NCBI GenBank assembly: GCA_934668765.1
Contig: CAKUOH010000007.1
Location: 27,814-91,813 of the forward strand
Length of the DNA: 64,000 nucleotides
From: an uncultured Helicobacteraceae bacterium
GTDB taxonomy: Bacteria > Campylobacterota > Campylobacteria > Campylobacterales > Helicobacteraceae
Reading direction: 5' to 3'
Under the pieces are notes generated by a model that saw only the letters and a list, made by a program, of their open reading frames with translations, was not told the origin of the DNA and did no database searches. Below, in pieces: positions 1 through 64,000 of this stretch. The position numbers were made by a program, and so were the translations under genes. The stretch's first letter is position 1. Every line of letters begins with the position of its first letter.

Positions 1-1043
1 GTGTTTTTTTGTATGGGTTGTTCAATAATTTTTAGTTTATGATTATAAAAATTTTCTCTTAAAATTCTTATTGTTGTTTCTTTGGTAAATTCTCTGCAAT
101 CTGTTCGCACATAAATACACGCATTTTCTTTCATCAATTTTGCACAATTTTTAAATACTATATCAAGCATTTGGGTGTATTTTTCTTTATTGTCAAATTT
201 ATTTTTATGCTCTTCTTTTTGCATTCTTGGATAATCATCGCCACCAAGCAACCAAAGTCGCAACCATTGGTCTTTAAAATAGTCCGTTACGCCACAATAT
301 GGCGGAGAAGTAAAGAGAAGCGAATATGTTTGTTTTTCGTTGTTTTGCATTTGTTTTGTAATATTGCAACTATCGCCAAACTCAATAAAACCATTTTTTA
401 ATTCTAATGCACCCCATTGGTAACGCCACTGAATCTTTTTGCTTAAAAAATCAAGAGCATTGATTTTTGGCGGTGTGGTAAGGCGATTTTTAGCCCACCA
501 ATCAAGCGAATATTGAATTGCAAATGCACGAGTGGAGCGCATTTGATTAGATAATCCTTTGCCTATACCAGCGTGTAAATAATAGGCAATAAAAGCAATA
601 AGTGTTCTATCAATATGATTGTGTTTCCAATCTAAATTTGTCTTTGCTGAAAACAAAAATTTCAACACATCTTCGCAAAAGCACATTTTAAAAAAATCAC
701 TACAATTTTTTGCTTCTAATTCGTAGTTTCCTCGTAAATCATAGATTTCTTTAAGTCTAGCCAAAACCTTATCTTTTTTAGCAGGATATAACTTTACACT
801 GCCATAAATCCAGCCAAGTGGATTTATTTCAATACCTACGCTTTGACGACTAAGAGCACTCCCTGCAAAAATACTAGTCCCCCTACCACTAAATGGGTCA
901 AGGATTTTATCTCCACGCTTTGAATATTTATTTATTACTTCAAAAGCAAAACTCACAGGAAACATTGCATAGTATGGTCCAAATCTAGCCCACCTAGCAG
1001 ATTTAGACTTATAGCCCTTGTAATAATGCTCCAATTCAAGCAT
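1..1043 (-). CDS. Site-specific DNA methyltransferase (3' end outside window)
   Basis: Open reading frame running from ATG at 1043 off the left edge (347 codons visible). Residues 49-56 read DPFSGRGT, the S-adenosylmethionine-binding motif I, and residues 245-249 read TSPPY, the catalytic motif IV. This motif I-first order with about 190 residues between them suits an alpha-class amino-methyltransferase; the SPPY form is commonest in N4-cytosine enzymes, but N6-adenine activity cannot be excluded. The start overlaps the stop of the upstream NurA-like gene by 8 nt, so the two are translationally coupled. Specificity is unknown. It probably protects host DNA from the adjacent NurA/HerA proteins (inference). 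Confidence 0.85.
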   Translation of the reverse strand, partial: MLELEHYYKGYKSKSARWARFGPYYAMFPVSFAFEVINKYSKRGDKILDPFSGRGTSIFAGSALSRQSVGIEINPLGWIYGSVKLYPAKKDKVLARLKEIYDLRGNYELEAKNCSDFFKMCFCEDVLKFLFSAKTNLDWKHNHIDRTLIAFIAYYLHAGIGKGLSNQMRSTRAFAIQYSLDWWAKNRLTTPPKINALDFLSKKIQWRYQWGALELKNGFIEFGDSCNITKQMQNNEKQTYSLLFTSPPYCGVTDYFKDQWLRLWLLGGDDYPRMQKEEHKNKFDNKEKYTQMLDIVFKNCAKLMKENACIYVRTDCREFTKETTIRILRENFYNHKLKIIEQPIQKN

Positions 1044-2380
1044 TTTTATCTCTATTCCTTATTTCTCTAGCCAAATCTTCAAATAATTTTTGTCCCATTT
1101 GTGGTATAGCAGCTTGTGCGTGAGCTGAAATAAGTGGTGTGATTGAATTTGGATACCGACTTGAAATGAGTTTGTCTAATAATTGCATAATATCTTTAAG
1201 CCTAGAAAATTGAGAAATTTCTGCCGTTAAAATATCTCTCTCATTAGCACTATATGAAGCTACAACAGGCACAAGTCTTTGACCAGATGCCGTCTTGTAA
1301 AAGAATTTTCTGCCAAAATATGTAGCTTTACCATAAGGCTTTGTGCTGGTTGAAAACTGAATATTTTGCTTAATATAGTCATTATCTAGCAAAAAAGCAG
1401 AGCCATTAGAAAAACGCTCACTATCTCCGCTTTGGTTTATATCAAGTCTTTCAAAATGTTCGACAAAATTTCCACTTTTTTCCAACCCTACAATAATTAA
1501 ATCTTGTCCATTTATTTCTTTTTGTTTCTTATTGATTCTCTCTACTTCTTCGCCTATATACTGCGATAGCCAAGCAGCTGTATCAAAAACAGCTAGTGGT
1601 CCATCTATGATAAAAGCTACTCGCCTAAGAGTGGATAGCCAATTTCTTTGTTCAAATGAACGAAGTATATTAACAAGCCACAGCTTTTCTAACATAGACA
1701 TTATTTGTGTAAAAATACCTAAATTTGAGCCGTCTTGATTCATATTTTCATATATACGCAAAGCATCAGTTGAATAGAGTGTTTGAGATGAATGCGGACA
1801 AACAAATTTGCCCTTTTGTAACTCTATCTTACAATTCTCATACCCACTTATGGGACATTTTTGTTCGCGCTCATTGTTTTGTAAGCGTTTATCAAGTAGA
1901 TATTCGTAAGTTTGCAAAACACTTTCTCCATTTTCAAAAGAATTATGATTTTGCAATTCTTCAAATAATCTGCGCCTTATTTTCAAAGACATTGCAACCC
2001 GGAAAAGTAGTATAGATTCCCACAGAAGTCTCAGTATTTCTTACTTCTATGGGATTAGGAAATGGCTCTTTTTCAATCTCACTGATTTTTTTTAAATCCA
2101 TTAGCACAGAGCTAACGGTAACATACCCATAACTAGCAGATGGAAAACCTGTCAATATAGGAACTTCTTCTCTACCACCATCTATGGCTATGATTAAATC
2201 AGGCTGTTGATTACTATTAGATTCTAGCGATTCTTGCCTTATCAATTTTTGTGAGATTGATTCAAAAAATTGTGGTGAATCTTCTCTTACCTTTATTCGC
2301 TTTAAGAAATCAGCATTTTGCTCATTCATAATCAGCTTTTTTAGTGGCTCATAACTCGCCCTTTCGCCATCAAAACCCAT
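1036..2380 (-). pseudogene. NurA-like nuclease, split by a frameshift
   Basis: Two overlapping minus-strand frames, 1961-2380 (139 aa) and 1036-1992 (318 aa), together make one NurA-domain protein. The first part carries the metal-site motif AIDGG (Asp67); the second carries a second acidic motif IIDGP (Asp130) and a Cys/His cluster around residues 46-67 that could hold zinc. The first frame reads through PGCNV and then stops, while the second enters with SLKIRRR, so a PGCNVSLK reading would be restored by a change of two bases near 1975-1990. NurA proteins are 5'-3' nucleases working with HerA, encoded 17 nt upstream. Either a real inactivation, a recent reversible mutation, a sequencing error, or two co-translated halves (the second has its own ATG). 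Confidence 0.75.
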
Positions 2381-2397
2381 AATATCGCCTTAATTTA

Positions 2398-4518
2398 TCA
2401 CTTTATTTCTATATCAAATTTATCAACTTGCACAGGAATCACAAAGAGATTACTTAGTGTCTTAACACGCAAGAATCCCTTATCTTGCGCTTTACGAATC
2501 GAAGGCTCAAAATCTGCAAAGTCATAATACTTACATAGTTCTTTTGTTTCATCAGTATTATTTAAATGACTGATAAACCAATTTGCTGTATTTTTAAGGA
2601 TATTTTTTTGAATAGAGCTTACTTCTTGCGTGGCATAAACCATTCCAATTTTATATTTCGCACCCTCTTTTGCTGTCCTAACCCACATATCATCTAACTT
2701 AATGTCATTTCCTGCTGGTAATATATTATGTGCTTCTTCGACATAAACAAGAATTTCTGGTATAGCTTCATTTTTAATAAATTGCTGTTGATTGTTTCTA
2801 AAAATTTTTGTGATAATGCGCTTGGCAGATGATTTATTTAACTCTGGGTCGCCACAAGATTGGTCAATGATAACAAGTTTGCCAGCTTTTAAATCTGCAT
2901 AAATATCATCAGTGTAATCATTAGTGGTGTTTGGGCTATGTTGTTCTTTTGCACCACCTATTATTCTAGTGCCGTTATGATATTGAAAAATACCAATTAT
3001 CTTTTTAAAATCTTCATCAGCCCAATTTTCTCCAGATTTGTTTGGGTTGCTTACATATCCATCGTTAAATGCTTTATATCCGCTTTTATCGTCTCTAATG
3101 AATTTATCTAGAGTTTCAAAAGCGTTGCCAATTTTATCCCAATTAGGGCTATCGGAAGCAAAACATTTGGCAGCGATTTTATATTCTTCCGCATTATCAC
3201 TATTGCTATTCTCCATTGCTTTTATTAAATCTGCATTAAATAATTTTGTTGTTATGGGCTTTAAATTATCGGGAATTGAAAATCCAGCTCTCTTTAAAAT
3301 AGCACGATATGCTAAAATTCGCCGTTTATGTCTTGTCATATCAGAACCAAATTCATCAGCATTCTCAGGTCGCTCTAAATTAACTTGAATAAAATTTTTT
3401 ATATAGATTCTATCGCCACTGCCACTATTGCTTAAAATACCATCAATAATTTCTTTGCCTATTTGCAAATTTTCGTCCAAATAAAAATTTAGCTTCATTA
3501 GCCTTCTGTCTTTGTCATTATCGTGAGTGGTAATCCCATAAGTTACAACTTCATTTTCTTTATTACCATTGTCTAATAATTTCCATACATTTTTAATGGC
3601 GTTATTATTATCCTGTTCATTTTCATTGGCATATTCGCCATTTGGGTCAAAAATCAACTGACCGATTCTATTATCATTACCTTTGATAGGGTGTTTTCGT
3701 AGTTCAAATACAGATTTTGCGATAATTTTTGTGGTATTTGATTTACCTGTGCGTGTCATTCCAAACAATGCAGTTTTTTGCGATAACAAGTCTGCTGGAT
3801 AAACGAAAATGGGAACATTGTCTATATTTTGGTGCTTTCTATTTGTAGAAGCATAGCGCACGAAACCGATTCGCACTCTGCTTTCATTGCCAAATTTTTC
3901 ATAATTTTGTTGCTTAACTTGTGGGTCAATATAATTTACAATCTCTTTTAGCGCATCTCCATTAGGCTTATAAACTTTTAATCCGTGATTTGGGTAGTAA
4001 TTTGATATATCACTACCAAATTTAAGTTGCAATGGCGATTCTCTATTATTTGAATCATTATCCAAATAAAAAGTGCCGATTATGCGACATAAAATCCCAG
4101 CATAACTTAAATAATCTTTGGTTTTTAAATCCATAGCAGTTTTATCGTCCCAATGTTTAGCACTATCCCCACTAACTTGCCTAGCCACCTCAACACGAAT
4201 TCGTTCGCTTTCACTATCTTGTGGCAAAGTCGCAGAATCAATCACACGCAATAAAATAAACGAGGTTTCTTCATCTTTAAAATCCACCTTATCACAATCA
4301 TTTGGATTTAACCTTGAAGCAACCAAAAAACTCAAACTAGGAATCCCGCCAACCCTATGCCTATGAGTATCGTGGATTATAACCCTAGCCTTTTCATAAT
4401 TCATCGAATACAAATCGCCTACGAGTTGGCTTGGCTGAAGCAGTTTTTTAATCCACTCTTTTGTCTCCACTTGTCTATTATTTTTTATATTTCTATGTAA
4501 TGTTTCATCAAGCGTCAT
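2398..4518 (-). CDS. HerA-like hexameric ATPase/translocase
   Basis: 706 aa. N-terminal barrel-like region to about residue 240, then a DUF87/HerA ATPase core: Walker A at 253-260 (GMTRTGKS; the usual second Gly of the P-loop is Arg), the HerA signature DPNGEY at 291-296, and Walker B VEEAH at 593-597. HerA rings pump DNA and activate a partner nuclease, often NurA, which follows immediately downstream. The gene opens a three-gene operon with the nuclease and methyltransferase, behind a -10 box about 40 nt upstream. The surrounding DNA is more AT-rich than neighbouring housekeeping genes, consistent with acquisition. Role in phage defence is inference; the HerA assignment is firm. Confidence 0.88.
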   Translation of the reverse strand: MTLDETLHRNIKNNRQVETKEWIKKLLQPSQLVGDLYSMNYEKARVIIHDTHRHRVGGIPSLSFLVASRLNPNDCDKVDFKDEETSFILLRVIDSATLPQDSESERIRVEVARQVSGDSAKHWDDKTAMDLKTKDYLSYAGILCRIIGTFYLDNDSNNRESPLQLKFGSDISNYYPNHGLKVYKPNGDALKEIVNYIDPQVKQQNYEKFGNESRVRIGFVRYASTNRKHQNIDNVPIFVYPADLLSQKTALFGMTRTGKSNTTKIIAKSVFELRKHPIKGNDNRIGQLIFDPNGEYANENEQDNNNAIKNVWKLLDNGNKENEVVTYGITTHDNDKDRRLMKLNFYLDENLQIGKEIIDGILSNSGSGDRIYIKNFIQVNLERPENADEFGSDMTRHKRRILAYRAILKRAGFSIPDNLKPITTKLFNADLIKAMENSNSDNAEEYKIAAKCFASDSPNWDKIGNAFETLDKFIRDDKSGYKAFNDGYVSNPNKSGENWADEDFKKIIGIFQYHNGTRIIGGAKEQHSPNTTNDYTDDIYADLKAGKLVIIDQSCGDPELNKSSAKRIITKIFRNNQQQFIKNEAIPEILVYVEEAHNILPAGNDIKLDDMWVRTAKEGAKYKIGMVYATQEVSSIQKNILKNTANWFISHLNNTDETKELCKYYDFADFEPSIRKAQDKGFLRVKTLSNLFVIPVQVDKFDIEIK

Positions 4519-4559
4519 ATTTCAAAACCATCCAAATAATAAATTTATAAGGCTATTAA

Positions 4560-4565
4560 ATTATA
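4560..4565 (-). promoter_or_regulatory. -10 box for the herA operon
   Basis: On the minus strand TATAAT preceded by TGC (an extended -10), about 42 nt before the herA ATG. No clear -35, as usual for Campylobacterota promoters. Confidence 0.55.
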
Positions 4566-4667
4566 GCATTTTTTATAATAATTTTTGATATAGAAAAAAA
4601 CACTTTATATAGCATTCATAGATTTTTTAGTTTTTAAAAGTTCATTTTAGCTTACGATTCAAATGTA

Positions 4668-4804
4668 TTAAATACCACTAATAGTCTTTACAATCCCGCT
4701 TTCAAAGTTTTCTTTTGCTTTCCAGCCAAGAGTGCTTTCGATTTTACTCACATCTATGGCGTAGCGTTTGTCGTGTCCAGCATTGTCTTTGACAAAACTT
4801 ATTA
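4668..4804 (-). pseudogene. rfbB 3'-end relic
   Basis: The minus strand encodes a fragment beginning [18 protein letters not shown], continuing with [14 protein letters not shown] and ending at TAA (4668-4670). It matches the C-terminus of the dTDP-glucose dehydratase gene 1.2 kb upstream (FVKDRAGHD, TLGWKPKHSFESGI) but has diverged, so it is a paralogous relic and not a fresh duplication. Near its end a second frame reads WYLI, matching the expected WYIKKY, so it carries a frameshift too. It follows the radical SAM gene directly. No start or catalytic domain remains. Confidence 0.75.
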
Positions 4805-4831
4805 AATGCGTATTAATTTTTGCTTTAATTA

Positions 4832-5860
4832 TTACAAAAACTCACTATTTGTAATATCTAAGCTTAGTTTATTTAATGTGCGATTAAAGCTATCGTTGCG
4901 ACAAAGAATCGGGCATTTCGTGCAATCAATAGCATTATACACTTCTCTTATGCGCTCCCCACGCCAAATCTGCTCCAAGCTCTGTTCCCGCAAATCCCCC
5001 AAAAAATGCCTTTCACTCTGTCTAAAATGCAAACACGCCCACACCTTAAAATCAGCACTTATCACCGTGCTAAAAAACATTCCGTGGCATTTGTCATATC
5101 CGCGCTCTGCACCCTCATTCAAAGCCCCCATTTCTTTATATTTTTGATAACTCGCCACGATTTTAAAGTTAGAATCTTCATATTTTTCCCGCAATTCTAA
5201 AAGTTTATCGGTAATATCAAGCCTATCGCCTGTAAATGGACGAAACTGCGCAAAATCCGCACCCCGCTCTTTGACAAGTCGCACAAAAGATTCCATATCA
5301 CCTTGCGTGATATTGCTTGTGAGAAACCCCACGCCAAAGCTGGTCTTGCTCCCAAGTCGCGCCTTAGTATTTGCAAAATTCTCAATATTTGCCAAAGTTT
5401 TTTCAAAGTGTTTTGGCTTCATTCCGTGAATCTTCTCATACATCTCAGCACTTCCCGCATCAAGACTAATCCTAAAATACTCTAAATTTTCCGCGATGAT
5501 TTCATTAAATCGCTCATTTAGATTCATTCCGTGCGAATTTAGCCCGATATTTTGCCCTGCGTTTTTTAGCAATTTTATGGCGTATTCAAAATGTGGCGAA
5601 CAAGTAGGTTCGCCTCCACCGCTTAAAATCACGCCTTTATTGTCCATTGCCTTTAGATTTTGCACCACAGATTCTACCTGCTCTTTGCTTATCTCGACAT
5701 TATTTTCATTATGCCCACAGCAGCCCGGACAGCGATGGTTGCATTTGTTTGTTAAGTCAAGTTCTGTTACGATTAGTGTTTTGTGAGAGTTGAAAAAGTA
5801 GTCGATTTTGCCCGTGTAGCGCAAAATCTTTTCATCCGAGTTGAAGTTATTTATTTTCAT
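4832..5860 (-). CDS. Radical SAM/SPASM-like protein
   Basis: 342 aa from ATG at 5860, which overlaps the preceding rfbB stop by one base (TAATG); a longer frame to 5908 would lie inside rfbB. Radical SAM cluster C40-x3-C44-x2-C47 (CNHRCPGC), followed by a GGGEP motif. The C-terminal third has a Cys-rich SPASM/twitch-like region ([23 protein letters not shown]) that could bind an auxiliary Fe-S cluster. Proteins of this type modify peptides or sugars. Its position downstream of rfbA/rfbB suggests a role in surface-polysaccharide or nucleotide-sugar modification, but the substrate cannot be read from sequence. Confidence 0.8.
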
Positions 5861-7012
5861 TATCCATACTCCATTTTGTTGCTTTGAGTGTATTTTTTGA
5901 TATACCACTCTATGGTTTTTGCAATGCCTGATTCAAAGCTATGTTTTGGCTTCCAACCAAGTGTTTTTTGTAGCTTTGTAGAATCTATGGCATACCGCCT
6001 ATCGTGTCCCGCCCTATCTTTGACAAAGCGAATTTGCTTTGCGTAAGAATCTTTTTTGGGCATTCTTTTATCTAAGTAGGCGCAGATTTCCTTTGCAATA
6101 TCAATATTTTCTTTTTCTTCGTTGCCACCGATATTAAAGCACTCAAAAAAGACTTTGTTTTCATCAAAAATGCGTTGATTTTGGGGGCTGTTTTTGGGAT
6201 TTTCATTTAGCGATTCCCCCCCCCCCATTTGAATCTAGCGCGACAATTTTATCTCTCGCATACTCAAACACCGCGCAAATCGCATCGCAATGATCTTCCA
6301 CAAAAAGCCAGTCGCGCACATTTTTGCCATCGCCATAAATGGGGATTTCTTTGTCTAAAAGTGCGTTGCGGATAATGGTAGGGATAAGCTTTTCATCGTG
6401 TTGGTGCATTCCATAGTTGTTGGAGCAGTTTGTGATAATTGCGTGTAGTCCAAAAGTATGCGCATAACTTCGCACTATCATATCACTTGATGCTTTGGAC
6501 GCAGAATAAGGCGAATTTGGCGCATAAGGCGTTTTTTCGCTAAATTTGCCCATTGCCCCAAGTGTGCCATAGACTTCGTCCGTGCTTATGTGGTGAAAAA
6601 GCGCGTTTTCATAGCCTTTTTTGTGGCAAAACGGCGAATCTAACCAATGCTTATAAGCACAATTTAGTAGATTCCAAGTGCCATAGACATTAGTTTTGAT
6701 AAAGATTTCAGGGCTGTTGATAGAATTATCTACATGCGATTCTGCCGCAAAGTGAATCACACAATCGACATTATATTTTGCAAAAATCTCGCTAACTAAC
6801 GCACTATCACAAATGTCGCCTTGTATAAAATGATAGTTTTTATGCGCTTCAACGCTTTTTAGATTCTCTAAATTCCCCGCATAAGAGAGGCAATCCAAAT
6901 TGATAACCGTGCTATCTTTATCTGCGTATTTTGGCAAATAGTGGCGCAAAAAATACTCTATAAAATTGCTACCGATAAACCCCGCCCCGCCTGTGATTAA
7001 AATGCTTTTCAT
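5860..7012 (-). CDS. rfbB: dTDP-glucose 4,6-dehydratase, frame broken at poly-G tract
   Basis: Short-chain dehydrogenase-type enzyme converting dTDP-glucose to dTDP-4-keto-6-deoxyglucose. The N-terminal part (6203-7012, 269 aa) has the NAD-binding GGAGFIGSNF, the STDEVYG motif and the YSASK catalytic Tyr/Lys. The C-terminal part (5860-6228) resumes at FNIGGNEEKENI and FVKDRAGHDRRYAID. A run of 11 G on the coding strand lies between them and puts them out of frame; 10 or 13 G would give one protein of about 383 aa. The tract lies in a non-conserved linker of roughly 25 residues that makes the protein longer than usual family members. This has the form of a phase-variable switch, here OFF. rfbA follows upstream; rfbC/rfbD are absent from the window. 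Confidence 0.85.
6216..6226 (-). repeat. Homopolymeric G11 tract inside rfbB
   Basis: Eleven C on the plus strand (G on the coding strand), within the rfbB linker. Slipped-strand changes of length would toggle the downstream frame. The 3' flank reads AATCGCT, the same as the tract at 9903-9912. Confidence 0.9.
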
Positions 7013-7037
7013 TGGTTATCCTTTTGCGCTTTAAATT

Positions 7038-7922
7038 TTAAAAAGTCCGTCTTGCATTTGCAAGTGAGATAAGATATGTTCCATAATCGTTTTTATCGAG
7101 TTTCTCCCCTAGCTCACGCAATTTGTTTGCGTCAATCCAGCCGTTTAAAAAGGCGATTTCCTCCAAACAAGCGATTTTGAGATTTTGCCGTTTTTGCAGG
7201 GTTTGGATAAAGCTACTTGCTTCTAAAAGCGAGTCGTGCGTGCCTGTGTCAAGCCACGCGAAACCTCGCCCCATAGTTGCGCATTTTAAGCGATTTTGTT
7301 CTAAATACATTTGATTTAGCGTGGTGATTTCAAGCTCGCCACGCGCACTTGGGCGGATTTGCTTTGCAAGCGCACTCACTCCGCTTGGGTAAAAATAAAG
7401 TCCCGTTACGGCGTAATCGCTTTTTGGCACGGCTGGCTTTTCTTCAAGCCCTACAACTTCGCCTTTTTCGTTAAATTCAGCGATGCCATACCTTTGCGGG
7501 TCGCGCACCTTGTAGCCAAAAATCGTGGCAAAGCCATTTTGCGCGTCTGCTACACCATTTTCTAGCAGGGGCGCAAATCCGCTACCATAAAAGATATTAT
7601 CCCCTAGCACGAGGCAAGATGGCGAATCGCCCAAAAAAGATTCGCCCAAAATAAACGCCTGCGCTAATCCATCAGGGCTTGGTTGCTCACAGTAGCTTAG
7701 ATTCACGCCAAAGTCCGCCCCGTCTCCCAAAAGTGCCTTGAAATTTGCGCTGTCTTGGGGCGTGGTGATGATGAGAATGTCGCGAATGCCTGCAAGCATA
7801 AGCACGGAAAGTGGATAGTAAATCATCGGTTTGTCAAAGACGGGCAAAAGCTGCTTGCTGATGCCTTTTGTGATGGGGTAAAGCCTCGTGCCACTGCCCC
7901 CTGCTAGAATTATGCCTTTCAA
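7038..7922 (-). CDS. rfbA: Glucose-1-phosphate thymidylyltransferase
   Basis: Makes dTDP-glucose from dTTP and glucose-1-phosphate, the substrate of RfbB encoded 25 nt downstream. The canonical family N-terminus [15 protein letters not shown] begins right after a TTG at 7922 with an AAAGG ribosome-binding site nearby; an upstream ATG at 7967 would add 15 atypical residues, so the TTG start (294 aa) is preferred. Other family motifs visible: [21 protein letters not shown], and [10 protein letters not shown]. Length is normal and the gene is intact. Together with rfbB it suggests a dTDP-deoxysugar for LPS or glycan. Confidence 0.93.
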
Positions 7923-8060
7923 ATTTATGCCTTTCGTATTTAGGATTTGCACCTTTTGAAGTCGCAATTATAGGATAAAATTTAGATTTTGCAAAATTTA
8001 AATTTGTGCATCGCTATAAATTTCACGCATATTTCCCAAATTTCATAAACAAGGTGCGAA

Positions 8061-8382
8061 ATGATAGGGTTATTAGGTGTGATTGATTTGCAAAAAAATA
8101 GTGGCGAGTGGTTTGAAATGGCACGAAAACCTGCATTTTAGAAGTCTTGCAATACCCCAAAGGCGTGTTATACACTTGAATCTAAAGATGACGAGACTAT
8201 CATAAAGGCAGAAAATTCTTGCATTGATAGGCTATCAAGTCGCCTTGTAGATGTTCCAAATAAGAAGTATTTGTGGATTTTATCACGCAAGGTTTTGTCC
8301 AAAAGAGCAAGTCGATGAATTACTATCAATCATACAAAGCAGGAGTTTTGATAGAGATGATAGTATTTATGATGGGCATTAG
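8061..8382 (+). pseudogene. Lipocalin (Blc-like) pseudogene
   Basis: ATG at 8061 opens a frame reading GVIDLQKNSGEWFEMARKP, the lipocalin GxW signature, then an in-frame TAG at about residue 27. The same frame continues with CYTLESKDDETIIKAENSC and YLWILSR, typical of bacterial lipocalins. It then stops, but the neighbouring frame continues with FCPKEQVDELLSIIQ and YDGH until TAG at 8380. One nonsense and one frameshift mutation therefore inactivate the gene. Bacterial lipocalins are small periplasmic or outer-membrane lipid binders. No signal peptide is visible, so the 5' end may also be missing. Confidence 0.7.
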
Positions 8383-8660
8383 AAATGACGCTGACATAGA
8401 CAAGGTTTTGCGCGCGCTCATTTATGGTGTGGATTGTGTTGATGGCGAAATCGCCGAGCAACGAGCTTTGCAAAAAAGGTGCAATCAATGCAAATGATAT
8501 TGATATTGCACAAAATCTCTATTTAAACCCAATAAACATTTCAAGCTACTTGCAAAATGAATTTGCAAAGATTTCGATTCGCTTTATATAAATCTACCGC
8601 AAAATTTCACAAACATAAAGCAAAATTTCGCTTAAACGCACCCAAACCTCACTCCAAACC
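8383..8660. other. Unassigned gene remnants
   Basis: About 280 bases without an intact gene. Frames contain plausible coding stretches such as LIYGVDCVDGEIAEQRA and, in another frame, KKGAINANDIDIAQNLYL, which look like pieces of one decayed protein joined by a frameshift. I do not recognise the family. Confidence 0.35.
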
Positions 8661-8810
8661 CTACTTTTTGACTTCGCATTTGCCCTTTTTGCATAGTGGG
8701 CAGTTTTCGCGGAGCTTATACAGCGGACAATATCCATACACCGCGCTTAAAATCGGCAAAATCCCTACCGCCCACCACCAGCTCTCACACACAAAGCCAA
8801 AGGCAATCGT
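8661..8810 (-). pseudogene. DUF2892 membrane protein, 3' remnant
   Basis: On the minus strand the frame ending with TAG at 8661-8663 reads AVGILPILSAVYGYCPLYKL and then a short Cys/Lys-rich tail (CPLCKKGKC). The hydrophobic segment followed by G-x-CPLY is the hallmark of the small DUF2892 inner-membrane proteins. The 5' half is gone: the frame runs into the truncated AMP-binding gene on the other strand at about 8790. Confidence 0.6.
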
Positions 8811-9726
8811 GCATAATTTTGATAATTTTTTAGAAACTTATAGCAACAAAACATATAATCCTACAAACACTATAAGTGTATTTTTGCCAAATCATATCGC
8901 AGGAATTGATGTGCTTTTAAATGTCTTTGGCAGTGGTGGAACGCTAGTAATCCCTAAAAGTAGAAATCCACAAGATATTTTATGTGCAATGCAAAATTAT
9001 AAAGTGGAGATTTTGCCCACTTCACCCACGCTTTTAAGACTTCTTTTGATGAGTGAAATAGAGCAATTTGACTTATCTGCATTAAAACTTGTAGTTTATG
9101 GTAGTGAAAAAATGCCTGATTCATTGCTTTATGCTTTGAGCCAAAAAATGCCAAATGTAAGGTTTAAACAAAGTTTTGGGACAAGTGAAACAAATGCAAT
9201 AAAAACAAAAAGTTTGCCAAATAGTGATTATTTTAAATTTGTCAATACTGATTACAAAATCATTGACAATGAGCTTTATCTCAAATCCAAAACCCAAACG
9301 CTAGGCTATCTAAATGCTGATAATAGCGCATTTGACAAAGAAGGCTACTTTGCCACAGGGGATTTAGTAGAAATTTTAAATATAAATGGTGAAGAGTATT
9401 TGCGAATCTTAGGGCGCACAAAAGAAGTTATAAATGTTGGTGGCAAAAAGGTTTTACCACAAGAAGTGGAGAATGTGATTTTAGAATTACCTTTTATCAA
9501 AGATTGTTTGGTTTATGGTGAATCTAATGCTATTACAGGGCAGAGTGTGGGCGTTAAAATCGTAGAAAATAATGCTGAATGTAAAAATAATATCAAGCTA
9601 AAAAAGCAGATTCGCCTCTTTTGCAAAGACAAACTTGCACCTTTTAAGATTCCTAGCAAAGTGCAAATCGTTGAAAATCTAGCGATTACTGAGCGATTCA
9701 AAAAAGTGCGAAAGGGGACTACATAA
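8791..9726 (+). pseudogene. AMP-binding (acyl-CoA synthetase-type) enzyme, N-terminally truncated
   Basis: The frame formally opens at 8557, but its first 78 residues look random and overlap the DUF2892 relic. Recognisable homology begins with KPKAIVH, the end of the adenylate-forming P-loop signature, then FLPNHIAG, the aromatic motif region FGTSE, GYFATGDLV and the hinge LGRTKEVINVGGKKVLP. It ends with a C-terminal region containing RFKKVRK, matching the catalytic-Lys motif. The Ser/Thr/Gly-rich half of the ATP-binding site and all of the N-terminal domain are missing, so the product should be inactive. A ketoacyl-synthase start follows 2 nt downstream, suggesting a former lipid or polyketide-like cluster. 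Confidence 0.72.
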
Positions 9727-9728
9727 AA

Positions 9729-9845
9729 ATGGCAAAATCAATCATCAAAAATGCAAAGATTAAAGGAATCTCCGTGATTTTAGGTGAAAATAAACGGCGA
9801 TTTGGCGATGAGCCTTTGCAGGTTTCACACCCAAACAAAATTTAA
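9729..9845 (+). pseudogene. Ketoacyl-ACP synthase III-like N-terminal remnant
   Basis: ATG at 9729 starts AKSIIKNAKIKGISVILGEN, resembling the N-terminus of KAS III-type enzymes of Campylobacterota. The frame is lost after about 38 codons, where the sequence jumps into the sulfatase-like gene; a deletion fused the two. Only the first strand of the fold remains. Confidence 0.5.
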
Positions 9846-10859
9846 TCGTTATTTTAGTCGAATCACTTGAATCAAATCTTGCAACATATACTAGCGAAAA
9901 ATGGGGGGGGGGAATCGCTTAATCTAATCCCGCGTTTGCAAAAAATCGCAAATGAAAATGTCAATTTTTCTATGTATAGCGGATTTGGTGGAATCAAACA
10001 AGTTTTTGGCACAGGTGGAACGATAAATGGGACAACTAGCTATCTATGTGGTATCCCGCTAAATCTACCCATACGCATTAACACTTTTGAGTCAAATAAA
10101 TATTTTTTAAGCGGGGCTACTTGCATTAGTGATATTTTGAATGATTTAGGCTATAAACAGGCATATTTTGGAAGTCAAGATGCAAAATTTGCTGGGACGG
10201 AAAATTTATTAAAAACACACAAAATCGAAGTGCTAGATTCAAAATACTTTGAATCCAAAGGGATTTTGCCTAAAAAATTACCGCCATCAATGAAAGGTGC
10301 TTGGGGCGCGAAAGACAGCGTGATTTTTGGTTTTGCAAAGGATTATTTGAATGCCGCAAATAAGCCTTTTGCATTGTATATTTCTACGCTTGATACGCAC
10401 GGACCGCAAGGCTTTGTAGATAAAGAGCAATGCCCAAATTTAGATAATTCTTATGAGAACGCGTATCTTTGCACAGATAAGGTTGTAAGCGACTTTATAG
10501 ATTATTTGCAAAATAGCAGATTCAAAGACAATACCACGATTATCATACTTGGCGACCATTTAAGTTCAGCGTATTTCATAAAAGCACCTATAATAAGTCG
10601 TAGCGTGTATAATGCCTTTATAAACGCAAAATGGACAAAAACTCCCACGCACAAGCTAATCAAAGGGCGCATTATAAGTCATTTTGATATAACGCCATTG
10701 ATTTTAGATTCTCTAGGGATTCGCGCTGAATCTTTTGGCTTGGGGCGTAATCCGCTTTATGGAAAAATGCTCATTGAAAGTGCGTTTAATATCGATAGTT
10801 TTAATGACGAGCTAAAACTTCGCAATAAAATCTATGATAGCCTTTGGGATGCAAAGTAG
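9830..10859 (+). pseudogene. LTA-synthase/phosphoethanolamine-transferase-like sulfatase, truncated and frameshifted
   Basis: Alkaline-phosphatase-superfamily domain. The first frame carries NLIVILVESLES, the metal- and nucleophile-region start of LtaS-type enzymes, and enters a run of 10 G at 9903. The rest of the enzyme (GTGGTINGTTS with the likely nucleophile Thr, YISTLDTHGP, IIILGDHLSS, HFDITPLILDSLG) is in another frame that could start from a weak TTG at 9867. Nine or twelve G would join the frames. The N-terminal membrane domain is missing, so even the joined form is incomplete. Intact homologues transfer phospho-substituents onto surface glycans or lipids. Confidence 0.75.
9903..9912 (+). 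repeat. Homopolymeric G10 tract in the sulfatase-like gene
   Basis: Ten G located between the two frames of the sulfatase domain, followed by AATCGCT exactly as in the rfbB tract. Likely slippage site. Confidence 0.9.
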
Positions 10860-10870
10860 AGATTTTTGTT

Positions 10871-11243
10871 TTTGGATTGCCACGAATCTGCAACTTTTTA
10901 CAAAGTCGCATATTCTCGCAATGGCAGCGTGAGGGCGATTGATTCTATGCAATGCGCAGATTTTTGCAATGACATAAATTGCCACAAAGTCGTGCTAACT
11001 TTTCGCAATGACAATAAAAGCCCCCCCCCCCACCTTGCGCGTGGTAACACCAGACTTTCCCCCTCTCTTGCGGAGGGGGGATTAAGGGGGTGGGTAGATT
11101 CGTCATTGCAAAAAACACAAAGCAATTCAAAGCAAAGCACTACTTTTTTGTCATTGCGAGGCAGTGCGAAGCCACAACGAAGCAATCCACGAATCCACAA
11201 AAATAGATTGCTTCGGTTTTTTCAAAGCCATCGCAATGACGAT
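10871..11243. repeat. Dispersed repeats A and B, intergenic
   Basis: About 390 bases between the sulfatase relic and gltA hold only repeats. At least two B-type segments occur (GATTGCCACGA... ...CGCAATGAC at 10871-11015; GTCATTGCGAGGC... ...GCAATGACGA at 11149-11243, palindromic). One A element lies at 11057-11097 (CCCCCTC, then CTTGCGGAGGGGGG, then GGGGGTGGGT). A run of 11 C sits at 11021-11031. The last copy ends 7 bases from the gltA stop. Confidence 0.8.
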
Positions 11244-11249
11244 AATTTT

Positions 11250-12533
11250 TCATTTCCCCTCATAAACCTGTCTTGGGCGGGTGATTCGCGCTCCTGATTT
11301 GATATGCTCGATGACTTGCGCACACCAGCCCGGCATTCTCCCGATGACAAAAATGGGCGTAAATAAGCTCACAGGGATTTTTAGCGCGGTTAGTATGATT
11401 CCGCTGTAAAAATCCACATTTGGGTAGAGTTTGCGCTCGATAAAATACTCATCTTGCAAAGCGACTTCTTCTAGTTTTTCAGCAATGTCGCTAAACTTAG
11501 CATTCATTTTTATGCCCTTTTTGTTTAGCTCATCTTTTAGCCCTTTGATTGCCTTTGCGCGTGGGTCGTAGCTCTTATAGACGCGATGTCCAAAGCCCAT
11601 TAGTCTAAATGGGTCGTTTTTATCTTTCACGCGCTCAATAAATTTGGGGACATTTTTCACATCGCCGATTTCTGCGAGTTGCACTAGCACTTTTTCATTT
11701 GCTCCGCCGTGTGATGGTCCCCAAAGGGCGTTTATTCCCGCACTGATTGCCGCATAAGGATGCACTCCCGTTGAAGCGACATTACGCACGGTTGTCGTAG
11801 AAGCGTTTTGCCCGTGTTCTGCGTGTAGGCTAAAAATTTTATCCAACGCTTCTACTTCTAGCGGGTCGATTTCTACTTCGCCATCGATATTTACGCCGAT
11901 TTTCCCGCACGGAAAGGCGCGTAGCATATACAAGAAATTTTCCACATAGCCACGCGAAACATCGGGGTAAATGTAAGGATAACCGATTGAGTGGCGGTAG
12001 GCAAAGGCGACTAGCGTGGTGATTTTTGCAATCATTCGCTTTGCCATCATTTGATAGCCGTCATCATCGCTTATATCCATATAGTCCTTGTAAAATGTCG
12101 ATAACGCGCCCACAGCAGAGCTTAAGTTCGCCATAGGGTGCGCTCCATCAGGGAATGCCTTAAAAATATCGATTAGCCCCTCGTGGATATATCGCAAAGG
12201 ACGCAATTCTAAATCAAACTCTTTTGATTCGTGCTCATTTTGGGGTAATTTGTCATTTATCAAAAGACTGCAAATATCCGTGAAATTATACTTTGCAACC
12301 AAGTCCTGCACGGGAATCCCGCGATATAAAAGCACCCCATTTTGACCATCAATGTAGCTAATCGTGCTTCTACAACCCGCCGTAGAAGCATATCCGGGGT
12401 CATAAGAAAAAATCCCCGTGCGCTCAAAAAGTTTGCCAAAGTCAATCGCCTTTGGTCCGCGTGTGCATTCGATTAAATCAAACTCAAATTCCTTGCCTGT
12501 GGAATTATCAATAAGTGTTACTGTGTTTTTCAT
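11250..12533 (-). CDS. gltA: Citrate synthase
   Basis: 427 aa, the normal length of type II citrate synthase. Condenses acetyl-CoA and oxaloacetate in the TCA cycle. Conserved catalytic segments are present: the histidine-bearing [24 protein letters not shown] with the second His, and the Asp-bearing DFYSG near the C-terminus. The N-terminal FDPGY-type segment ([14 protein letters not shown]) is also seen. The ATG has a GGAG site 5-10 nt upstream. It is single and divergent from cutA; a dispersed repeat directly follows its stop. Confidence 0.96.
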
Positions 12534-12558
12534 AATTTCTCCTTTGTTTTAAAGTGCA

Positions 12559-12564
12559 ATCATA
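12559..12564 (-). promoter_or_regulatory. -10 box for gltA
   Basis: Minus-strand TATGAT about 26-31 nt upstream of the gltA start codon, in an A/T-rich stretch. No -35 recognised. Confidence 0.4.
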
Positions 12565-12682
12565 ATAACAAATAAAGTGGCGATTTTAAAAGGATTTTTA
12601 CAAAAACTAAAACAAAAAAATGCAAATTGTGTAAAATTTAGCATTTTTTGCATAAAATTTTGGATTTTTAAGGGGGCATAAA

Positions 12683-13000
12683 ATGGCAAATAAAATCTGT
12701 GTGATAATGACAACTTGTGGCGATAAAAAAAGCACGAAAACATTAAGCGACATTTTGATTCGCAAAAAACTTGCGGCGTGTGTGCAGATGACGCGCATAA
12801 AAAGTCGCTATTTGTGGAAAAATGAGATTAGATTCGAGCGCGAATTTTTGCTAATCATAAAGACACTTCGTAAAAATCGCAAAAAGATAAAGCGTGTTTT
12901 TGATTCGCGCCACCCTTATGAATTGCCCGAATTTGTGTGCCTAAAAGCAGATTCGAGTAAAAAATATAAAAGATGGATTAAAAGTGTGGTGGCAAAATAA
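12683..13000 (+). CDS. cutA: Divalent-cation tolerance protein CutA
   Basis: 105 aa, typical for this small trimeric ferredoxin-like protein. The family pattern is clear: KKLAACVQM near residue 30, then SRYLWKNEI, EFLLIIKT and HPYELPEF. Cytosolic; linked to copper tolerance in E. coli, though its biochemical role is unsettled. It stands alone, divergent from gltA; a TAAAAT box lies about 25-30 nt upstream and a purine-rich AAGGGGG precedes the ATG. Its C-terminus is unusually rich in Lys/Arg. Confidence 0.9.
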   Translation: MANKICVIMTTCGDKKSTKTLSDILIRKKLAACVQMTRIKSRYLWKNEIRFEREFLLIIKTLRKNRKKIKRVFDSRHPYELPEFVCLKADSSKKYKRWIKSVVAK

Positions 13001-13840
13001 GCCGTCATTGCAAGGCAAATCAGCGAATTACCAAAGCAATCCAAATCGCTCCAGTTCCGTCATTGCGAGATGTTGCGTCAGCAAAATCGTGGCAATCCAA
13101 ACCCCACGACTTTAAAATATAGATTCGCATAATGTCTTAAAGCTAAATCAAAATTAAATCTCCCATTTTCTTAAAATCTTTTAAGTGAATTTTAAATCAA
13201 AAGTTACTAAAATCCGCAAATATTTTTTGAAAATAAAAAGGGCAAAAGTTGAAATCAAATCTTAAATCACGCGAATCTTGCGAATCCACAAATAAAATCG
13301 CCAAACTCTCACGGGGGGGGGGATTTGGCTTTATTTAGCTGATTTAACCGCTCTATCCCAAACTTACACATTAAATCACAAAAATCCATTTTATTATTTC
13401 CCCCGCCCTTGCGGATGGGGATTAAGGGGGCGGGTAAGTCCTATCATTGCGAAACCTTGCGATAGCAAGACGAAACAATCTATAAATCAAATGCAAATAC
13501 AACCCCATCATTGCGAGATTTTCGCTAGAAAATCGAAGCAATCTATTTTAGCAACTCTTGAATCTTGTATGAATCACTTACTTTACGCGAATCTGTGGTT
13601 AGATTTATTGATTCGCTTTTGGGTCATTTATTTTCTTTATCTTTTAACAACTCGTGGCTTGGACTGTTTCGGCGACAAGTCGCCTCGCAATGACAGCAAA
13701 AATTCCCCCTCCCTTGCGGAGGGGGATAAAGGGGGCGGGTTAAAAACGCGAAAAAATAGTAGCACGAAATTTAGCAATAACGAATCTACCCACCCCCTGC
13801 ACCACCCTAGCGCAAGGGAGGGGAATTTTTTACTTCTATA
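13001..13840. repeat. Dispersed repeat cluster (A and B families)
   Basis: A gene-free kilobase (13001-14007). B-type segments at about 13006-13110 and 13440-13560 carry the cores CATTGCGAG, GAAGCAATC and TGGCAATCC. A elements occur at 13399-13437 and as an inverted pair at 13701-13740 and 13788-13832. The open frame at 13491-13841 is only a translation of these repeats. A short frame with a G10 tract lies at 13250-13342. The stretch 13841-14007 shows nothing beyond the ribosome-binding site of the next gene. Confidence 0.8.
13313..13322 (+). repeat. Homopolymeric G10 tract outside recognisable genes
   Basis: Lies in a short frame starting TTG 13250 with a purine-rich AAAAGGG upstream. After the tract one frame continues IWLYLADLTALSQTYTLN before dissolving into repeat A. 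This could be the stump of a lost phase-variable gene. Confidence 0.8.
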
Positions 13841-14007
13841 ACCTTGCCCACAAAGGAATCCAAATGATTACTTAAAATATTTTTGCGCATTTTAGATTCG
13901 CGCGTCAAAAATGGCAAAGCAATCTTTTGGTTTTAGTCGGCGGTTAGAACAGATTCGCCCCAAAATCAAAACAAAAAGGGGCAAAATTTAATTTTAAGGA
14001 GACAAAA

Positions 14008-14439
14008 ATGGATACAAGGTTAATTTTAGATGAGATTAAGGGCAAATTGTTGCTACGCGGTAAAGCAGGCAAGGCGACACTTGAGGAATTGCAAACTAGG
14101 CTAGATTCACTTACAGACAGTCAGCGAAGTGAAGCATTTTTAAAGATTCAGGACGCAAATCTAAAAAGTCCTACTATCGTAAATATATGCAATTTGTTCT
14201 TTGGCAATTTTGGTGTGGCTAGGTTTATGATAGGTGATATTGGGCTTGGCATTGGTAGGCTGGTGCTTTGTATAGTGGCTGTGATTGTTTCAATGGTAAA
14301 TGAAGATTCTGGTCGCAATGTTCTAGTGAGCGCAATGTGGGTTTGGTGGCTTATAGATTTGTTTCTAGTGCAGAAAAAGTTGCGTATGCAAAATCTACGC
14401 AAAGTTTTGCTAATCATAGATAGCGTGAAAGGAAAGTAA
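14008..14439 (+). CDS. TM2-domain membrane protein
   Basis: 143 aa. N-terminal ~55 residues are soluble and charged; then a TM2-type unit with NLFFGNFGVARFMIGDIGLG, two hydrophobic helices and the closing WWLIDLFLVQKKLR, which matches the family's conserved D-x-F/L between helices. TM2 proteins are small inner-membrane proteins of unknown function. Preceded by AAGGAGAC at an ideal distance, and 1 nt from the following EVE-like gene, so they are co-transcribed. Confidence 0.8.
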   Translation: MDTRLILDEIKGKLLLRGKAGKATLEELQTRLDSLTDSQRSEAFLKIQDANLKSPTIVNICNLFFGNFGVARFMIGDIGLGIGRLVLCIVAVIVSMVNEDSGRNVLVSAMWVWWLIDLFLVQKKLRMQNLRKVLLIIDSVKGK

Positions 14440-14440
14440 A

Positions 14441-14863
14441 ATGAACTACTTTATATTTGTCCGCAATGATATAGATAATCCTTACAGCAAGGAGAATTTT
14501 GAAAAGACAAAAAGCGAATTTTGGACTAGCTATAATGACAGCGATGAGCCACGAAAACACGCCGAAGTCTATGATAGCATTCAAAAGGGGGATTTGATAC
14601 TTTGCTATTCGGCAAAGGAAAAAGAAATCTGTGCGATTTTGGAGGCGGGAGCGAAAAATGATGAAGGCATAACGCTAGAATTTAAAAATGCGCTAAATAT
14701 TTCACTTGAATCTATAAAGGCGCATTATGAGAGCATTTTAGCGTTGTCGTCTGAAAAATATTCGCCATTTTCAAAGGATATGAGCAATATCTTTTTTGGG
14801 ACATTTTTTGAGAGCAATGAATCGCAGTTTTTCTATATCTGCGGATTAGATTTTATAAATTAA
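14441..14863 (+). CDS. EVE/PUA-like domain protein (standalone)
   Basis: 140 aa, beginning MNYFIFVRND, with KGDLILCYSA and EICAILEAG in the middle; this layout fits the PUA-like/EVE fold, whose members bind modified bases. It is a close paralogue of the N-terminal domain encoded at 42758-43631 (shared LEFK, SLESIKAHY/SLETIKAHY, NIFFGTFF/NIFYGTFF), but ends where that protein continues into a nuclease-like DUF3883 domain. So it is either a free-standing reader domain or a truncated copy. Sits between a TM2 protein and a lipoprotein in a small operon. Fold assignment is by pattern only. Confidence 0.6.
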   Translation: MNYFIFVRNDIDNPYSKENFEKTKSEFWTSYNDSDEPRKHAEVYDSIQKGDLILCYSAKEKEICAILEAGAKNDEGITLEFKNALNISLESIKAHYESILALSSEKYSPFSKDMSNIFFGTFFESNESQFFYICGLDFIN

Positions 14864-14873
14864 GGAGTTAGAA

Positions 14874-15269
14874 ATGAAAAAGATACGCAAAATCGCATTA
14901 GGCGTAGTGGTAATGGTAATAGCTGGAATAGGATTTGTTTCGTGTGGAGATGATGGCAAGTCGCCTTTGGCAGAAATAAGCTTGCTTGAAAATGGGATAC
15001 CAATATTAGCATTACAATCACGCGATGATGATACAATCATCAAAAAGATAACTGTTAGCGGACGCAATGGCAAATGCGATATAAAAGATTTAGGGACTGG
15101 TCGCCGTATATTTCATTTAAAAGGTGTTAAATATGGCGAAAAATTACCTTATGGCACTATTAGAGTTGAAGGATTTAACGAAGATGATAAATGCCCACCC
15201 AAAAATGGCAAATATGAGATTGAGATGGATACAAACTTCGGCACTTATTACTATGAAATAGGGCAATAG
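14874..15269 (+). CDS. Hypothetical lipoprotein
   Basis: 131 aa. N-terminus MKKIRK, a hydrophobic core and the lipobox FVSC at about residues 20-23 predict export and lipid attachment. The mature part has two Cys (CDIKDLG, KCPPKNGKY) that may form a disulfide and several short beta-like stretches. No family recognised. It follows the EVE-like gene by 10 nt with GGAG upstream, so probably the last gene of the TM2-EVE-lipoprotein operon. Confidence 0.7.
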   Translation: MKKIRKIALGVVVMVIAGIGFVSCGDDGKSPLAEISLLENGIPILALQSRDDDTIIKKITVSGRNGKCDIKDLGTGRRIFHLKGVKYGEKLPYGTIRVEGFNEDDKCPPKNGKYEIEMDTNFGTYYYEIGQ

Positions 15270-15276
15270 GTTATAT

Positions 15277-15304
15277 TTCGCAGATTCGCTTTTGAATCTG
15301 CGAA
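15277..15304. other. Perfect inverted repeat after the lipoprotein gene
   Basis: An 11-bp stem (TTCGCAGATTC pairing with GAATCTGCGAA) around a 6-nt loop, 8 nt after the stop. It lacks a T-run on either strand, so it may be a transcript-end hairpin and not a classical terminator. Confidence 0.5.
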
Positions 15305-15491
15305 AAAATGCGTAAATCTTGCGAATCTCGCGAATCTATGATTTGATTCGCACCCTTTGGATTGTTGTTTCACTGCGTTCGCAAAACGAAGTTTTCTTTG
15401 GCAGTCCATTTCAGCAACTCTTGAATCGATTGCGAATCGCAAACCTAACCACGAATCGCAACCTAATCTAAGGTTTTAAGTTTTTGTTTGC

Positions 15492-15869
15492 TTAATTAAG
15501 TTTATTCGTGCTTTTATTATTTGCGCCTTTGTTTGTCGTATTTTTGGCTTTTGTATTGCCTTTTTGGGCTGCGTTTCTGTCCCGCAGTGCTTTATCAATA
15601 TCTTGTTTATACTGCGCTTTTTGTGCATCGCTCATTTTGCTTACGGCTTGTTGCTCTTGGGCTTGAAGTTTGTTGCGAAATTCAATAGCTTCTTTCTCAT
15701 TCATCTTAACAATGCGATTTTCAATCTCGCTTACATAGCTTACAATATCTTCCTTGCTAACGCTACCAGCTAGGCTTACTAGCTCATCATTGCTCTTGCT
15801 ACTAAAATCCGCTGCAAATAGCATACTTCCCGCCACAAATGACACCAACATACCACTTAAAATTTTCAT
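15492..15869 (-). CDS. DUF1104 periplasmic protein
   Basis: 125 aa. A signal peptide (first ~19 residues, ending MLFAA before DFSSKS) predicts secretion to the periplasm. The body SNDELVSLAGSVSKEDIVSY followed by a Lys/Glu/Gln-rich helix matches the DUF1104 family found in Helicobacter and relatives. The last 25 residues are a low-complexity Asn/Lys/Thr tail. Function unknown. GGAG lies upstream of the ATG; the gene stands alone between repeats and the DMT permease. Confidence 0.8.
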   Translation of the reverse strand: MKILSGMLVSFVAGSMLFAADFSSKSNDELVSLAGSVSKEDIVSYVSEIENRIVKMNEKEAIEFRNKLQAQEQQAVSKMSDAQKAQYKQDIDKALRDRNAAQKGNTKAKNTTNKGANNKSTNKLN

Positions 15870-16027
15870 AATTGCTCCTTATAAATCAAAATTTTGGAAT
15901 CTTGTGGAATTTTTAAGATTCCAAGCGAAATTGTAATGATTGTTTGTCAATGTGCTGTGAATATTGTATGAATCAAATGCGACAACTTTGGATTTTAGCC
16001 AAGCTATGAGTTTTTTGCAAATAAGGC

Positions 16028-16435
16028 TTATGCTTTGCGCTTTATCGCATAGATTGCACTTGTGAGCGTGGATAGCGCGATTCCGCCCAAAAATGGCAAT
16101 AAAAAAAACGCGCCATTGTTGATTAAAGCGACTATACTAATGCCTAAAAATGCGTAGGACAAAAGGCGCAAAAGCCCAAAAGAGATTCTAAATCCTATGA
16201 AAAATCGCTCTTTTTTGGAGAGATTTTCGGGTTTGGAATCTAAATTTGATTTGTGTGAATCTATTTCTTGCAATGATGATTTATTGTCGTTTATTCTTTG
16301 CATAATCGCCCTATACGAGCTAAAAAATATTAGCCAAGCCCCCACAAACGCCACTTCAAAGATTATCACAAAATCCACATTCACTAGCGCAAGTGCCACC
16401 ACTGCGATTAGATTCACGCATACAATTATCATCAT
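16028..16435 (-). CDS. Hypothetical membrane protein
   Basis: 135 aa with about four hydrophobic segments (residues ~1-20, 22-40, 85-105, 108-130) separated by a charged loop of ~35 residues rich in Ser, Lys and Asp. No family recognised. Its ATG overlaps the stop of the upstream permease gene (ATGA), so it is translationally coupled to it and may be an accessory subunit, though that is only suggested by position. Confidence 0.65.
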   Translation of the reverse strand: MMIIVCVNLIAVVALALVNVDFVIIFEVAFVGAWLIFFSSYRAIMQRINDNKSSLQEIDSHKSNLDSKPENLSKKERFFIGFRISFGLLRLLSYAFLGISIVALINNGAFFLLPFLGGIALSTLTSAIYAIKRKA

Positions 16436-17406
16436 CGCAAATCCTTATTGTGTCTAGATTTGCTAGATTTACACAAATCTTGCAAATCGCGCTTTTGCCT
16501 ATACACGCCAAAAGCCACAAGTGCGCCCGATAGCAAAATAAGCGCGATTCCAAGACTAGGCATAAGATTTGGTAGTGCATCGCCCAAAGCCACGCCTAAA
16601 AACAAGCTCCACACGATTCGCATATATGCGATAGGCGAGACAATATCGGGCGAAGCGAACATATAGGACTTTGTCATTAGCCATTGCCCAATTGTGCCTA
16701 AAATACCTGATAGCACAAACAACACCCACGCCAAAAGATTTGGCATCATAAATCCGCCCATTTTGTCAATATCAGCACACATTCCTATCGCGCCTACTGA
16801 GCACATTGTAACACCATACCAAAGCACTACCGCTTCGCTTGTGTAGAAACTTTTGAGATTATGAATCGTCATAAACGCACACGCCGCGCAAATCGCAGCG
16901 ATGATTCCTACAAGCGCGTTAATGGGCGGGATATTGCTTGAGCTGGGATTTGCCACAAGTAGCACACCGCTAAAACCTATGAGTGTGGCGATTATGGTAA
17001 AGAGTGAGGGCTTATTGTGCGTAAAAAGCGAAAGCAAAACCACAAAAATGGGCGTAGATTGCAAAAACGCAGTCGCCAATCCCAAAGGAATCGTGGCAAA
17101 ATTATAATAATTTGCACTTACAGCTATGCCACCAAGCACACCGCGAATGAGTATGTGGCGAAATCCACCGCTTTTTTTGGCGCGAATCTGTGGCATTTTA
17201 TATCGTGGCAAAATGGCACGAATCACAGGCGCAAACGCCACCAAACTCCACACAGATAGCACCATAAAAAACGCACGAAAAAAGACATTTTCCATCGATG
17301 AGTAGCCCAAAATGTTTAGGTATTTGATAATGGCATTCATTAACGCAAAAAAGATTGTAGAGAGTAGCATTAGCACGATGCCTTTGGCGATAAGAGAGTT
17401 AAACAT
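16432..17406 (-). CDS. EamA/DMT-family transporter
   Basis: 324 aa with about ten hydrophobic segments in two similar halves, the layout of drug/metabolite transporters. Features: an N-terminal helix with ALMNAIIKYL, PIFVVLLSLF and a GFSGVLLVANP motif in half one, and SPIAYMRIVWSLFLGVALGDALP in half two, typical of EamA repeats. Inner-membrane exporter or importer of a small metabolite; substrate not predictable. The short C-terminal extension is Lys/Arg/Ser-rich. Coupled to the small membrane protein downstream. Confidence 0.85.
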   Translation of the reverse strand: MFNSLIAKGIVLMLLSTIFFALMNAIIKYLNILGYSSMENVFFRAFFMVLSVWSLVAFAPVIRAILPRYKMPQIRAKKSGGFRHILIRGVLGGIAVSANYYNFATIPLGLATAFLQSTPIFVVLLSLFTHNKPSLFTIIATLIGFSGVLLVANPSSSNIPPINALVGIIAAICAACAFMTIHNLKSFYTSEAVVLWYGVTMCSVGAIGMCADIDKMGGFMMPNLLAWVLFVLSGILGTIGQWLMTKSYMFASPDIVSPIAYMRIVWSLFLGVALGDALPNLMPSLGIALILLSGALVAFGVYRQKRDLQDLCKSSKSRHNKDLR

Positions 17407-17460
17407 AAATTTTGTCCTGCAAATTTGGCATTATAGCAACGATTTTAAAGCGCATAATTC

Positions 17461-20259
17461 CTACGCTTCCTTTGCCAAATATTTCGCTGTGTAGCTGCCA
17501 CTTTTTTGGGCGTTTTTGATGAGTGATTTTACGCTTCCGCAATCTACGACTTTTCCGCCCCTATCTCCGCCCTCAGGTCCAATGTCTATGATATAATCCG
17601 CATTTTTTATTACATCTAAATTATGCTCAATTACTATCATTGAATTGCCAAGTTCCACTAGATGATGCAAAACCAAAACCAAATTATTTATATCCTCAAA
17701 ATGCAGTCCAGTAGTAGGCTCATCAAGCACATAGAGCGTTTTGCCTGTGTCTTTTTTGCAAAGCTCTTTGGCGATTTTTATCCGTTGCGCCTCGCCTCCG
17801 CTTAAAGATAGCGCGTTTTGCCCTAGCGTGATATAGCCTAATCCTATGTCATTTATCGTTTTTAGTTTTTGTGTGATTCGTGGGATTTTTTTGAAAAATT
17901 CTAGTGCCTCGCTAACGCTAAGATTTAGCACATCGGCGATATTTTTGCCATTGTATAGGATTTCTAGCGTTTGATTATTATATTTTTTGCCACCGCACAC
18001 ATCGCATTTGACATTTATATCGGGCAAAAAGTGCATTTCGATTCGTATCTCGCCCTCACCTTGACATTTTTCACATCGCCCACCTTTGACATTAAAGCTA
18101 AATCGCCCCACGCCGTAGCCTCGCACTTTTGCTTCTTTTGTCTGCGAAAAAAGCAAACGAATATCGTCCATCACGCCCGTGTAAGTGGCTGGATTGCTTC
18201 GTGGAGTGCGTCCAATGGGGCTTTGGTCTAAATATATGACTTTATCAAGTTCCTCTAATCCGCGAATCTCCACGCCATCAACGCGATTTATTTTCGTAGC
18301 GCGGTTTAGAATCTCTTGTGCGATAGGGAGCAAAGTTTGAAGCACAATGCTACTTTTGCCACTGCCACTTACGCCTGTTACGCACACAAAATTTAATAGC
18401 GGTATTTTTAAGCTCAAATTTTTGACATTGTTTATGTTGATATTATCAATTTCAAGCCATTTGCTTTGTTTGCGCCCGTGAAAATGCTCTATTTGCTTTT
18501 TGCCATAGATATATTGCGCAGTTAGCGTGTTTGCGTCCTTTAGCTTTTTGATTTCACCGCTAAAAATCACTTTGCCACCATTTTTCCCCGCACCCTCGCC
18601 AATATCCACGATAAAATCCGCATTTTTAATCGTCTCTCTATCGTGCTCGACTACTACAAGCGTGTTGCCCTTTTGTTGCAAAGAGCGAAGCGTTTTGATT
18701 AGGCGCAATGTGTCGCGCTCGTGAAGCCCGATGCTAGGCTCATCAAGCACATAAAGCACACCTGTAAGCCCACTGCCGATTTGTGATGCGATTCGTATGC
18801 GTTGATTTTCGCCTCCGCTAATCGTTCTACTATCGCGCCCCAAACTCAAATATCCAAGCCCCACATCATAGAGAAAATAAAGTCGTTCGCGAATCTCTTT
18901 TAAAATACTTTGCGCTATAAATCTCTGCTCCGCGCTTAAATACGCAAAGTTTTTTTCATCGCTAAAAAGGCGGTAAGATTCTTCAATAGGCATATCCACG
19001 ATTTCGCCAATGCCAAGCCCTGCGACTTTAACGCTTAAAGATTCTAATTTTAGTCGCTTTCCATTGCATAAATCACACACTTTTTCGCTCATATATCCGC
19101 TCAAATCGCTATCATTTTTGCACATATTGTAGGCGATTTTTAGGATTCCGTCCCACGAACTTTTGATTTTGCTTTTGCCCCAATCAAAATGGATTTCCTT
19201 TGGACTGCCATAAAGAATTAAATTTTGTTTTTGCGATGATAGATTTTCAAAAGATTCGCTAGGCTCGATTTTTTCTGCTTTGCAAAAGGCATAAAATAGC
19301 TCCGTGTAGTAGCTTTTGTTAAATCCAAAGATGACTTTAATACCGCCTTTGTTTAGCGGGAGCGCGTCATTTATGATTTTTTTATAGTCGATTCGGTAAT
19401 TCATTCCAAGCCCATTACAGCTAGGACACGCGCCTTTTGGCGAATTAAAACTAAAACTTAAAGGCTCTAAAATCTCAAAGCTAATCTTACAATCAAAGCA
19501 CGCAAAATGCTCACTATAATGCGTAAGTTTCTCGCCCTCTAGCACTTCGATTTCGCCAAAAGATTCTTGTAATCCTCTCTCAATCGCACTTGCTATACGC
19601 GATTTGTTTTCATCATTTATTGTAACTCTATCAAGCACGATTTTTATGGTGTGCTTTTTGTGTTTAGCAAGTTCCACGCTTTCATCAAGGCGCGTCATCA
19701 CGCCATCAATCATCACACGCACGAATCCCTTTTGGCGCAATCCTTCAAGCGTGTCATTAAATGTCCCTTTTTTTTCTTTGACAATGGGCGCAAGGATAGT
19801 GATTTTGCTATCATTTGGCAAAGATAAAATTTGATTTATAATATCGCTACTGCTCATCTGCGAAATCTTTTTGCCACATTTATGACAATGCTGAATCCCC
19901 ACACGCGCATAAAGCAATCGCAAATAATCATAAATCTCCGTAATCGTGCCAACGGTAGAGCGCGGATTTTTAGAAGTCGTCTTTTGGTCGATGGCAATGG
20001 CTGGAGTTAGCCCCTCGATTTTATCGACATCAGGTTTGCCGACTTTATCCAAAAACTGCCTTGCGTAGCTAGATAAACTCTCCAAATATCGCCTTTGTCC
20101 CTCCGCATAGAGCGTATCAAAGGCAAGTGTGCTTTTGCCACTGCCAGATAATCCCGTAAATACGACAAGTTTATTTTTAGGAATCTCTAAATTGATATTT
20201 TTTAGGTTGTTTTCCCTCGCCCCGAAAATTTGAATGTGGTTTTGAATCGTATCTTGCAT
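17461..20259 (-). CDS. uvrA: Excinuclease ABC subunit A
   Basis: 932 aa, full length. DNA-damage recognition ATPase of nucleotide excision repair, working with UvrB and UvrC (not in this window). Two ABC units: Walker A GLSGSGKS near residue 40 with FDTLYAEGQRRYLESLS, and GVSGSGKSS near residue 640. ABC signatures SGGENQR and SGGEAQR precede Walker B VLDEPS and VLDEPT. Zinc-site cysteines are seen as CHKCGKK, CPSCNG and CDVCGGKKY. Single gene, divergent from the glycosyltransferase. Confidence 0.97.
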   Translation of the reverse strand: MQDTIQNHIQIFGARENNLKNINLEIPKNKLVVFTGLSGSGKSTLAFDTLYAEGQRRYLESLSSYARQFLDKVGKPDVDKIEGLTPAIAIDQKTTSKNPRSTVGTITEIYDYLRLLYARVGIQHCHKCGKKISQMSSSDIINQILSLPNDSKITILAPIVKEKKGTFNDTLEGLRQKGFVRVMIDGVMTRLDESVELAKHKKHTIKIVLDRVTINDENKSRIASAIERGLQESFGEIEVLEGEKLTHYSEHFACFDCKISFEILEPLSFSFNSPKGACPSCNGLGMNYRIDYKKIINDALPLNKGGIKVIFGFNKSYYTELFYAFCKAEKIEPSESFENLSSQKQNLILYGSPKEIHFDWGKSKIKSSWDGILKIAYNMCKNDSDLSGYMSEKVCDLCNGKRLKLESLSVKVAGLGIGEIVDMPIEESYRLFSDEKNFAYLSAEQRFIAQSILKEIRERLYFLYDVGLGYLSLGRDSRTISGGENQRIRIASQIGSGLTGVLYVLDEPSIGLHERDTLRLIKTLRSLQQKGNTLVVVEHDRETIKNADFIVDIGEGAGKNGGKVIFSGEIKKLKDANTLTAQYIYGKKQIEHFHGRKQSKWLEIDNININNVKNLSLKIPLLNFVCVTGVSGSGKSSIVLQTLLPIAQEILNRATKINRVDGVEIRGLEELDKVIYLDQSPIGRTPRSNPATYTGVMDDIRLLFSQTKEAKVRGYGVGRFSFNVKGGRCEKCQGEGEIRIEMHFLPDINVKCDVCGGKKYNNQTLEILYNGKNIADVLNLSVSEALEFFKKIPRITQKLKTINDIGLGYITLGQNALSLSGGEAQRIKIAKELCKKDTGKTLYVLDEPTTGLHFEDINNLVLVLHHLVELGNSMIVIEHNLDVIKNADYIIDIGPEGGDRGGKVVDCGSVKSLIKNAQKSGSYTAKYLAKEA

Positions 20260-20351
20260 ATTTTGTCCTATGATGAAGTTTAAAGGCGGAATATTACTAA
20301 AATTTGGCTAAATTTGGTAGAATCTGCGCCTAAATTTTTGTAAGGAAAATA

Positions 20352-21995
20352 ATGCAAACAAGCAAAAATATCACGCGCGGAAGTATTTTAGATGAGAAAT
20401 CGGGGTTGCGAAGTTGTGAGCAAGGAAATAAGACTAATAGTCTATTGACGAAGCGAACAACAAGTCTCCCCGATTTATCGCTAAAAGACAAACGCGCATC
20501 GCCAAAAATCGGCATTGTAATCCCCATATATAATGTCGCTAAATATTTAAGGCAGTGTCTTGATTCTGTGCTAAATCAAACTTATGGCAATTTTCACGCA
20601 GTGCTTGTAAATGATGGAAGCAATGATATTTTAAGTGGCGAATCTAAAAATTCCCCCTCCCTTGCGGAGGGGGATAAAGGGGGTGGGTGCTATACACAAA
20701 ATATCAGCAATGCAAAATTTGCAAATAGTGATTTTACCCACCCCCTGCGCCACCCTAGCGCAAGGGAGGGGGAACAAAAGGCAGAATCCCTAAAAATCGC
20801 CCTAGAATATGTCGCAAAAGATGAGCGATTCGTGCTAATTGATAAAGCAAATGGAGGATTAAGCAGTGCTAGAAATGTGGGGATTGATTATTTTGCTAAT
20901 TCACTTGTAGGCAATTCGTCTTTGGGTATGCAATCCGCAGGATTTGCGAACAAAGCAATCCATACAAATAATTTAGATTGCCACGATTCTGCTAACACAA
21001 AATCTCGCAATGACGAATCTTATTCCCCCTCCATTGCTGATGGGACTAGGGGGTGGGTAATTTCTCCACAAATGACTTTTTACACACGCCCAAATCACAC
21101 AAATCTAAATCCACCCAAAATCGATTATATTATCTTTTTGGATTCAGATGACTTTTGGGAAGTGAATTTGCTTGAATCGTGCTTGGAATCTATGCAACAA
21201 AACGATAATCCAAATATTATTTGGTTTGATTGGCGCGAATCTTATGAATCTTATGAATCCAAAATATCTAAAAATCCCCACAGCCAAACTATGCTAGAGA
21301 TTTTTGGCTATGCGAATCCCACGCAAATAAATGCGATAGAGTGGCTAAATCACGCAAAAGATAAGCAAATCTATCAATTTTGGTGGGCGTGGCAGGGGTT
21401 AATCTGCTTTGAATATTTGAAGCGCGTGAATTTGCGCTTTTTAGAGGGCATAATTTTTGAAGATAATCTCTTTGGCATTTTGCTATTTTTGCAAAGCGAA
21501 TCAATCGCCATAATGCCACGCAAACTTTACAATTACCGCATTCGCGCAAATAGCACGACTACCATTGCCAAAAATACAAAATCTCTCCCGCCGTTTGTAG
21601 AGCCTTTGCGCGTGGCGCAGGGCGATTTGGCGTGGGGATATTTTTGCGCACAAAGCTTATGTGAGATAGCGTTGAGCGTTGCCACATTCTGCGAGACTTA
21701 CAAGGATAAAGAAAAGGCAAATCTATGCAAAGTGAATTTTTTGCCACATTTATTGGCTGAATCTTGCGATATTTTGCGCTTTAAGTGTGATATTTATAGC
21801 ACAAAGGCGCGATTCGTTAGGCTTTTAAAAAAAGAGCGCGAAAATTTGCAAATCTTACAAATCATTAGTTTTATCACGCCACGCGCATTTAAAGGGGTGC
21901 GATATTTTCTTTTTTTGCTTTGTATAAAGCCACAACTCGCAATCTTTCGCGCAATGCGAAAAATACGCAAGATTTTAGGGCTGTATCGTGGATAG
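20352..21995 (+). CDS. Family 2 glycosyltransferase with in-frame repeat insertions
   Basis: 547 aa, longer than usual for its class. GT-A core: PKIGIVIPIYNVAKYL at 51-66, LVNDGS at 85-90, GGLSSARNVGIDYF at 168-181, and DSDDFW (DXD metal site) at 264-269. Two stretches, about residues 96-143 and 187-243, are translations of the dispersed repeats A and B and split the conserved core; removing them gives a normal spacing. The first 50 residues also come from a palindromic element. ATG follows AAGGAAAAT. The frame is intact throughout, so the enzyme may still work on a surface polysaccharide. Overlaps thiL by 8 nt. Confidence 0.85.
   Translation: MQTSKNITRGSILDEKSGLRSCEQGNKTNSLLTKRTTSLPDLSLKDKRASPKIGIVIPIYNVAKYLRQCLDSVLNQTYGNFHAVLVNDGSNDILSGESKNSPSLAEGDKGGGCYTQNISNAKFANSDFTHPLRHPSAREGEQKAESLKIALEYVAKDERFVLIDKANGGLSSARNVGIDYFANSLVGNSSLGMQSAGFANKAIHTNNLDCHDSANTKSRNDESYSPSIADGTRGWVISPQMTFYTRPNHTNLNPPKIDYIIFLDSDDFWEVNLLESCLESMQQNDNPNIIWFDWRESYESYESKISKNPHSQTMLEIFGYANPTQINAIEWLNHAKDKQIYQFWWAWQGLICFEYLKRVNLRFLEGIIFEDNLFGILLFLQSESIAIMPRKLYNYRIRANSTTTIAKNTKSLPPFVEPLRVAQGDLAWGYFCAQSLCEIALSVATFCETYKDKEKANLCKVNFLPHLLAESCDILRFKCDIYSTKARFVRLLKKERENLQILQIISFITPRAFKGVRYFLFLLCIKPQLAIFRAMRKIRKILGLYRG
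20391..20482. repeat. Palindromic element in glycosyltransferase N-terminus
   Basis: Arms AAATCGGGG (20397-20405) and CCCCGATTT (20468-20476) enclose an inner palindrome AGACTAATAGTCT (20431-20443). It encodes residues ~14-43, upstream of where family members normally begin. Confidence 0.55.
20638..20775. repeat. Repeat A inverted pair inside glycosyltransferase
   Basis: Forward copy 20650-20689 (CTCCCTTGCGGAGGGGGAT... GGGGGTGGGT) and a variant inverted copy 20737-20772 (CACCCCCTGCGCCACCC... GCGCAAGGGAGGGGG), 47 nt apart, read in frame as SPSLAEGDKGGG and THPLRHPSAREGE. The same pair architecture recurs at 13701-13832. Confidence 0.85.
20905..21062. repeat. Repeat B plus A inside glycosyltransferase
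   Basis: B segment at 20910-21020 (shares GCAATCCGCAGGATTTG with the copy near 41960 and GATTGCCACGATT with 63925) followed by an A copy at 21020-21060 read as SPSIADGTRGWV. The whole 150 nt is free of stops in the gene's frame. Confidence 0.8.
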
Positions 21996-22836
21996 AGAAG
22001 CAAAATTTATCGCAAAATTGCAAGCGCAAAAAATCACGCGATTTATAGGCGATGATGGCGCGGTGGTAGGGCGAAAAATCTATGCGATGGATTTATTTTG
22101 CGAGGGTGTGCATTTTAAAATCCCGCATTTTAGCTATTACCAAATCGCACAAAAGGCATTGCTTGTGAATATCAGCGACATTTTGGCGATGGGTGCAAAG
22201 CCTAAATACGCGCTTTTAGGCATTTCGCTTGGTAAATATATGAGTGGTGCGGATATTGATGAGCTAAATAAAGGTTTTAGCGCGGTGTGTAGGGAATTTG
22301 GTGTGAAAATCATCGGGGGCGATACGATTAGCGATACAAAGCTAAATATCGCCATTACAATGATTGGCGAGTTGCGAAAAAAGCCTATTTTGCGGAGTAA
22401 TTTTAAGGTGGGCGATTTGCTTTTTCACACGCAAACGCGCGGAAATCCGCTTGGGCGCAGTTTAAAAGATATGCGATATTTGTATAGGGGCGGGAAAATC
22501 GCTAGGACTTCAAAATTTTACGCGCCCACGCTTCACGCAAAATTTATAAGCGACATTTTGGGCTTTGTGCGCGGTGGAATGGATATTTCAGACGGGCTGT
22601 TTAATGAGCTAAATCGCATTAGTTTGCTAAATCGCGTGGGTTTTAGATTTTTTGAGTGTGTGAATCGCGTAAATGCCGTTAGTGGCGAAGAGTATGAATT
22701 TTTATTTTCGATTCGCAAAAAAGATGAGCGCAGATTAAAGCTAATCGCACAAAAAAACCGCGTGAATCTAGTGAAAGTAGCGAATTTGGTGCGTGGCAAA
22801 GCGCGATTTCACTGCATTTCGTGGCATAAAATGTGA
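21988..22836 (+). CDS. thiL: Thiamine-monophosphate kinase
   Basis: 282 aa from GTG at 21988. Phosphorylates thiamine monophosphate to the diphosphate cofactor. Shows the AIRS-fold pattern of ThiL: FIGDDGAVV near residue 18, MDLFCEGVHF, a KALLVNISDILAMGAKP segment, IIGGDTI and GGMDISDGLFNEL. Somewhat shorter than typical (300-330 aa) and rich in Arg/Lys at the C-terminus, but all motifs are present. It overlaps the glycosyltransferase by 8 nt and converges with surE. thiE lies 5 kb away on the other strand. Confidence 0.9.
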   Translation: MDREAKFIAKLQAQKITRFIGDDGAVVGRKIYAMDLFCEGVHFKIPHFSYYQIAQKALLVNISDILAMGAKPKYALLGISLGKYMSGADIDELNKGFSAVCREFGVKIIGGDTISDTKLNIAITMIGELRKKPILRSNFKVGDLLFHTQTRGNPLGRSLKDMRYLYRGGKIARTSKFYAPTLHAKFISDILGFVRGGMDISDGLFNELNRISLLNRVGFRFFECVNRVNAVSGEEYEFLFSIRKKDERRLKLIAQKNRVNLVKVANLVRGKARFHCISWHKM

Positions 22837-22846
22837 AATAATGTGG

Positions 22847-23617
22847 CTATTTTACCCACGATTTAAGCATATTCATATCCTCATAGCTTGTCATATCAAG
22901 CATTATGGGCGTTATGCTTGTCCATCCTGCAAACACAGCCGCAAAATCCGAGTTATTTTCCGCTCTCTCATTCCACGCAAGCGGGTGCAATCCTAGCCAA
23001 TAGTATTCTTCGCCACGCGGAGTCTTGCGCTTGTGTGCGTCATTTCCATAGATTCGGTAGCCTAGTTGAGTGATTTTTATGCCTTTGTAATCCTTTGCTT
23101 TAACTTTTGGGATATTTATATTTAGTAATTTGCGCCCTGTGAGCGGGAATTTCGCGCTTAAAATTTTTGCTACCAAATCGCGTGATACTTCTTTTGCCAA
23201 AGCAAAATCCTCTGTAAAAACTTCATTTTTATCATCTACCACTTGCGAAATGGCAATAGATGGAATCTCCCTTATCGCGCCCTCCATTGCCCCTGCCACC
23301 GTGCCTGAGTAGGTTACATCTTCGCCCATATTTGAACCTATGTTTATGCCTGATATGATTAAGTCTGGCGTAATTCCAAGTGTATTTAGTGCCAAATACA
23401 CGCAGTCTGCGGGTGTGCCATCATCAAGTTTGTAGAAATCTTTGATAATTTTGATTAGTCGCAGTGGCTTTGTGAGCGTTAATCCGTGTCCGCAGGCGGA
23501 TTTTTCACTCGCAGGTGCTACGACAATAATTCGCACTAATCCGTCTAATGCTTCTATAAGTGCCTGTAATGCGATAGATTCAAAGCCATCATCGTTGGTA
23601 ATTAAGATAGTTTTCAT
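22847..23617 (-). CDS. surE: 5'-nucleotidase SurE
   Basis: 256 aa from ATG at 23617, which has AAGGAAAAA just upstream; a longer frame to 23638 would overlap ispA. Survival protein E dephosphorylates nucleoside monophosphates. Motifs: ITNDDGF with the metal-binding Asp pair at the N-terminus, VVAPASEKSACGHGLT, DGTPADCVY, and ISGINIGSNMGEDVTYSGTV. Follows ispA in the same transcription unit. Confidence 0.94.
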   Translation of the reverse strand: MKTILITNDDGFESIALQALIEALDGLVRIIVVAPASEKSACGHGLTLTKPLRLIKIIKDFYKLDDGTPADCVYLALNTLGITPDLIISGINIGSNMGEDVTYSGTVAGAMEGAIREIPSIAISQVVDDKNEVFTEDFALAKEVSRDLVAKILSAKFPLTGRKLLNINIPKVKAKDYKGIKITQLGYRIYGNDAHKRKTPRGEEYYWLGLHPLAWNERAENNSDFAAVFAGWTSITPIMLDMTSYEDMNMLKSWVK

Positions 23618-23630
23618 AATTTTTCCTTGT

Positions 23631-24482
23631 TTAATCAAAATATTTATTTAGCAAAAAATATAAGTTTTTTGCGATTTTTTTATCGATTTTTTCAAGCGAA
23701 TCTAAAAGTGCGATTTTTTGTGATTTTAACGCGTCTTGCGCCCCTTTTAACCCAAGTAGATTCACATAGCTGTTTTTATATTCATCGATATTTGCACTTT
23801 TGCCCTCGCTTTCGGAGATTTTATCCAAAATATCATCGCGAATCTGAAAAAATAATCCTAATTTTATTCCAAAACCATAGAGTTGAATCTGCTCCTTTTT
23901 TGGTAGCTCGGCGATGATTGCGCCCATTTCTAGCGAAGCAGCGATGAGATGTGCGGTTTTATTTGTGTGGATAAAATCCACCTTTTCTCGTTTTAATTTC
24001 TGCCCCTCAAAGTGGCAATCTAATGCTTGTCCAAGCACCATTTTTAGCCCTCCAAAAGATAACGATTTAGCTAACTTTGTGCGAATCTTATCGCTAAAAT
24101 GTGCCGTAGCGATTAAATAAAACGCATAGGTATTTAGCCCATCGCCACACAAAATCGCGTCCGCCTCGCTATATTTGGTATGCAAAGTGGGGTGATTGCG
24201 GCGCAAGGTGGCATTATCCATAGCAGGTAAATCATCGTGGATTAGGGAATAAGTGTGGAGCGATTCGATTGCTAGGGCGATTTGAAAACTATCTTTTACA
24301 CGCTCTTTATTATGCGCCAAAACCACACAAAATAGCAACGCAGGGCGAAATCGCTTCCCGCCATTTTGCACCATTTCCCAAAATGCGCATTCAAAGCTCG
24401 GGTGAAAACTGCGCATAATCTTTACGCTATGATGTTGCAAATATCGCTCAAACGCGTTTAATACGCTATCTAATCGCTTCAT
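23631..24482 (-). CDS. ispA: Polyprenyl (farnesyl/geranyl) diphosphate synthase
   Basis: 283 aa. Chain-elongating prenyltransferase. First Asp-rich motif in HDDLPAMDNATLRRNHPT, second in FQIRDDILDK; GGKRFRPALL near residue 36 binds diphosphate. The spacing of the first motif (DDLPAMD, with two extra residues) is typical of bacterial short-chain FPP/GGPP synthases. Its ATG overlaps the stop of the PDZ-protein gene by 4 nt and surE follows, the order known from Helicobacter. Confidence 0.92.
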   Translation of the reverse strand: MKRLDSVLNAFERYLQHHSVKIMRSFHPSFECAFWEMVQNGGKRFRPALLFCVVLAHNKERVKDSFQIALAIESLHTYSLIHDDLPAMDNATLRRNHPTLHTKYSEADAILCGDGLNTYAFYLIATAHFSDKIRTKLAKSLSFGGLKMVLGQALDCHFEGQKLKREKVDFIHTNKTAHLIAASLEMGAIIAELPKKEQIQLYGFGIKLGLFFQIRDDILDKISESEGKSANIDEYKNSYVNLLGLKGAQDALKSQKIALLDSLEKIDKKIAKNLYFLLNKYFD

Positions 24483-25624
24483 TTGTCCTCATTTTTAAAT
24501 GTGATAAAAAACTCAAAATCTTTGCGTGTGATTAAAAACGAAAAGTCCCATTTTTCGCGTAATACACGCAAAATCGCCGAATCTAACTCTGTCTTATTCT
24601 CTATAATGATTTGATTTAGGCGCAAAATCCTATCATTTGCCCTAAAAATAGACGCGTTCGGGGCGCGAATCACGCGCAGACTATCATCAATCACAATGCC
24701 AAAAAAATCTAACATTGTGCCATTTTCATCAAATCCACGCACTCGCTTCATCGGTAGAAAGGCAAAATTTAAGATTCTATCGCCTCTTTTAACGCGAATC
24801 GTGGCTTTTTTACCAAGTGGTAGCGTGGCGGCAGTGTCAAAAAAATCATTTTCATTTTTTAGCGTAGTGTCGTTTATTGCCACAATCTCATCGCCTATTT
24901 TAAGCGAATCTGTGGCGTTCGTGCTTTTTTGATTCGCAAGATTCGCGCCTTTTTGATTCGTAGCATTTTTTTGATTTGAACCAGAATCTAATAGCATAAA
25001 TTTCACAAATGGATTAACATAGCTAATAATTAACGCGCCTTTTTGCGCCTTTATTTCAAAGCCTATGTCGCTGTAAATTTTCACACCATTTTCGCTCAAA
25101 AAGCGTGAAATGTAGGCAATATCGATAAATTTATCGCTTCCTGCGCTTAACCCATAGCTTTGATAGCAAATATCGCTAATTACCGCATTTTGCGGGATTT
25201 GGCGCGAAAATGTGGCTTTGTTTTTTAGTGAAAGCTGTTGGCGCAAAATCTTACCTTGCGTGATGGCATTATCTGTGATTGCGGCAAGGGGCATATTTTT
25301 TGCACTTTGCGTGATAGGGATTAAGTCATATTTTGGGACAATCTTTTTGCCAGAAAATAGCATTAGCCCAGTGAATCCGTCATATTTTAGCAAATCTTTG
25401 CCTTTTGATTCGCTAAAAGATGTGCCACCATAAGCAAGATATTTGCCATCGCCTATGTGGATTGCGCGAATCTCTTTCCAGCCCTCTAGCGTAAAAATCT
25501 GCGAAGCGTTTAAATAAAATTCCTTGCATTTGCTAAAATTATATGCCTCTAGCGCGTTTGGTGCGATAAAAAGTGCGAATCCAAAAAGCGCGAATCTACG
25601 CAATAAATTTGTTTGATTTGCCAC
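24479..25624 (-). CDS. Secreted PDZ-domain protein
   Basis: About 381 aa from a GTG at 25624; the longer frame to 25720 would overlap ybaB. The N-terminus RRFALFGFALFIAPNALEA is a signal peptide. The middle is a conserved Campylobacterota-type region (GDGKYLAYGGTSFSESKG); the C-terminal part contains a PDZ-like segment (SLKIGDEIVAINDTTLKN, KKATIRVKRGD). An Asn/Gln/Lys-rich stretch of about 25 residues (repeats of NQK) interrupts the region before the PDZ carboxylate-binding loop. No protease triad is visible. Probably a periplasmic scaffold or chaperone-like protein; start uncertain. Confidence 0.65.
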   Translation of the reverse strand: MANQTNLLRRFALFGFALFIAPNALEAYNFSKCKEFYLNASQIFTLEGWKEIRAIHIGDGKYLAYGGTSFSESKGKDLLKYDGFTGLMLFSGKKIVPKYDLIPITQSAKNMPLAAITDNAITQGKILRQQLSLKNKATFSRQIPQNAVISDICYQSYGLSAGSDKFIDIAYISRFLSENGVKIYSDIGFEIKAQKGALIISYVNPFVKFMLLDSGSNQKNATNQKGANLANQKSTNATDSLKIGDEIVAINDTTLKNENDFFDTAATLPLGKKATIRVKRGDRILNFAFLPMKRVRGFDENGTMLDFFGIVIDDSLRVIRAPNASIFRANDRILRLNQIIIENKTELDSAILRVLREKWDFSFLITRKDFEFFITFKNEDK

Positions 25625-25655
25625 GAAAAACGCGACAAAAGCCCTGCAAATGCGA

Positions 25656-25955
25656 TTATTTAAATGGCGAAAAATCACCCAAAAGCTCCATTGCGTTTGA
25701 TTTTTTCGCATTTTCGGCATTTTTTAGTGCTTCGTTAATTGCGCCAATTAGCAAAATCTGCAACGCCTCCAAGTCCTCTAATAACGATTTATCGATATTT
25801 AAATCCACTACTTCGCTGTTGCCATTCACACTCACACTCACAAGTCCACCGCCACTTTTTGCCGTGTAGATGGTGTTTGCGTTCTTTTCCTCGATATTTT
25901 TGATATTGCTTTGAAGCTGCTCTAACATATTGCTAAAATCATTTGGATTAAACAT
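25656..25955 (-). CDS. YbaB/EbfC nucleoid-associated protein
   Basis: 99 aa. Small dimeric DNA-binding family: MFNPNDFSNMLEQLQSNIKN helix, GGGLVSVSVNGNSEVVDLNID central strand region, and the LLIGAINEALKNAE helix. Follows panD by 11 nt, the neighbourhood known from H. pylori. The final codons overlap only a possible longer frame of the next gene. Confidence 0.9.
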   Translation of the reverse strand: MFNPNDFSNMLEQLQSNIKNIEEKNANTIYTAKSGGGLVSVSVNGNSEVVDLNIDKSLLEDLEALQILLIGAINEALKNAENAKKSNAMELLGDFSPFK

Positions 25956-25966
25956 TGTGGTTTCCT

Positions 25967-26332
25967 TTAAAATTGCGCACTTTGGGCAATTATTTCATTT
26001 TTTTCGCCAAGTTGCAAAATCTTTGGTGCGTAGTTTTCTAGCTCGGATTCATCATAAAGCGCATAAGCCATAATGATGACTTTATCCCCGACTTGCGCCT
26101 TTCTAGCCGCTGCACCATTTAGACAAATAATGCCACTAGATTCCGCGCCTTCGATAATATAAGTGCTAAATCGCTCCCCATTGTTGATATTTGCGACTTC
26201 GACTTTCTGCCCTGCACGGAGATTTGCACACTCCAAAAGTGCCTTATCGATTGTGATTGAGCCTGTGTAGTTTAGATTTGCATCTGTAATCGTGGCGCGG
26301 TGCAGTTTTGCGCTTAACATTTCGATTTGCAT
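25967..26332 (-). CDS. panD: Aspartate 1-decarboxylase
   Basis: 121 aa from ATG at 26332, preceded by GGAGGCGAA; a longer frame to 26482 runs back through the divergent promoter and hypE and is not used. Pyruvoyl enzyme making beta-alanine for pantothenate. The N-terminus [16 protein letters not shown] and the self-cleavage site YTGSITID (Gly-Ser, residues ~24-25) are exact family hallmarks, followed by the GERFSTYII and [12 protein letters not shown] segments. First gene of the panD-ybaB-PDZ-ispA-surE run. Confidence 0.95.
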
Positions 26333-26377
26333 TTCGCCTCCGTTTTTAAAAAAATGTGGGATTTTAACATTAAATTG

Positions 26378-26383
26378 ATTATA
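26378..26383 (-). promoter_or_regulatory. -10 box for panD operon
   Basis: Minus-strand TATAAT 46 nt upstream of the panD ATG, in the divergent gap with hypE. Confidence 0.5.
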
Positions 26384-26417
26384 CTTGACTAAAAAATTCT
26401 TTAAGGTGGTAAATTTT

Positions 26418-27452
26418 ATGAAAAATGACAGAGTAATGTTATCAGCTGGCAATGGCGGAGCGGAAAATGCGGAGCTAATCAAAGTATTTTTGCGACATTT
26501 TGAAAATAAATTTGGCGCAGAAGATGCGGGGCTTTTTGGCGAATCTATCGAAAATCTTGCAAATCAAAGCGCGAAAAAATACGCCACAAGCATTGATTCC
26601 TTTACCATAACGCCCATATTTTTCAAAGGTGGCGACATAGGGAAGTTGAGCGTTTGTGGAAGTGCCAATGATGTCGCAATGATGGGCGCAAAGCCTAAAT
26701 TTTTAAGTGCTAGTTTTATCATCGAAGAGGGCTTTTTGGTGGCGGATTTGAAAAAAATTGCGCAGTCTATGGGCGAAGAAATGCGAAAAAATGACATTGC
26801 GCTAATCTCAGCAGATACAAAAGTCGTGGAAAAACATGGCGCAGACGCAGGGATTTTTATCACTACTTCAATCATCGGCGAAATGCAAAGAGATGGCATC
26901 AGTGCGCGAAATCTGCAAGATGGCGATTGTGTGATAATCAGCGGAAATATCGGCACACACGGCGCGTGTATCTATTGTGCGCGTGAGGGGATAGATTTGG
27001 AGCATAATTTACAAAGCGATTGCGCCGTGCTGTGGGGGCTTGTGGAGTTGCTAATAAAAAATAATATTGAGATTCACGCCATTAGAGACGCTACACGGGG
27101 CGGAATCGCGTCATTGTTGAATGAATGGGCTAGTGCGTCCAAATGCGAGATTGAGATAGATGAACGCGCGATACCGATTAGTAACGAAGTGCGTGGCGTG
27201 TGCGAGATTTTAGGAATTGAAGCATTTAGCTTGGCAAATGAGGGCGTTTGCGCGTTTGCGATTCCTAAAAAGGACGCAAATATGGCTTTGGACTTGCTAA
27301 AAAGCCACGAGTTAGGCAAAAATGCGAGTATTATCGGGAGTGTGAGTGCTAAAAAGGACGCAGATTTGGGAAAAGTGGCGATAAGAAGTAATTTAGGCGT
27401 GAAGCGATATTTGGAATATCCGCAGGGCGAGATTTTACCGCGAATATGTTAG
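26418..27452 (+). CDS. hypE: Hydrogenase maturation protein HypE
   Basis: 344 aa from ATG at 26418 with TAAGGTGG upstream; an earlier ATG at 26385 sits in the promoter region. Dehydrates the thiocarboxamide on its own C-terminal Cys to a cyanide ligand for the NiFe centre. The C-terminus ends PRIC, the required cysteine tail, and AIRS-fold motifs are present ([35 protein letters not shown]). The other hyp genes are not adjacent, unlike in many genomes. Confidence 0.94.
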
Positions 27453-27733
27453 TCTGCGCTTTTTTAATTTATATTTACTAAAAAAACTTCGGCTACGCAT
27501 TGTTTTGGGTAATGCTTTGCACGAAACCCACACTTTGCTTCACTGCAACGCACGGCAAGTGCTATTTTCGCAGTCTCACACTTGAAAAACCCGCAAAATC
27601 CCATTACGATACTTTCGCACTAGATTTGCATAAATTCAAAGCAAAATATTCCGTCATTGCGAAAATCTGCGAATCTTTAAAAATTATGCGAAAAAATCAA
27701 TATCTTTTTATAAAGCGCGAAATTTACATTTTG
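27453..27733. other. Intergenic, repeat debris
   Basis: 280 nt between the convergent hypE and thiE genes. It contains a degenerate B-type core CCGTCATTGCGAAAATCTGC near 27650 and a partial inverted arrangement around 27490-27560 (ATTGTTTTGGG, GCACGAAACCCAC). No gene seen. Confidence 0.4.
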
Positions 27734-28399
27734 CTATGAATCTATCTTGCTATGCAAATTTTCCACATTTTTATATACATTGCCTTGCCAGATTTCACTT
27801 ACCATTGCAACCATATCCGCGCCCTTTATCTGCGTGATATTATCGATATTGATTCCACCGATTGCGCAGATTTTTGTCCGCAGTTTGCGCTTGGCTTCCA
27901 CCAAAATATCGCATCCCACCACTTCGCTATATGGCTTTGTTTTGCTTTTAAAAATGCTTCCAAACGCCACATAATCCGCGCCTTTTGCTTCATAATCCAA
28001 TGCGCGATTCATATCGCCATAGCAAGAGACGCCGATTGTCCCGCCAAAAACTTTGCGCAATTCCTCAAAAGGCATATTTTCCTCATCATCGATTCCTAAA
28101 TGAAGTCCGCATTCAATCTCGCGCTTTTGCAAATATAAGGCAAGATTTGCCCTGTCATTTATGATAAATTCGACTTTGTTTTGCAGACAAATTTCTGCCA
28201 GATTCACACACACTTCCAAAATATCCTCATCGCGCGAGTATTTATCGCGTAACTGAAAGATTTTGATTCCGCCATAAATCGCCTCTTTTAGCATTGCCTC
28301 GATTTTGTCATAAGGCGTTAGATTATAATCGCTAATTGCATAGATTTTTGGCGCGGTGGCTTTTTGGCTAAAATAGTAGAGATTCTGCGATTTTTTCAA
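27734..28399 (-). CDS. thiE: Thiamine-phosphate synthase
   Basis: 221 aa. TIM-barrel enzyme joining the HMP-pyrophosphate and thiazole phosphate halves of thiamine. Motifs: KIFQLRDK near residue 45 (Gln/Arg/Lys), FIINDRANLA, GLHLGIDD (family HLGQxD), and YVAFGSIFKSKTK (family GPIFxTxTK). The His and Gly variations are mild. Overlaps the radical SAM gene by 4 nt and ends the dapB-purF-radical SAM-thiE run. Confidence 0.9.
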   Translation of the reverse strand: MKKSQNLYYFSQKATAPKIYAISDYNLTPYDKIEAMLKEAIYGGIKIFQLRDKYSRDEDILEVCVNLAEICLQNKVEFIINDRANLALYLQKREIECGLHLGIDDEENMPFEELRKVFGGTIGVSCYGDMNRALDYEAKGADYVAFGSIFKSKTKPYSEVVGCDILVEAKRKLRTKICAIGGINIDNITQIKGADMVAMVSEIWQGNVYKNVENLHSKIDS

Positions 28400-29376
28400 T
28401 ATTTTATTCCATTTTCTAGTAATTTTTCGCGGATAAAATTCATTTGCACATTTTTATCAAAGCACCACTCTGGCGCAATCAAACTATCATCGTGCACACC
28501 TGCGGAGACGCGCTGGACTACGACATTTTCAGGGATTTGTTTTAGCGATTCCACAATCAAATCTGTGTAAGATTCAAGGCTTATGGGCGTGTATTTTCCA
28601 CCCTTAAACATTTGCTCCAAAGGCGTTTCACGCACAATATAAAGCGGGTGAATCTTAATGCCATCAATGCCCCACGATAGGACATTTTTTAGCGATTCCA
28701 TCATCATTTCTTTGCTCTCTTTTGGCAGTCCATAAATCAAATGAACGCAGACTTTTATCCCCAAAGCGCGTGTTTTTTGCACTAACTCTTTTGCGCCTTC
28801 AATGCCGTGAGCGCGATTTATAAGGCGCAGGGTTTGATTAAATGTCGATTGAATGCCGTATTCTAGCCAAATATCATTGCCATTTTGCACCTGCTTTGCT
28901 AGAAATTCTAGCACCGCATCTTCTATGCAATCAATCCTTGTGCCAATGGATAATCCCACGACATTTGGGAGATTCAAAGCCTCGCTATATAATCGCTCCA
29001 AAGTCGCATAAGGTGCGTAAGTATTGCTAAAAGATTGAAAATAAATCATATATTTTGTGATTTTGTATTTGTCTTTGTGATAATTTGCGTGTTTGTGATA
29101 TTGCGCTTTTAGCGTGGAGACTTGCGAATCTAAAAGCGGATTTTCAGTCAAATAAAAATTCATAAAAATATTATTTTTGGAGGAATCTTGTGTGATTTCT
29201 TTTAGCGTCTGTAAAGATGGCGAAAAACTTTCATTTTTACAATAAATGCACCCGCCTTTTGCCTTCTCCCCGTCAATATTTGGGCAAGTAAAGCCTTGCA
29301 GAGAAATAGGGATTTTGCGCACACGAGTGCCAAAACGCGCCCGAAAATATCGCCCAATGGTTAGAATCTGCTTCAA
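28396..29376 (-). CDS. TIGR01212-family radical SAM protein
   Basis: 326 aa. The Fe-S motif lies in FTCPNIDGEKAKGGCIYC, where the first Cys is separated by 11 residues from a C-x2-C pair; this extended spacing marks the YhcC/TIGR01212 family related to the Elp3 N-terminus. LEYGIQSTFNQTLRLINRAH and LIYGLPKE are further family segments. Biochemical role unknown. Coupled by 4-nt overlaps to purF and thiE. Confidence 0.88.
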   Translation of the reverse strand: MKQILTIGRYFRARFGTRVRKIPISLQGFTCPNIDGEKAKGGCIYCKNESFSPSLQTLKEITQDSSKNNIFMNFYLTENPLLDSQVSTLKAQYHKHANYHKDKYKITKYMIYFQSFSNTYAPYATLERLYSEALNLPNVVGLSIGTRIDCIEDAVLEFLAKQVQNGNDIWLEYGIQSTFNQTLRLINRAHGIEGAKELVQKTRALGIKVCVHLIYGLPKESKEMMMESLKNVLSWGIDGIKIHPLYIVRETPLEQMFKGGKYTPISLESYTDLIVESLKQIPENVVVQRVSAGVHDDSLIAPEWCFDKNVQMNFIREKLLENGIKY

Positions 29377-30950
29377 ATAACATAATCCTTATCAAAACAA
29401 GCTCTGCAATAGCCATCGCCATTTTCTATGCCTATGCTTTTATAAAGTCCATTTAGTGAGAGAAAATGTAGCGAATCCGCGCCGATAAACGCGCAAACTT
29501 CATCTTGGCTCTTATTGGCGCAAATGAGTTGTGATGAATCAGGCGTATCCACGCCATAATAGCAAGGCGCAATGGTTTGTGGCGAAGCGATGATAAGATG
29601 AATCTTTTTTGCCCCTGCCTTGCGGAGAATGCTAATGATTTGTTTGCTTGTTGTCCCGCGCACAATGCTATCATCAATGATGATTATATCTTTGCCTGTG
29701 ATTAGCTTTTCGATGGGATTTAATTTTAGCTTGACTTTTAGCTCACGCATTGATTGCGTAGGCTCAATGAATGTGCGCCCTATGTAGTGATTGCGCACGA
29801 TGCCAAACTCAAATGGAATGCCACTTTCTTGCGCATAGCCGATTGCCGAAATCACGCCTGAATCTGGCACGGGAATGACAAAATCCGCACTTATTTTATG
29901 CTCTCTTGCAAGTTCTACGCCCATATTTTTGCGAATCTCATAGACGCTTTTGCCAAAGACAAAGCTATCAGGACGCGCAAAATAGACAAATTCAAAAATG
30001 CAGTGCTTTGGAGTGGGCGGGAAAACTTGGATTGATTCGATTGTGGCGGTAAATTCGTCTTGTGGCGATAAATCAGAGGATTCTACCCACCCTCTATCCC
30101 CATCCGCAAGGGAGGGGGGATTTTTGGATTGCTTTGCGCGAATCTGCGATTCGTCTCGCAATGGTGATTCTATCGAATCGGCAATTCTAGTATTTTGCGT
30201 AAGAGACGAATTGTCCGACTTTAAGCTAAATATTACCATTTCGCCGGGGTTAATATCTCGCACAAATCTAGCACCGATTAAATCAAACGCACAAGTTTCA
30301 CTTGCCACGATATAGCCCTTGCTTCCGTCATCATTTGTAATTTCTCCCAAACTCAATGGACGAAATCCAAACGGGTCGCGAATCGCAAAGAGTTTGCCAC
30401 GACTTAATAGCACAAATGAATACGCGCCTTTTATGCGTTGGAGTGATTCGATGATTCTATCCCGCAGTCGCTCTTTTTTGCTTCGTGCGATTAGGTGGAT
30501 TAGATTTTCTGTATCAAGGTGGCTTTGGAAAATCGCGCCTTTGGTGGTAAGTGATTTGCGCACTTCTTTTGCATTTACTAGGTTGCCATTGTGCGCTAAT
30601 GCGATTTCGCCAAGCGCGTATTTGGCAAAAATGGGTTGCACATCGCATTTGGAATCTTCCCCTGCGGTTGAGTAGCGATTATGCCCGATACTTGCACTTC
30701 CTTTGAGTGCGTCTAATCCGCCTTTGAAAATAGAAGTAACTAATCCTTCGCCTTTTATGGTGGTGATTTTGCGTCCGTCTGTGGTAGAAATTCCGCTAGA
30801 TTCTTGCCCTCTATGCTGCATTGCGAAAAGCGCGTAGTAGCAGAGTGCAGCACTACGATTCGCGTTAAAAATGCCCACAACGGCGCATTTTTCGTTAGGC
30901 GATTCGCGAAATTCAAAAGAGTTGTGCGATTTATCGTTAGATTTTTTCAT
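29373..30950 (-). CDS. purF: Amidophosphoribosyltransferase with inserted repeat
   Basis: 525 aa. First committed step of purine synthesis: PRPP plus glutamine to phosphoribosylamine. After a short propeptide the N-terminal nucleophile is the Cys of KCAVVGIF (residue 22); QHRGQESSGI, GHNRYST and the PRPP loop IIIIDDSIVRGTTS are intact. Between VIFSL and VFPPTPKHCIFEF (about residues 240-290) lies a Ser/Asp-rich insert translated from repeats B and A (NPPSLADGDRGW); this explains most of the extra length over ordinary PurF (~450-470 aa). Downstream of dapB by 8 nt. Confidence 0.95.
   Translation of the reverse strand: MKKSNDKSHNSFEFRESPNEKCAVVGIFNANRSAALCYYALFAMQHRGQESSGISTTDGRKITTIKGEGLVTSIFKGGLDALKGSASIGHNRYSTAGEDSKCDVQPIFAKYALGEIALAHNGNLVNAKEVRKSLTTKGAIFQSHLDTENLIHLIARSKKERLRDRIIESLQRIKGAYSFVLLSRGKLFAIRDPFGFRPLSLGEITNDDGSKGYIVASETCAFDLIGARFVRDINPGEMVIFSLKSDNSSLTQNTRIADSIESPLRDESQIRAKQSKNPPSLADGDRGWVESSDLSPQDEFTATIESIQVFPPTPKHCIFEFVYFARPDSFVFGKSVYEIRKNMGVELAREHKISADFVIPVPDSGVISAIGYAQESGIPFEFGIVRNHYIGRTFIEPTQSMRELKVKLKLNPIEKLITGKDIIIIDDSIVRGTTSKQIISILRKAGAKKIHLIIASPQTIAPCYYGVDTPDSSQLICANKSQDEVCAFIGADSLHFLSLNGLYKSIGIENGDGYCRACFDKDYVI
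30075..30190. repeat. Repeat A plus B inside purF
   Basis: Plus-strand ACCCACCCTCTATCCCCAT and CCGCAAGGGAGGGGGG (30089-30121) form an A element; TTGCTTTGCGCGAATCTGC and CGTCTCGCAATGG (30127-30168) are B-like. Free of stops in the purF frame. Confidence 0.85.
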
Positions 30951-30958
30951 TTTCGCCC

Positions 30959-31732
30959 TTAATTCAGTGCCAAAGCGTCCTTTATATCATACAATCCGCA
31001 TTCTTGATTCACAAGCCATTTGCCGACATTGATTGCGCCTTTGGCAAAAGTTAGGCGACTTGTGGCATTGTGTGTTAGCTCCAAATATTCGCCATCCATA
31101 TAAAAGCCTATGGTGTGTCGTCCAACTATATCGCCACCGCGCAAACTCATCACGCCTATTTCATCGCTTTTGCGCTCCCCTATTGCGCCGTCTCTGCCAC
31201 TAATGCGAACTTTGTCAATGTTTAATCCTCGCGCCTTTGCGACATTATTAGCAAGTGTGAGAGCCGTGCCAGATGGCGAATCCTTTTTATGGTGATGATG
31301 AATCTCTACAATCTCAATATCACTCTCACGCAAGGCTGTGGCGACAATCTCTGCGATATTATTTAGCACCACAATGCCACGCGACATATTTGAAGCGTAT
31401 AAAATGGGCATTTTCTGCGAAGCAGCGCAAAGCAAGTCTTTTTGCATATCATTTAGCCCTGTTGTGCCGATAACTATGGGTTTTGCGCAATTATCAATGG
31501 CGCAATCAAGCAGATTTTGCGTTGCCTCTGGGCTTGAAAAATCAATAATTAAATCGCTAGATTCCACAAAAACCTTTATATCATTAGTTACCAAAACACC
31601 TTCGGGGATAGAGTATTGCAGCTCATTGCGCACAAAAACGCTTGATAGCTGTGCCTCTCTATCATTGCTTAAAGATTCGATTAAAAGTCTGCCGATTCGC
31701 CCTGTCGCGCCAAAGATACCCACTTTTATCAT
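30959..31732 (-). CDS. dapB: 4-hydroxy-tetrahydrodipicolinate reductase
   Basis: 257 aa from ATG at 31732, five codons after an upstream ATG that itself forms part of the GGAGGG ribosome-binding site. Lysine/diaminopimelate biosynthesis, needed for peptidoglycan. KVGIFGATGRIGRLL binds the nucleotide; VEIHHHHKKDSPSGTAL contains the catalytic His and Lys. Downstream of trxB by 76 nt, upstream of purF by 8 nt. Confidence 0.94.
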   Translation of the reverse strand: MIKVGIFGATGRIGRLLIESLSNDREAQLSSVFVRNELQYSIPEGVLVTNDIKVFVESSDLIIDFSSPEATQNLLDCAIDNCAKPIVIGTTGLNDMQKDLLCAASQKMPILYASNMSRGIVVLNNIAEIVATALRESDIEIVEIHHHHKKDSPSGTALTLANNVAKARGLNIDKVRISGRDGAIGERKSDEIGVMSLRGGDIVGRHTIGFYMDGEYLELTHNATSRLTFAKGAINVGKWLVNQECGLYDIKDALALN

Positions 31733-31808
31733 TTTGCCCTCCATCATTTTAAAACTTCGCGTTTTTTAGATTTGCCACCAAAGATTCGCGCCATAATTAT
31801 GCCAAAAT

Positions 31809-32771
31809 CTAAAATAGATTCGATTCAGATTCGTGCTTTTGTGCCTCCAAATATTCAATCGCACTCAACGCCGCCACTGCGCCGTCTCCTGCGGCGATTA
31901 CCACTTGTTTTAGCGAATCCTGCCTTATATCGCCTGCCGCAAAAAGCCCAGCGACAGATGTTTTCATATTTAAATCCACTTTGATTTTGCCATCACTGCT
32001 CATCTCACACAATGGCGTTGAATCTTCTTGCATTAAAATGCTTGTATTCACATCGTAGCCGACAAATTCAAACAATCCGCTAACTTCAATAGTGCGACTC
32101 TCTTTTGTATTGAGATTTGTGATTTGGACGCCTGTTGCGTGTTTGCCATCGCCGATAATCTCATCAATCACGCTAGGCGTTAGAATCTCAATCTTTGGAT
32201 TTTCTTTCACAGCATCCACCGTAATGGGCGCAGCACGGAATGAATCGCGCCTATGGATTAGATAGATTTTCTCGCAGATTCGCGCTAGATAAATCGCCTC
32301 TTCAAGCGCAGTATCGCCACCGCCAAGCACGGCTACGATTTTATTTTTATAGAAAAATCCATCGCAAGTCGCACAAGTGCTAACGCCTTTGCCCCAATAT
32401 TCGCTCTCGCCCTTTATGCCTGAACGCTTTGGATTCCCGCCTGTGCATACGATGACGGATTTCGCACTCTCTTTTGTCCCATCGGCGCAGAGAATCTCAA
32501 ATTCTTCGCCGTTTTTAGAGATGCGAATCACATCATTCATATTATGCGTCAATCCAAATCGAAAGCATTGCGTAAGCCACGGCTCCATAAATTCGATTCC
32601 GCTTACTATATCTTTTACGCCCGGATAGTTTTCAATCTCGCTAGAATTTGTGATTTGTCCGCCCGGCATTCCGCGCTCAAACAAAACGACATCTTTCAAA
32701 CCGCCGCGTGTAGCGTATAATCCTGCACTTAATCCTGCAGGTCCGCCCCCGATAATCGCTAAATTTATCAT
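31809..32771 (-). CDS. trxB: Thioredoxin reductase
   Basis: 320 aa flavoprotein. FAD site [17 protein letters not shown] at the N-terminus, NADPH site [12 protein letters not shown], redox-active CATC in [11 protein letters not shown], and the C-terminal FAD motif [16 protein letters not shown]. Reduces the thioredoxin encoded 460 nt upstream in the same direction. Confidence 0.96.
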
Positions 32772-32784
32772 TATTTATCCTTTA

Positions 32785-33216
32785 CTAAAAATCGCTGTAA
32801 ATTTTGCTATCTTGCGTGTATTTAGTCGCGCTTTTTTGTTTTATGTGAAAATACGCTGGAATTGTATCGATTCTAAACCTTTTGCTAAACTTCAAAAGCG
32901 TATTCATTCCCGCACTCAAAGGCAGTATATTTTCGCTATTTTGTTGATTTGTATTTTGATAAAAATCAATAGCTAAAATAGTGTGCCCATCGTCATTTGG
33001 GATATTTTTAGCGACATCAATAAAATTGTTTGATTTAGAATTATACAAAAGGATTATATACTCCGCCCTAGTGGGCTTGAAAATATAATCCCTACCATAG
33101 AAAACAAACTCGCCAAAATCAATCACTTTAAATTTCGTGTAAGTGTATTGAAAATAAAAAAACGCCGCCGCCATAAAAAGCGTGGCAAAAAACGGCATTA
33201 GTGGCGAAAATCGCAC
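32785..33216 (-). CDS. Membrane-anchored protein, thioredoxin-like fold suspected
   Basis: 143 aa. An N-terminal hydrophobic helix (residues ~5-22) anchors the rest outside. The segment AEYIILLYNSKSNNFIDVAK then ILAIDFYQN and TIPAYFHIK resembles the beta-alpha-beta order of thioredoxin folds, with TIPAYF where the cis-proline strand would lie, but no CxxC is present. Located between trxA (15 nt) and trxB (13 nt) in one operon. The fold is inferred from pattern; function unknown. Confidence 0.5.
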   Translation of the reverse strand: MRFSPLMPFFATLFMAAAFFYFQYTYTKFKVIDFGEFVFYGRDYIFKPTRAEYIILLYNSKSNNFIDVAKNIPNDDGHTILAIDFYQNTNQQNSENILPLSAGMNTLLKFSKRFRIDTIPAYFHIKQKSATKYTQDSKIYSDF

Positions 33217-33231
33217 CTTTTAAAACCGCTT

Positions 33232-33552
33232 TTATTGCAAAATAGAATTTATTTTATCTCTAATAGATTGCTCACTGGTTGCGCCGATAACTTGATGGAC
33301 AATCTCGCCATCTTTCATAAAAAGCATCGTAGGGACGCTAGAAATGCCAAATTTCGCCACCAAATCCTTCTCATCGTCCGCATTGACTTTGCAGATATTT
33401 GCGCGTCCTTCAAACTCATCGACTAGCTTTTCGATAATCGGATTTAGCATTCTGCACGGACCGCACCAAGGCGCCCAAAAATCTACCATTGATACGCCAC
33501 TCTTTGTAACGCTATCGAAATTCGCGTTGTTTAGCTCGATATACTTTCCCAT
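33232..33552 (-). CDS. trxA: Thioredoxin
   Basis: 106 aa, the standard length. Active site WCGPC in VDFWAPWCGPCRM, cis-proline in SVPTMLFMKDGE. Cytosolic disulfide reductant fed by TrxB. First gene of the trxA-trxB-dapB-purF direction; AAGGAG lies 7-12 nt before the ATG. Confidence 0.97.
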   Translation of the reverse strand: MGKYIELNNANFDSVTKSGVSMVDFWAPWCGPCRMLNPIIEKLVDEFEGRANICKVNADDEKDLVAKFGISSVPTMLFMKDGEIVHQVIGATSEQSIRDKINSILQ

Positions 33553-33612
33553 CTTACTTTTCTCCTTAATTTTGAAAATTTAAAGCGGAATTTTAACATT
33601 AAGTTTTTTTTT

Positions 33613-33978
33613 TTAGCTTAAAAATTGCGCTGTTACATTTTCAAAAAATGCGATTTTGCCATCTCTAATCGTAATTATATCCACGCAAAATGCCGTATCT
33701 AGCGCGTGATTCGCCAAATAAATATGGATTGAATCAATGATGCGATTTAACTTTTTTGGCGTTACATTTTGTAAAGGTTCAAAGTTTTTGCCAGATTTTA
33801 CCTCAATAAAATGATATGTCGAATCTTTTGTAGCGATTATGTCAATCTCCCCATAGCGCGTGAAATAGTTTGATTCGACAATCTCAAAACCGCTATTTTG
33901 CAAGAAAATTTTGGCTAACGATTCGGCTTCACTGCCTTTAGATTTGGTGGATTGGGTAATTAGGATGGGATTTGTCAT
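33613..33978 (-). CDS. YraN family protein (UPF0102)
   Basis: 121 aa. KGSEAESLAKIFLQNSGFEI, then the endonuclease-like core RYGEIDIIATK and FIEVKSG, which is the conserved PD-(D/E)xK-type pattern of this family. Role in DNA metabolism unproven. The stop lies within a run of 11 T (33604-33614 on the plus strand). Confidence 0.88.
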   Translation of the reverse strand: MTNPILITQSTKSKGSEAESLAKIFLQNSGFEIVESNYFTRYGEIDIIATKDSTYHFIEVKSGKNFEPLQNVTPKKLNRIIDSIHIYLANHALDTAFCVDIITIRDGKIAFFENVTAQFLS

Positions 33979-34118
33979 TTATAACCTTAAATTTCATTAT
34001 ATAAAATTTGCGGATTATAACATAAAGATTAGCTAATCTCTAGCACACGAATCTAGTGAATCTTTAAGAATATCTTGCGAATCTGCTCACATTTATTTAT
34101 TTTTTTAAAAATTTTTGC

Positions 34119-34124
34119 TAGAAT
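34119..34124 (+). promoter_or_regulatory. -10 box for rpsU
   Basis: TTGCTAGAAT, an extended -10, after a poly-T stretch (34095-34107) about 40 nt before the rpsU ATG. Confidence 0.55.
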
Positions 34125-34163
34125 TTCGGCTTTTTATCTTACAAAAAAGGTGGTGATGACAGA

Positions 34164-34376
34164 ATGCCCGGCATTAAGATTAGGGAAAATGAGAGCTTTG
34201 ATGAGGCTTATAGACGCTTTAAAAAGCAAGCAGACAGGAATCTTGTCGTAACGGAATCTCGTGCAAGAAGGTTCTTTGAAAGTCAAACAGAAAAGCGCAA
34301 AAAGCAAAAAATCAGTGCGAAAAAGAAAATATTGAAGCGATTGTTTGTTTTGCGTAGATATGAATCGAAATTATAA
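34164..34376 (+). CDS. rpsU: 30S ribosomal protein S21
   Basis: 70 aa. Matches bS21: [20 protein letters not shown] followed by a strongly basic C-terminus ([16 protein letters not shown]). AAAGGTGGTG precedes the ATG. Heads the rpsU-fabG-acpP-fabF-accA neighbourhood known from Helicobacter. Confidence 0.96.
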
Positions 34377-34392
34377 AGCGTATATTTTAGCG

Positions 34393-34398
34393 TAAAAT
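34393..34398 (+). promoter_or_regulatory. -10 box for fabG
   Basis: TAAAAT in TATTTTAGCGTAAAATAGG, 25-30 nt before the fabG ATG; GGAG follows at 34411. Confidence 0.45.
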
Positions 34399-34422
34399 AG
34401 GCAATTAAATGGAGTAAGTGAT

Positions 34423-35166
34423 ATGAAGTTTAGCGGTAAAAATGTGCTAGTTACGGGTGCATCTCGCGGGATTGGCGCGGGGATTGCAAAGATTTTGGCA
34501 GACTATGGCTTAAAAGTTTGGATAAATTATCGAAGCGATGAAAATCCTGCGCTCGTCTTAAAAGATGAGATTGAGAAACGCGGTGGAAGCGCGGCTGTGA
34601 TTAAGTTTAATGCGGATAATGAAAGCGAAGTTATTGACGCGTTTAAAGTGATTGCAGATTGCGATGGCACAATAGACTATCTTGTCAATAATGCTGGGAT
34701 TACAAATGACAAACTTGCATTGCGTATGAAAGAAGAGGATTTTATGAGCGTGATTGATTCAAACCTAAAATCCGCCTTTCTTTGCTCTCGCGAGGCATTG
34801 AAATCGATGAGTAAAAATCGCTTTGGAAGCGTAGTAAATATCGCTTCAATCATCGGCGAGCGTGGCAATGCAGGGCAGAGTAATTATGCAGCAAGCAAGG
34901 GCGGAATGATTGCTATGAGTAAATCTTTTGCTTATGAGGGCGCGAGTCGTAATGTGCGATTTAACGCTATTACGCCGGGATTTGTGGATACAAGTATGAC
35001 GGAATCGCTTAAAAGTGAGATTAAGGAATCTTATCTTAAAAATATTCCTTTGGGGCGATTCGCAAATGTCAGCGAAGTGGCGGAAGTCGTGGCGTTTTTG
35101 TTGAGTGATAGCGCAAGTTATATCACAGGCGAGGTTATAAAAGTCAATGGCGGTTTATATATGTAG
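34423..35166 (+). CDS. fabG: 3-oxoacyl-ACP reductase
   Basis: 247 aa short-chain dehydrogenase reducing beta-ketoacyl-ACP with NADPH. VTGASRGIGAGIAKIL is the cofactor site, NNAGIT follows, and the catalytic Ser-Tyr-Lys set is in VVNIASIIGERG and NYAASKGG. GGAGTAAG before the start. Part of the type II fatty-acid cluster. Confidence 0.95.
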   Translation: MKFSGKNVLVTGASRGIGAGIAKILADYGLKVWINYRSDENPALVLKDEIEKRGGSAAVIKFNADNESEVIDAFKVIADCDGTIDYLVNNAGITNDKLALRMKEEDFMSVIDSNLKSAFLCSREALKSMSKNRFGSVVNIASIIGERGNAGQSNYAASKGGMIAMSKSFAYEGASRNVRFNAITPGFVDTSMTESLKSEIKESYLKNIPLGRFANVSEVAEVVAFLLSDSASYITGEVIKVNGGLYM

Positions 35167-35187
35167 CGAAAATTTAAGATTTTTTGC

Positions 35188-35193
35188 TACAAT
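35188..35193 (+). promoter_or_regulatory. -10 box for acpP
   Basis: TTGCTACAAT extended -10, 33-38 nt before the acpP ATG and 22 nt after the fabG stop; acpP thus probably has its own strong promoter. Confidence 0.55.
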
Positions 35194-35225
35194 TTCAAGT
35201 TAAATTTAAAATTAAGGAGTTAAAA

Positions 35226-35459
35226 ATGGCGATTTTTGATGATGTAAAAGCGGTTATCGTGGAGCAATTAAGCGTAAATGCGGACGAAGTGAAGTTGGAG
35301 TCTAAATTCGTAGATGATTTGGGCGCGGATTCGCTTGATGTTGTGGAGCTTGTTATGGAGCTAGAGAGCAAATTTGATGTGGAGATTCCCGATGAAGAGG
35401 CGGAGAAAATCTCCACAGTTAAAGATGTCGTGGATTATATCGAAAGCCACAAAAAATAG
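35226..35459 (+). CDS. acpP: Acyl carrier protein
   Basis: 77 aa from ATG at 35226 with AAGGAG 9 nt upstream; an earlier ATG at 35184 lies inside the promoter. Carries growing acyl chains on phosphopantetheine at Ser36 in [12 protein letters not shown]. Acidic as expected. Confidence 0.97.
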
Positions 35460-35483
35460 TAAAACGCATATTTGGAGACGCGA

Positions 35484-36710
35484 ATGCAAAGAGTTGTTGT
35501 AACAGGCATAGGAATGATAAATTCCTTGGGCTTGAGTAGAGATTCGTCTTTTGAGGCTATCGTAGCGGGAAAAAGTGGCATTAAGCATATCACTTCGTTT
35601 GACGCAAGTGATATGCCTGTGAAAATTGCCGGCGAGATAGTGGATTTTGACCCTGCGTCTGTGATGGACGCTAGAGAAATCAAAAAGGCGGATAGATTCA
35701 TACAACTTGCTTTGCAGTCTTCAAAAGAAGCTATGGAAGATTCGGGCATTTTGGAGTGCAAGGACATTGATTTTGAGCGATTTGGCACAGCATCTGGCTC
35801 TGGTATCGGCGGACTTGGCAATATCGAAAAAAATTCCATAGCTTGTTTTGAAAAGGGAGCTAGGCGAATCAACCCATTTTTTATCCCTAGCTCACTTGTA
35901 AATATGCTAGGTGGATTCGTATCAATCGAATATGGGCTAAAAGGTCCCACTTTGGCAAGTGTAACTGCGTGTGCTGCGGGAAATCACGCAATTATTGAAG
36001 CATACAAAACAATCGTGCTTGGTGGCGCAGATAGAATGCTTGCCATTGGCGCGGAATCTGCCATCTGCCCTGTGGGAATCGGTGGATTTGCCTCAATGAA
36101 AGCTTTAAGCACACGCAATGATGAGCCACAAAAAGCCTCCCGTCCGTTTGATAATGATAGAGATGGCTTTGTAATGGGCGAGGGAGCGGCGTCTTTATTG
36201 CTTGAATCTTATGATTTAGCTAAAAAGCGAGGTGCGAAAATCTATGCTGAACTCATCGGCTATGGCGAGAGTGGTGATGCAAATCATATCACAACCCCTG
36301 CGCCAAACGGCGAGGGTGCATTCCGCGCTATGAAAGCCGCCCTTGCTATGGCAAATACAAAGGTAGATTATATCAACGCACACGGCACTAGCACGAAGTA
36401 TAATGATTTATACGAAACCATTGCGATTAAAAATGTCTTTGGTGGCAAGGATAATGTCCCGCCCATTAGCTCTACAAAGGGGCAAATTGGGCATTGCTTG
36501 GGTGCGGCAGGTGCGATAGAGGCGGCGATTAGTATTCTATCAATAAAGAACTCTGTCTTGCCACCCACGATAAATCAAATCACAAAAGACCCTGAATGCG
36601 ATTTGGACTATATCCCAAATACCGCGCGGGACGCAAAAGTCGAATGCGTGATGAGTAATTCATTTGGCTTTGGCGGGACAAACGCCGTTGTGATTTTCAA
36701 AAAAATATAG
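35484..36710 (+). CDS. fabF: 3-oxoacyl-ACP synthase II
   Basis: 408 aa from ATG at 35484 with GGAG upstream. Elongating condensing enzyme: catalytic Cys in VTACAAGNHAI, His in NAHGTSTKYND and in KGQIGHCLGAAGAIEA, and the C-terminal SNSFGFGGTNAV. Complete and normal length; 24 nt after acpP. Confidence 0.96.
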   Translation: MQRVVVTGIGMINSLGLSRDSSFEAIVAGKSGIKHITSFDASDMPVKIAGEIVDFDPASVMDAREIKKADRFIQLALQSSKEAMEDSGILECKDIDFERFGTASGSGIGGLGNIEKNSIACFEKGARRINPFFIPSSLVNMLGGFVSIEYGLKGPTLASVTACAAGNHAIIEAYKTIVLGGADRMLAIGAESAICPVGIGGFASMKALSTRNDEPQKASRPFDNDRDGFVMGEGAASLLLESYDLAKKRGAKIYAELIGYGESGDANHITTPAPNGEGAFRAMKAALAMANTKVDYINAHGTSTKYNDLYETIAIKNVFGGKDNVPPISSTKGQIGHCLGAAGAIEAAISILSIKNSVLPPTINQITKDPECDLDYIPNTARDAKVECVMSNSFGFGGTNAVVIFKKI

Positions 36711-36755
36711 ATTCTGCGCAACAAGTGCTAGATTCGACTAAATGGAGCGTTTATT

Positions 36756-37688
36756 ATGCTTACTTATTTAGATTTCGAGCAAAAGCTAAAAAATATCCAA
36801 GATGACATAGAATCTGCCGTATTTCGTGGCGATATTCACGCACAGGATATTTTAGGCAAAGAGCTAGAAAAAGAAGTTAGCAAGATTTATGCAAATCTTA
36901 CAGATTATCAAAAACTCCAACTTGCCCGCCACCCAGATAGACCTTACTCTATGGATTATATTGAGATTATTATGAGCGATGCTTATGAGATTCACGGCGA
37001 TAGACATTATAAAGATGATTTGGCGATTGTGAGTTTTATCGGCAAAATTGACGGACAAAGTGCTATGATAATCGCAGAGGAAAAAGGCAGAGGGACAAAA
37101 AATAAAATTGCGCGAAATTTTGGTATGCCAAATCCAGAGGGTTACCGCAAGGCACTGCGCGTGGCAAAAATCGCAGAGAAATTTCAAATCCCTATTTTAA
37201 TGCTTGTAGATACCGCAGGTGCATATCCGGGCGTGGGCGCAGAAGAGCGCGGACAAAGTGAGGCGATTGCCAAAAATTTGCAGGAATTTAGCGCGTTAAA
37301 AACGCCCACCGTTGCCATTGTAATCGGCGAAGGCGGGAGCGGAGGCGCACTTGCCATAAGCGTGGCAGATAGATTAGCAATGATGGAATATTCTGTATTT
37401 AGCGTGATTTCGCCTGAGGGCTGTTCGGCGATTTTGTGGAATGATTCGTTAAAAGTCGAAAACGCCACCAAATCGCTAAAAATTATCCCCGAATATTTGC
37501 ACGATATGAAACTAATCGATGATGTCATAAAAGAGCCGTCTGTGGGCGCACATAGGGATAAAATCGGCGCGGCAGAGGCGATAAAGAGCTATTTTTTAAG
37601 CGCAATCAAAGAGATTAAAAAAGACAAAGATTACATTGCCAAGCGGTTTGACAAAATTATGGCGTATGGCGTCTTTGTGGAAAAGTAA
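36756..37688 (+). CDS. accA: Acetyl-CoA carboxylase carboxyltransferase alpha subunit
   Basis: 310 aa. First step of fatty-acid synthesis, with AccD as partner (not here). Family segments: [54 protein letters not shown] and [16 protein letters not shown] before ATG. Ends the fatty-acid cluster. Confidence 0.96.
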
Positions 37689-37809
37689 GGCAATTTGTCA
37701 TTGCAAGATTTGGCTTTTACCTGAATTGCGGTAATCTAAAATAAAAGGGTAAGGTTTTGGGATTAAAACAAAATAAAATTTTAGCATTTCTTGCGAATCT
37801 AAATGCTAT

Positions 37810-38016
37810 TTACAAATCGCTTTTATCGCTCTTTAAATACTTTTCCCACAAATAGTCGTATTTGCTTGTATATTGCGCCATTACTCGCTTGTAGTTATCA
37901 AGCACAGCAGGGAGACGGCGTTCGTATTCTTTTGGTGTGCATTGTTTTAGGATTTCTTTTATATCGCTTTTGGTGGTAATTTGGATAATACCATCGCTAT
38001 TAAAAAATTGGCTCAA
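37810..38016 (-). CDS. Small hypothetical protein, possibly a remnant
   Basis: 68 aa, ending DYLWEKYLKSDKSDL. A purine-rich GAGGT and an ATG at about 38042 begin another frame (MRFKAG...EPIF) that would flow into this one after a frameshift, so the visible frame may be the tail of a larger, decayed gene. The sequence ITTKSDIKEILKQ and LPAVLDNYKRV looks helical and resembles C-terminal tails of some glycosyltransferases, but I cannot assign it. Confidence 0.35.
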   Translation of the reverse strand: MSQFFNSDGIIQITTKSDIKEILKQCTPKEYERRLPAVLDNYKRVMAQYTSKYDYLWEKYLKSDKSDL

Positions 38017-38219
38017 TAAAATCTTGCCCTGCTTTGAATCTCATAAATTACCTCTTTTAGTTTAGTTTTCTATGCTATTTATGGTTGAATTATTGCTTTA
38101 ATAACCTTAATTTTCAATAAATGGCGGATGATATTAGAAAAAGTTTAACATAACTTTCAATACTTTCAATTTACATTTTACATTTTTGTAGATTTGCGAT
38201 AACGCGTGGGCGTAAAATT

Positions 38220-38660
38220 TTACTTAAATTCCACCATAACTTCATTTGCTTTCACAAACCACAGCACGATTTCGCCAACTTTTAGATTCAGCTCCAAACT
38301 CGCTTCTTTGGTGATAAGCGCGGTGATTTGAGTGCCTTCAAAATCCAAAAAGATTCGCGCAAAAATCTCATCGCATTCGATTTTGACAATCCGCGAAAGA
38401 AAGCGATTCCGCGCACTTATGCGCGAATCTACACTCGCAATCATCACTTCGCTTTCTTTAAAAATGACATTACATTCACGCCCAAGCGTTAGATTTTCCG
38501 CAAAGTCTAGCATTATCGCGCTAAAAATCGCAGGATTTGCGATTGTTTGATTCGCCAAATCGCCATTTGGATTTGCGCTAGATTTATGCGATTCAAATTT
38601 CACTAGCGCGACTGCGCCACTTTTGGTGATTTTGATGATTTTAGCACGAATGCGATTCAT
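38220..38660 (-). CDS. TOBE/Mop-domain molybdate-binding-type protein
   Basis: 146 aa containing two TOBE-like units: NRIRAKIIKITKSGAVALVKF and SRISARNRFLSRIVKIECDEIFARIF with ITALITKEASLELNLKVGE. Such domains bind molybdate or tungstate oxyanions. A Ser/Asn-rich stretch (residues ~26-40) separates the first unit. It follows modA by 62 nt, where Campylobacterota often have a Mop-like regulator, but no modB or modC follows. Confidence 0.7.
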   Translation of the reverse strand: MNRIRAKIIKITKSGAVALVKFESHKSSANPNGDLANQTIANPAIFSAIMLDFAENLTLGRECNVIFKESEVMIASVDSRISARNRFLSRIVKIECDEIFARIFLDFEGTQITALITKEASLELNLKVGEIVLWFVKANEVMVEFK

Positions 38661-38722
38661 TTAAAACCTCCGCAGAATCTAAAAACCGCAATTCTAATAT
38701 CTTGCGTGATAGACGAATTACA

Positions 38723-39454
38723 TTAAGGTTTATCATATCCGTAAGACGCAAAAATCTCTTGCGCTTTTTTGTCTAAAATATAGTCCTTAAAATCCTTTGC
38801 AAGTTTAGAATTTTTCCCAGCATCCGTGATAACCATAGCCTGTGCGATAGGCTCATAGAGTGCCGAATCCACCACGAAATAATTTGCGTCCTTATCTTTG
38901 ATAACCATTGAGAGCGCGTTAAAGCCCACTTCGCTAGCACCTGTTTTGATATACTGATAAGCTTGCCCGATAGATTCGCCCAAAACTAGCTTATTTTTCA
39001 CTGCGTCATAGAGCTTTGATTTTTGCAGTGATTGCTCACCAGCCACGCCGTAAGGGGCAAGTTTGGGATTTGGAAGTGCAATTTTTTTAATCTTGCTATC
39101 TTTTAAAATATCAAGCGAATCAATTTTTAGATTCTTATCATAGCTCACAAGCACGAGCTTTCCTTTGACATAATTCATAGGCTTATCGCTAGTCTTTTTC
39201 TCATCAAAAAGTTTTTGCGTATAGCCTATATCTGCCGCGATGAAAAAATGCGCGGGAGAGCCGTTTATGATTTGATTATAAGCCTTGCCAGAGGCGATAT
39301 AGCTTACTTCGATTTTATCGCCTGCTCTATCCTTTAAAAATTCGGCTTTTATGTCTTCAAGCACGAATTTCAAACTTGCCGCCGCCAACACCATAATATC
39401 CTCAGCATTTGCAAATCCAAACGCCAAGCACAAAACTAAAAGTAACTTTTTCAT
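38723..39454 (-). CDS. modA: Molybdate ABC transporter substrate-binding protein
   Basis: 243 aa with an N-terminal signal peptide (KKLLLVLCLAFGFANA, cleavage before EDIMV). Periplasmic binding of molybdate or tungstate: VLAAASLKFVLEDIK, SYIASGKAYNQI, FIAADIGY, and GASEVGFNALSM match the ModA pattern. Upstream AAGGAG at 6-11 nt. Permease and ATPase subunits are missing from the neighbourhood. Confidence 0.93.
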   Translation of the reverse strand: MKKLLLVLCLAFGFANAEDIMVLAAASLKFVLEDIKAEFLKDRAGDKIEVSYIASGKAYNQIINGSPAHFFIAADIGYTQKLFDEKKTSDKPMNYVKGKLVLVSYDKNLKIDSLDILKDSKIKKIALPNPKLAPYGVAGEQSLQKSKLYDAVKNKLVLGESIGQAYQYIKTGASEVGFNALSMVIKDKDANYFVVDSALYEPIAQAMVITDAGKNSKLAKDFKDYILDKKAQEIFASYGYDKP

Positions 39455-39614
39455 TAGAATCTCCTTATAATTTTTTGATATTCCTAGCGAAATATCTTTA
39501 AAAATATAACTAAAAGATTCTTAATTCCAAAAATTTTGTCTATTTTTGCCACTTTTGGTTGAATCTTTGGTGCGAATCTTGCCAAATCTTATTAAATCTC
39601 ACGCATAGATTCGC

Positions 39615-39620
39615 TATAAT
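39615..39620 (+). promoter_or_regulatory. -10 box for icd
   Basis: TATAAT in TTCGCTATAATCTTTGC, about 34-39 nt before the icd ATG, which follows AAAGGACAC. Confidence 0.6.
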
Positions 39621-39653
39621 CTTTGCTTTAAATCTAATCCAAAAGGACACACA

Positions 39654-41861
39654 ATGAAAATTACCTACACACTAACTGATGAATCCCCAGCACTTGCGAC
39701 TTATTCGTTTCTGCCAATCGCAAAAGCATTTTGCAATCACGCAAATATTGAAGTCGCCACTAGCGATATTTCGCTATCCGCTCGTGTTTTAGCGCAATTC
39801 CAACAAAATCTAGCACCAAATCAACAAGTGCCAGACACCCTAGCTGAGCTAGGCAAACTTGTGCAACAAAGCGATTGTAATCTCATCAAAACCCCAAACA
39901 TTTCGGCTTCCATTCCACAGCTAAAAGCCACGATTAAAGAGCTTCAATCTAAAGGCTATAATGTCCCAGACTTCCCCGATGAACCCAAAGATGACGCACA
40001 AAAAGCAATCAAAGAAAAATACCAAAAAGTGCTAGGAAGCGCAGTAAATCCCGTGCTAAGAGCGGGAAACTCCGATAGGCGAAGCACAAAGGCAGTCAAA
40101 GACTATGCGCGCAAAAATCCTTACAAAGTCATTCCCTTTGATAAAGATTCTAAAACCATTGTGAGCTATATGAAAGATGGCGATTTTTTTGACAATGAAA
40201 AAGCAGTTCTCATCGATAAGCCAACCACCGCAAAAATCATCTTTAAAGATTCTAGTGGCACAACCACGACTTTAAAAGAAAATCTCAAATTAGAGAAAGA
40301 TGAGATTTTAGACGCCACATTTATGGATAGCGCGAAGCTCTATGAGTTCTATAAAGAGCAAATCGCGCTTTGCAAAAAAGATGGGATTTTGTTTTCATTA
40401 CACCTTAAAGCCACGATGATGAAAGTAAGCGACCCTGTGCTATTTGGCTATGCGGTAAAGGCGTATTTTGAAGAGATTTTTGAAAAGTTTGGAGATGAGC
40501 TAAATGCGCTTGGCGTGAATGCAAATAACGGCGTGGCAGAGATTTTAAGCAAAATCGAATCTAGCTCTAAAAAAAGTGAGATTCTAGCTCTTTATAACGA
40601 AATCCTTGCCAAATCCGCCAAAATCTCAATGGTTAATTCCGACAAAGGTATCACAAATCTCCACATTCCAAGCGATGTCATTGTCGATGCTTCAATGCCT
40701 GCAATGCTAAAAAACGGCGCAAAATTATGGGACAAAGACGGCAAAGAATGCGATACCAACGCAGTAATACCCGATAAAACTTATGCTACGATTTATGAAG
40801 CCGTATTAGAGGATTTGCGCAAAAACGGCACTTTAAATCCCACAACACTAGGCAGTGTCAGCAATGTCGGGCTAATGGCAAAAAAAGCGCAAGAATACGG
40901 CAGCCACGATAAAACTTTCATCGCTGGGAGCGATGGCGAGTTTAGCATAATCGATGAGAGTGGCAACGCGCTTTTAACCCACAAAGTCCGCAAGGGCGAT
41001 ATTTATCGCGCAAATCAAGCCAAAATTGACGCGGTGCTAAATTGGATAGATTTAGGGATTGAACGAGCGGAGCTCACGGGCGATAGAGCGATTTTTTGGC
41101 TTGATGAAAAAAGAGCGAGTAATAAAATAATGGCTAGTATTGTGCGAAATCGTCTAAAAGAAAAGGGTAAAAATATAGAGATTCTAGCCCCAAAAGAAGC
41201 GTGTTTAGAATCGCTAAAACTCATCCGCGCAGGTAAAAACGCTATAAGCATTACAGGCAATGTGTTGCGCGATTATTTGACCGATTTGTTTCCGATTTTG
41301 GAGCTTGGCACAAGTGCGAAAATGCTATCCGTTGTCCCTATGCTAAATGGCGGGGCGATGTTTGAGACGGGAGCGGGAGGAAGTGCGCCTAAGCAAGTCG
41401 AGCAGCTTGTGGAGGAAAATCACTTGCGTTGGGATAGTTTGGGTGAGTTTTTAGCATTGCAGGCGAGTTTGGAATTTTACGCACAACGCAACAATAATGA
41501 TAAAGCAAAGGTGTTAGCAAACGCGCTAGATAGTGCAATCGGGCAATGGCTAGATAACAACAAAGCCCCATCGCGCAAAGTGGGCGAAGATGACAACCGC
41601 ACAAGCCATTTTTATCTAGCAATGTATTTCGCACGCGCTTTGGCAAGTCAAGGCGAAGATTCTGCGATTTCTAGCTTTTTTGGCGCAGTGGCAGACGAGC
41701 TAGAATCAAACGCGCAATCTATCCGCGCAGAATTTAACGGCGCACAGAGCGTAAAAGTGGATTTAGGCGGGTATTATAAATTTGATGATTTAAAAGCAGA
41801 ATCGATTATGCGCCCAAGCAAGACATTTAACGAAGTGATTGAAAAAATTGCAAAAGGGTAG
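39654..41861 (+). CDS. icd: Monomeric NADP-dependent isocitrate dehydrogenase
   Basis: 735 aa, the length of the ~80 kDa monomeric IDH family, quite unlike the ~420-aa dimeric type of H. pylori. Typical segments: [20 protein letters not shown] at the start, [25 protein letters not shown], and [16 protein letters not shown] near residue 570. Oxidative decarboxylation of isocitrate to 2-oxoglutarate with NADPH production. Monocistronic, with its own promoter; followed by repeats. Confidence 0.96.
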
Positions 41862-42193
41862 GGCAATTCATCTTTGGGTGCATTTTGCGTAGATTTGGGG
41901 ATTTTTGAGTGTGAGAGTCTGCGAGCACTCGAAAATCCCCAAAAACTCCACAACTTCCACCGCAATCCGCAGGATTTGTGAGCGAAGCGAAGCAATCAAT
42001 ACTAGAATTTGTTTATAAAGCAACGCAGAATCGTGGCAATCCAAAAAATAAAATCCACACGAAGTGTGAATCTATATAAAAGTTTTTGCTTCGTTTTGCT
42101 TTCGCAAAAAGTAGAATCTCTCTACCATTAGACTCTAATCTACCAAGCAAGGTAAATCGCATTTAGATTTACCCTTGCTAGAAAGCCCAAATT
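41862..42193. repeat. Dispersed repeat B region after icd
   Basis: 332 nt without a gene. GGCAATTCATCTTTGGGT (41872) and GCAATCCGCAGGATTTG (41962) recur in the glycosyltransferase insertion; GCAACGCAGAATCGTGGCAAT (42021-42040) is another B core. The left arm of the island-flanking inverted repeat follows at 42050. Confidence 0.75.
42050..42119. repeat. Island-flanking inverted repeat, left arm
   Basis: 70 nt whose reverse complement recurs at 46022-46092, with a 29-nt identical core and an internal CACGAAGTG/CACTTCGTG palindrome. Encloses about 3.9 kb of accessory genes. Confidence 0.8.
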
Positions 42194-42682
42194 TTATGTT
42201 TCTAGTCCAAGCATAATCGCGCCAAGTGCAAAATGCGCCCTAGATTCGCCATTAGAATGCTTATCGTTTTGCATATCCATCACGGCGTAAAATATAGTTA
42301 CTATAAAATGATTTAGCAGAAAATCCACCAGCAAATCCTCCATAATCTTATGCGTTTTGGCAGAGTGATTCGACATTTTGTCCGCTGTGTATGGCAATGG
42401 CGTAGCAAAAAACACCACCCTAATCTTATCGCCTTTGGCTTTGGCACTCTCTACTTTATCGTAAATCGCGCACATTTGCACCACAGCGTCCTTTATCTGC
42501 CTTGCATTTTTATCGCTATATTTATTCACCAAAATGCCCTCACTACCCAGCCAATCCTCAAAATCCGCCCTATCGCACATACACCAAAAGTCCATAAATT
42601 GCCACTTTGGCTTATGTAGCATTATCTTGTCATTATGCGATGCCCTATCACGCGCTAGATTCATAAAGTCATATTTCCACAC
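42194..42682 (-). CDS. Hypothetical protein, perhaps 5'-truncated
   Basis: 162 aa from a GTG; the frame remains open a further ~17 codons upstream without a good start, so the N-terminus may have been lost. Contains a Trp/Cys-rich FMDFWCMCDRADFEDWLG, a soluble helix with KGDKIRVVFFATPLPY, and a hydrophobic helix VDFLLNHFIVTIFYAV. No known family. First of the accessory island genes. Confidence 0.45.
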   Translation of the reverse strand: MWKYDFMNLARDRASHNDKIMLHKPKWQFMDFWCMCDRADFEDWLGSEGILVNKYSDKNARQIKDAVVQMCAIYDKVESAKAKGDKIRVVFFATPLPYTADKMSNHSAKTHKIMEDLLVDFLLNHFIVTIFYAVMDMQNDKHSNGESRAHFALGAIMLGLET

Positions 42683-42757
42683 ATAATGCGTCTGTGTGAG
42701 TAAAGTCTCTTGTATGCTACTATAAATAATGCTTTTGCTTCAATAATGGCGAATCGC

Positions 42758-43631
42758 TTACTGCAAATCTTTGATTTTATATAAATTTTTATCATCGCAA
42801 AATGGCTTGATATTAACATTATAAATTTCTATTTCTCTTGTTTCTTTTTTCCATTCTGCTTGGCTAGGATTTTGCATTACTTGCATTGTATTTTGAGAAA
42901 TATTTACAATCACAAGAAAATAAGATTCGCCATTGTTACTAGCCACTTTCCATTCTTTTGGAGTAAATAATACAGAGTTACATACTTTGCCGTCATTTAT
43001 TCCCTTTACTTCGATAAAAAATATCTCTCCATTTTTGATTAGCTCAAAAGTCATAACCCACCCCACTTAGTCTCATATCTTTACATTTAGCATTTTTAAA
43101 TTTGGGGATTTGTTTATAGTGCTTTTGAAAAATTTCTTCTGCCTTTGCGCCTGTTTCGTGTCTAGTGGTAAAAACTTGTTTGATAACATTTTTATCAGCT
43201 AAAGCTAGAGAATCATCAATAGAATTATCTAAAGCGCAAATAAAATCAAATTGTTGCTTTGTTGTTTGGAAAAATGTGCCATAAAAAATATTTCTCATAG
43301 TTTTTGTAAATGACGAGTATTTTTTAGGCGATAGGCTTAAAATTGTATCATAATGCGCTTTTATTGTTTCCAATGAAACATTTAGTGGTTTCTTAAATTC
43401 CAAGTCTATACCATCATTATTTTTAGTTCCTGCTTCTAAAATAGCACAAATTGCTTTGTCTATCGCAGAATAACAAAGAATTTTATCGCCTTTGTTTATG
43501 CTGTCATATACTTTGGCATATTTGCGTAGTTCGTCATTATCATTATGTCTATACCACAACTCGCTATTATCACTTTTAGGATTACTATAATGATTTTTTT
43601 CGTCTTTTCGCACAATTATAAAATAATTCAT
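42758..43631 (-). pseudogene. EVE/PUA-like plus DUF3883 (PD-(D/E)xK-like) protein, frameshifted
   Basis: ATG at 43631 has AAAGGA upstream. Residues 1-~130 are an EVE/PUA-like reader domain (MNYFIIVRKDE, KGDKILCYSA, ICAILEAG). After a linker, GYDF and, in another frame from 43066, ELIKNGEIFFIEVKG form a DUF3883 domain with the E-x-K end of a restriction-nuclease-type active site. The two frames (43044-43631; 42758-43066) meet at an A4 run at 43046-43049; deleting one base restores SGVGYDFELIKNGEIFF. Intact, it would suit a modification-dependent restriction enzyme (inference). Paralogue of the 14441 gene. Confidence 0.65.
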
Positions 43632-43737
43632 CGCCAATCCTTTTAAATTAAATTTCAAATTAACGATTTTATCTAATTTATGCTAAGAATTAAAAAGATT
43701 CGCCATAAATACACGAGCTACCACAACAAGCTAACCC

Positions 43738-44703
43738 TCACTCCACCGCAATGCCACATTTTTTGATATGTGCTTCTAACTTATCATCGCTTAGCACTTC
43801 GTCAAATTTGGCTTTATTGTAGGTTAGCTTTTGCTGTTTTGCCCTAATGTTCTCATTTATATCGCTGATAAAATCACTAAAATCAGGGCTTTCATCTACG
43901 AGCATATCAAGCGTTTCAATGTCTAAATCCCTTTGCATTGCAGGTAAAATAATCTCTGAGTTTAAAACGCCCACAGCCGAATCTACCATATCCACATTAA
44001 GCTGAATCACACCTATACCAAAACTTGCATTTAGTCGCATTAAATCATTTAGCACTTCTTTATCTATATATTCAAACACGACTAAATAGCCCTCATTTGC
44101 AAAGCTAGAGTTTGAAACTGCTTGAAAATAACACTCTTTTAGATTGCTAAAATCTATGGATTTTTTTAGCTCAAAAGAGTAGAGTTTGTATTCGCTTTGA
44201 TTTATGTTTGATAACAAATCAAATGTTTTATCGCTTCTATCAAAAGGAAAGCGGACGCCCACAATATCGGGGTAATTCCACTTGCTTCTGCCTAACTCTT
44301 TTTTCTTGCATTTTTCGTGGTAAATCGTTTTTGAGTGAATCCTAAAATTCTCATCATCAAACAAAAATTTTACAAGCAATGGGTGCAAATCGCGCTCGTG
44401 GAATGATTCTTTTTGCTTTTTAGATTCGGGGATTTTGGCGTTTAGCTCATCTATATTTATCTCGCTTTTACGAGCATTTAGCCAAAAGGTTGTAGGGCGT
44501 TGATTGACAATACAAAAAGCCGAATCTTTGCGATTTTTTATATCATTAGCAATCGCCACTCGCATAGTATCCCACTGCGTTTGCCCCTTGCTACCGACTT
44601 TTTCATCGTATTTCTCTTTTTTGGCAATCTCCCAAATCTCTTTGCTTGTCAGTGGATATTTAGCCTTTGATAAAATCTCTTTTGCTAATTGTAAAAATGT
44701 CAT
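43738..44703 (-). CDS. HARE-HTH and PD-(D/E)xK domain protein
   Basis: 321 aa. N-terminal HARE-type winged helix (FLQLAKEILSKAKYPLTSKEI and GKGQTQ-like GSKGQTQWDTMRVAI, PTTFWL), the domain that links chromatin proteins and restriction systems. The central part shows YPDIVGVRFP (Asp146) and LYSFELKK (Glu178-x-Lys180), a plausible metal-dependent nuclease core, and an acidic C-terminus. Resembles COG2958. Neighbours the EVE-DUF3883 gene by about 106 nt in the same direction; likely co-transcribed and part of a modification-dependent defence module (inference). Confidence 0.7.
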   Translation of the reverse strand: MTFLQLAKEILSKAKYPLTSKEIWEIAKKEKYDEKVGSKGQTQWDTMRVAIANDIKNRKDSAFCIVNQRPTTFWLNARKSEINIDELNAKIPESKKQKESFHERDLHPLLVKFLFDDENFRIHSKTIYHEKCKKKELGRSKWNYPDIVGVRFPFDRSDKTFDLLSNINQSEYKLYSFELKKSIDFSNLKECYFQAVSNSSFANEGYLVVFEYIDKEVLNDLMRLNASFGIGVIQLNVDMVDSAVGVLNSEIILPAMQRDLDIETLDMLVDESPDFSDFISDINENIRAKQQKLTYNKAKFDEVLSDDKLEAHIKKCGIAVE

Positions 44704-44747
44704 TGTTTATTCCTTTTTAGTTTGATTTGTTAGTAATGATTGTTTAG

Positions 44748-45344
44748 TTATACAGTATGCACATTCCTAAATTTAACTTTACCACTACCACTTTTACCAC
44801 ATTCTTTACATTGCCAATGCACTTCCACCTCTCCTTGATGAAAAAAGATGGTTGTATTGTTTATGCCATCCATATCTGACAAATTTTCTCTAGTCGTTAT
44901 CTCATCAATATGCTCAATACAAAATGCCTTTTTACAGCTTGGATAAATTGTAGCAACTTTTATGTCATTAAACATTATTTTGGAACGCTTCTCTACTACA
45001 CCTGCAAGTCCATATTTTATTATAACTCCTATGGCAATACCCAACACTATCGCAATTATAGAACTTATACCAGCACTAAATATCTCAAAATATAGCATTA
45101 AGCTAACCGATACAACAAAAGCAACAATAGAAATCAAAACAGATAATATTGTAGCTCCTCTATTTACATCACTTACCAAATATTTAGCCTCCTCCTCTGT
45201 AATGGGAGAAGGAACTCCTTTATTTGTATCATAATGACAGATAAGGCTATAATCTACCCTATAATCTAAAAAACTTAATAGACTTCCAAACATACTTCTA
45301 CCCTTGATGCTCTCCTCATCTATTCTATTGCTTATTAGGCTCAT
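44748..45344 (-). CDS. Two-helix membrane protein with Cys-pair tail
   Basis: 198 aa. Two hydrophobic helices (about residues 65-85 and 90-112) form a hairpin; the N-terminal ~60 residues and the C-terminal ~85 are soluble. The tail carries CKK...CIEHI and QCKECGKSGSGK, a possible zinc knuckle. Family not recognised. The pairing of a membrane hairpin with nucleases in a defence island suggests, without proof, an effector or sensor role. ATG preceded by AAGGAG. Confidence 0.55.
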   Translation of the reverse strand: MSLISNRIDEESIKGRSMFGSLLSFLDYRVDYSLICHYDTNKGVPSPITEEEAKYLVSDVNRGATILSVLISIVAFVVSVSLMLYFEIFSAGISSIIAIVLGIAIGVIIKYGLAGVVEKRSKIMFNDIKVATIYPSCKKAFCIEHIDEITTRENLSDMDGINNTTIFFHQGEVEVHWQCKECGKSGSGKVKFRNVHTV

Positions 45345-45370
45345 TTTTTACTCCTTATTTGTATTGTGTA

Positions 45371-45646
45371 TTAAAGCTGATTTTGCAAATTATGTGGTTT
45401 ATTCCACTTTGCTTTATTTTCCCTATCTACAAAGAATACCTTAAGTTGCGCTTTGTTTTCGCTACTTACCCACGCAATAGTTGAAGTGGCTTTATTGTCC
45501 TTTTCTTCCATATACCAAAGCGCATCACCCTTTGCCTTAATGTCTTTATCAACAACAAACACAAGCAAATCCGCTTTGCTATCTCTATCAACTTTAAACA
45601 CCTTTACCTTTGCCTTATTTTCGGCAACTACGCAAATTTTTGCCAT
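45371..45646 (-). CDS. DUF6150-like repeat protein
   Basis: 91 aa built of about four near-repeats of roughly 20 residues (VFKVDRDSKADL, VFVVDKDIKAKG, AWVSSENKAQL, VFFVDRENKAKW), strand-rich units with regularly spaced K-A. This layout matches small DUF6150-type proteins of unknown function. Just upstream of the membrane protein (26 nt) and divergent from the XRE gene across a perfect palindrome. Confidence 0.6.
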   Translation of the reverse strand: MAKICVVAENKAKVKVFKVDRDSKADLLVFVVDKDIKAKGDALWYMEEKDNKATSTIAWVSSENKAQLKVFFVDRENKAKWNKPHNLQNQL

Positions 45647-45702
45647 TTTTTCTCCTTGAAAATTAAATTTTGAGCTGAAATTTTAATTTTTTTAACCTTA
45701 AC

Positions 45703-45720
45703 AAACACTTATAAGTGTTT
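45703..45720. promoter_or_regulatory. Perfect 18-bp palindrome, candidate XRE operator
   Basis: AAACACTTATAAGTGTTT is its own reverse complement. It lies 57 nt upstream of the DUF6150-like start and 51 nt before the XRE GTG, where a dimeric HTH regulator could control both directions. Confidence 0.6.
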
Positions 45721-45770
45721 GAATTTTTCCTATCCAAAAACATAAAATGCCCTTAAATCAAAGGTGGATT

Positions 45771-46019
45771 GTGAATCAAAAAGTAATAGATGAATTTTTC
45801 GATGAAATCGTGGCAAATGTCAAGCGTGAGCGACTAGCACGAGGCATTTCTCAACTAGCATTAGCGCAGATTTTGGGGCATAAGTCGCCAAACTATATCG
45901 CAAAGATTGAGACACGCAAACACGGCGTGTGCTACAATCTGCACCACCTTTTCATCATTGCCACCGAATTTGATATGGACATAAGGGACTTGCTACCCGA
46001 TACAAAGGAAATAAAATAG
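45771..46019 (+). CDS. XRE-family HTH transcriptional regulator
   Basis: 82 aa from GTG at 45771 with AAGGTGG directly upstream; an ATG at 45747 lacks a ribosome-binding site and lies within the -10 region. The domain is a Cro/C1 helix-turn-helix: RERLARGISQLALAQILGHK then SPNYIAKIETRKHG. It probably autoregulates and represses the divergent island genes via the palindrome at 45703 (inference). Confidence 0.8.
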   Translation: MNQKVIDEFFDEIVANVKRERLARGISQLALAQILGHKSPNYIAKIETRKHGVCYNLHHLFIIATEFDMDIRDLLPDTKEIK

Positions 46020-46021
46020 TG

Positions 46022-46092
46022 GGATTCTTCGTTTTGCAAAAGCAAAACGAAGCAAAAACTTTTATATTGATTCGCACTTCGTGCGGATTTTA
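46022..46092. repeat. Island-flanking inverted repeat, right arm
   Basis: Inverted counterpart of 42050-42119 (GCAAAACGAAGC core, then CACTTCGTG). Begins 3 nt after the XRE stop and ends 45 nt before the macroglobulin stop. Confidence 0.8.
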
Positions 46093-46136
46093 TTTGTTTT
46101 AGATTCAAGCGATTCGCAAAAAGACAAATGCGCTTT

Positions 46137-49100
46137 TTATTTCGCCACTACTCGCACCTTAAAGCTATCCGTGCTAGCTTTATAACTTCCATCATACATA
46201 GCCTCCGCAAATGCCGATGGGAGCGTGTATTTACCCGGTGTTACGGCATTTATTTTCACATAAACCACGCGTGATTCATCTACGCTAAAAAACCACATTA
46301 TTTTATCATCACGAATATCGGTATAATCCACGCCATTATTTGCCCTTGCCACCGCATTTGGCAAGGCGTCATTATTTAGGCGCGTGTTTTCAATCTCCCA
46401 CCCACTAGGGAGATTTTGGGTAAGCGCGATATTATCCATATTGGTATAATTCCTGCCGTGTGGCGTTAGCAGGATTTTTATGTAAAATGAATCGCCACTT
46501 TTTAGCTCCCGTGCGTCAATTACTTGTTCAACGCCATTTTCATCAAACACGACAAATTCACGGGATAGCTGCATTTTTTTAGCGATATTATCATTGCTTG
46601 AATCTGCCGTGATGCCCTCCCAGCTGTAATTTACAAAAAGCGCATTTGGTGATTTTACTACTCCGCTTCCGCTATTTAGGGCAAATTCAAGCCTATTTTT
46701 CGTCTCACTAAATTTTTGCGTTTTATTATTTAGCACGATTTCGCCCTTAATTTCGCCTATTTTTGTTTCATCTTTGATACTTGCCATTACAAGTAGCGCG
46801 TAAGCGGATTCTTGCGTGGATAGCCACTCATTGCCCTCTAATTCGCTTTTGATTTCATTGAACAAATCCGCATCAATATTACCTGTTACGATTTTGTGTG
46901 CTTGTAAAATAATGGCTTTATTGCGAAGACTTGAGCCATAAGAGCGCGAATAATAATCCTGCGATTCATTTGGCATAAGACTTAAACCATTGCTAATTTT
47001 TAGTGCAATATCATCAAATCCAGCCATTGCATAACTCGCCGCCAAAAGCCAACGATTCGTAACGGACAAGCCTTTTAAATGATTTTCATAAATCTCATTC
47101 ATTGCGCCAAGCTGATGATTATCACTCAAACTTAATAAATACAGCGGATAAATATCACGCGAAGTAGTGTGATTTTTCAAATAATTTATCGCCTTTTTTA
47201 GCACCGAATCGCTAATGTTATAGCCATTCATTTTTGCTAATATCAAAAAATGCGTAGCATAGCTAGTTCCCCACTCATCGCTACTGCTTCCACCCTGCCA
47301 ATACGAAAATCCGCCATCAGAGGTTTGAAAACTTTGGATTCGCGCAATCCCTGCATTTATATTATCCACGATTTGTTGCTTTGGTGCAAAATTTTCGCTT
47401 GCTAATTTTGTAATAAAAAGTTGCGGGAAAACGCTAGAAGTCGTCTGCTCAATGCAACCATAAGGATAGCGAATAAGCCATCTTAATCGATGGTCTATGT
47501 TTAGAATCGGCTGTGCAGAGAGTGTGATTTTGCCCGTGTTTGAATTTTCAATAAAGGCTTTTGGGGCTTCGATTGTCGCGGATTCGCCACCTTTTAGCAC
47601 CCAATTTTTGCTAATTTGCATATAAGGATTTGGGGCTTTTATGTCAATTTCTACTAAATCGCGCATTATAAAATTATCGCTATTTAGCTGTAATGCAATC
47701 TTTTCAACGCCTAATTTTTCTTTCACGCGCCCATTAAAAAAGATTGTTTGGGACTTTTTGCCATTATCAAACCGCACTTCTTGCAGATTTTTATCAAATT
47801 CTATAATACCATTGCTTCTAATGGCTAGATTCGCGCTTTTTACATTGTCTTTGATTTGCATAACCTCAATGGGTAGCTTAAAATTATCATTGATTTTCAA
47901 AGAACGCGGAATCGTAGGTAGCATAACCACAGGCGCACTCACGCGCACTTCTTTTTGTGCGCTTCCATAGCTATTATTATCCACTGCCACAAGCATCACG
48001 CGTAGCGCACCGATATATGAGGGCACATTAAAGCTAATCTTTGCGCGTCCGTTTTTGTCGCTTTTGGTGGGCTTTATAAAATGCACTACGGGTTTGAATC
48101 GCTCGGCATTTTCATCATTGCGCCCTTTTCCTGCTGTGCCTAACTCTTCATCGCCCCCGACTGAATACGCATTTCGCACCGCACCATCAATCTTTCCTAT
48201 AATATAGTCAAAAGTATCATAGTTGCGGATATTGTATTTGGTTTTGGCATAGAAATAATGATATGGCGATGGTGTTTTGAAATTTGTGAGATTTAATAAT
48301 CCCTCATCGACAATAGCAAGAGTGTAAGTTACTTGCTTGTTTTGCGCGTTGCTTATTTCAATATCTAGATTTGAATTTGGCAAAATCTCATCTTTTGCTT
48401 TGATATTTAGTGCGATTTTCGCGCTTTCTTTTGTTATGTTTAGCGGGACAACGCCATAAAGGCGCAAAGACCTATCATTATTTATTGTGTTATAGTTTTG
48501 GAGTAAAAATACGCTTGCATAGAGATTTGGCGCGTGTTTTTCATCGATTGGCACACTAAAATTTGTCTGCAAACTAGTAGTCTCAATCCAATATCGCTTC
48601 ACAATCTCTTTATCGCTACTAATAGTAATTAGAGCTTTTGCACCTTTCAGGGATTCAAAGGTAACCTTTGCGCTATCGCCATTTTTGTATTTGTTTTTGT
48701 CGGTTTTGATTTTTAATTGCGTGATTTTTTCAATGTCTAGCGGTTCGCCCCAAGATGACGCATATAGCGAGATAGATGAGGTTTGTTCGTTTGTCATATC
48801 AATCACTTCTACCAAAATCTCTCCCCTATCTTTTACATCAAATTTAATATTGCTAATCTTATCCTTGCTTTTAAATTCGCCTTGTGCGATGATTTGTGTA
48901 TTTTTATCGCCCTTGATTGCACGGATAAAATCATCTTTGTTATAAAAATCCCACCACCACGAATAATTATTTTGATATACGATATATTTCATATTGCGAT
49001 TTTTGATAAAATGCTCTTTTTCGTCAATTAAAACGACATTTAGATTCACAGAGTCGCCACTTTTTACATAGCGATTTGTCGGTATTTTTATTCCCACAAA

Positions 49101-51497
49101 ACTATCAAATCTATTAAGTGCGATATTTTTGCGTTGCGTAACGGCGCGTCCATTGTTTTCTTTTACTTGTGCAATTAGGTGCATAGTGATATTTCTATTT
49201 TTAGCTTTATACGAATCCACATCAATGCTATTTTCTGCAAATCCATTGTTATCTAAACTGCCCTCTAATTCTTTATTGATAAAATCCGTGTGCACTTCGC
49301 CCACGCGCTCAAAACTCCAATCTTTATATTTTTTGCTAACAAATTGTTGTTGTTTAAGATATACAAACATTTCCCAATCTAGCCCACTTGCTGGTGCGCC
49401 AAAGAGATAGTCGCTTTGTAGCGATACCTTTACGCTTTTCTCTTTTAACAAATCTACCGAATCTTGTGCCTTTAAGTCTAATTTTATGCGATTTGGCACG
49501 ATTGCCTCAACTGCAATTTTATGCGTGAAAATATTTTTCCCAATATCGACTTTGATATTATAAATGCCTGTAAATGCGTTTTTTGCACTCTCAAATGCGT
49601 AGTAAAATACGCCATCACCGCTAGATTCAAGATTTGCATTATTTACAATCGCCTTGCCACGAGGATTTGTAATGCTTAATTTTATGGGGTGATTTATTGC
49701 CTTGTCATTATTTCGTGCTATTATGGTTATATTTGCTTTATCGCCCGGTCGATAAACGCTCCTATCGGTGTAAATAAAGGCTTTTATGCCATTTTCCGCA
49801 ACTACGCCATCTGTATCAAATCCATCATCGCTAATCTCTTGTGCGCTTAACTTAATAAGTGCGAAATCATCGCTTTTGCCGACTTTTTTGCCATAAATAT
49901 AAGCGATATTTTTATGCGAATCGCCAATAAATTCGCTAAATTTTAGCTTTGCATTTCCTGCAATATCGGTGGTGGCTTTGGAGATAATTTTATTGCCTAT
50001 GCTTATGCCCTCTATTTGAACTCCAGCTAATGGCTCATTGCTTTTTATATCAAGTGCAGAGACTATGACTTCATCGCCAAATTTTTGCGCTAGTAACGCA
50101 ATATTAGAAAAAATCAGCTGTTTATAAACATTGCCATTTTCATCAAAATAATTATTTATGCGCCATTCTCTATCGCTAGGAAATGTATAATTCACGCCAT
50201 CTTTATCAAAATGCAAACTTACTACAAAAATCCCGCTTAAATCCTGCAATTTACCTAAATCAATCACACTTTGAATCCACTCATTTTTAGGTGCATTTAT
50301 GTTAATCTCTTTTTCAAAAATCACATCGCCGAATTTATCAAACTGATATGTGTAAAAATATGTGCTGTCCTTTTTTTGCAAGTTGTTATCATAGAGATAA
50401 TGCGCCACATTACTTGCATAGATTTTTCGCACAATTAGCCTTGCTTTTTTGACATTTATGCTTTTAAAGGCGATTTGCTTTTTAGCTGAATCAGGCAAAA
50501 ATACGCCATTGTTTGAAAAAACGATTTGCGGAGATTTATCGCCTAGCTCTATTTTGCGCTTTATGTTTTCTTTTAGTGTAGCTCCATCGCGCCCTTTTAT
50601 GCCTTTTAAAATCTCTATTGTATAGTCATTTTGCGTAAAATTGCCACTTAAAATTATCGTATCATTTGACAAAGATGCGCGAAAATCCACACTTGGGCTA
50701 ACACGCACAAAATTATCGATATTTGCATTTGGCATTAGCGGAGCAGAGAAGCGAATCTCAATGCTATTTTTATCGCCCACAATAGGCTTAATATCGATAA
50801 TTTTTAGCGAATCGTCATTTGAAGCCAAAATCATAATTTTTTCGCTTTTTTCTAATCCTAAATCTTTATCAATAGTAAGAGAGAAAGATTCATCGCTCAA
50901 AGTAAGCGAATTAGAAGCGATTAAAATCTCTCTATCGTTAATATTTGTAATATGAAGTGGGATATTATTTTGCTTTGAATCAGCTAGCTTTATGGCATTT
51001 GCAATGCTATCTTGTGGCAAAGATTGCGAGAGATGTATCTTTGCCTCTAATTTCATCTTTGATAAATCATTGCTATCTTTTATAAAATTTGCATTTTCAA
51101 TCTGTGATTGAAGCGACTGTGTGCTAAATTCCATAGTGAAATTTTTTGCTTTGATATTTGTGCCTTGTGCCTTATTGATTCCATCAAAATCAAAGTTAAT
51201 TTTATAGTTTTGATTCGCATTTAGTGGCGAATCAGGCAATAAAGTCAGCGCGTTTTCCTTGTCAAAAATATATTTGCCAAAATATTTTTTGCCATTTATG
51301 CGAATCTCACCGCTTGATTCCAAAATCTCATTTATTTTGTCGCTAACTTTTTCTTTGAAAATAATTTGTGGTTTTATGTGTGTTGGCACGATTCCTTTTG
51401 TGGCTTGCGAAATCGCACTATTATCGCCACACGCACTAAAAAACATAACCACACCAAAAATCGCAATGATTTTACATAAAATGCCAAAAAATCTCAT
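46137..51497 (-). CDS. Alpha-2-macroglobulin family lipoprotein
   Basis: 1786 aa. Lipobox FSAC at residues 20-23 predicts a lipid-anchored periplasmic protein. Multiple MG beta-sandwich domains are followed by the reactive thioester CIEQ at 1348-1351 (YPYGCIEQTTSS) and an all-alpha toroid. Bacterial A2Ms trap invading proteases and are usually paired with the penicillin-binding protein PBP1C, which is not next to this gene. Preceded by AAGGAAAAA. Its opposite-strand frames are shadows. Confidence 0.95.
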   Translation of the reverse strand: MRFFGILCKIIAIFGVVMFFSACGDNSAISQATKGIVPTHIKPQIIFKEKVSDKINEILESSGEIRINGKKYFGKYIFDKENALTLLPDSPLNANQNYKINFDFDGINKAQGTNIKAKNFTMEFSTQSLQSQIENANFIKDSNDLSKMKLEAKIHLSQSLPQDSIANAIKLADSKQNNIPLHITNINDREILIASNSLTLSDESFSLTIDKDLGLEKSEKIMILASNDDSLKIIDIKPIVGDKNSIEIRFSAPLMPNANIDNFVRVSPSVDFRASLSNDTIILSGNFTQNDYTIEILKGIKGRDGATLKENIKRKIELGDKSPQIVFSNNGVFLPDSAKKQIAFKSINVKKARLIVRKIYASNVAHYLYDNNLQKKDSTYFYTYQFDKFGDVIFEKEININAPKNEWIQSVIDLGKLQDLSGIFVVSLHFDKDGVNYTFPSDREWRINNYFDENGNVYKQLIFSNIALLAQKFGDEVIVSALDIKSNEPLAGVQIEGISIGNKIISKATTDIAGNAKLKFSEFIGDSHKNIAYIYGKKVGKSDDFALIKLSAQEISDDGFDTDGVVAENGIKAFIYTDRSVYRPGDKANITIIARNNDKAINHPIKLSITNPRGKAIVNNANLESSGDGVFYYAFESAKNAFTGIYNIKVDIGKNIFTHKIAVEAIVPNRIKLDLKAQDSVDLLKEKSVKVSLQSDYLFGAPASGLDWEMFVYLKQQQFVSKKYKDWSFERVGEVHTDFINKELEGSLDNNGFAENSIDVDSYKAKNRNITMHLIAQVKENNGRAVTQRKNIALNRFDSFVGIKIPTNRYVKSGDSVNLNVVLIDEKEHFIKNRNMKYIVYQNNYSWWWDFYNKDDFIRAIKGDKNTQIIAQGEFKSKDKISNIKFDVKDRGEILVEVIDMTNEQTSSISLYASSWGEPLDIEKITQLKIKTDKNKYKNGDSAKVTFESLKGAKALITISSDKEIVKRYWIETTSLQTNFSVPIDEKHAPNLYASVFLLQNYNTINNDRSLRLYGVVPLNITKESAKIALNIKAKDEILPNSNLDIEISNAQNKQVTYTLAIVDEGLLNLTNFKTPSPYHYFYAKTKYNIRNYDTFDYIIGKIDGAVRNAYSVGGDEELGTAGKGRNDENAERFKPVVHFIKPTKSDKNGRAKISFNVPSYIGALRVMLVAVDNNSYGSAQKEVRVSAPVVMLPTIPRSLKINDNFKLPIEVMQIKDNVKSANLAIRSNGIIEFDKNLQEVRFDNGKKSQTIFFNGRVKEKLGVEKIALQLNSDNFIMRDLVEIDIKAPNPYMQISKNWVLKGGESATIEAPKAFIENSNTGKITLSAQPILNIDHRLRWLIRYPYGCIEQTTSSVFPQLFITKLASENFAPKQQIVDNINAGIARIQSFQTSDGGFSYWQGGSSSDEWGTSYATHFLILAKMNGYNISDSVLKKAINYLKNHTTSRDIYPLYLLSLSDNHQLGAMNEIYENHLKGLSVTNRWLLAASYAMAGFDDIALKISNGLSLMPNESQDYYSRSYGSSLRNKAIILQAHKIVTGNIDADLFNEIKSELEGNEWLSTQESAYALLVMASIKDETKIGEIKGEIVLNNKTQKFSETKNRLEFALNSGSGVVKSPNALFVNYSWEGITADSSNDNIAKKMQLSREFVVFDENGVEQVIDARELKSGDSFYIKILLTPHGRNYTNMDNIALTQNLPSGWEIENTRLNNDALPNAVARANNGVDYTDIRDDKIMWFFSVDESRVVYVKINAVTPGKYTLPSAFAEAMYDGSYKASTDSFKVRVVAK

Positions 51498-51617
51498 ATT
51501 TTTTCCTTGTAATCTAAAAAATCTAGGAAAATTATAATAAATTTAATGGCGAATCTTGCTTAAAAAATATGTGAATATGCGAATCTAAACTAAATTCCAA
51601 AACGATAAAAATTATTA

Positions 51618-51623
51618 TATAAT
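51618..51623 (+). promoter_or_regulatory. -10 box for Fur-family gene
   Basis: TATAAT in ATTATTATATAATTTCGC, 37-42 nt before the ATG. Confidence 0.5.
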
Positions 51624-51659
51624 TTCGCAAAAAACAATAGAATTTTTAGAAGGCAATAA

Positions 51660-52073
51660 ATGAGTAGCGTTGATTTTAGCAAACTTTTAAAAGATAAAAA
51701 TCTTAAAGTAACCGCGCAACGAGTAGCGATTTTAGATGAGATTTATAAGCACGGGCATTCAAGTGTAGATGATATTTACGCGCTTATTCGGGGGCGAATC
51801 CCTTCTGTTTCCCTTGCTACGATTTACAAAAATATCCTTTCAATGCAAAATGCAAATATTATCAAAAGCATAAAAACGCCCACACAGAAGCAAAAATACG
51901 AGTTAAATAAAAAGCCACACATTCACTTGCACTGCAAAATCTGCGATAATTTGGAAGATTTTGATATGGATATGAGCGAATTTCGCGCGTCTTGCGAGAA
52001 AAAAAGCGGTTATAAAAATATTGATGATACTTCAATTATTTTTAGTGGAATCTGCCAAAAATGCCAAAAATAA
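51660..52073 (+). CDS. Fur-family regulator, PerR-like
   Basis: 137 aa. Winged-helix N-terminus (VTAQRVAILDEIYKHGHSSVDD) and dimerisation domain with HIHLHCKICDNLEDF and CQKC at the C-terminus, giving two C-x2-C structural zinc pairs. The His-Asp-His pattern and DMD segment fit PerR-type metal sensors of Campylobacterota more than iron-sensing Fur, but that split is uncertain. Divergent from the macroglobulin gene, upstream of petABC. Confidence 0.85.
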   Translation: MSSVDFSKLLKDKNLKVTAQRVAILDEIYKHGHSSVDDIYALIRGRIPSVSLATIYKNILSMQNANIIKSIKTPTQKQKYELNKKPHIHLHCKICDNLEDFDMDMSEFRASCEKKSGYKNIDDTSIIFSGICQKCQK

Positions 52074-52217
52074 GGCTAAATTGTGCGAATCTAATGTAAA
52101 TCTAAAAAGATTCATACTAAAAGTGCGGATTTTTAACGCAAGATTTATTTAAGGCAAAATTTACAAAGGATTCGCAAAGTTTTCATAAATTTTAAGCAAA
52201 AATCCACGCTAATTTTA

Positions 52218-52223
52218 TATAAT
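52218..52223 (+). promoter_or_regulatory. -10 box for petABC
   Basis: TATAAT in TTTTATATAATACG, 36-41 nt before the petA ATG. Confidence 0.55.
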
Positions 52224-52258
52224 ACGAAATTTATTCCAAAAAAATTTAAGGGGGAGAA

Positions 52259-52759
52259 ATGGCAGAGAGTGTTGAGAGACGCGACTTTCTTGGTATGAGC
52301 TTGGGCGCGGTGGCGACGGTTGGCGCGGTTGGCGCATTAGTAGCTATGAAAAAGACTTGGGACCCGCTTCCTAGCGTGGTTTCAGGTGGATTTACAACGG
52401 TGGATATTTCGCAGTTGCAATTTGGCGAACTTAAAACTTTTGAGTGGCGCGGACAGCCTGTGTATGTGCTTAAAAAACCACAGGGCGAAGCGAAAGTGCA
52501 AGGGCGTGATTTTGAAATAAATGGCGAGATTTACACAATCGGGTTGCAGGTTTGCACGCATTTGGGCTGTATCCCACAATATAACGCCGAGAAAAAGGAA
52601 TTTATCTGCGCTTGCCACGGGGGCGTTTTTGATATTTCTGGGCGCAATATGGCAGGACCACCACCGCGTCCTATGGCGATTCCGCCATTTAATATTGACG
52701 GGACGAAGCTAGTTTTGGGCGAAGAAGGCGAGATTTATAAACAAATGATTAAAGCATAA
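52259..52759 (+). CDS. petA: Cytochrome bc1 Rieske iron-sulfur subunit
   Basis: 166 aa. Twin-arginine motif RRDFLG (7-12) precedes the membrane anchor. The 2Fe-2S ligands are in CTHLGC (C99, H101; C104 disulfide) and CACHGG (C117, H120). Membrane-bound electron transfer from menaquinol. AAGGGGGAG upstream. Confidence 0.96.
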   Translation: MAESVERRDFLGMSLGAVATVGAVGALVAMKKTWDPLPSVVSGGFTTVDISQLQFGELKTFEWRGQPVYVLKKPQGEAKVQGRDFEINGEIYTIGLQVCTHLGCIPQYNAEKKEFICACHGGVFDISGRNMAGPPPRPMAIPPFNIDGTKLVLGEEGEIYKQMIKA

Positions 52760-52769
52760 GGGGGAATAA

Positions 52770-53993
52770 ATGGCAGAGATTAAAGAGGCTAATGGCTTTA
52801 TAGATTGGCTAGACCAAAGGTTGGCGGTAAAAACGCTAACAAAAGTCTTGATGACAGAGTATTGGATTCCCAAAAACATAAATTGGCTTTGGGCGATGGG
52901 CGTGGTGCTAACGGTGTTATTTTCACTACTTTTAGTAAGCGGAATCTTTTTGCTAATGTATTACAAACCTGACACAGCACTAGCATTTGATAGTGTGAAT
53001 CGAACCATTATGCAGGAAGTGGATTTTGGGTGGCTATGGCGACATTTACACGCAGTGAGTGCTTCGCTAGTATTTCTAATCATCTATATTCATATGCTTG
53101 TGGCGATTTATTATGGCTCGTATAAACGCGGGAGAGAGATGATTTGGATTACAGGAATGATTTTATTTGTGCTGTTTTCTGCGGAAGCATTTAGCGGATA
53201 TATGCTACCTTGGGGGCAGATGAGCTATTGGGCGGCGAAAGTTATCACGGATTTATTTAGCAAAGTGCCATTTATTGGACCTGATTTGGTGGTGTGGATT
53301 CGCGGGAATTTTATCCCTGAAGATGCGACTTTGACAAGATTTTTTATGCTGCATGTATTTTTATTGCCACTAGCAATTATGCTTTTAATTGTAATTCACT
53401 TTTATTCGCTTCGTGTGCCTCATGTGAATAACCAAGAGGGCGAATCTATCGATTTTGAAAAAGAAGTTGAGGTTTATAAAAAAGACAAGAAAAAAGCGAA
53501 AATCGTAGCATTTTGGCCTGATTTCTTATCCAAAGATATTTTTGTGATTTGCACATTTATGATTTTGGTGGTGTATCTAACTTGCTTTAATTATGGCTTT
53601 GCGATGGACCCTATCAACTTCGACCCAGCGGATAATCTCAAAACCCCAGCCCACATTTACCCTGAGTGGTATTTCCTTTGGAGCTATGAGATTTTGCGCG
53701 GATTTTATATGAGCGAGGCTTTGGGGCTAATTTTCTTTGGATTTGCGCAAGTGATTTTCTTTGCGTTGCCATTTTTGGATAGAAGCCCGATTGTCGCACC
53801 AGCACACAAACGACCGCTATTTTTCGTGTGGTTTTTGGTGCTAATTGTAGATTTAATCGTGCTTACAATCTTTGGCAAACTTCCACCAGAGGGCATAAAT
53901 AACTATATTGGATTTATGGCTGCGATTGTATTTATTTTGCTAATCATTGCCTTACCCATCATTACCAAAATGGAAAAAGGAGGTGCGAAATGA
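52770..53993 (+). CDS. petB: Cytochrome b
   Basis: 407 aa, about eight membrane helices. Haem-ligand helices contain WRHLHAVSASLVF and FMLHVFLLPLAIML; the quinol-site PEWYFLWSYEILRG is present. Central subunit of the bc1-type complex; AAGGGGG upstream; overlaps petC by 4 nt. Confidence 0.96.
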   Translation: MAEIKEANGFIDWLDQRLAVKTLTKVLMTEYWIPKNINWLWAMGVVLTVLFSLLLVSGIFLLMYYKPDTALAFDSVNRTIMQEVDFGWLWRHLHAVSASLVFLIIYIHMLVAIYYGSYKRGREMIWITGMILFVLFSAEAFSGYMLPWGQMSYWAAKVITDLFSKVPFIGPDLVVWIRGNFIPEDATLTRFFMLHVFLLPLAIMLLIVIHFYSLRVPHVNNQEGESIDFEKEVEVYKKDKKKAKIVAFWPDFLSKDIFVICTFMILVVYLTCFNYGFAMDPINFDPADNLKTPAHIYPEWYFLWSYEILRGFYMSEALGLIFFGFAQVIFFALPFLDRSPIVAPAHKRPLFFVWFLVLIVDLIVLTIFGKLPPEGINNYIGFMAAIVFILLIIALPIITKMEKGGAK

Positions 53994-54967
53994 GTGCGTT
54001 AAGAGAGTTGAAAATTTTAGCATTTGTGGTTGTCGCGGTGGGTGTGCTATATTGGGGTGTTGAGCCTTTGGCGCATTCAATTTTTTACCCCAAAACTGCA
54101 CCTGCGGATTATCAATTTAGCGATTTGGAGAAATTGCCTACAAGTGGCAATGTAGAGAATGGGAAGGTTTTGGCTACGACTTATTGTATTGCTTGTCATA
54201 GCATTGAGCGCGAAGGATTCCCAGCTATGATGGATAATGAAACGGCGATTACTGCTTATGGTGTAGTCCCGCCAGACTTATCAAGCATTGGTGCGCTTTA
54301 TGATGGTAATTTTTTGGCGAATCTTATCAAAGACCCTGTGAAAGCGTTAAAATTAGAGCATAAATTTGGCGAGGATAAGTTTTTCCCTATGACGCCTACG
54401 CCTGTAAGCGATACAGAGCTAGGCGATATGGTGGCGTATTTTGAGAGTATCGGAGTAAAAAATTTGGAAGTATTAGCCTTTGAATCTCCTGAATACAAGG
54501 CAAAAATAGAAGCGATAAACAAATCAGGTGGCGCAAATATCAGCGATAAAAAGCAAGAGCTAAACGCGCTAAAAGAGCACTATTTGAATAAAGCGACTTT
54601 CAAAGAAACTTGTGTGCGATGCCATAGTATGAAATATGATGATATTGCTGCGCTCACGCCACAAGCTAGTATGCTTGGCTATATGGGTGCGAAAGCCCCT
54701 GATTTGTCGATGATGATTCGCTCACGGGGAGAGGAAAGATTGCATAAATTTATAAACGACCCACAAAAAATGCTAGTAAATGCGTCTATGCCGCGCGTGG
54801 GGCTAAATGAGGCGTCTCAAAAGCGCGTGGTTGCGTATATGGATAGCGTTGGTGATAGCAAAAAAGATGAGCGCACATTTGTAGGAATTGTGCTTATCAG
54901 CTTTATGGCTGTGATGGCAATTTTGGCATATCTATGGAAGCGCAAAATTTGGAGCGACTTGCATTAA
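53990..54967 (+). CDS. petC: Di-haem cytochrome c subunit of bc1 complex
   Basis: 325 aa. Two c-type haem sites, CIACH (66-70) and CVRCH (208-212), in two repeated domains: the fused di-haem c1 typical of Campylobacterota. N-terminal signal-anchor, C-terminal helix VGIVLISFMAVMAILAYLW holds it in the membrane. Ends the petABC operon; followed by a hairpin. Confidence 0.95.
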   Translation: MSALRELKILAFVVVAVGVLYWGVEPLAHSIFYPKTAPADYQFSDLEKLPTSGNVENGKVLATTYCIACHSIEREGFPAMMDNETAITAYGVVPPDLSSIGALYDGNFLANLIKDPVKALKLEHKFGEDKFFPMTPTPVSDTELGDMVAYFESIGVKNLEVLAFESPEYKAKIEAINKSGGANISDKKQELNALKEHYLNKATFKETCVRCHSMKYDDIAALTPQASMLGYMGAKAPDLSMMIRSRGEERLHKFINDPQKMLVNASMPRVGLNEASQKRVVAYMDSVGDSKKDERTFVGIVLISFMAVMAILAYLWKRKIWSDLH

Positions 54968-54972
54968 AAATC

Positions 54973-55017
54973 GCATTCTAAAAACGCTTGAGTAATTCAA
55001 GTGTTTTTAGAAAATGC
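54973..55017 (+). terminator. Hairpin after petABC
   Basis: Long stem (GCATTCTAAAAACGCTTGA against TCAAGTGTTTTTAGAAAATGC) with a GTAAT loop, right after petC. The U-tract is absent, so it may be a factor-dependent or processing signal; called terminator with reserve. Confidence 0.5.
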
Positions 55018-55081
55018 TGTCAAAAATTCTATCTATATTTGACGATAGCAGGACTATAAATTTTAAAATAAGGCAAGAAAT

Positions 55082-55929
55082 ATGACGGACTTTAAGGGGC
55101 TGTTCGCTCCATTCAAAATATCGCTAATTATGCTCTGGGGGGGGGATTTTAGGCATATAACTCCCTGCTAAAGAGCCTACAAATTGGCTTTTTGGCTTTG
55201 GAATCGGCGCAGGAAAAAGCCAAATTGATGAAAAATATACCGAATCTGCCAGAAATGGCGTAGGCGGACTTTTGAATGGCGATAAAGCAACATTCGTAAA
55301 TAGATATGATTCAAGTGCAGCAAGCTGGGGCGTAACCTATGAATTTTTGGTAGGATATAAGCACTTTTTAAATGACTTCGTAGGATTCCGCTACTACGGA
55401 AATATAGGGATTCAACACTACAAACCTATATCGCTAACTAATAAAGGGCAAAAGATAGGATTTGTAGATTACACAATCAATGCGGACTTGCTAATTGACT
55501 TTTGGGAGAGTGAGCTATTTGCTGTGGGTGTGCTTGGTGGTATAGGCGTAGGCGGGACTAGCTTTGATAAAGATGCGATTAGCAAATATTTGGCAGTGTA
55601 TTATGATACTAGGACAGGTATCCCTATGGGTTTAGCTGATATTCAAAAGCATTTTTTAAATATCAATGCGTCTGTGGGTTTTAGATTTGCGATTTTTCAA
55701 AAAGTTCGGCTAAAATCTGCGATGACTATGTCAATGGCAAACGCGTATGCCGTGTGCCTATATTTTACATGGGCATAATTTTGAGATTAACGCAAAGTTC
55801 CCGCTAATGGATTATCAAGCTACGCCAAGAGCAGATATAATAAGCCAAAATGGCACACCAGCTTCCCGCCCAAGATATGTAATAAACAATCCGTATCGTA
55901 TAACATTTAGATATGTGGTGGATTTTTAG
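55082..55929 (+). pseudogene. Helicobacter-type outer-membrane protein, broken
   Basis: ATG at 55082 starts a signal-like MTDFKGLFAPFKISLIMLW that runs into a G9 tract (55137-55145). No length of the tract joins it cleanly to the main frame, which has TAA at 55158. The main body (NWLFGFGIGAGKSQIDEKY, WGVTYEFLVGYKHFLNDF, GFRYYGNIGI) is a beta-barrel of the Hop/Hof type in frame 55272-55778. The C-terminal end is in another frame (GHNFEINAKFPLM..., finishing YRITFRYVVDF with the terminal Phe typical of outer-membrane barrels). At least two lesions: a pseudogene or a phase-variable gene. Confidence 0.7.
55137..55145 (+). repeat. Homopolymeric G9 tract near OMP start
   Basis: Nine G within the signal-peptide-like region of the broken outer-membrane protein. 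Confidence 0.85.
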
Positions 55930-55959
55930 GGGCGATTTGTGTCTTTGTGTTTAAATTTT

Positions 55960-56110
55960 ACAACGATTCGTCATTGCGAGATGAATCGCAGATTCTGCGT
56001 GGCAATCTATTTTGGATTTGTAGATTGCCGCACTCGCTTCGCTAGTTTGCAATGACGCGGTTTTTGTTTTTTTGGATTCTTCGCTACGCTTAATAATGAC
56101 GAAAATTAAA
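55960..56110. repeat. Dispersed repeat B, palindromic
   Basis: CGTCATTGCGAGATGAATCG ... GCAATCTATTTTGGA with the inverted TAGATTGCCGCACTCGC ... GCAATGACGCGG; B family, intergenic between the OMP relic and bioA. Confidence 0.8.
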
Positions 56111-56170
56111 GCTGATTCGTGTAATGAATCGCAATAGAAATAATGGTGGTAATAAATTGCCTAAATGCGC

Positions 56171-57469
56171 CTATTTAAGAGACTTTAAAATTTTTTTGAT
56201 TCCCACTACCACGCACTTTACTTCATCTTTGCTAATAATATATGGTGGCATAAAATAGATTGTGCGTCCTAGTGGGCGCAAGATTAGCCCCTCACGCAGT
56301 GCCATTTTGCTAACCTCAAGGCTAAATCGCCCCTTTAAATCAAACTCACCCTCCACCTCAAAGGCAAAAATCATTCCCGTCCTGCGTAGATTTTTCACGA
56401 ATTTAAAATCGCCAAGCCCCAAAAATTGCTCCCAAATAAAATCACTCAAAATTTTATTTTTCTCCACGATATTTTCGCGCTCAAACAAGTCTAGCACGGC
56501 ATTCGCACACGCGACAGCCAAAGGATTGCCTGTGTAGCTGTGTGAGTGCAAAAATGCGCGGTTTATATCGCCTAAAAATTCATTGTAAATCTCATCACTT
56601 GTAATAACGGCTGATAGCGGTAAATATCCACCTGTAATGCCCTTTGATAAGCACAAAAAATCTGGCACAAAGTTACAAATCTCTAATGCAAACATTTCTC
56701 CCGTGCGCCCAAATCCCACCGCGATTTCATCGAAAATCACAGCGATTCCACGCTCCCTAGCTAATTCACACGCACCTTTCACAAACTTTGAAGGATACAT
56801 TCGCATTTCCCCAGCGCACTGCACGAGTGGCTCTAGCACAAAGGCACAGATTTCATTTTTATCTAAAATTTGCGCGAATCGATTCAATGCCAAATCCACC
56901 GCCTCCACGCTTGAATCTAGTGGCAATGGAGCTTGGATATTTTCAATCAAAATATTTTCATAAGTTTTTTTATAAAGTCCCACATCACCCACGCTTAAAG
57001 CCCCGATTGTCTCGCCGTGATAGGAATTTTCTAATGATAAAAACGCACTTTTAGGGTTGCCACGCAAAAGCCCCAAATGATAGCTCATTTTTAATGCCAC
57101 TTCAATCGCGCTAGAGCCGTTATCTGCGTAAAAAACTTTATTTAAAGCCTTCGGCAGTTTGCTAACCAAACGCGCCGAAAAGCGGATAATTCCCTCATAA
57201 GTATATCCTGCAAAAATCGTGTGCTCCAAGCAATCAATTTGCTCTTTTAGCTTTTGGCTGATATATGGGTGATTGTGTCCAAAGAGATTTACCCACCACG
57301 AGCTAATGCAATCAATATATTTCTTACCACTAAAATCCTCCAAATACACGCCCTCCCCGCGCTTTATCGGCAGTGGTGGGAAGTGCGCGTAATCTTTCAT
57401 CTGTGAGCAGGGATGCCAAATATGCGCCAAATCTTGCGTGATTAAATTTTTGATAAATTCATCATTCAT
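56171..57469 (-). CDS. bioA: Adenosylmethionine-8-amino-7-oxononanoate aminotransferase
   Basis: 432 aa PLP enzyme of biotin synthesis, converting KAPA to DAPA with SAM as donor. SSWWVNLFGHNHP, NSYHGETIGALSVGD, IFDEIAVGFGRTG and the PLP Lys in CLSKGITGGYLP are all family markers. Divergent from ppiD; the bioA-ppiD-ftsA-ftsZ order matches H. pylori. Confidence 0.95.
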   Translation of the reverse strand: MNDEFIKNLITQDLAHIWHPCSQMKDYAHFPPLPIKRGEGVYLEDFSGKKYIDCISSWWVNLFGHNHPYISQKLKEQIDCLEHTIFAGYTYEGIIRFSARLVSKLPKALNKVFYADNGSSAIEVALKMSYHLGLLRGNPKSAFLSLENSYHGETIGALSVGDVGLYKKTYENILIENIQAPLPLDSSVEAVDLALNRFAQILDKNEICAFVLEPLVQCAGEMRMYPSKFVKGACELARERGIAVIFDEIAVGFGRTGEMFALEICNFVPDFLCLSKGITGGYLPLSAVITSDEIYNEFLGDINRAFLHSHSYTGNPLAVACANAVLDLFERENIVEKNKILSDFIWEQFLGLGDFKFVKNLRRTGMIFAFEVEGEFDLKGRFSLEVSKMALREGLILRPLGRTIYFMPPYIISKDEVKCVVVGIKKILKSLK

Positions 57470-57504
57470 TGAAAATTTCCTTATAAAATGCGTTAAAAGT
57501 ATGT

Positions 57505-57510
57505 TACAAT
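57505..57510 (+). promoter_or_regulatory. -10 box for ppiD-ftsA-ftsZ
   Basis: TGTTACAAT in GTATGTTACAATTTC, 35-40 nt before the ppiD start. Confidence 0.5.
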
Positions 57511-57544
57511 TTCAAATTATACTTTAATTTTTAAGGATTGTCCT

Positions 57545-58978
57545 TTGATTTCGTGGATGCAAAAGCACAAAAAATATTTAATCGTAACCATTTGGATAAG
57601 CACGATTGCCTTTATCGCCGCTGGTATGGTGGGCTGGGGTGCGTATAGTTTTAGCGCATCAAGCAATTCTGTTGCAAAAGTTGGGCAGATTGCCATAAGT
57701 GCGAGTGATTTGAATTTGGAATATAATAATCTAATTCGTAGATATGAGCAAAATAGCGGAGTTGCGCTAGATAATGAAGGCGCAAAGGCACTAGGCTTTG
57801 AAAATATCGCCTTGCAAATGCTAATAAATAAAGCCTTGTTAGAAAATTTCGCGCTTGATAGTGGGATTCGCATTAGTGATGAGGAAGTTTCGCGTGAGAT
57901 TGCTGAAATCGCGGATTTTAAGAAAGATGGCGCGTTTGATAGCAATCTTTACAAAGAGATTTTGCGTCAAAATCGCCTAAAACCGCTGGATTTTGAGGAG
58001 CGCACACGCAGGGATTTGCTAATTCAGCGAATTTTAGAGCTTTTTCCTAGCATCGTAACGCCGCTAGAGCGCGAAGTTTTTAGCGTGGCAACGAATCTGC
58101 AAGATAGATTATCTGTGCAAATTATTAGCGCAAATGATGTGAAGGTTAATATTAGCGATTCGGACTTGCAGAAATTTTATAATGAAAATAAAGACAAATA
58201 TAAAAGCCAAAAAAGCTACGAAATCGAGCTAATAAGCCACAAAATCGATGAAGTTAAAGCAAGTGAAGCTGACTTGCAAAAATACTATGATGACAATCTG
58301 CAAAATTACACGCAAAATGGCGAACGAGCAGAGTTTGCAAAGATTAAAGACAAAGTTAAAAACGATTTTTTAGAGTGGAGGGCGAAGCGCAACGCACTTG
58401 AATCTAGTATCGCCCTGCGTGATGGCAAAATCAAAGGCGAAGTGATGACAATCACGCAAGATTCGCACCCTGCGCTTATAAAGGCATTAGAATCTAGTGG
58501 CACAAAAAAGCGAATCGAGCCTATTTTGGATAATGGCGTGTATTTCGTGGCAAAGATAATCAAAGAGATCCCGCAAACTACGCAGGAATTTAGTGCGGTA
58601 AAATCGCGCGTCCGTGCGGATTTTTACCCACAAGCCCTGCGAATCGCCCTTGAAGCAGAGGCAAAAAAAAGGCAGAATTTCTTTTTAGGAAGCGACATAG
58701 GCTTTTTGGGCTTTGGGACAAATAAAAATATTTTATCCTTAAACGTGCTTGAATCGCAACAAGTTTTGCAAGAAATTTTTAGCAGAGCGGATAAAAGCGG
58801 ATTCGTCTTTCTTGGCAATAAGGTGCTTTTATATAATATTTTGGAACAAAAAATGCTAGAAAATAGCCAAAATTCACAAATTTATAATGACTTTAAATCG
58901 CAAATTTTGGAGCAAAGCGTGTTTGATTTCCTTTCAAAAAAATACAAAATCATAAATAATTTTAGGGCGGAGAGCTAG
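57545..58978 (+). CDS. PpiD/SurA-like periplasmic folding factor
   Basis: 477 aa from TTG at 57545 (AAGGA 8-14 nt upstream; an ATG at 57557 is the alternative). One N-terminal helix (KKYLIVTIWISTIAFIAAGMV) anchors it in the inner membrane. The SurA-N-like region follows (VGQIAISASDLNLEYNNLI..., LINKALLENFALDSGIRISDEE), then a PPIC-type parvulin domain of modest conservation (SYEIELISHKIDE ... GVYFVAKI). Assists outer-membrane protein folding. Adjacent to ftsA (1 nt). Confidence 0.82.
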   Translation: MISWMQKHKKYLIVTIWISTIAFIAAGMVGWGAYSFSASSNSVAKVGQIAISASDLNLEYNNLIRRYEQNSGVALDNEGAKALGFENIALQMLINKALLENFALDSGIRISDEEVSREIAEIADFKKDGAFDSNLYKEILRQNRLKPLDFEERTRRDLLIQRILELFPSIVTPLEREVFSVATNLQDRLSVQIISANDVKVNISDSDLQKFYNENKDKYKSQKSYEIELISHKIDEVKASEADLQKYYDDNLQNYTQNGERAEFAKIKDKVKNDFLEWRAKRNALESSIALRDGKIKGEVMTITQDSHPALIKALESSGTKKRIEPILDNGVYFVAKIIKEIPQTTQEFSAVKSRVRADFYPQALRIALEAEAKKRQNFFLGSDIGFLGFGTNKNILSLNVLESQQVLQEIFSRADKSGFVFLGNKVLLYNILEQKMLENSQNSQIYNDFKSQILEQSVFDFLSKKYKIINNFRAES

Positions 58979-58979
58979 T

Positions 58980-60359
58980 ATGGAGCAAGTAATTTTAGCA
59001 ATCGACATAGGCTCATCAAAAATTTGCTCTCTTATTGCAGAAGTGCAAGGCGGTGTGCCACGAATCTTAGGCGTAGGAATCGCGCAATCACGAGGGATTC
59101 AAAAAGGTGCGGTAAAAGCGATTGATTCAGCCTCCAAAGCATTAAAAGAATCGCTTGATGAAGCAAGGCGAATGGCTGGAGTAGATATAACCAAAGCCTA
59201 TATTTCTCTCTCTGGCAACTGCGCTAGAAGCGAAAATGTCCACGAGATGACGAGTTTGCAAGCAAACTGCGAAATTGGCATAAAAGAAATAAATCGCATT
59301 ATGCAGCAAGCCGACTTTAAAGCGCGCCACGAGATAATCCCAAGCAATTTTGAGCTAGTGCATATTTTGCCATATTCTTTTAAGCTTGATAATCGCGAAT
59401 TTATTGATGACCCATTTGGTATGGTGGGCTCACAGCTAGAAATGTCAGCGCGAGTGATTTATGTGCATAAGGCAGATTTGGCGAATCTTAAAAAAGTCGT
59501 GCAAAGTGCGGGAGTGGAAGTAGTAGGCATTGTGCTAAATGCTTATGCAAGTGCGATTGCGACTTTGAGCGATGATGAAAAAGAACTAGGCGTGTGCTGC
59601 ATTGATATGGGAAGCGATAGCTGTAACTTTATGATTCATCGTGGCAATGCTATGCAGTATGAGGACTTTCTCCCCGCTGGTTCGTGGAATATCACAAATG
59701 ACATTGCCCAAGTTTTAAGCACCACTATCGAAACCGCCGAGCTTATCAAAAAGGACTTTGCAAAGCTAAATGACTTAACGCCTGATGATATGGAAATGAC
59801 GCTAGATAAAGTGCCTACGCGCAATGGCGAAACGCGTATGGTGCAGTATGAAGTGTTGCACGGCATAGTTTTTAGTCGCGTCTTTGATATGTTACAGCGA
59901 ATCGAGCAATCCATCGAAAAAAGCGGACTAAAAAATACACTTGGCGCAGGAATCGTCCTAACAGGCGGTATGTCATATATGAGTGGGCTTAAAGATTTAG
60001 CTAAAAAAGTCTTTACAAATCTCTCCATTCGCATTGCCGAGCCAAAGGAAATCAATGAATCTTTTGAAATGTTAAAGAAAAAAGGGTTGCCTTATGCTTG
60101 TTTTAGCACGGCTATCGGGCTTATCTTGTATGCGTCAGGGCGATTTACAAATTATGAGTTAGATTCAAATCGCAAGATGAAATTTAAACAAAAAGAGCAT
60201 ACACTAAAAACCAAAGTGGCGAATCTGTCCGATATAGATAAGAAAGATAATTTAGAGGACATAAAGCACAAAAAAGAAGATGAAATCCCATCAATAGAGC
60301 TGAGAAAAGAAAAAGGCGTAGTTGATAAAGCCCTAGATTGGTTTAGGAATCTATTTTAA
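58980..60359 (+). CDS. ftsA: Cell division protein FtsA
   Basis: 459 aa actin-like ATPase tethering FtsZ to the membrane. ILAIDIGSSKICSLIAEV opens the nucleotide site; SHS2-type segment ITKAYISLSGN and phosphate-2 CIDMGSDSCNF follow; GAGIVLTGGMSYMSGL is the adenosine motif. The C-terminus VVDKALDWFRNLF is the amphipathic membrane helix. Confidence 0.96.
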   Translation: MEQVILAIDIGSSKICSLIAEVQGGVPRILGVGIAQSRGIQKGAVKAIDSASKALKESLDEARRMAGVDITKAYISLSGNCARSENVHEMTSLQANCEIGIKEINRIMQQADFKARHEIIPSNFELVHILPYSFKLDNREFIDDPFGMVGSQLEMSARVIYVHKADLANLKKVVQSAGVEVVGIVLNAYASAIATLSDDEKELGVCCIDMGSDSCNFMIHRGNAMQYEDFLPAGSWNITNDIAQVLSTTIETAELIKKDFAKLNDLTPDDMEMTLDKVPTRNGETRMVQYEVLHGIVFSRVFDMLQRIEQSIEKSGLKNTLGAGIVLTGGMSYMSGLKDLAKKVFTNLSIRIAEPKEINESFEMLKKKGLPYACFSTAIGLILYASGRFTNYELDSNRKMKFKQKEHTLKTKVANLSDIDKKDNLEDIKHKKEDEIPSIELRKEKGVVDKALDWFRNLF

Positions 60360-60368
60360 GGAGCACAA

Positions 60369-61502
60369 ATGGAAGTAAATATCGAGGAAATACACAACAC
60401 AAACGAAGTGAGAATTAGCGTAGTAGGCGTAGGAGGTGGCGGTTGCAATACCATAAATCATATCATAAAACACGGCGTAGATAGCGCAATTAAACTCATC
60501 TCACTAAACACAGATGCAAAGGCATTGCAGACAATAACGGCACATAGCAAGATTCAGCTAGGCGAAAAGACTACGCGCGGATTTGGTGCAGGTATGGACC
60601 CAGAAGTTGGACGCAAAAGTGCAGAGGAAAGCTATGAGCAGATTAAAGATGAGTTACGCGAATCTAATATCGTGCTAATTGCCACAGGACTTGGCGGTGG
60701 CACAGGCACAGGCGCATCTCCCGTAGTCGCAAGAGCTGCTAAAGAAATCGGCGCATTAACCATTGCAGTAGTTACAAAGCCCTTTGCTTATGAAGGTAAA
60801 GTGCGCGAAAAAGCTGCCGAAGATGGATTAAGAGAGCTTAAAAAAGAAGTTGATACTTATATTGTGATTCCAAATGAAAAATTACTCTCCATTATCGATA
60901 AATCGCTAGGTATGAAAGATGCCCTAAAAGTCGTAGATGATGTTATGGGTCAAGCGGTGCGTGGTATAGCGTCTTTTATCATTAAAAATAGTAGTGATGG
61001 GCTAAATATCGACTTTGCGGATTTAACCAAAGTGATGATGTTTAAAGGACTAGGACTTATTGGAATAGGCGAAAAGGACGGCGAAGATTCAGCGGTGGAG
61101 GCGGTAAAAGAGGCAATAGAATCGCCTTTGTTTGACAATGTCAGCATAAAAGGCGCAAAAGGTGCGATTATCTATTATATAGTAAATGAAAAATATTCTA
61201 TGCAAGAAATGGCGACTGCAAATGCTATCGTGCAACAGCAATTAGATGAAAATGCGTTTTGTAAGCACGGCTGGTCGTATGATAATAGTCTAGAGCCTAC
61301 GCAAGTAAAGGTTACGCTTGTAATCACAGGCTTTGAGCGGGAGGTTTTACAAACTAGCGAAGTGGTGCAAGAAAAGGTTTTTATACCACAGGAATCTACT
61401 ATCGCAAGACGCCCGAAAATGGTAGTTTGTGGCACGAGAAATCACCCTGTCGATGGCGATGATATAGATGCGCCTATTTTCTTACTACAACAACAAGATT
61501 GA
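60369..61502 (+). CDS. ftsZ: Cell division protein FtsZ
   Basis: 377 aa tubulin-like GTPase. GGGGCNTINHII at the start, the tubulin signature GGGTGTGASP near residue 110, NTDAKAL and the T7 loop NIDFADLTKVM are complete. The C-terminal tail ends with PIFLLQQQD, the peptide contacted by FtsA and others. AAGGAG upstream; 9 nt after ftsA. Confidence 0.97.
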   Translation: MEVNIEEIHNTNEVRISVVGVGGGGCNTINHIIKHGVDSAIKLISLNTDAKALQTITAHSKIQLGEKTTRGFGAGMDPEVGRKSAEESYEQIKDELRESNIVLIATGLGGGTGTGASPVVARAAKEIGALTIAVVTKPFAYEGKVREKAAEDGLRELKKEVDTYIVIPNEKLLSIIDKSLGMKDALKVVDDVMGQAVRGIASFIIKNSSDGLNIDFADLTKVMMFKGLGLIGIGEKDGEDSAVEAVKEAIESPLFDNVSIKGAKGAIIYYIVNEKYSMQEMATANAIVQQQLDENAFCKHGWSYDNSLEPTQVKVTLVITGFEREVLQTSEVVQEKVFIPQESTIARRPKMVVCGTRNHPVDGDDIDAPIFLLQQQD

Positions 61503-62110
61503 AATTATTTGCTATCTTATGCGTAGTCGTGCTATGCGGATTTTTTATCTTGCGCGATTCCACGCCAAAAGGGCTTTGTCCGCTAAATGGCGATTCAATC
61601 ATCACACTTGGCGATAGCCTTGCAAATGGCTTTGGTGTGAGCGAAAATGACAGCTTTGCGATTCAAATACCGCGCATTTTAGGCAAAAGCGCGATAAAAT
61701 TAGGCATTGATGGCGAAGTGAGTGCTGGGCTAATGGCTCGAATCAGCAGTGAGCTAGATGGCAAAAATCCCGCTGTGGTGATTATCTCAATCGGTGGCAA
61801 TGATTTTTTACGCAAACTAGATAAAAGCGTAGCGCAGCGCAATATTGAGACGATTGTCCGCAAGGCAAAGGCGAAAACTTCCTGCGTGGTGCTTTTGGGA
61901 GTGCCTGATGGAATTTTAGGTGGGCTTGTAGGTGGCGTATCAAGCGTGTATTACGACATAGCAAAGGCGGAGGGCGTCCTGCTTGAAAAAGACGCAATGC
62001 CACAAATTTTAAAACAGCACAGCCTAAAAGTCGATGAGATTCACCCAAACAAAGATGGACACACGATTATCGCACAAAATATCGCAGAACTCATTAAAAA
62101 GGCAAAGTAG
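61499..62110 (+). CDS. SGNH/GDSL-family hydrolase
   Basis: 203 aa from a TTG overlapping the ftsZ stop by 4 nt. An N-terminal hydrophobic segment (LFAILCVVVLCGFFIL) exports or anchors it. GDSLANG carries the nucleophile Ser, GGND the oxyanion Asn, and DEIHPN the Asp/His pair. TesA-like esterase or lysophospholipase; substrate unknown. Confidence 0.85.
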   Translation: MKLFAILCVVVLCGFFILRDSTPKGLCPLNGDSIITLGDSLANGFGVSENDSFAIQIPRILGKSAIKLGIDGEVSAGLMARISSELDGKNPAVVIISIGGNDFLRKLDKSVAQRNIETIVRKAKAKTSCVVLLGVPDGILGGLVGGVSSVYYDIAKAEGVLLEKDAMPQILKQHSLKVDEIHPNKDGHTIIAQNIAELIKKAK

Positions 62111-62228
62111 CGCAAGGCTTTATATGCGATTCTTGCGCTTATGTGTAATTTGGTAATAGAGCTACAATGCGCAGGGCAAATTACAAATAAATGCCTTTAA
62201 ATTTAGCGTGATTTTAAGGATTTTGTGC

Positions 62229-62234
62229 TAATAT
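62229..62234 (+). promoter_or_regulatory. -10 box for fumarase
   Basis: TAATAT with TGC ahead (TTTTGTGCTAATATTGCG), 29-34 nt before the fumarase alpha ATG; AGGAGG follows. Confidence 0.5.
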
Positions 62235-62262
62235 TGCGAATTTTAAACTTATAGGAGGCAAA

Positions 62263-63108
62263 ATGAGAGAGATTGACTGCGCTCTAATCACGCAAAGCGT
62301 GGAAAAACTCTGTATTCAGGCATGCTGTGTGCAGACAGATGATATAAAGGTGGCGTTTAAAAAGGCACAAAGCACGGAAACTTCGCCACTAGGGCAAAGC
62401 ATACTAGGTAAGCTTGTTGAAAATGGCAAGATTGCAGAGCAAACACTAGTGCCCATTTGCCAAGATACGGGCTTAGCGGTGATTTTTGTAGAAATCGGGC
62501 AAGATGTGCGAATCGTAGGCGGATATATCGAGGACGCAATCAATGAGGGCGTGAAAAATGGCTATGTGAATGGATATTTGCGAAAAAGTGCCGTAGCAGA
62601 GCCACTTTTTGAGCGTAAAAACACCACAGATAATACTCCAGCAGTCATTCACACGCGAATCGTCAAAGGCGATAAGCTAAAAATCAAAATGGCTGCAAAG
62701 GGCTTTGGTAGCGAAAATAAGAGCATTTTAAAAATGCTAGTCCCTGCTGATGGGATTGAGGGTGTGAAAAAAGTCTTTACAGAGGCTGTGAATCTAGCAG
62801 GACCTAATTCTTGTCCGCCTATGGTGATTGGCGTAGGCATAGGTGGCACAATGGAAAAAGCCGCATTGCTTGCCAAAGAAGCTGCCGTGCGCGAAGTGGG
62901 TAGCCACAATAAAGATTCGCGTTACGCAAAGCTAGAGGACGAATTGCTAGAGATTGCAAACAGCTCGGGCGTGGGACCACAAGGGCTTGGAGGCAATACA
63001 ACGGCGTTTGCGGTGAATGTCGAATGGTATCCTACACACATCGCAGGGCTTCCTGTGGCAATCAATATCAACTGCCACGCCGCAAGGCACGCAGACATTG
63101 AGCTATAA
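62263..63108 (+). CDS. Class I fumarate hydratase, alpha subunit
   Basis: 281 aa Fe-S lyase half. ICQDTGLAVIFVEIG contains a cluster Cys, AGPNSCPPMVIGVGIGG a second, and ININCHAARH a third. In this two-subunit form the beta subunit follows 21 nt downstream. Interconverts fumarate and malate in the TCA cycle; L(+)-tartrate dehydratase is a close relative that sequence alone cannot exclude. AGGAGG 6 nt upstream. H. pylori uses class II FumC, so this differs from it. Confidence 0.9.
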   Translation: MREIDCALITQSVEKLCIQACCVQTDDIKVAFKKAQSTETSPLGQSILGKLVENGKIAEQTLVPICQDTGLAVIFVEIGQDVRIVGGYIEDAINEGVKNGYVNGYLRKSAVAEPLFERKNTTDNTPAVIHTRIVKGDKLKIKMAAKGFGSENKSILKMLVPADGIEGVKKVFTEAVNLAGPNSCPPMVIGVGIGGTMEKAALLAKEAAVREVGSHNKDSRYAKLEDELLEIANSSGVGPQGLGGNTTAFAVNVEWYPTHIAGLPVAININCHAARHADIEL

Positions 63109-63129
63109 ATTCGATAAAAAGGGGAGATT

Positions 63130-63681
63130 ATGGAAATCAAAATAAAAGCACCATTCACAAAAGAGGAAGTGGCGAATCTAAAAGCAGGGGACAATGTCCT
63201 AATTACAGGGCAGATTTTAGTAGCTAGGGACGCGGCGCACAAAAGGCTTTTTGAAGTAATTCAAAATGGCGAGAAACCCCCTGTGGATTTGACAAATCAA
63301 ACCATCTACTATATGGGACCTAGCCCCGCCAAACCGGGCGAAGTCATAGGCGCAGCAGGACCTACGACAAGCGGGCGAATGGATAAATACACACCGCTTA
63401 TGATGGAGCTAGGCATTAGCGGAATGATAGGCAAGGGCTATCGCAACAAGGAAGTGATTGACGCTATCATCAAGCACAAAGTCGTGTATATGGTGGCTAT
63501 CGGCGGTGCGGGTGCGCTGATTGCCCAAAGTATCAAAAAATACGAAGTTTTAGCTTACCCAGAGCTAGGACCTGAAGCGATTGCAAGGCTTGAAGTAGTG
63601 GATTTCCCAGCTATCGTGGCAATCGATAGCAAGGGAGTAAATTTCTATGAAATCGGACAGGCAAAGTATAAAAGGGCGTGA
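63130..63681 (+). CDS. Class I fumarate hydratase, beta subunit
   Basis: 183 aa. LKAGDNVLITGQILVARDAAH, YYMGPSPAKPGE, GPTTSGRMDKYTPLM and the GYRNKEVIDAIIKHK segment match the Fe-S hydrolyase beta domain. Completes the active site with the alpha subunit. GGGGAG upstream. Confidence 0.9.
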   Translation: MEIKIKAPFTKEEVANLKAGDNVLITGQILVARDAAHKRLFEVIQNGEKPPVDLTNQTIYYMGPSPAKPGEVIGAAGPTTSGRMDKYTPLMMELGISGMIGKGYRNKEVIDAIIKHKVVYMVAIGGAGALIAQSIKKYEVLAYPELGPEAIARLEVVDFPAIVAIDSKGVNFYEIGQAKYKRA

Positions 63682-64000
63682 ATTTGCGCGAATATTCTTG
63701 CAAATCTAGTGCGAATCTAAAATAGATTTATTGATTTGGCACTAGCTAAATCCAATCTAAAAAATAAATTTTCCACCCTTGCGGGATGGGTTTGTTGGTG
63801 GGTAGAATCCCTAAAATTCCTATTATTGCAAGAATTAGCTAAAAGGCTCATAGTGGTAGTCTAAACTTTTCGTCATTGCAAGTCCTTGCGATAGCAAGGC
63901 GAAGCAATCTATTTGGGTTTATGGATTGCCACGATTTGCCTAATGCCAAATCTCGCAATGACAATTCGGTTGATTTTAGATTGTCGCGCAAATCCTGCTC
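63682..64000. repeat. Dispersed repeats A and B at window end
   Basis: 319 nt without a gene. A degenerate A element (CCACCCTTGCGGGATGGG ... GGTGGGTAGAATCC, 63773-63812) and a full B palindrome (CGTCATTGCAAGTCC, CGATAGCAAGGCGAAGCAATC, then GGATTGCCACGATT ... CTCGCAATGACAA, 63872-63965). No gene seen. Confidence 0.8.

Follow-up and report, generated by a model that had tools for sequence, protein, structure and literature searches.

The purF gene occupies positions 29373..30950 on the reverse strand of the window, by which we mean the whole stretch of DNA analysed (64,000 nucleotides), and encodes a protein of 525 aa with matches to the Pfam families GATase_6/7 and Pribosyltran. Both domains, an N-terminal Cys, the PRPP motif and a fold match are all present, which identifies the product as PurF. 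Cys22 (codon 30885..30887, reverse strand), which we take to be the conserved N-terminal nucleophile, is invariant in both of the alignments made, and residues 422-438 (29637..29687, reverse strand), the region of IIIDDSIVRGTTSKQI as located from the alignments, presumably form the PRPP-binding motif, most residues of which are invariant or nearly so in the two alignments. The preliminary description of this DNA had held the catalytic and PRPP motifs to be intact and the protein to be 55-70 residues longer than normal, and both statements stand, the protein having 66 residues more than the 459 aa of insert-free relatives. About 14 of these residues precede Cys22 and 52-54 lie in the linker, with small differences elsewhere.

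The N-terminal extension (residues 1-19; 30894..30950, reverse strand) varies among relatives, and the segment before the catalytic Cys is a second site of expansion, rich in ES/DS (relatives P0005-P0012, P0018, P0123 and P0124), which reaches up to 66 residues in P0018 and is longer still in P0123 and P0124. Certain PurFs are synthesised with a propeptide that is then cleaved off; if such cleavage holds here, the mature enzyme would be rid of its N-terminal expansions.

The larger part of the excess lies in a long linker between the glutaminase and PRTase domains (residues 243-308; 30027..30224, reverse strand), which alignments and repeat models together mark as a recurrent insertion site and which holds two repeats in frame. 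The A element (30125..30170, reverse strand) is a divergent copy of a REP-like hairpin and the B element (30079..30121, reverse strand) represents a single arm of a MITE-like palindrome; on the coding strand of purF A is followed by B, and they read SPLRDESQIRAKQSK-NPPSLADGDRGWVES, corresponding to residues ~262-291 (30 aa). The earlier proposal that the excess consists of A plus B is therefore right in part: both elements lie inside 30075..30190, but together they encode only ~30 of the 66 extra residues, and ~22-24 residues of the linker excess belong to neither, being DS/ES-rich sequence.

Searched against the 64-kb window with models built without the purF copies, the B copy was recovered with an E-value of 2.8e-11, whereas the A copy, whose held-out model also omitted the copy at 13004, was recovered at just 0.012; its nearest neighbour is the copy at 55965-56007 (E-value 0.0019). 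Because of this difference in the held-out E-values we regard B as firm and A as likely. Iterated nhmmer searches of the window recovered 9 B and 8 A copies, and a later model 9 B and 11 A copies. B and, with weaker statistics, A in purF thus belong to dispersed repeat families. The part of the linker adjoining A, Dw, has one further match in the window, a weak one (E-value 0.0092), and an Rfam scan of the window returned no family at gathering score. A role for the insert at the level of RNA was considered and rejected, as A and B combined fold no better than shuffled sequences (z -1.25); singly, the purF elements have shuffle z values of -0.06 (B) and -2.36 (A).

Sequence comparison places the insert between residues ~229 and 236 of Bacillus subtilis PurF (PDB identifier 1gph). 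An AlphaFold2 run with 29 close sequences gave a poor model (mean pLDDT 51.8), which was set aside, and the model used here was obtained with 82 sequences (mean pLDDT 83.9, pTM 0.80). Its best PDB match in Foldseek is B. subtilis PurF (PDB identifier 1ao0) with a TMt of 0.91. Residues 251-295 (30066..30200, reverse strand), situated between strands 237-243 and 302-308, are predicted to be disordered, with pLDDT below 50 and block means of ~36-40. The insert is accordingly modelled as a floppy loop on an otherwise normal fold. It is likely tolerated, since the intact motifs and the predicted fold both suggest that function has been kept.

The linker among PurF relatives

We compared 121 PurF proteins, consisting of the window's own and the best 120 of 8,000 scored candidates. 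Of the 121, 91 allowed the linker, defined by the GEMVIF strand on one side and CIFEF on the other, to be parsed; it is 17-30 residues long in 75 of these and 57-126 in the remaining 16, and in the window's protein it has 75 residues. With lengths of 445-478 aa, the 30 unparsed proteins are unlikely to contain a large insert. The preliminary description had named the occurrence of the segment in PurF of distant genera as the observation that would speak against an insertion; what is found instead is a linker of just 17-25 residues in all 34 aligned proteins from outside Helicobacteraceae. Long linkers do occur in more than one Helicobacter lineage, as might be expected if a long linker were ancestral and had been deleted in most relatives, but the short linkers of the other families, together with the fact that the long linkers are mutually unlike, make such a history highly improbable.

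The relatives carry different inserts at the same site. One of them, P0002, is 98% identical, has the same insert and belongs to a cluster with 45 members. The B peptide (SPSLAEGxRGWVE) is found at the same place and in the same frame in P0003 and P0004, without the A peptide. In P0005 (Helicobacter sp. 23-1044) both the A and B peptides are missing and the downstream PQDEF..TIESIQ is retained, and in P0013, P0017 and P0019-P0022 the linkers have 21-23 residues. The insert of P0007 is a third element, C, matching the N-terminal part of a glycosyltransferase encoded in the window (tblastn E-value 2.4e-13), and that of P0010 contains an A-like peptide (E-value 7.8e-5). The linker of H. saguini PurF is ~107 residues long, and part of its DNA matches positions 20399-20472 of the window in reverse (E-value 3.4e-4). 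Between P0123 and P0124, 5 of the 452 core residues are different, yet their linkers have 60 and 7 residues, respectively, and their N-terminal arrays differ too. In P0164, P0166 and P0170-P0172 the linkers are 49-59 residues long, with few DS/ES and no recognised element, indicating that linkers also grow otherwise.

Judged by these sequence comparisons, the PurF linker is an insertion hot spot, with relatives bearing B, an A-like element, C or nothing. The insertion in the window's PurF is real and lineage-specific, and places repeats of mobile type in a core enzyme. Several of the relatives come from short contigs, a circumstance that would leave room for an assembly artefact; given P0002 and its cluster, and given a single open frame with conserved catalytic residues, such an artefact, or a pseudogene, is barely credible.

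Anatomy and dispersal of the repeats

Inverted B arms form palindromes, two of which are complete in the window: one of 125 nt (20650..20774, forward strand; z -8.70), in frame in the glycosyltransferase ORF 20352-21995, and one of 126 nt (13702..13827, forward strand; z -6.08), outside annotated-like genes. H. saguini has nine inverted B pairs spanning 122-187 nt. The terminal inverted arms of MITEs, enclosing a short non-coding interior, are thus seen in both, the purF copy being a single arm; inspection of B flanks by eye identified no target-site duplication. B is also poor in stop codons, with 3-6 open frames in 59 H. saguini copies against a mean of 2.96 for random 39-mers.

The A element is a hairpin, TCATTGCGAG...GCAATCCA, with a CGTC or TGTC tag in 7 of 11 copies in the window, 26 of 28 in H. 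saguini and 41 of 45 in the genome G057; the purF copy has CACC instead. Its consensus stem begins with AT and comprises 12 pairs interrupted by an internal loop (5 + ~7), so that the stem of 8-9 bp with a loop of 4-5 that marks CGTC-tagged REPs is not found, and the unpaired tail in the window is CCA in 6 of 11 copies and CTA in 5. Owing to the interrupted stem and the CACC of the purF copy, we call A REP-like and do not file it as a member.

The same glycosyltransferase gene carries C (20399..20472, forward strand), the B...B' palindrome, and then A in antisense followed by B in sense (20974..21060, forward strand, from the repeat models), all of them in frame, and its Glycos_transf_2 match falls in two stretches. 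The C peptide is the one shared with the insert in P0007, and the C DNA is the sequence found reversed in the purF linker of H. saguini. Among other features of the window are long runs of C or G at 6205-6230, 9898-9923 and 13310-13325, some of them at the ends or starts of ORFs, which are possible phase-variable tracts, and an 82-nt inverted repeat pair (42043-42124 and 46017-46098, 89% complementary) that showed no relation to the purF insert in the checks made.

Across 121 Helicobacteraceae genomes, B was found in 14 (E-value 0.01 or better) and A in 41 (E-value 0.001 or better); about 52-54 candidates were scored per genome, so the copy numbers of both are lower bounds. One of these genomes, G046, is here called H. 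saguini, its PurF being identical to that of a record under this name, and was sampled in 38 stretches picked for A or B matches. These contain the 59 B copies mentioned above, of which 54 lie away from the ends of the stretches, and 53 of the 54 are inside ORFs of at least 180 aa, against 86% of random 40-mers. A is not enriched in such ORFs (20 of 26 copies in H. saguini and 30 of 41 in G057, against 86-87% of random 40-mers). By the longest ORF, the B copies of H. saguini are read in all three sense frames (12/11/7) and in two of the three antisense frames (12/15), with none for 2 copies.

All 41 B-host ORFs of H. saguini were scanned against Pfam (E-values up to 1e-3 for part of them and 1e-6 for the rest) and 33 have a domain. 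As read from these domains, the hosts include homologues of PolA (DNA polymerase I), MetG, LysA, an IlvB-type enzyme and a Mur ligase, and further of a PBP2-like transpeptidase, a P-type ATPase, SerA, PheT, DnaX and PEP carboxylase. In LysA, for example, the insert corresponds to an unaligned stretch (136-171) in comparison with PDB identifier 2qgh. The numbers of B copies in ORFs and of hosts with a Pfam domain bear out the earlier suggestion that the repeats can spread in frame through coding DNA. At one H. saguini locus, L122 (G046:C15:33500-38497), similar glycosyltransferase ORFs that lie near one another and contain B inserts look split and overlapping, and perhaps, therefore, not every insertion is tolerated.

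The recurrence of the B peptide in frame in P0001-P0004 might be taken to mean that the insert is an adaptive module with a function of its own, be it in regulation, localisation or binding. We consider this very unlikely, as this site in close relatives holds inserts of unrelated sequence or is empty, the insert is predicted to be disordered and the same peptides occur in unrelated proteins.

GAWTC words, proposed origin and known systems

The 5-mer GATTC/GAATC is the most over-represented in the window (414 occurrences against 261 expected), where GACTC/GAGTC is depleted. A longer word built on it, AGATTCGC, has 57 copies in the window, with 11.8 expected and 0 in the reversed control. The corresponding words are TTAGATTCTATA in H. 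saguini, with 2,030 exact copies against 6 in the reversed control, and AGTGGATTCTAG in G057, with 1,311 against 0; they occur on both strands about equally (972/1,058 in H. saguini and 637/674 in G057). For the window-like word TTAGATTCGC, counts above the control are found in two of 14 genomes, G003 (70 vs 25) and G001 (34 vs 4), and not in the other 12. Great over-representation with lineage dialects, as expected of uptake sequences, is thus found for the GAWTC words, and by analogy they resemble uptake-sequence dialects.

These words offer another account of the long linker, namely that it grew mainly by import and duplication of uptake-like GAWTC words through transformation, A and B being passengers that landed in the arrays. 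Besides the vast excess of the exact words over their reversed controls, the account draws on the density of GAWTC, which is higher in the purF linker both in the window (5 in 165 nt against 13 in 1,414 elsewhere, p 0.033) and in H. saguini (8 in 312 nt against 6 in 1,480, p 0.0009), and also, in H. saguini, around B (7.6 per 300 nt) and A (6.1), against 3.0. Long linkers are likewise rich in DS/ES dipeptides (127 per 1,815 residues, against 198 per 9,643 in the cores). The p-value for the window is marginal, however, the sequence of B itself is left unexplained, and a literature search in which subscription journals were thinly covered found no such uptake system, nor any mention, for Helicobacter, of uptake words or of palindromes lying in frame. 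Moreover, the GAWTC motif is present in the interior of every one of the nine inverted B pairs in H. saguini, so the arrays may come with B. On balance we regard growth of the linker by imported words as rather unlikely.

The interpretation we favour, and hold with good confidence, is that the long linker contains, at an inter-domain loop, two repeats read in frame, the REP-like A element and B, a single arm of a MITE-like palindrome. Transposition most likely brought them there, and they are likely retained because the peptide they add is predicted to be a disordered loop. The dispersion of the elements, their inverted arms and their presence or absence among relatives lead us to infer insertion in trans by an enzyme that acts on A and B. 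Landing would be roughly random, the scarcity of stop codons in B would raise the share of harmless landings, and selection against frameshifts and disruption of cores would leave copies in loops and linkers, such that a tolerated insert may let DNA of this kind spread inside working genes. The only transposase family sought was RAYT, for which a model exceeded the cut-off in none of the 121 Helicobacteraceae genomes. As a mobiliser RAYT was rejected, 10 of its 11 weak matches being in genomes without A matches; the best of the weak matches (E-value 4.9e-17) is in G119, which carries A and B. A broader reading, possible though somewhat doubtful, is that in Helicobacter uptake-like GAWTC dialects, together with in-frame REP/MITE palindromes that carry them or land in them, remodel proteins across the proteome, with the PurF linker and the N-terminal extension as two of the landing sites.

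The GAWTC words are similar to the DNA uptake sequence dialects of Neisseriaceae in having a short core, lineage extensions, hundreds to thousands of exact copies and a near balance between the strands, though the core is unrelated to the Neisseriaceae word as described in PMC3630211. If they prove to be uptake sequences, this would be a further and larger discovery. B is comparable to MITEs such as NEMIS and RUP, having terminal inverted arms, a length of 120-190 nt and no coding capacity for a transposase, but differs from these as characterised in PMC2229807 in that its H. saguini copies are mostly inside ORFs. The CGTC-tagged REPs described in PMC3733652, whose main text leaves Helicobacter unmentioned, have a CGTC terminus that is frequently replaced by TGTC or CCTC, an 8-9 bp stem starting with AT, a loop of 4-5 and an unpaired CCA tail. 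A is like them in its tag, the AT start of its stem, the lack of a dedicated transposase and its sometimes intragenic location, and unlike them in its interrupted stem and in the CACC of the purF copy.

Palindromic repeats lying in frame within protein genes have been described from Rickettsia and Wolbachia and from some species rich in REPs (PMC2229807, PMC3733652). The Rickettsia palindromic elements (RPEs) are dispersed palindromes of 105-146 bp that occur in intergenic DNA and in frame in conserved genes, and are presumed in these accounts to be neutral or slightly harmful to the enzyme (PMC2229807, PMC10969869). The Helicobacter elements, likewise found in frame in conserved genes and between genes, are likened to them by their way of working, and A shares its CGTC tag with RPE-4 and RPE-6 (PMC3733652). 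They differ from the RPEs in belonging to another phylum and, as far as the published descriptions of RPEs go, in sequence, and also in that one linker is struck by several element types, that B is read in five frames and that GAWTC words are dense around the copies. The same way of working would operate in Helicobacter, with one linker struck repeatedly and dozens of H. saguini genes bearing copies; if this is true, the questions of how functional enzymes gain peptide from mobile DNA, and why this is permitted in some lineages, could be studied in a culturable system. Rickettsia provides the precedent for this way of working; the host group, the extent and the recurrence at one site are unusual.
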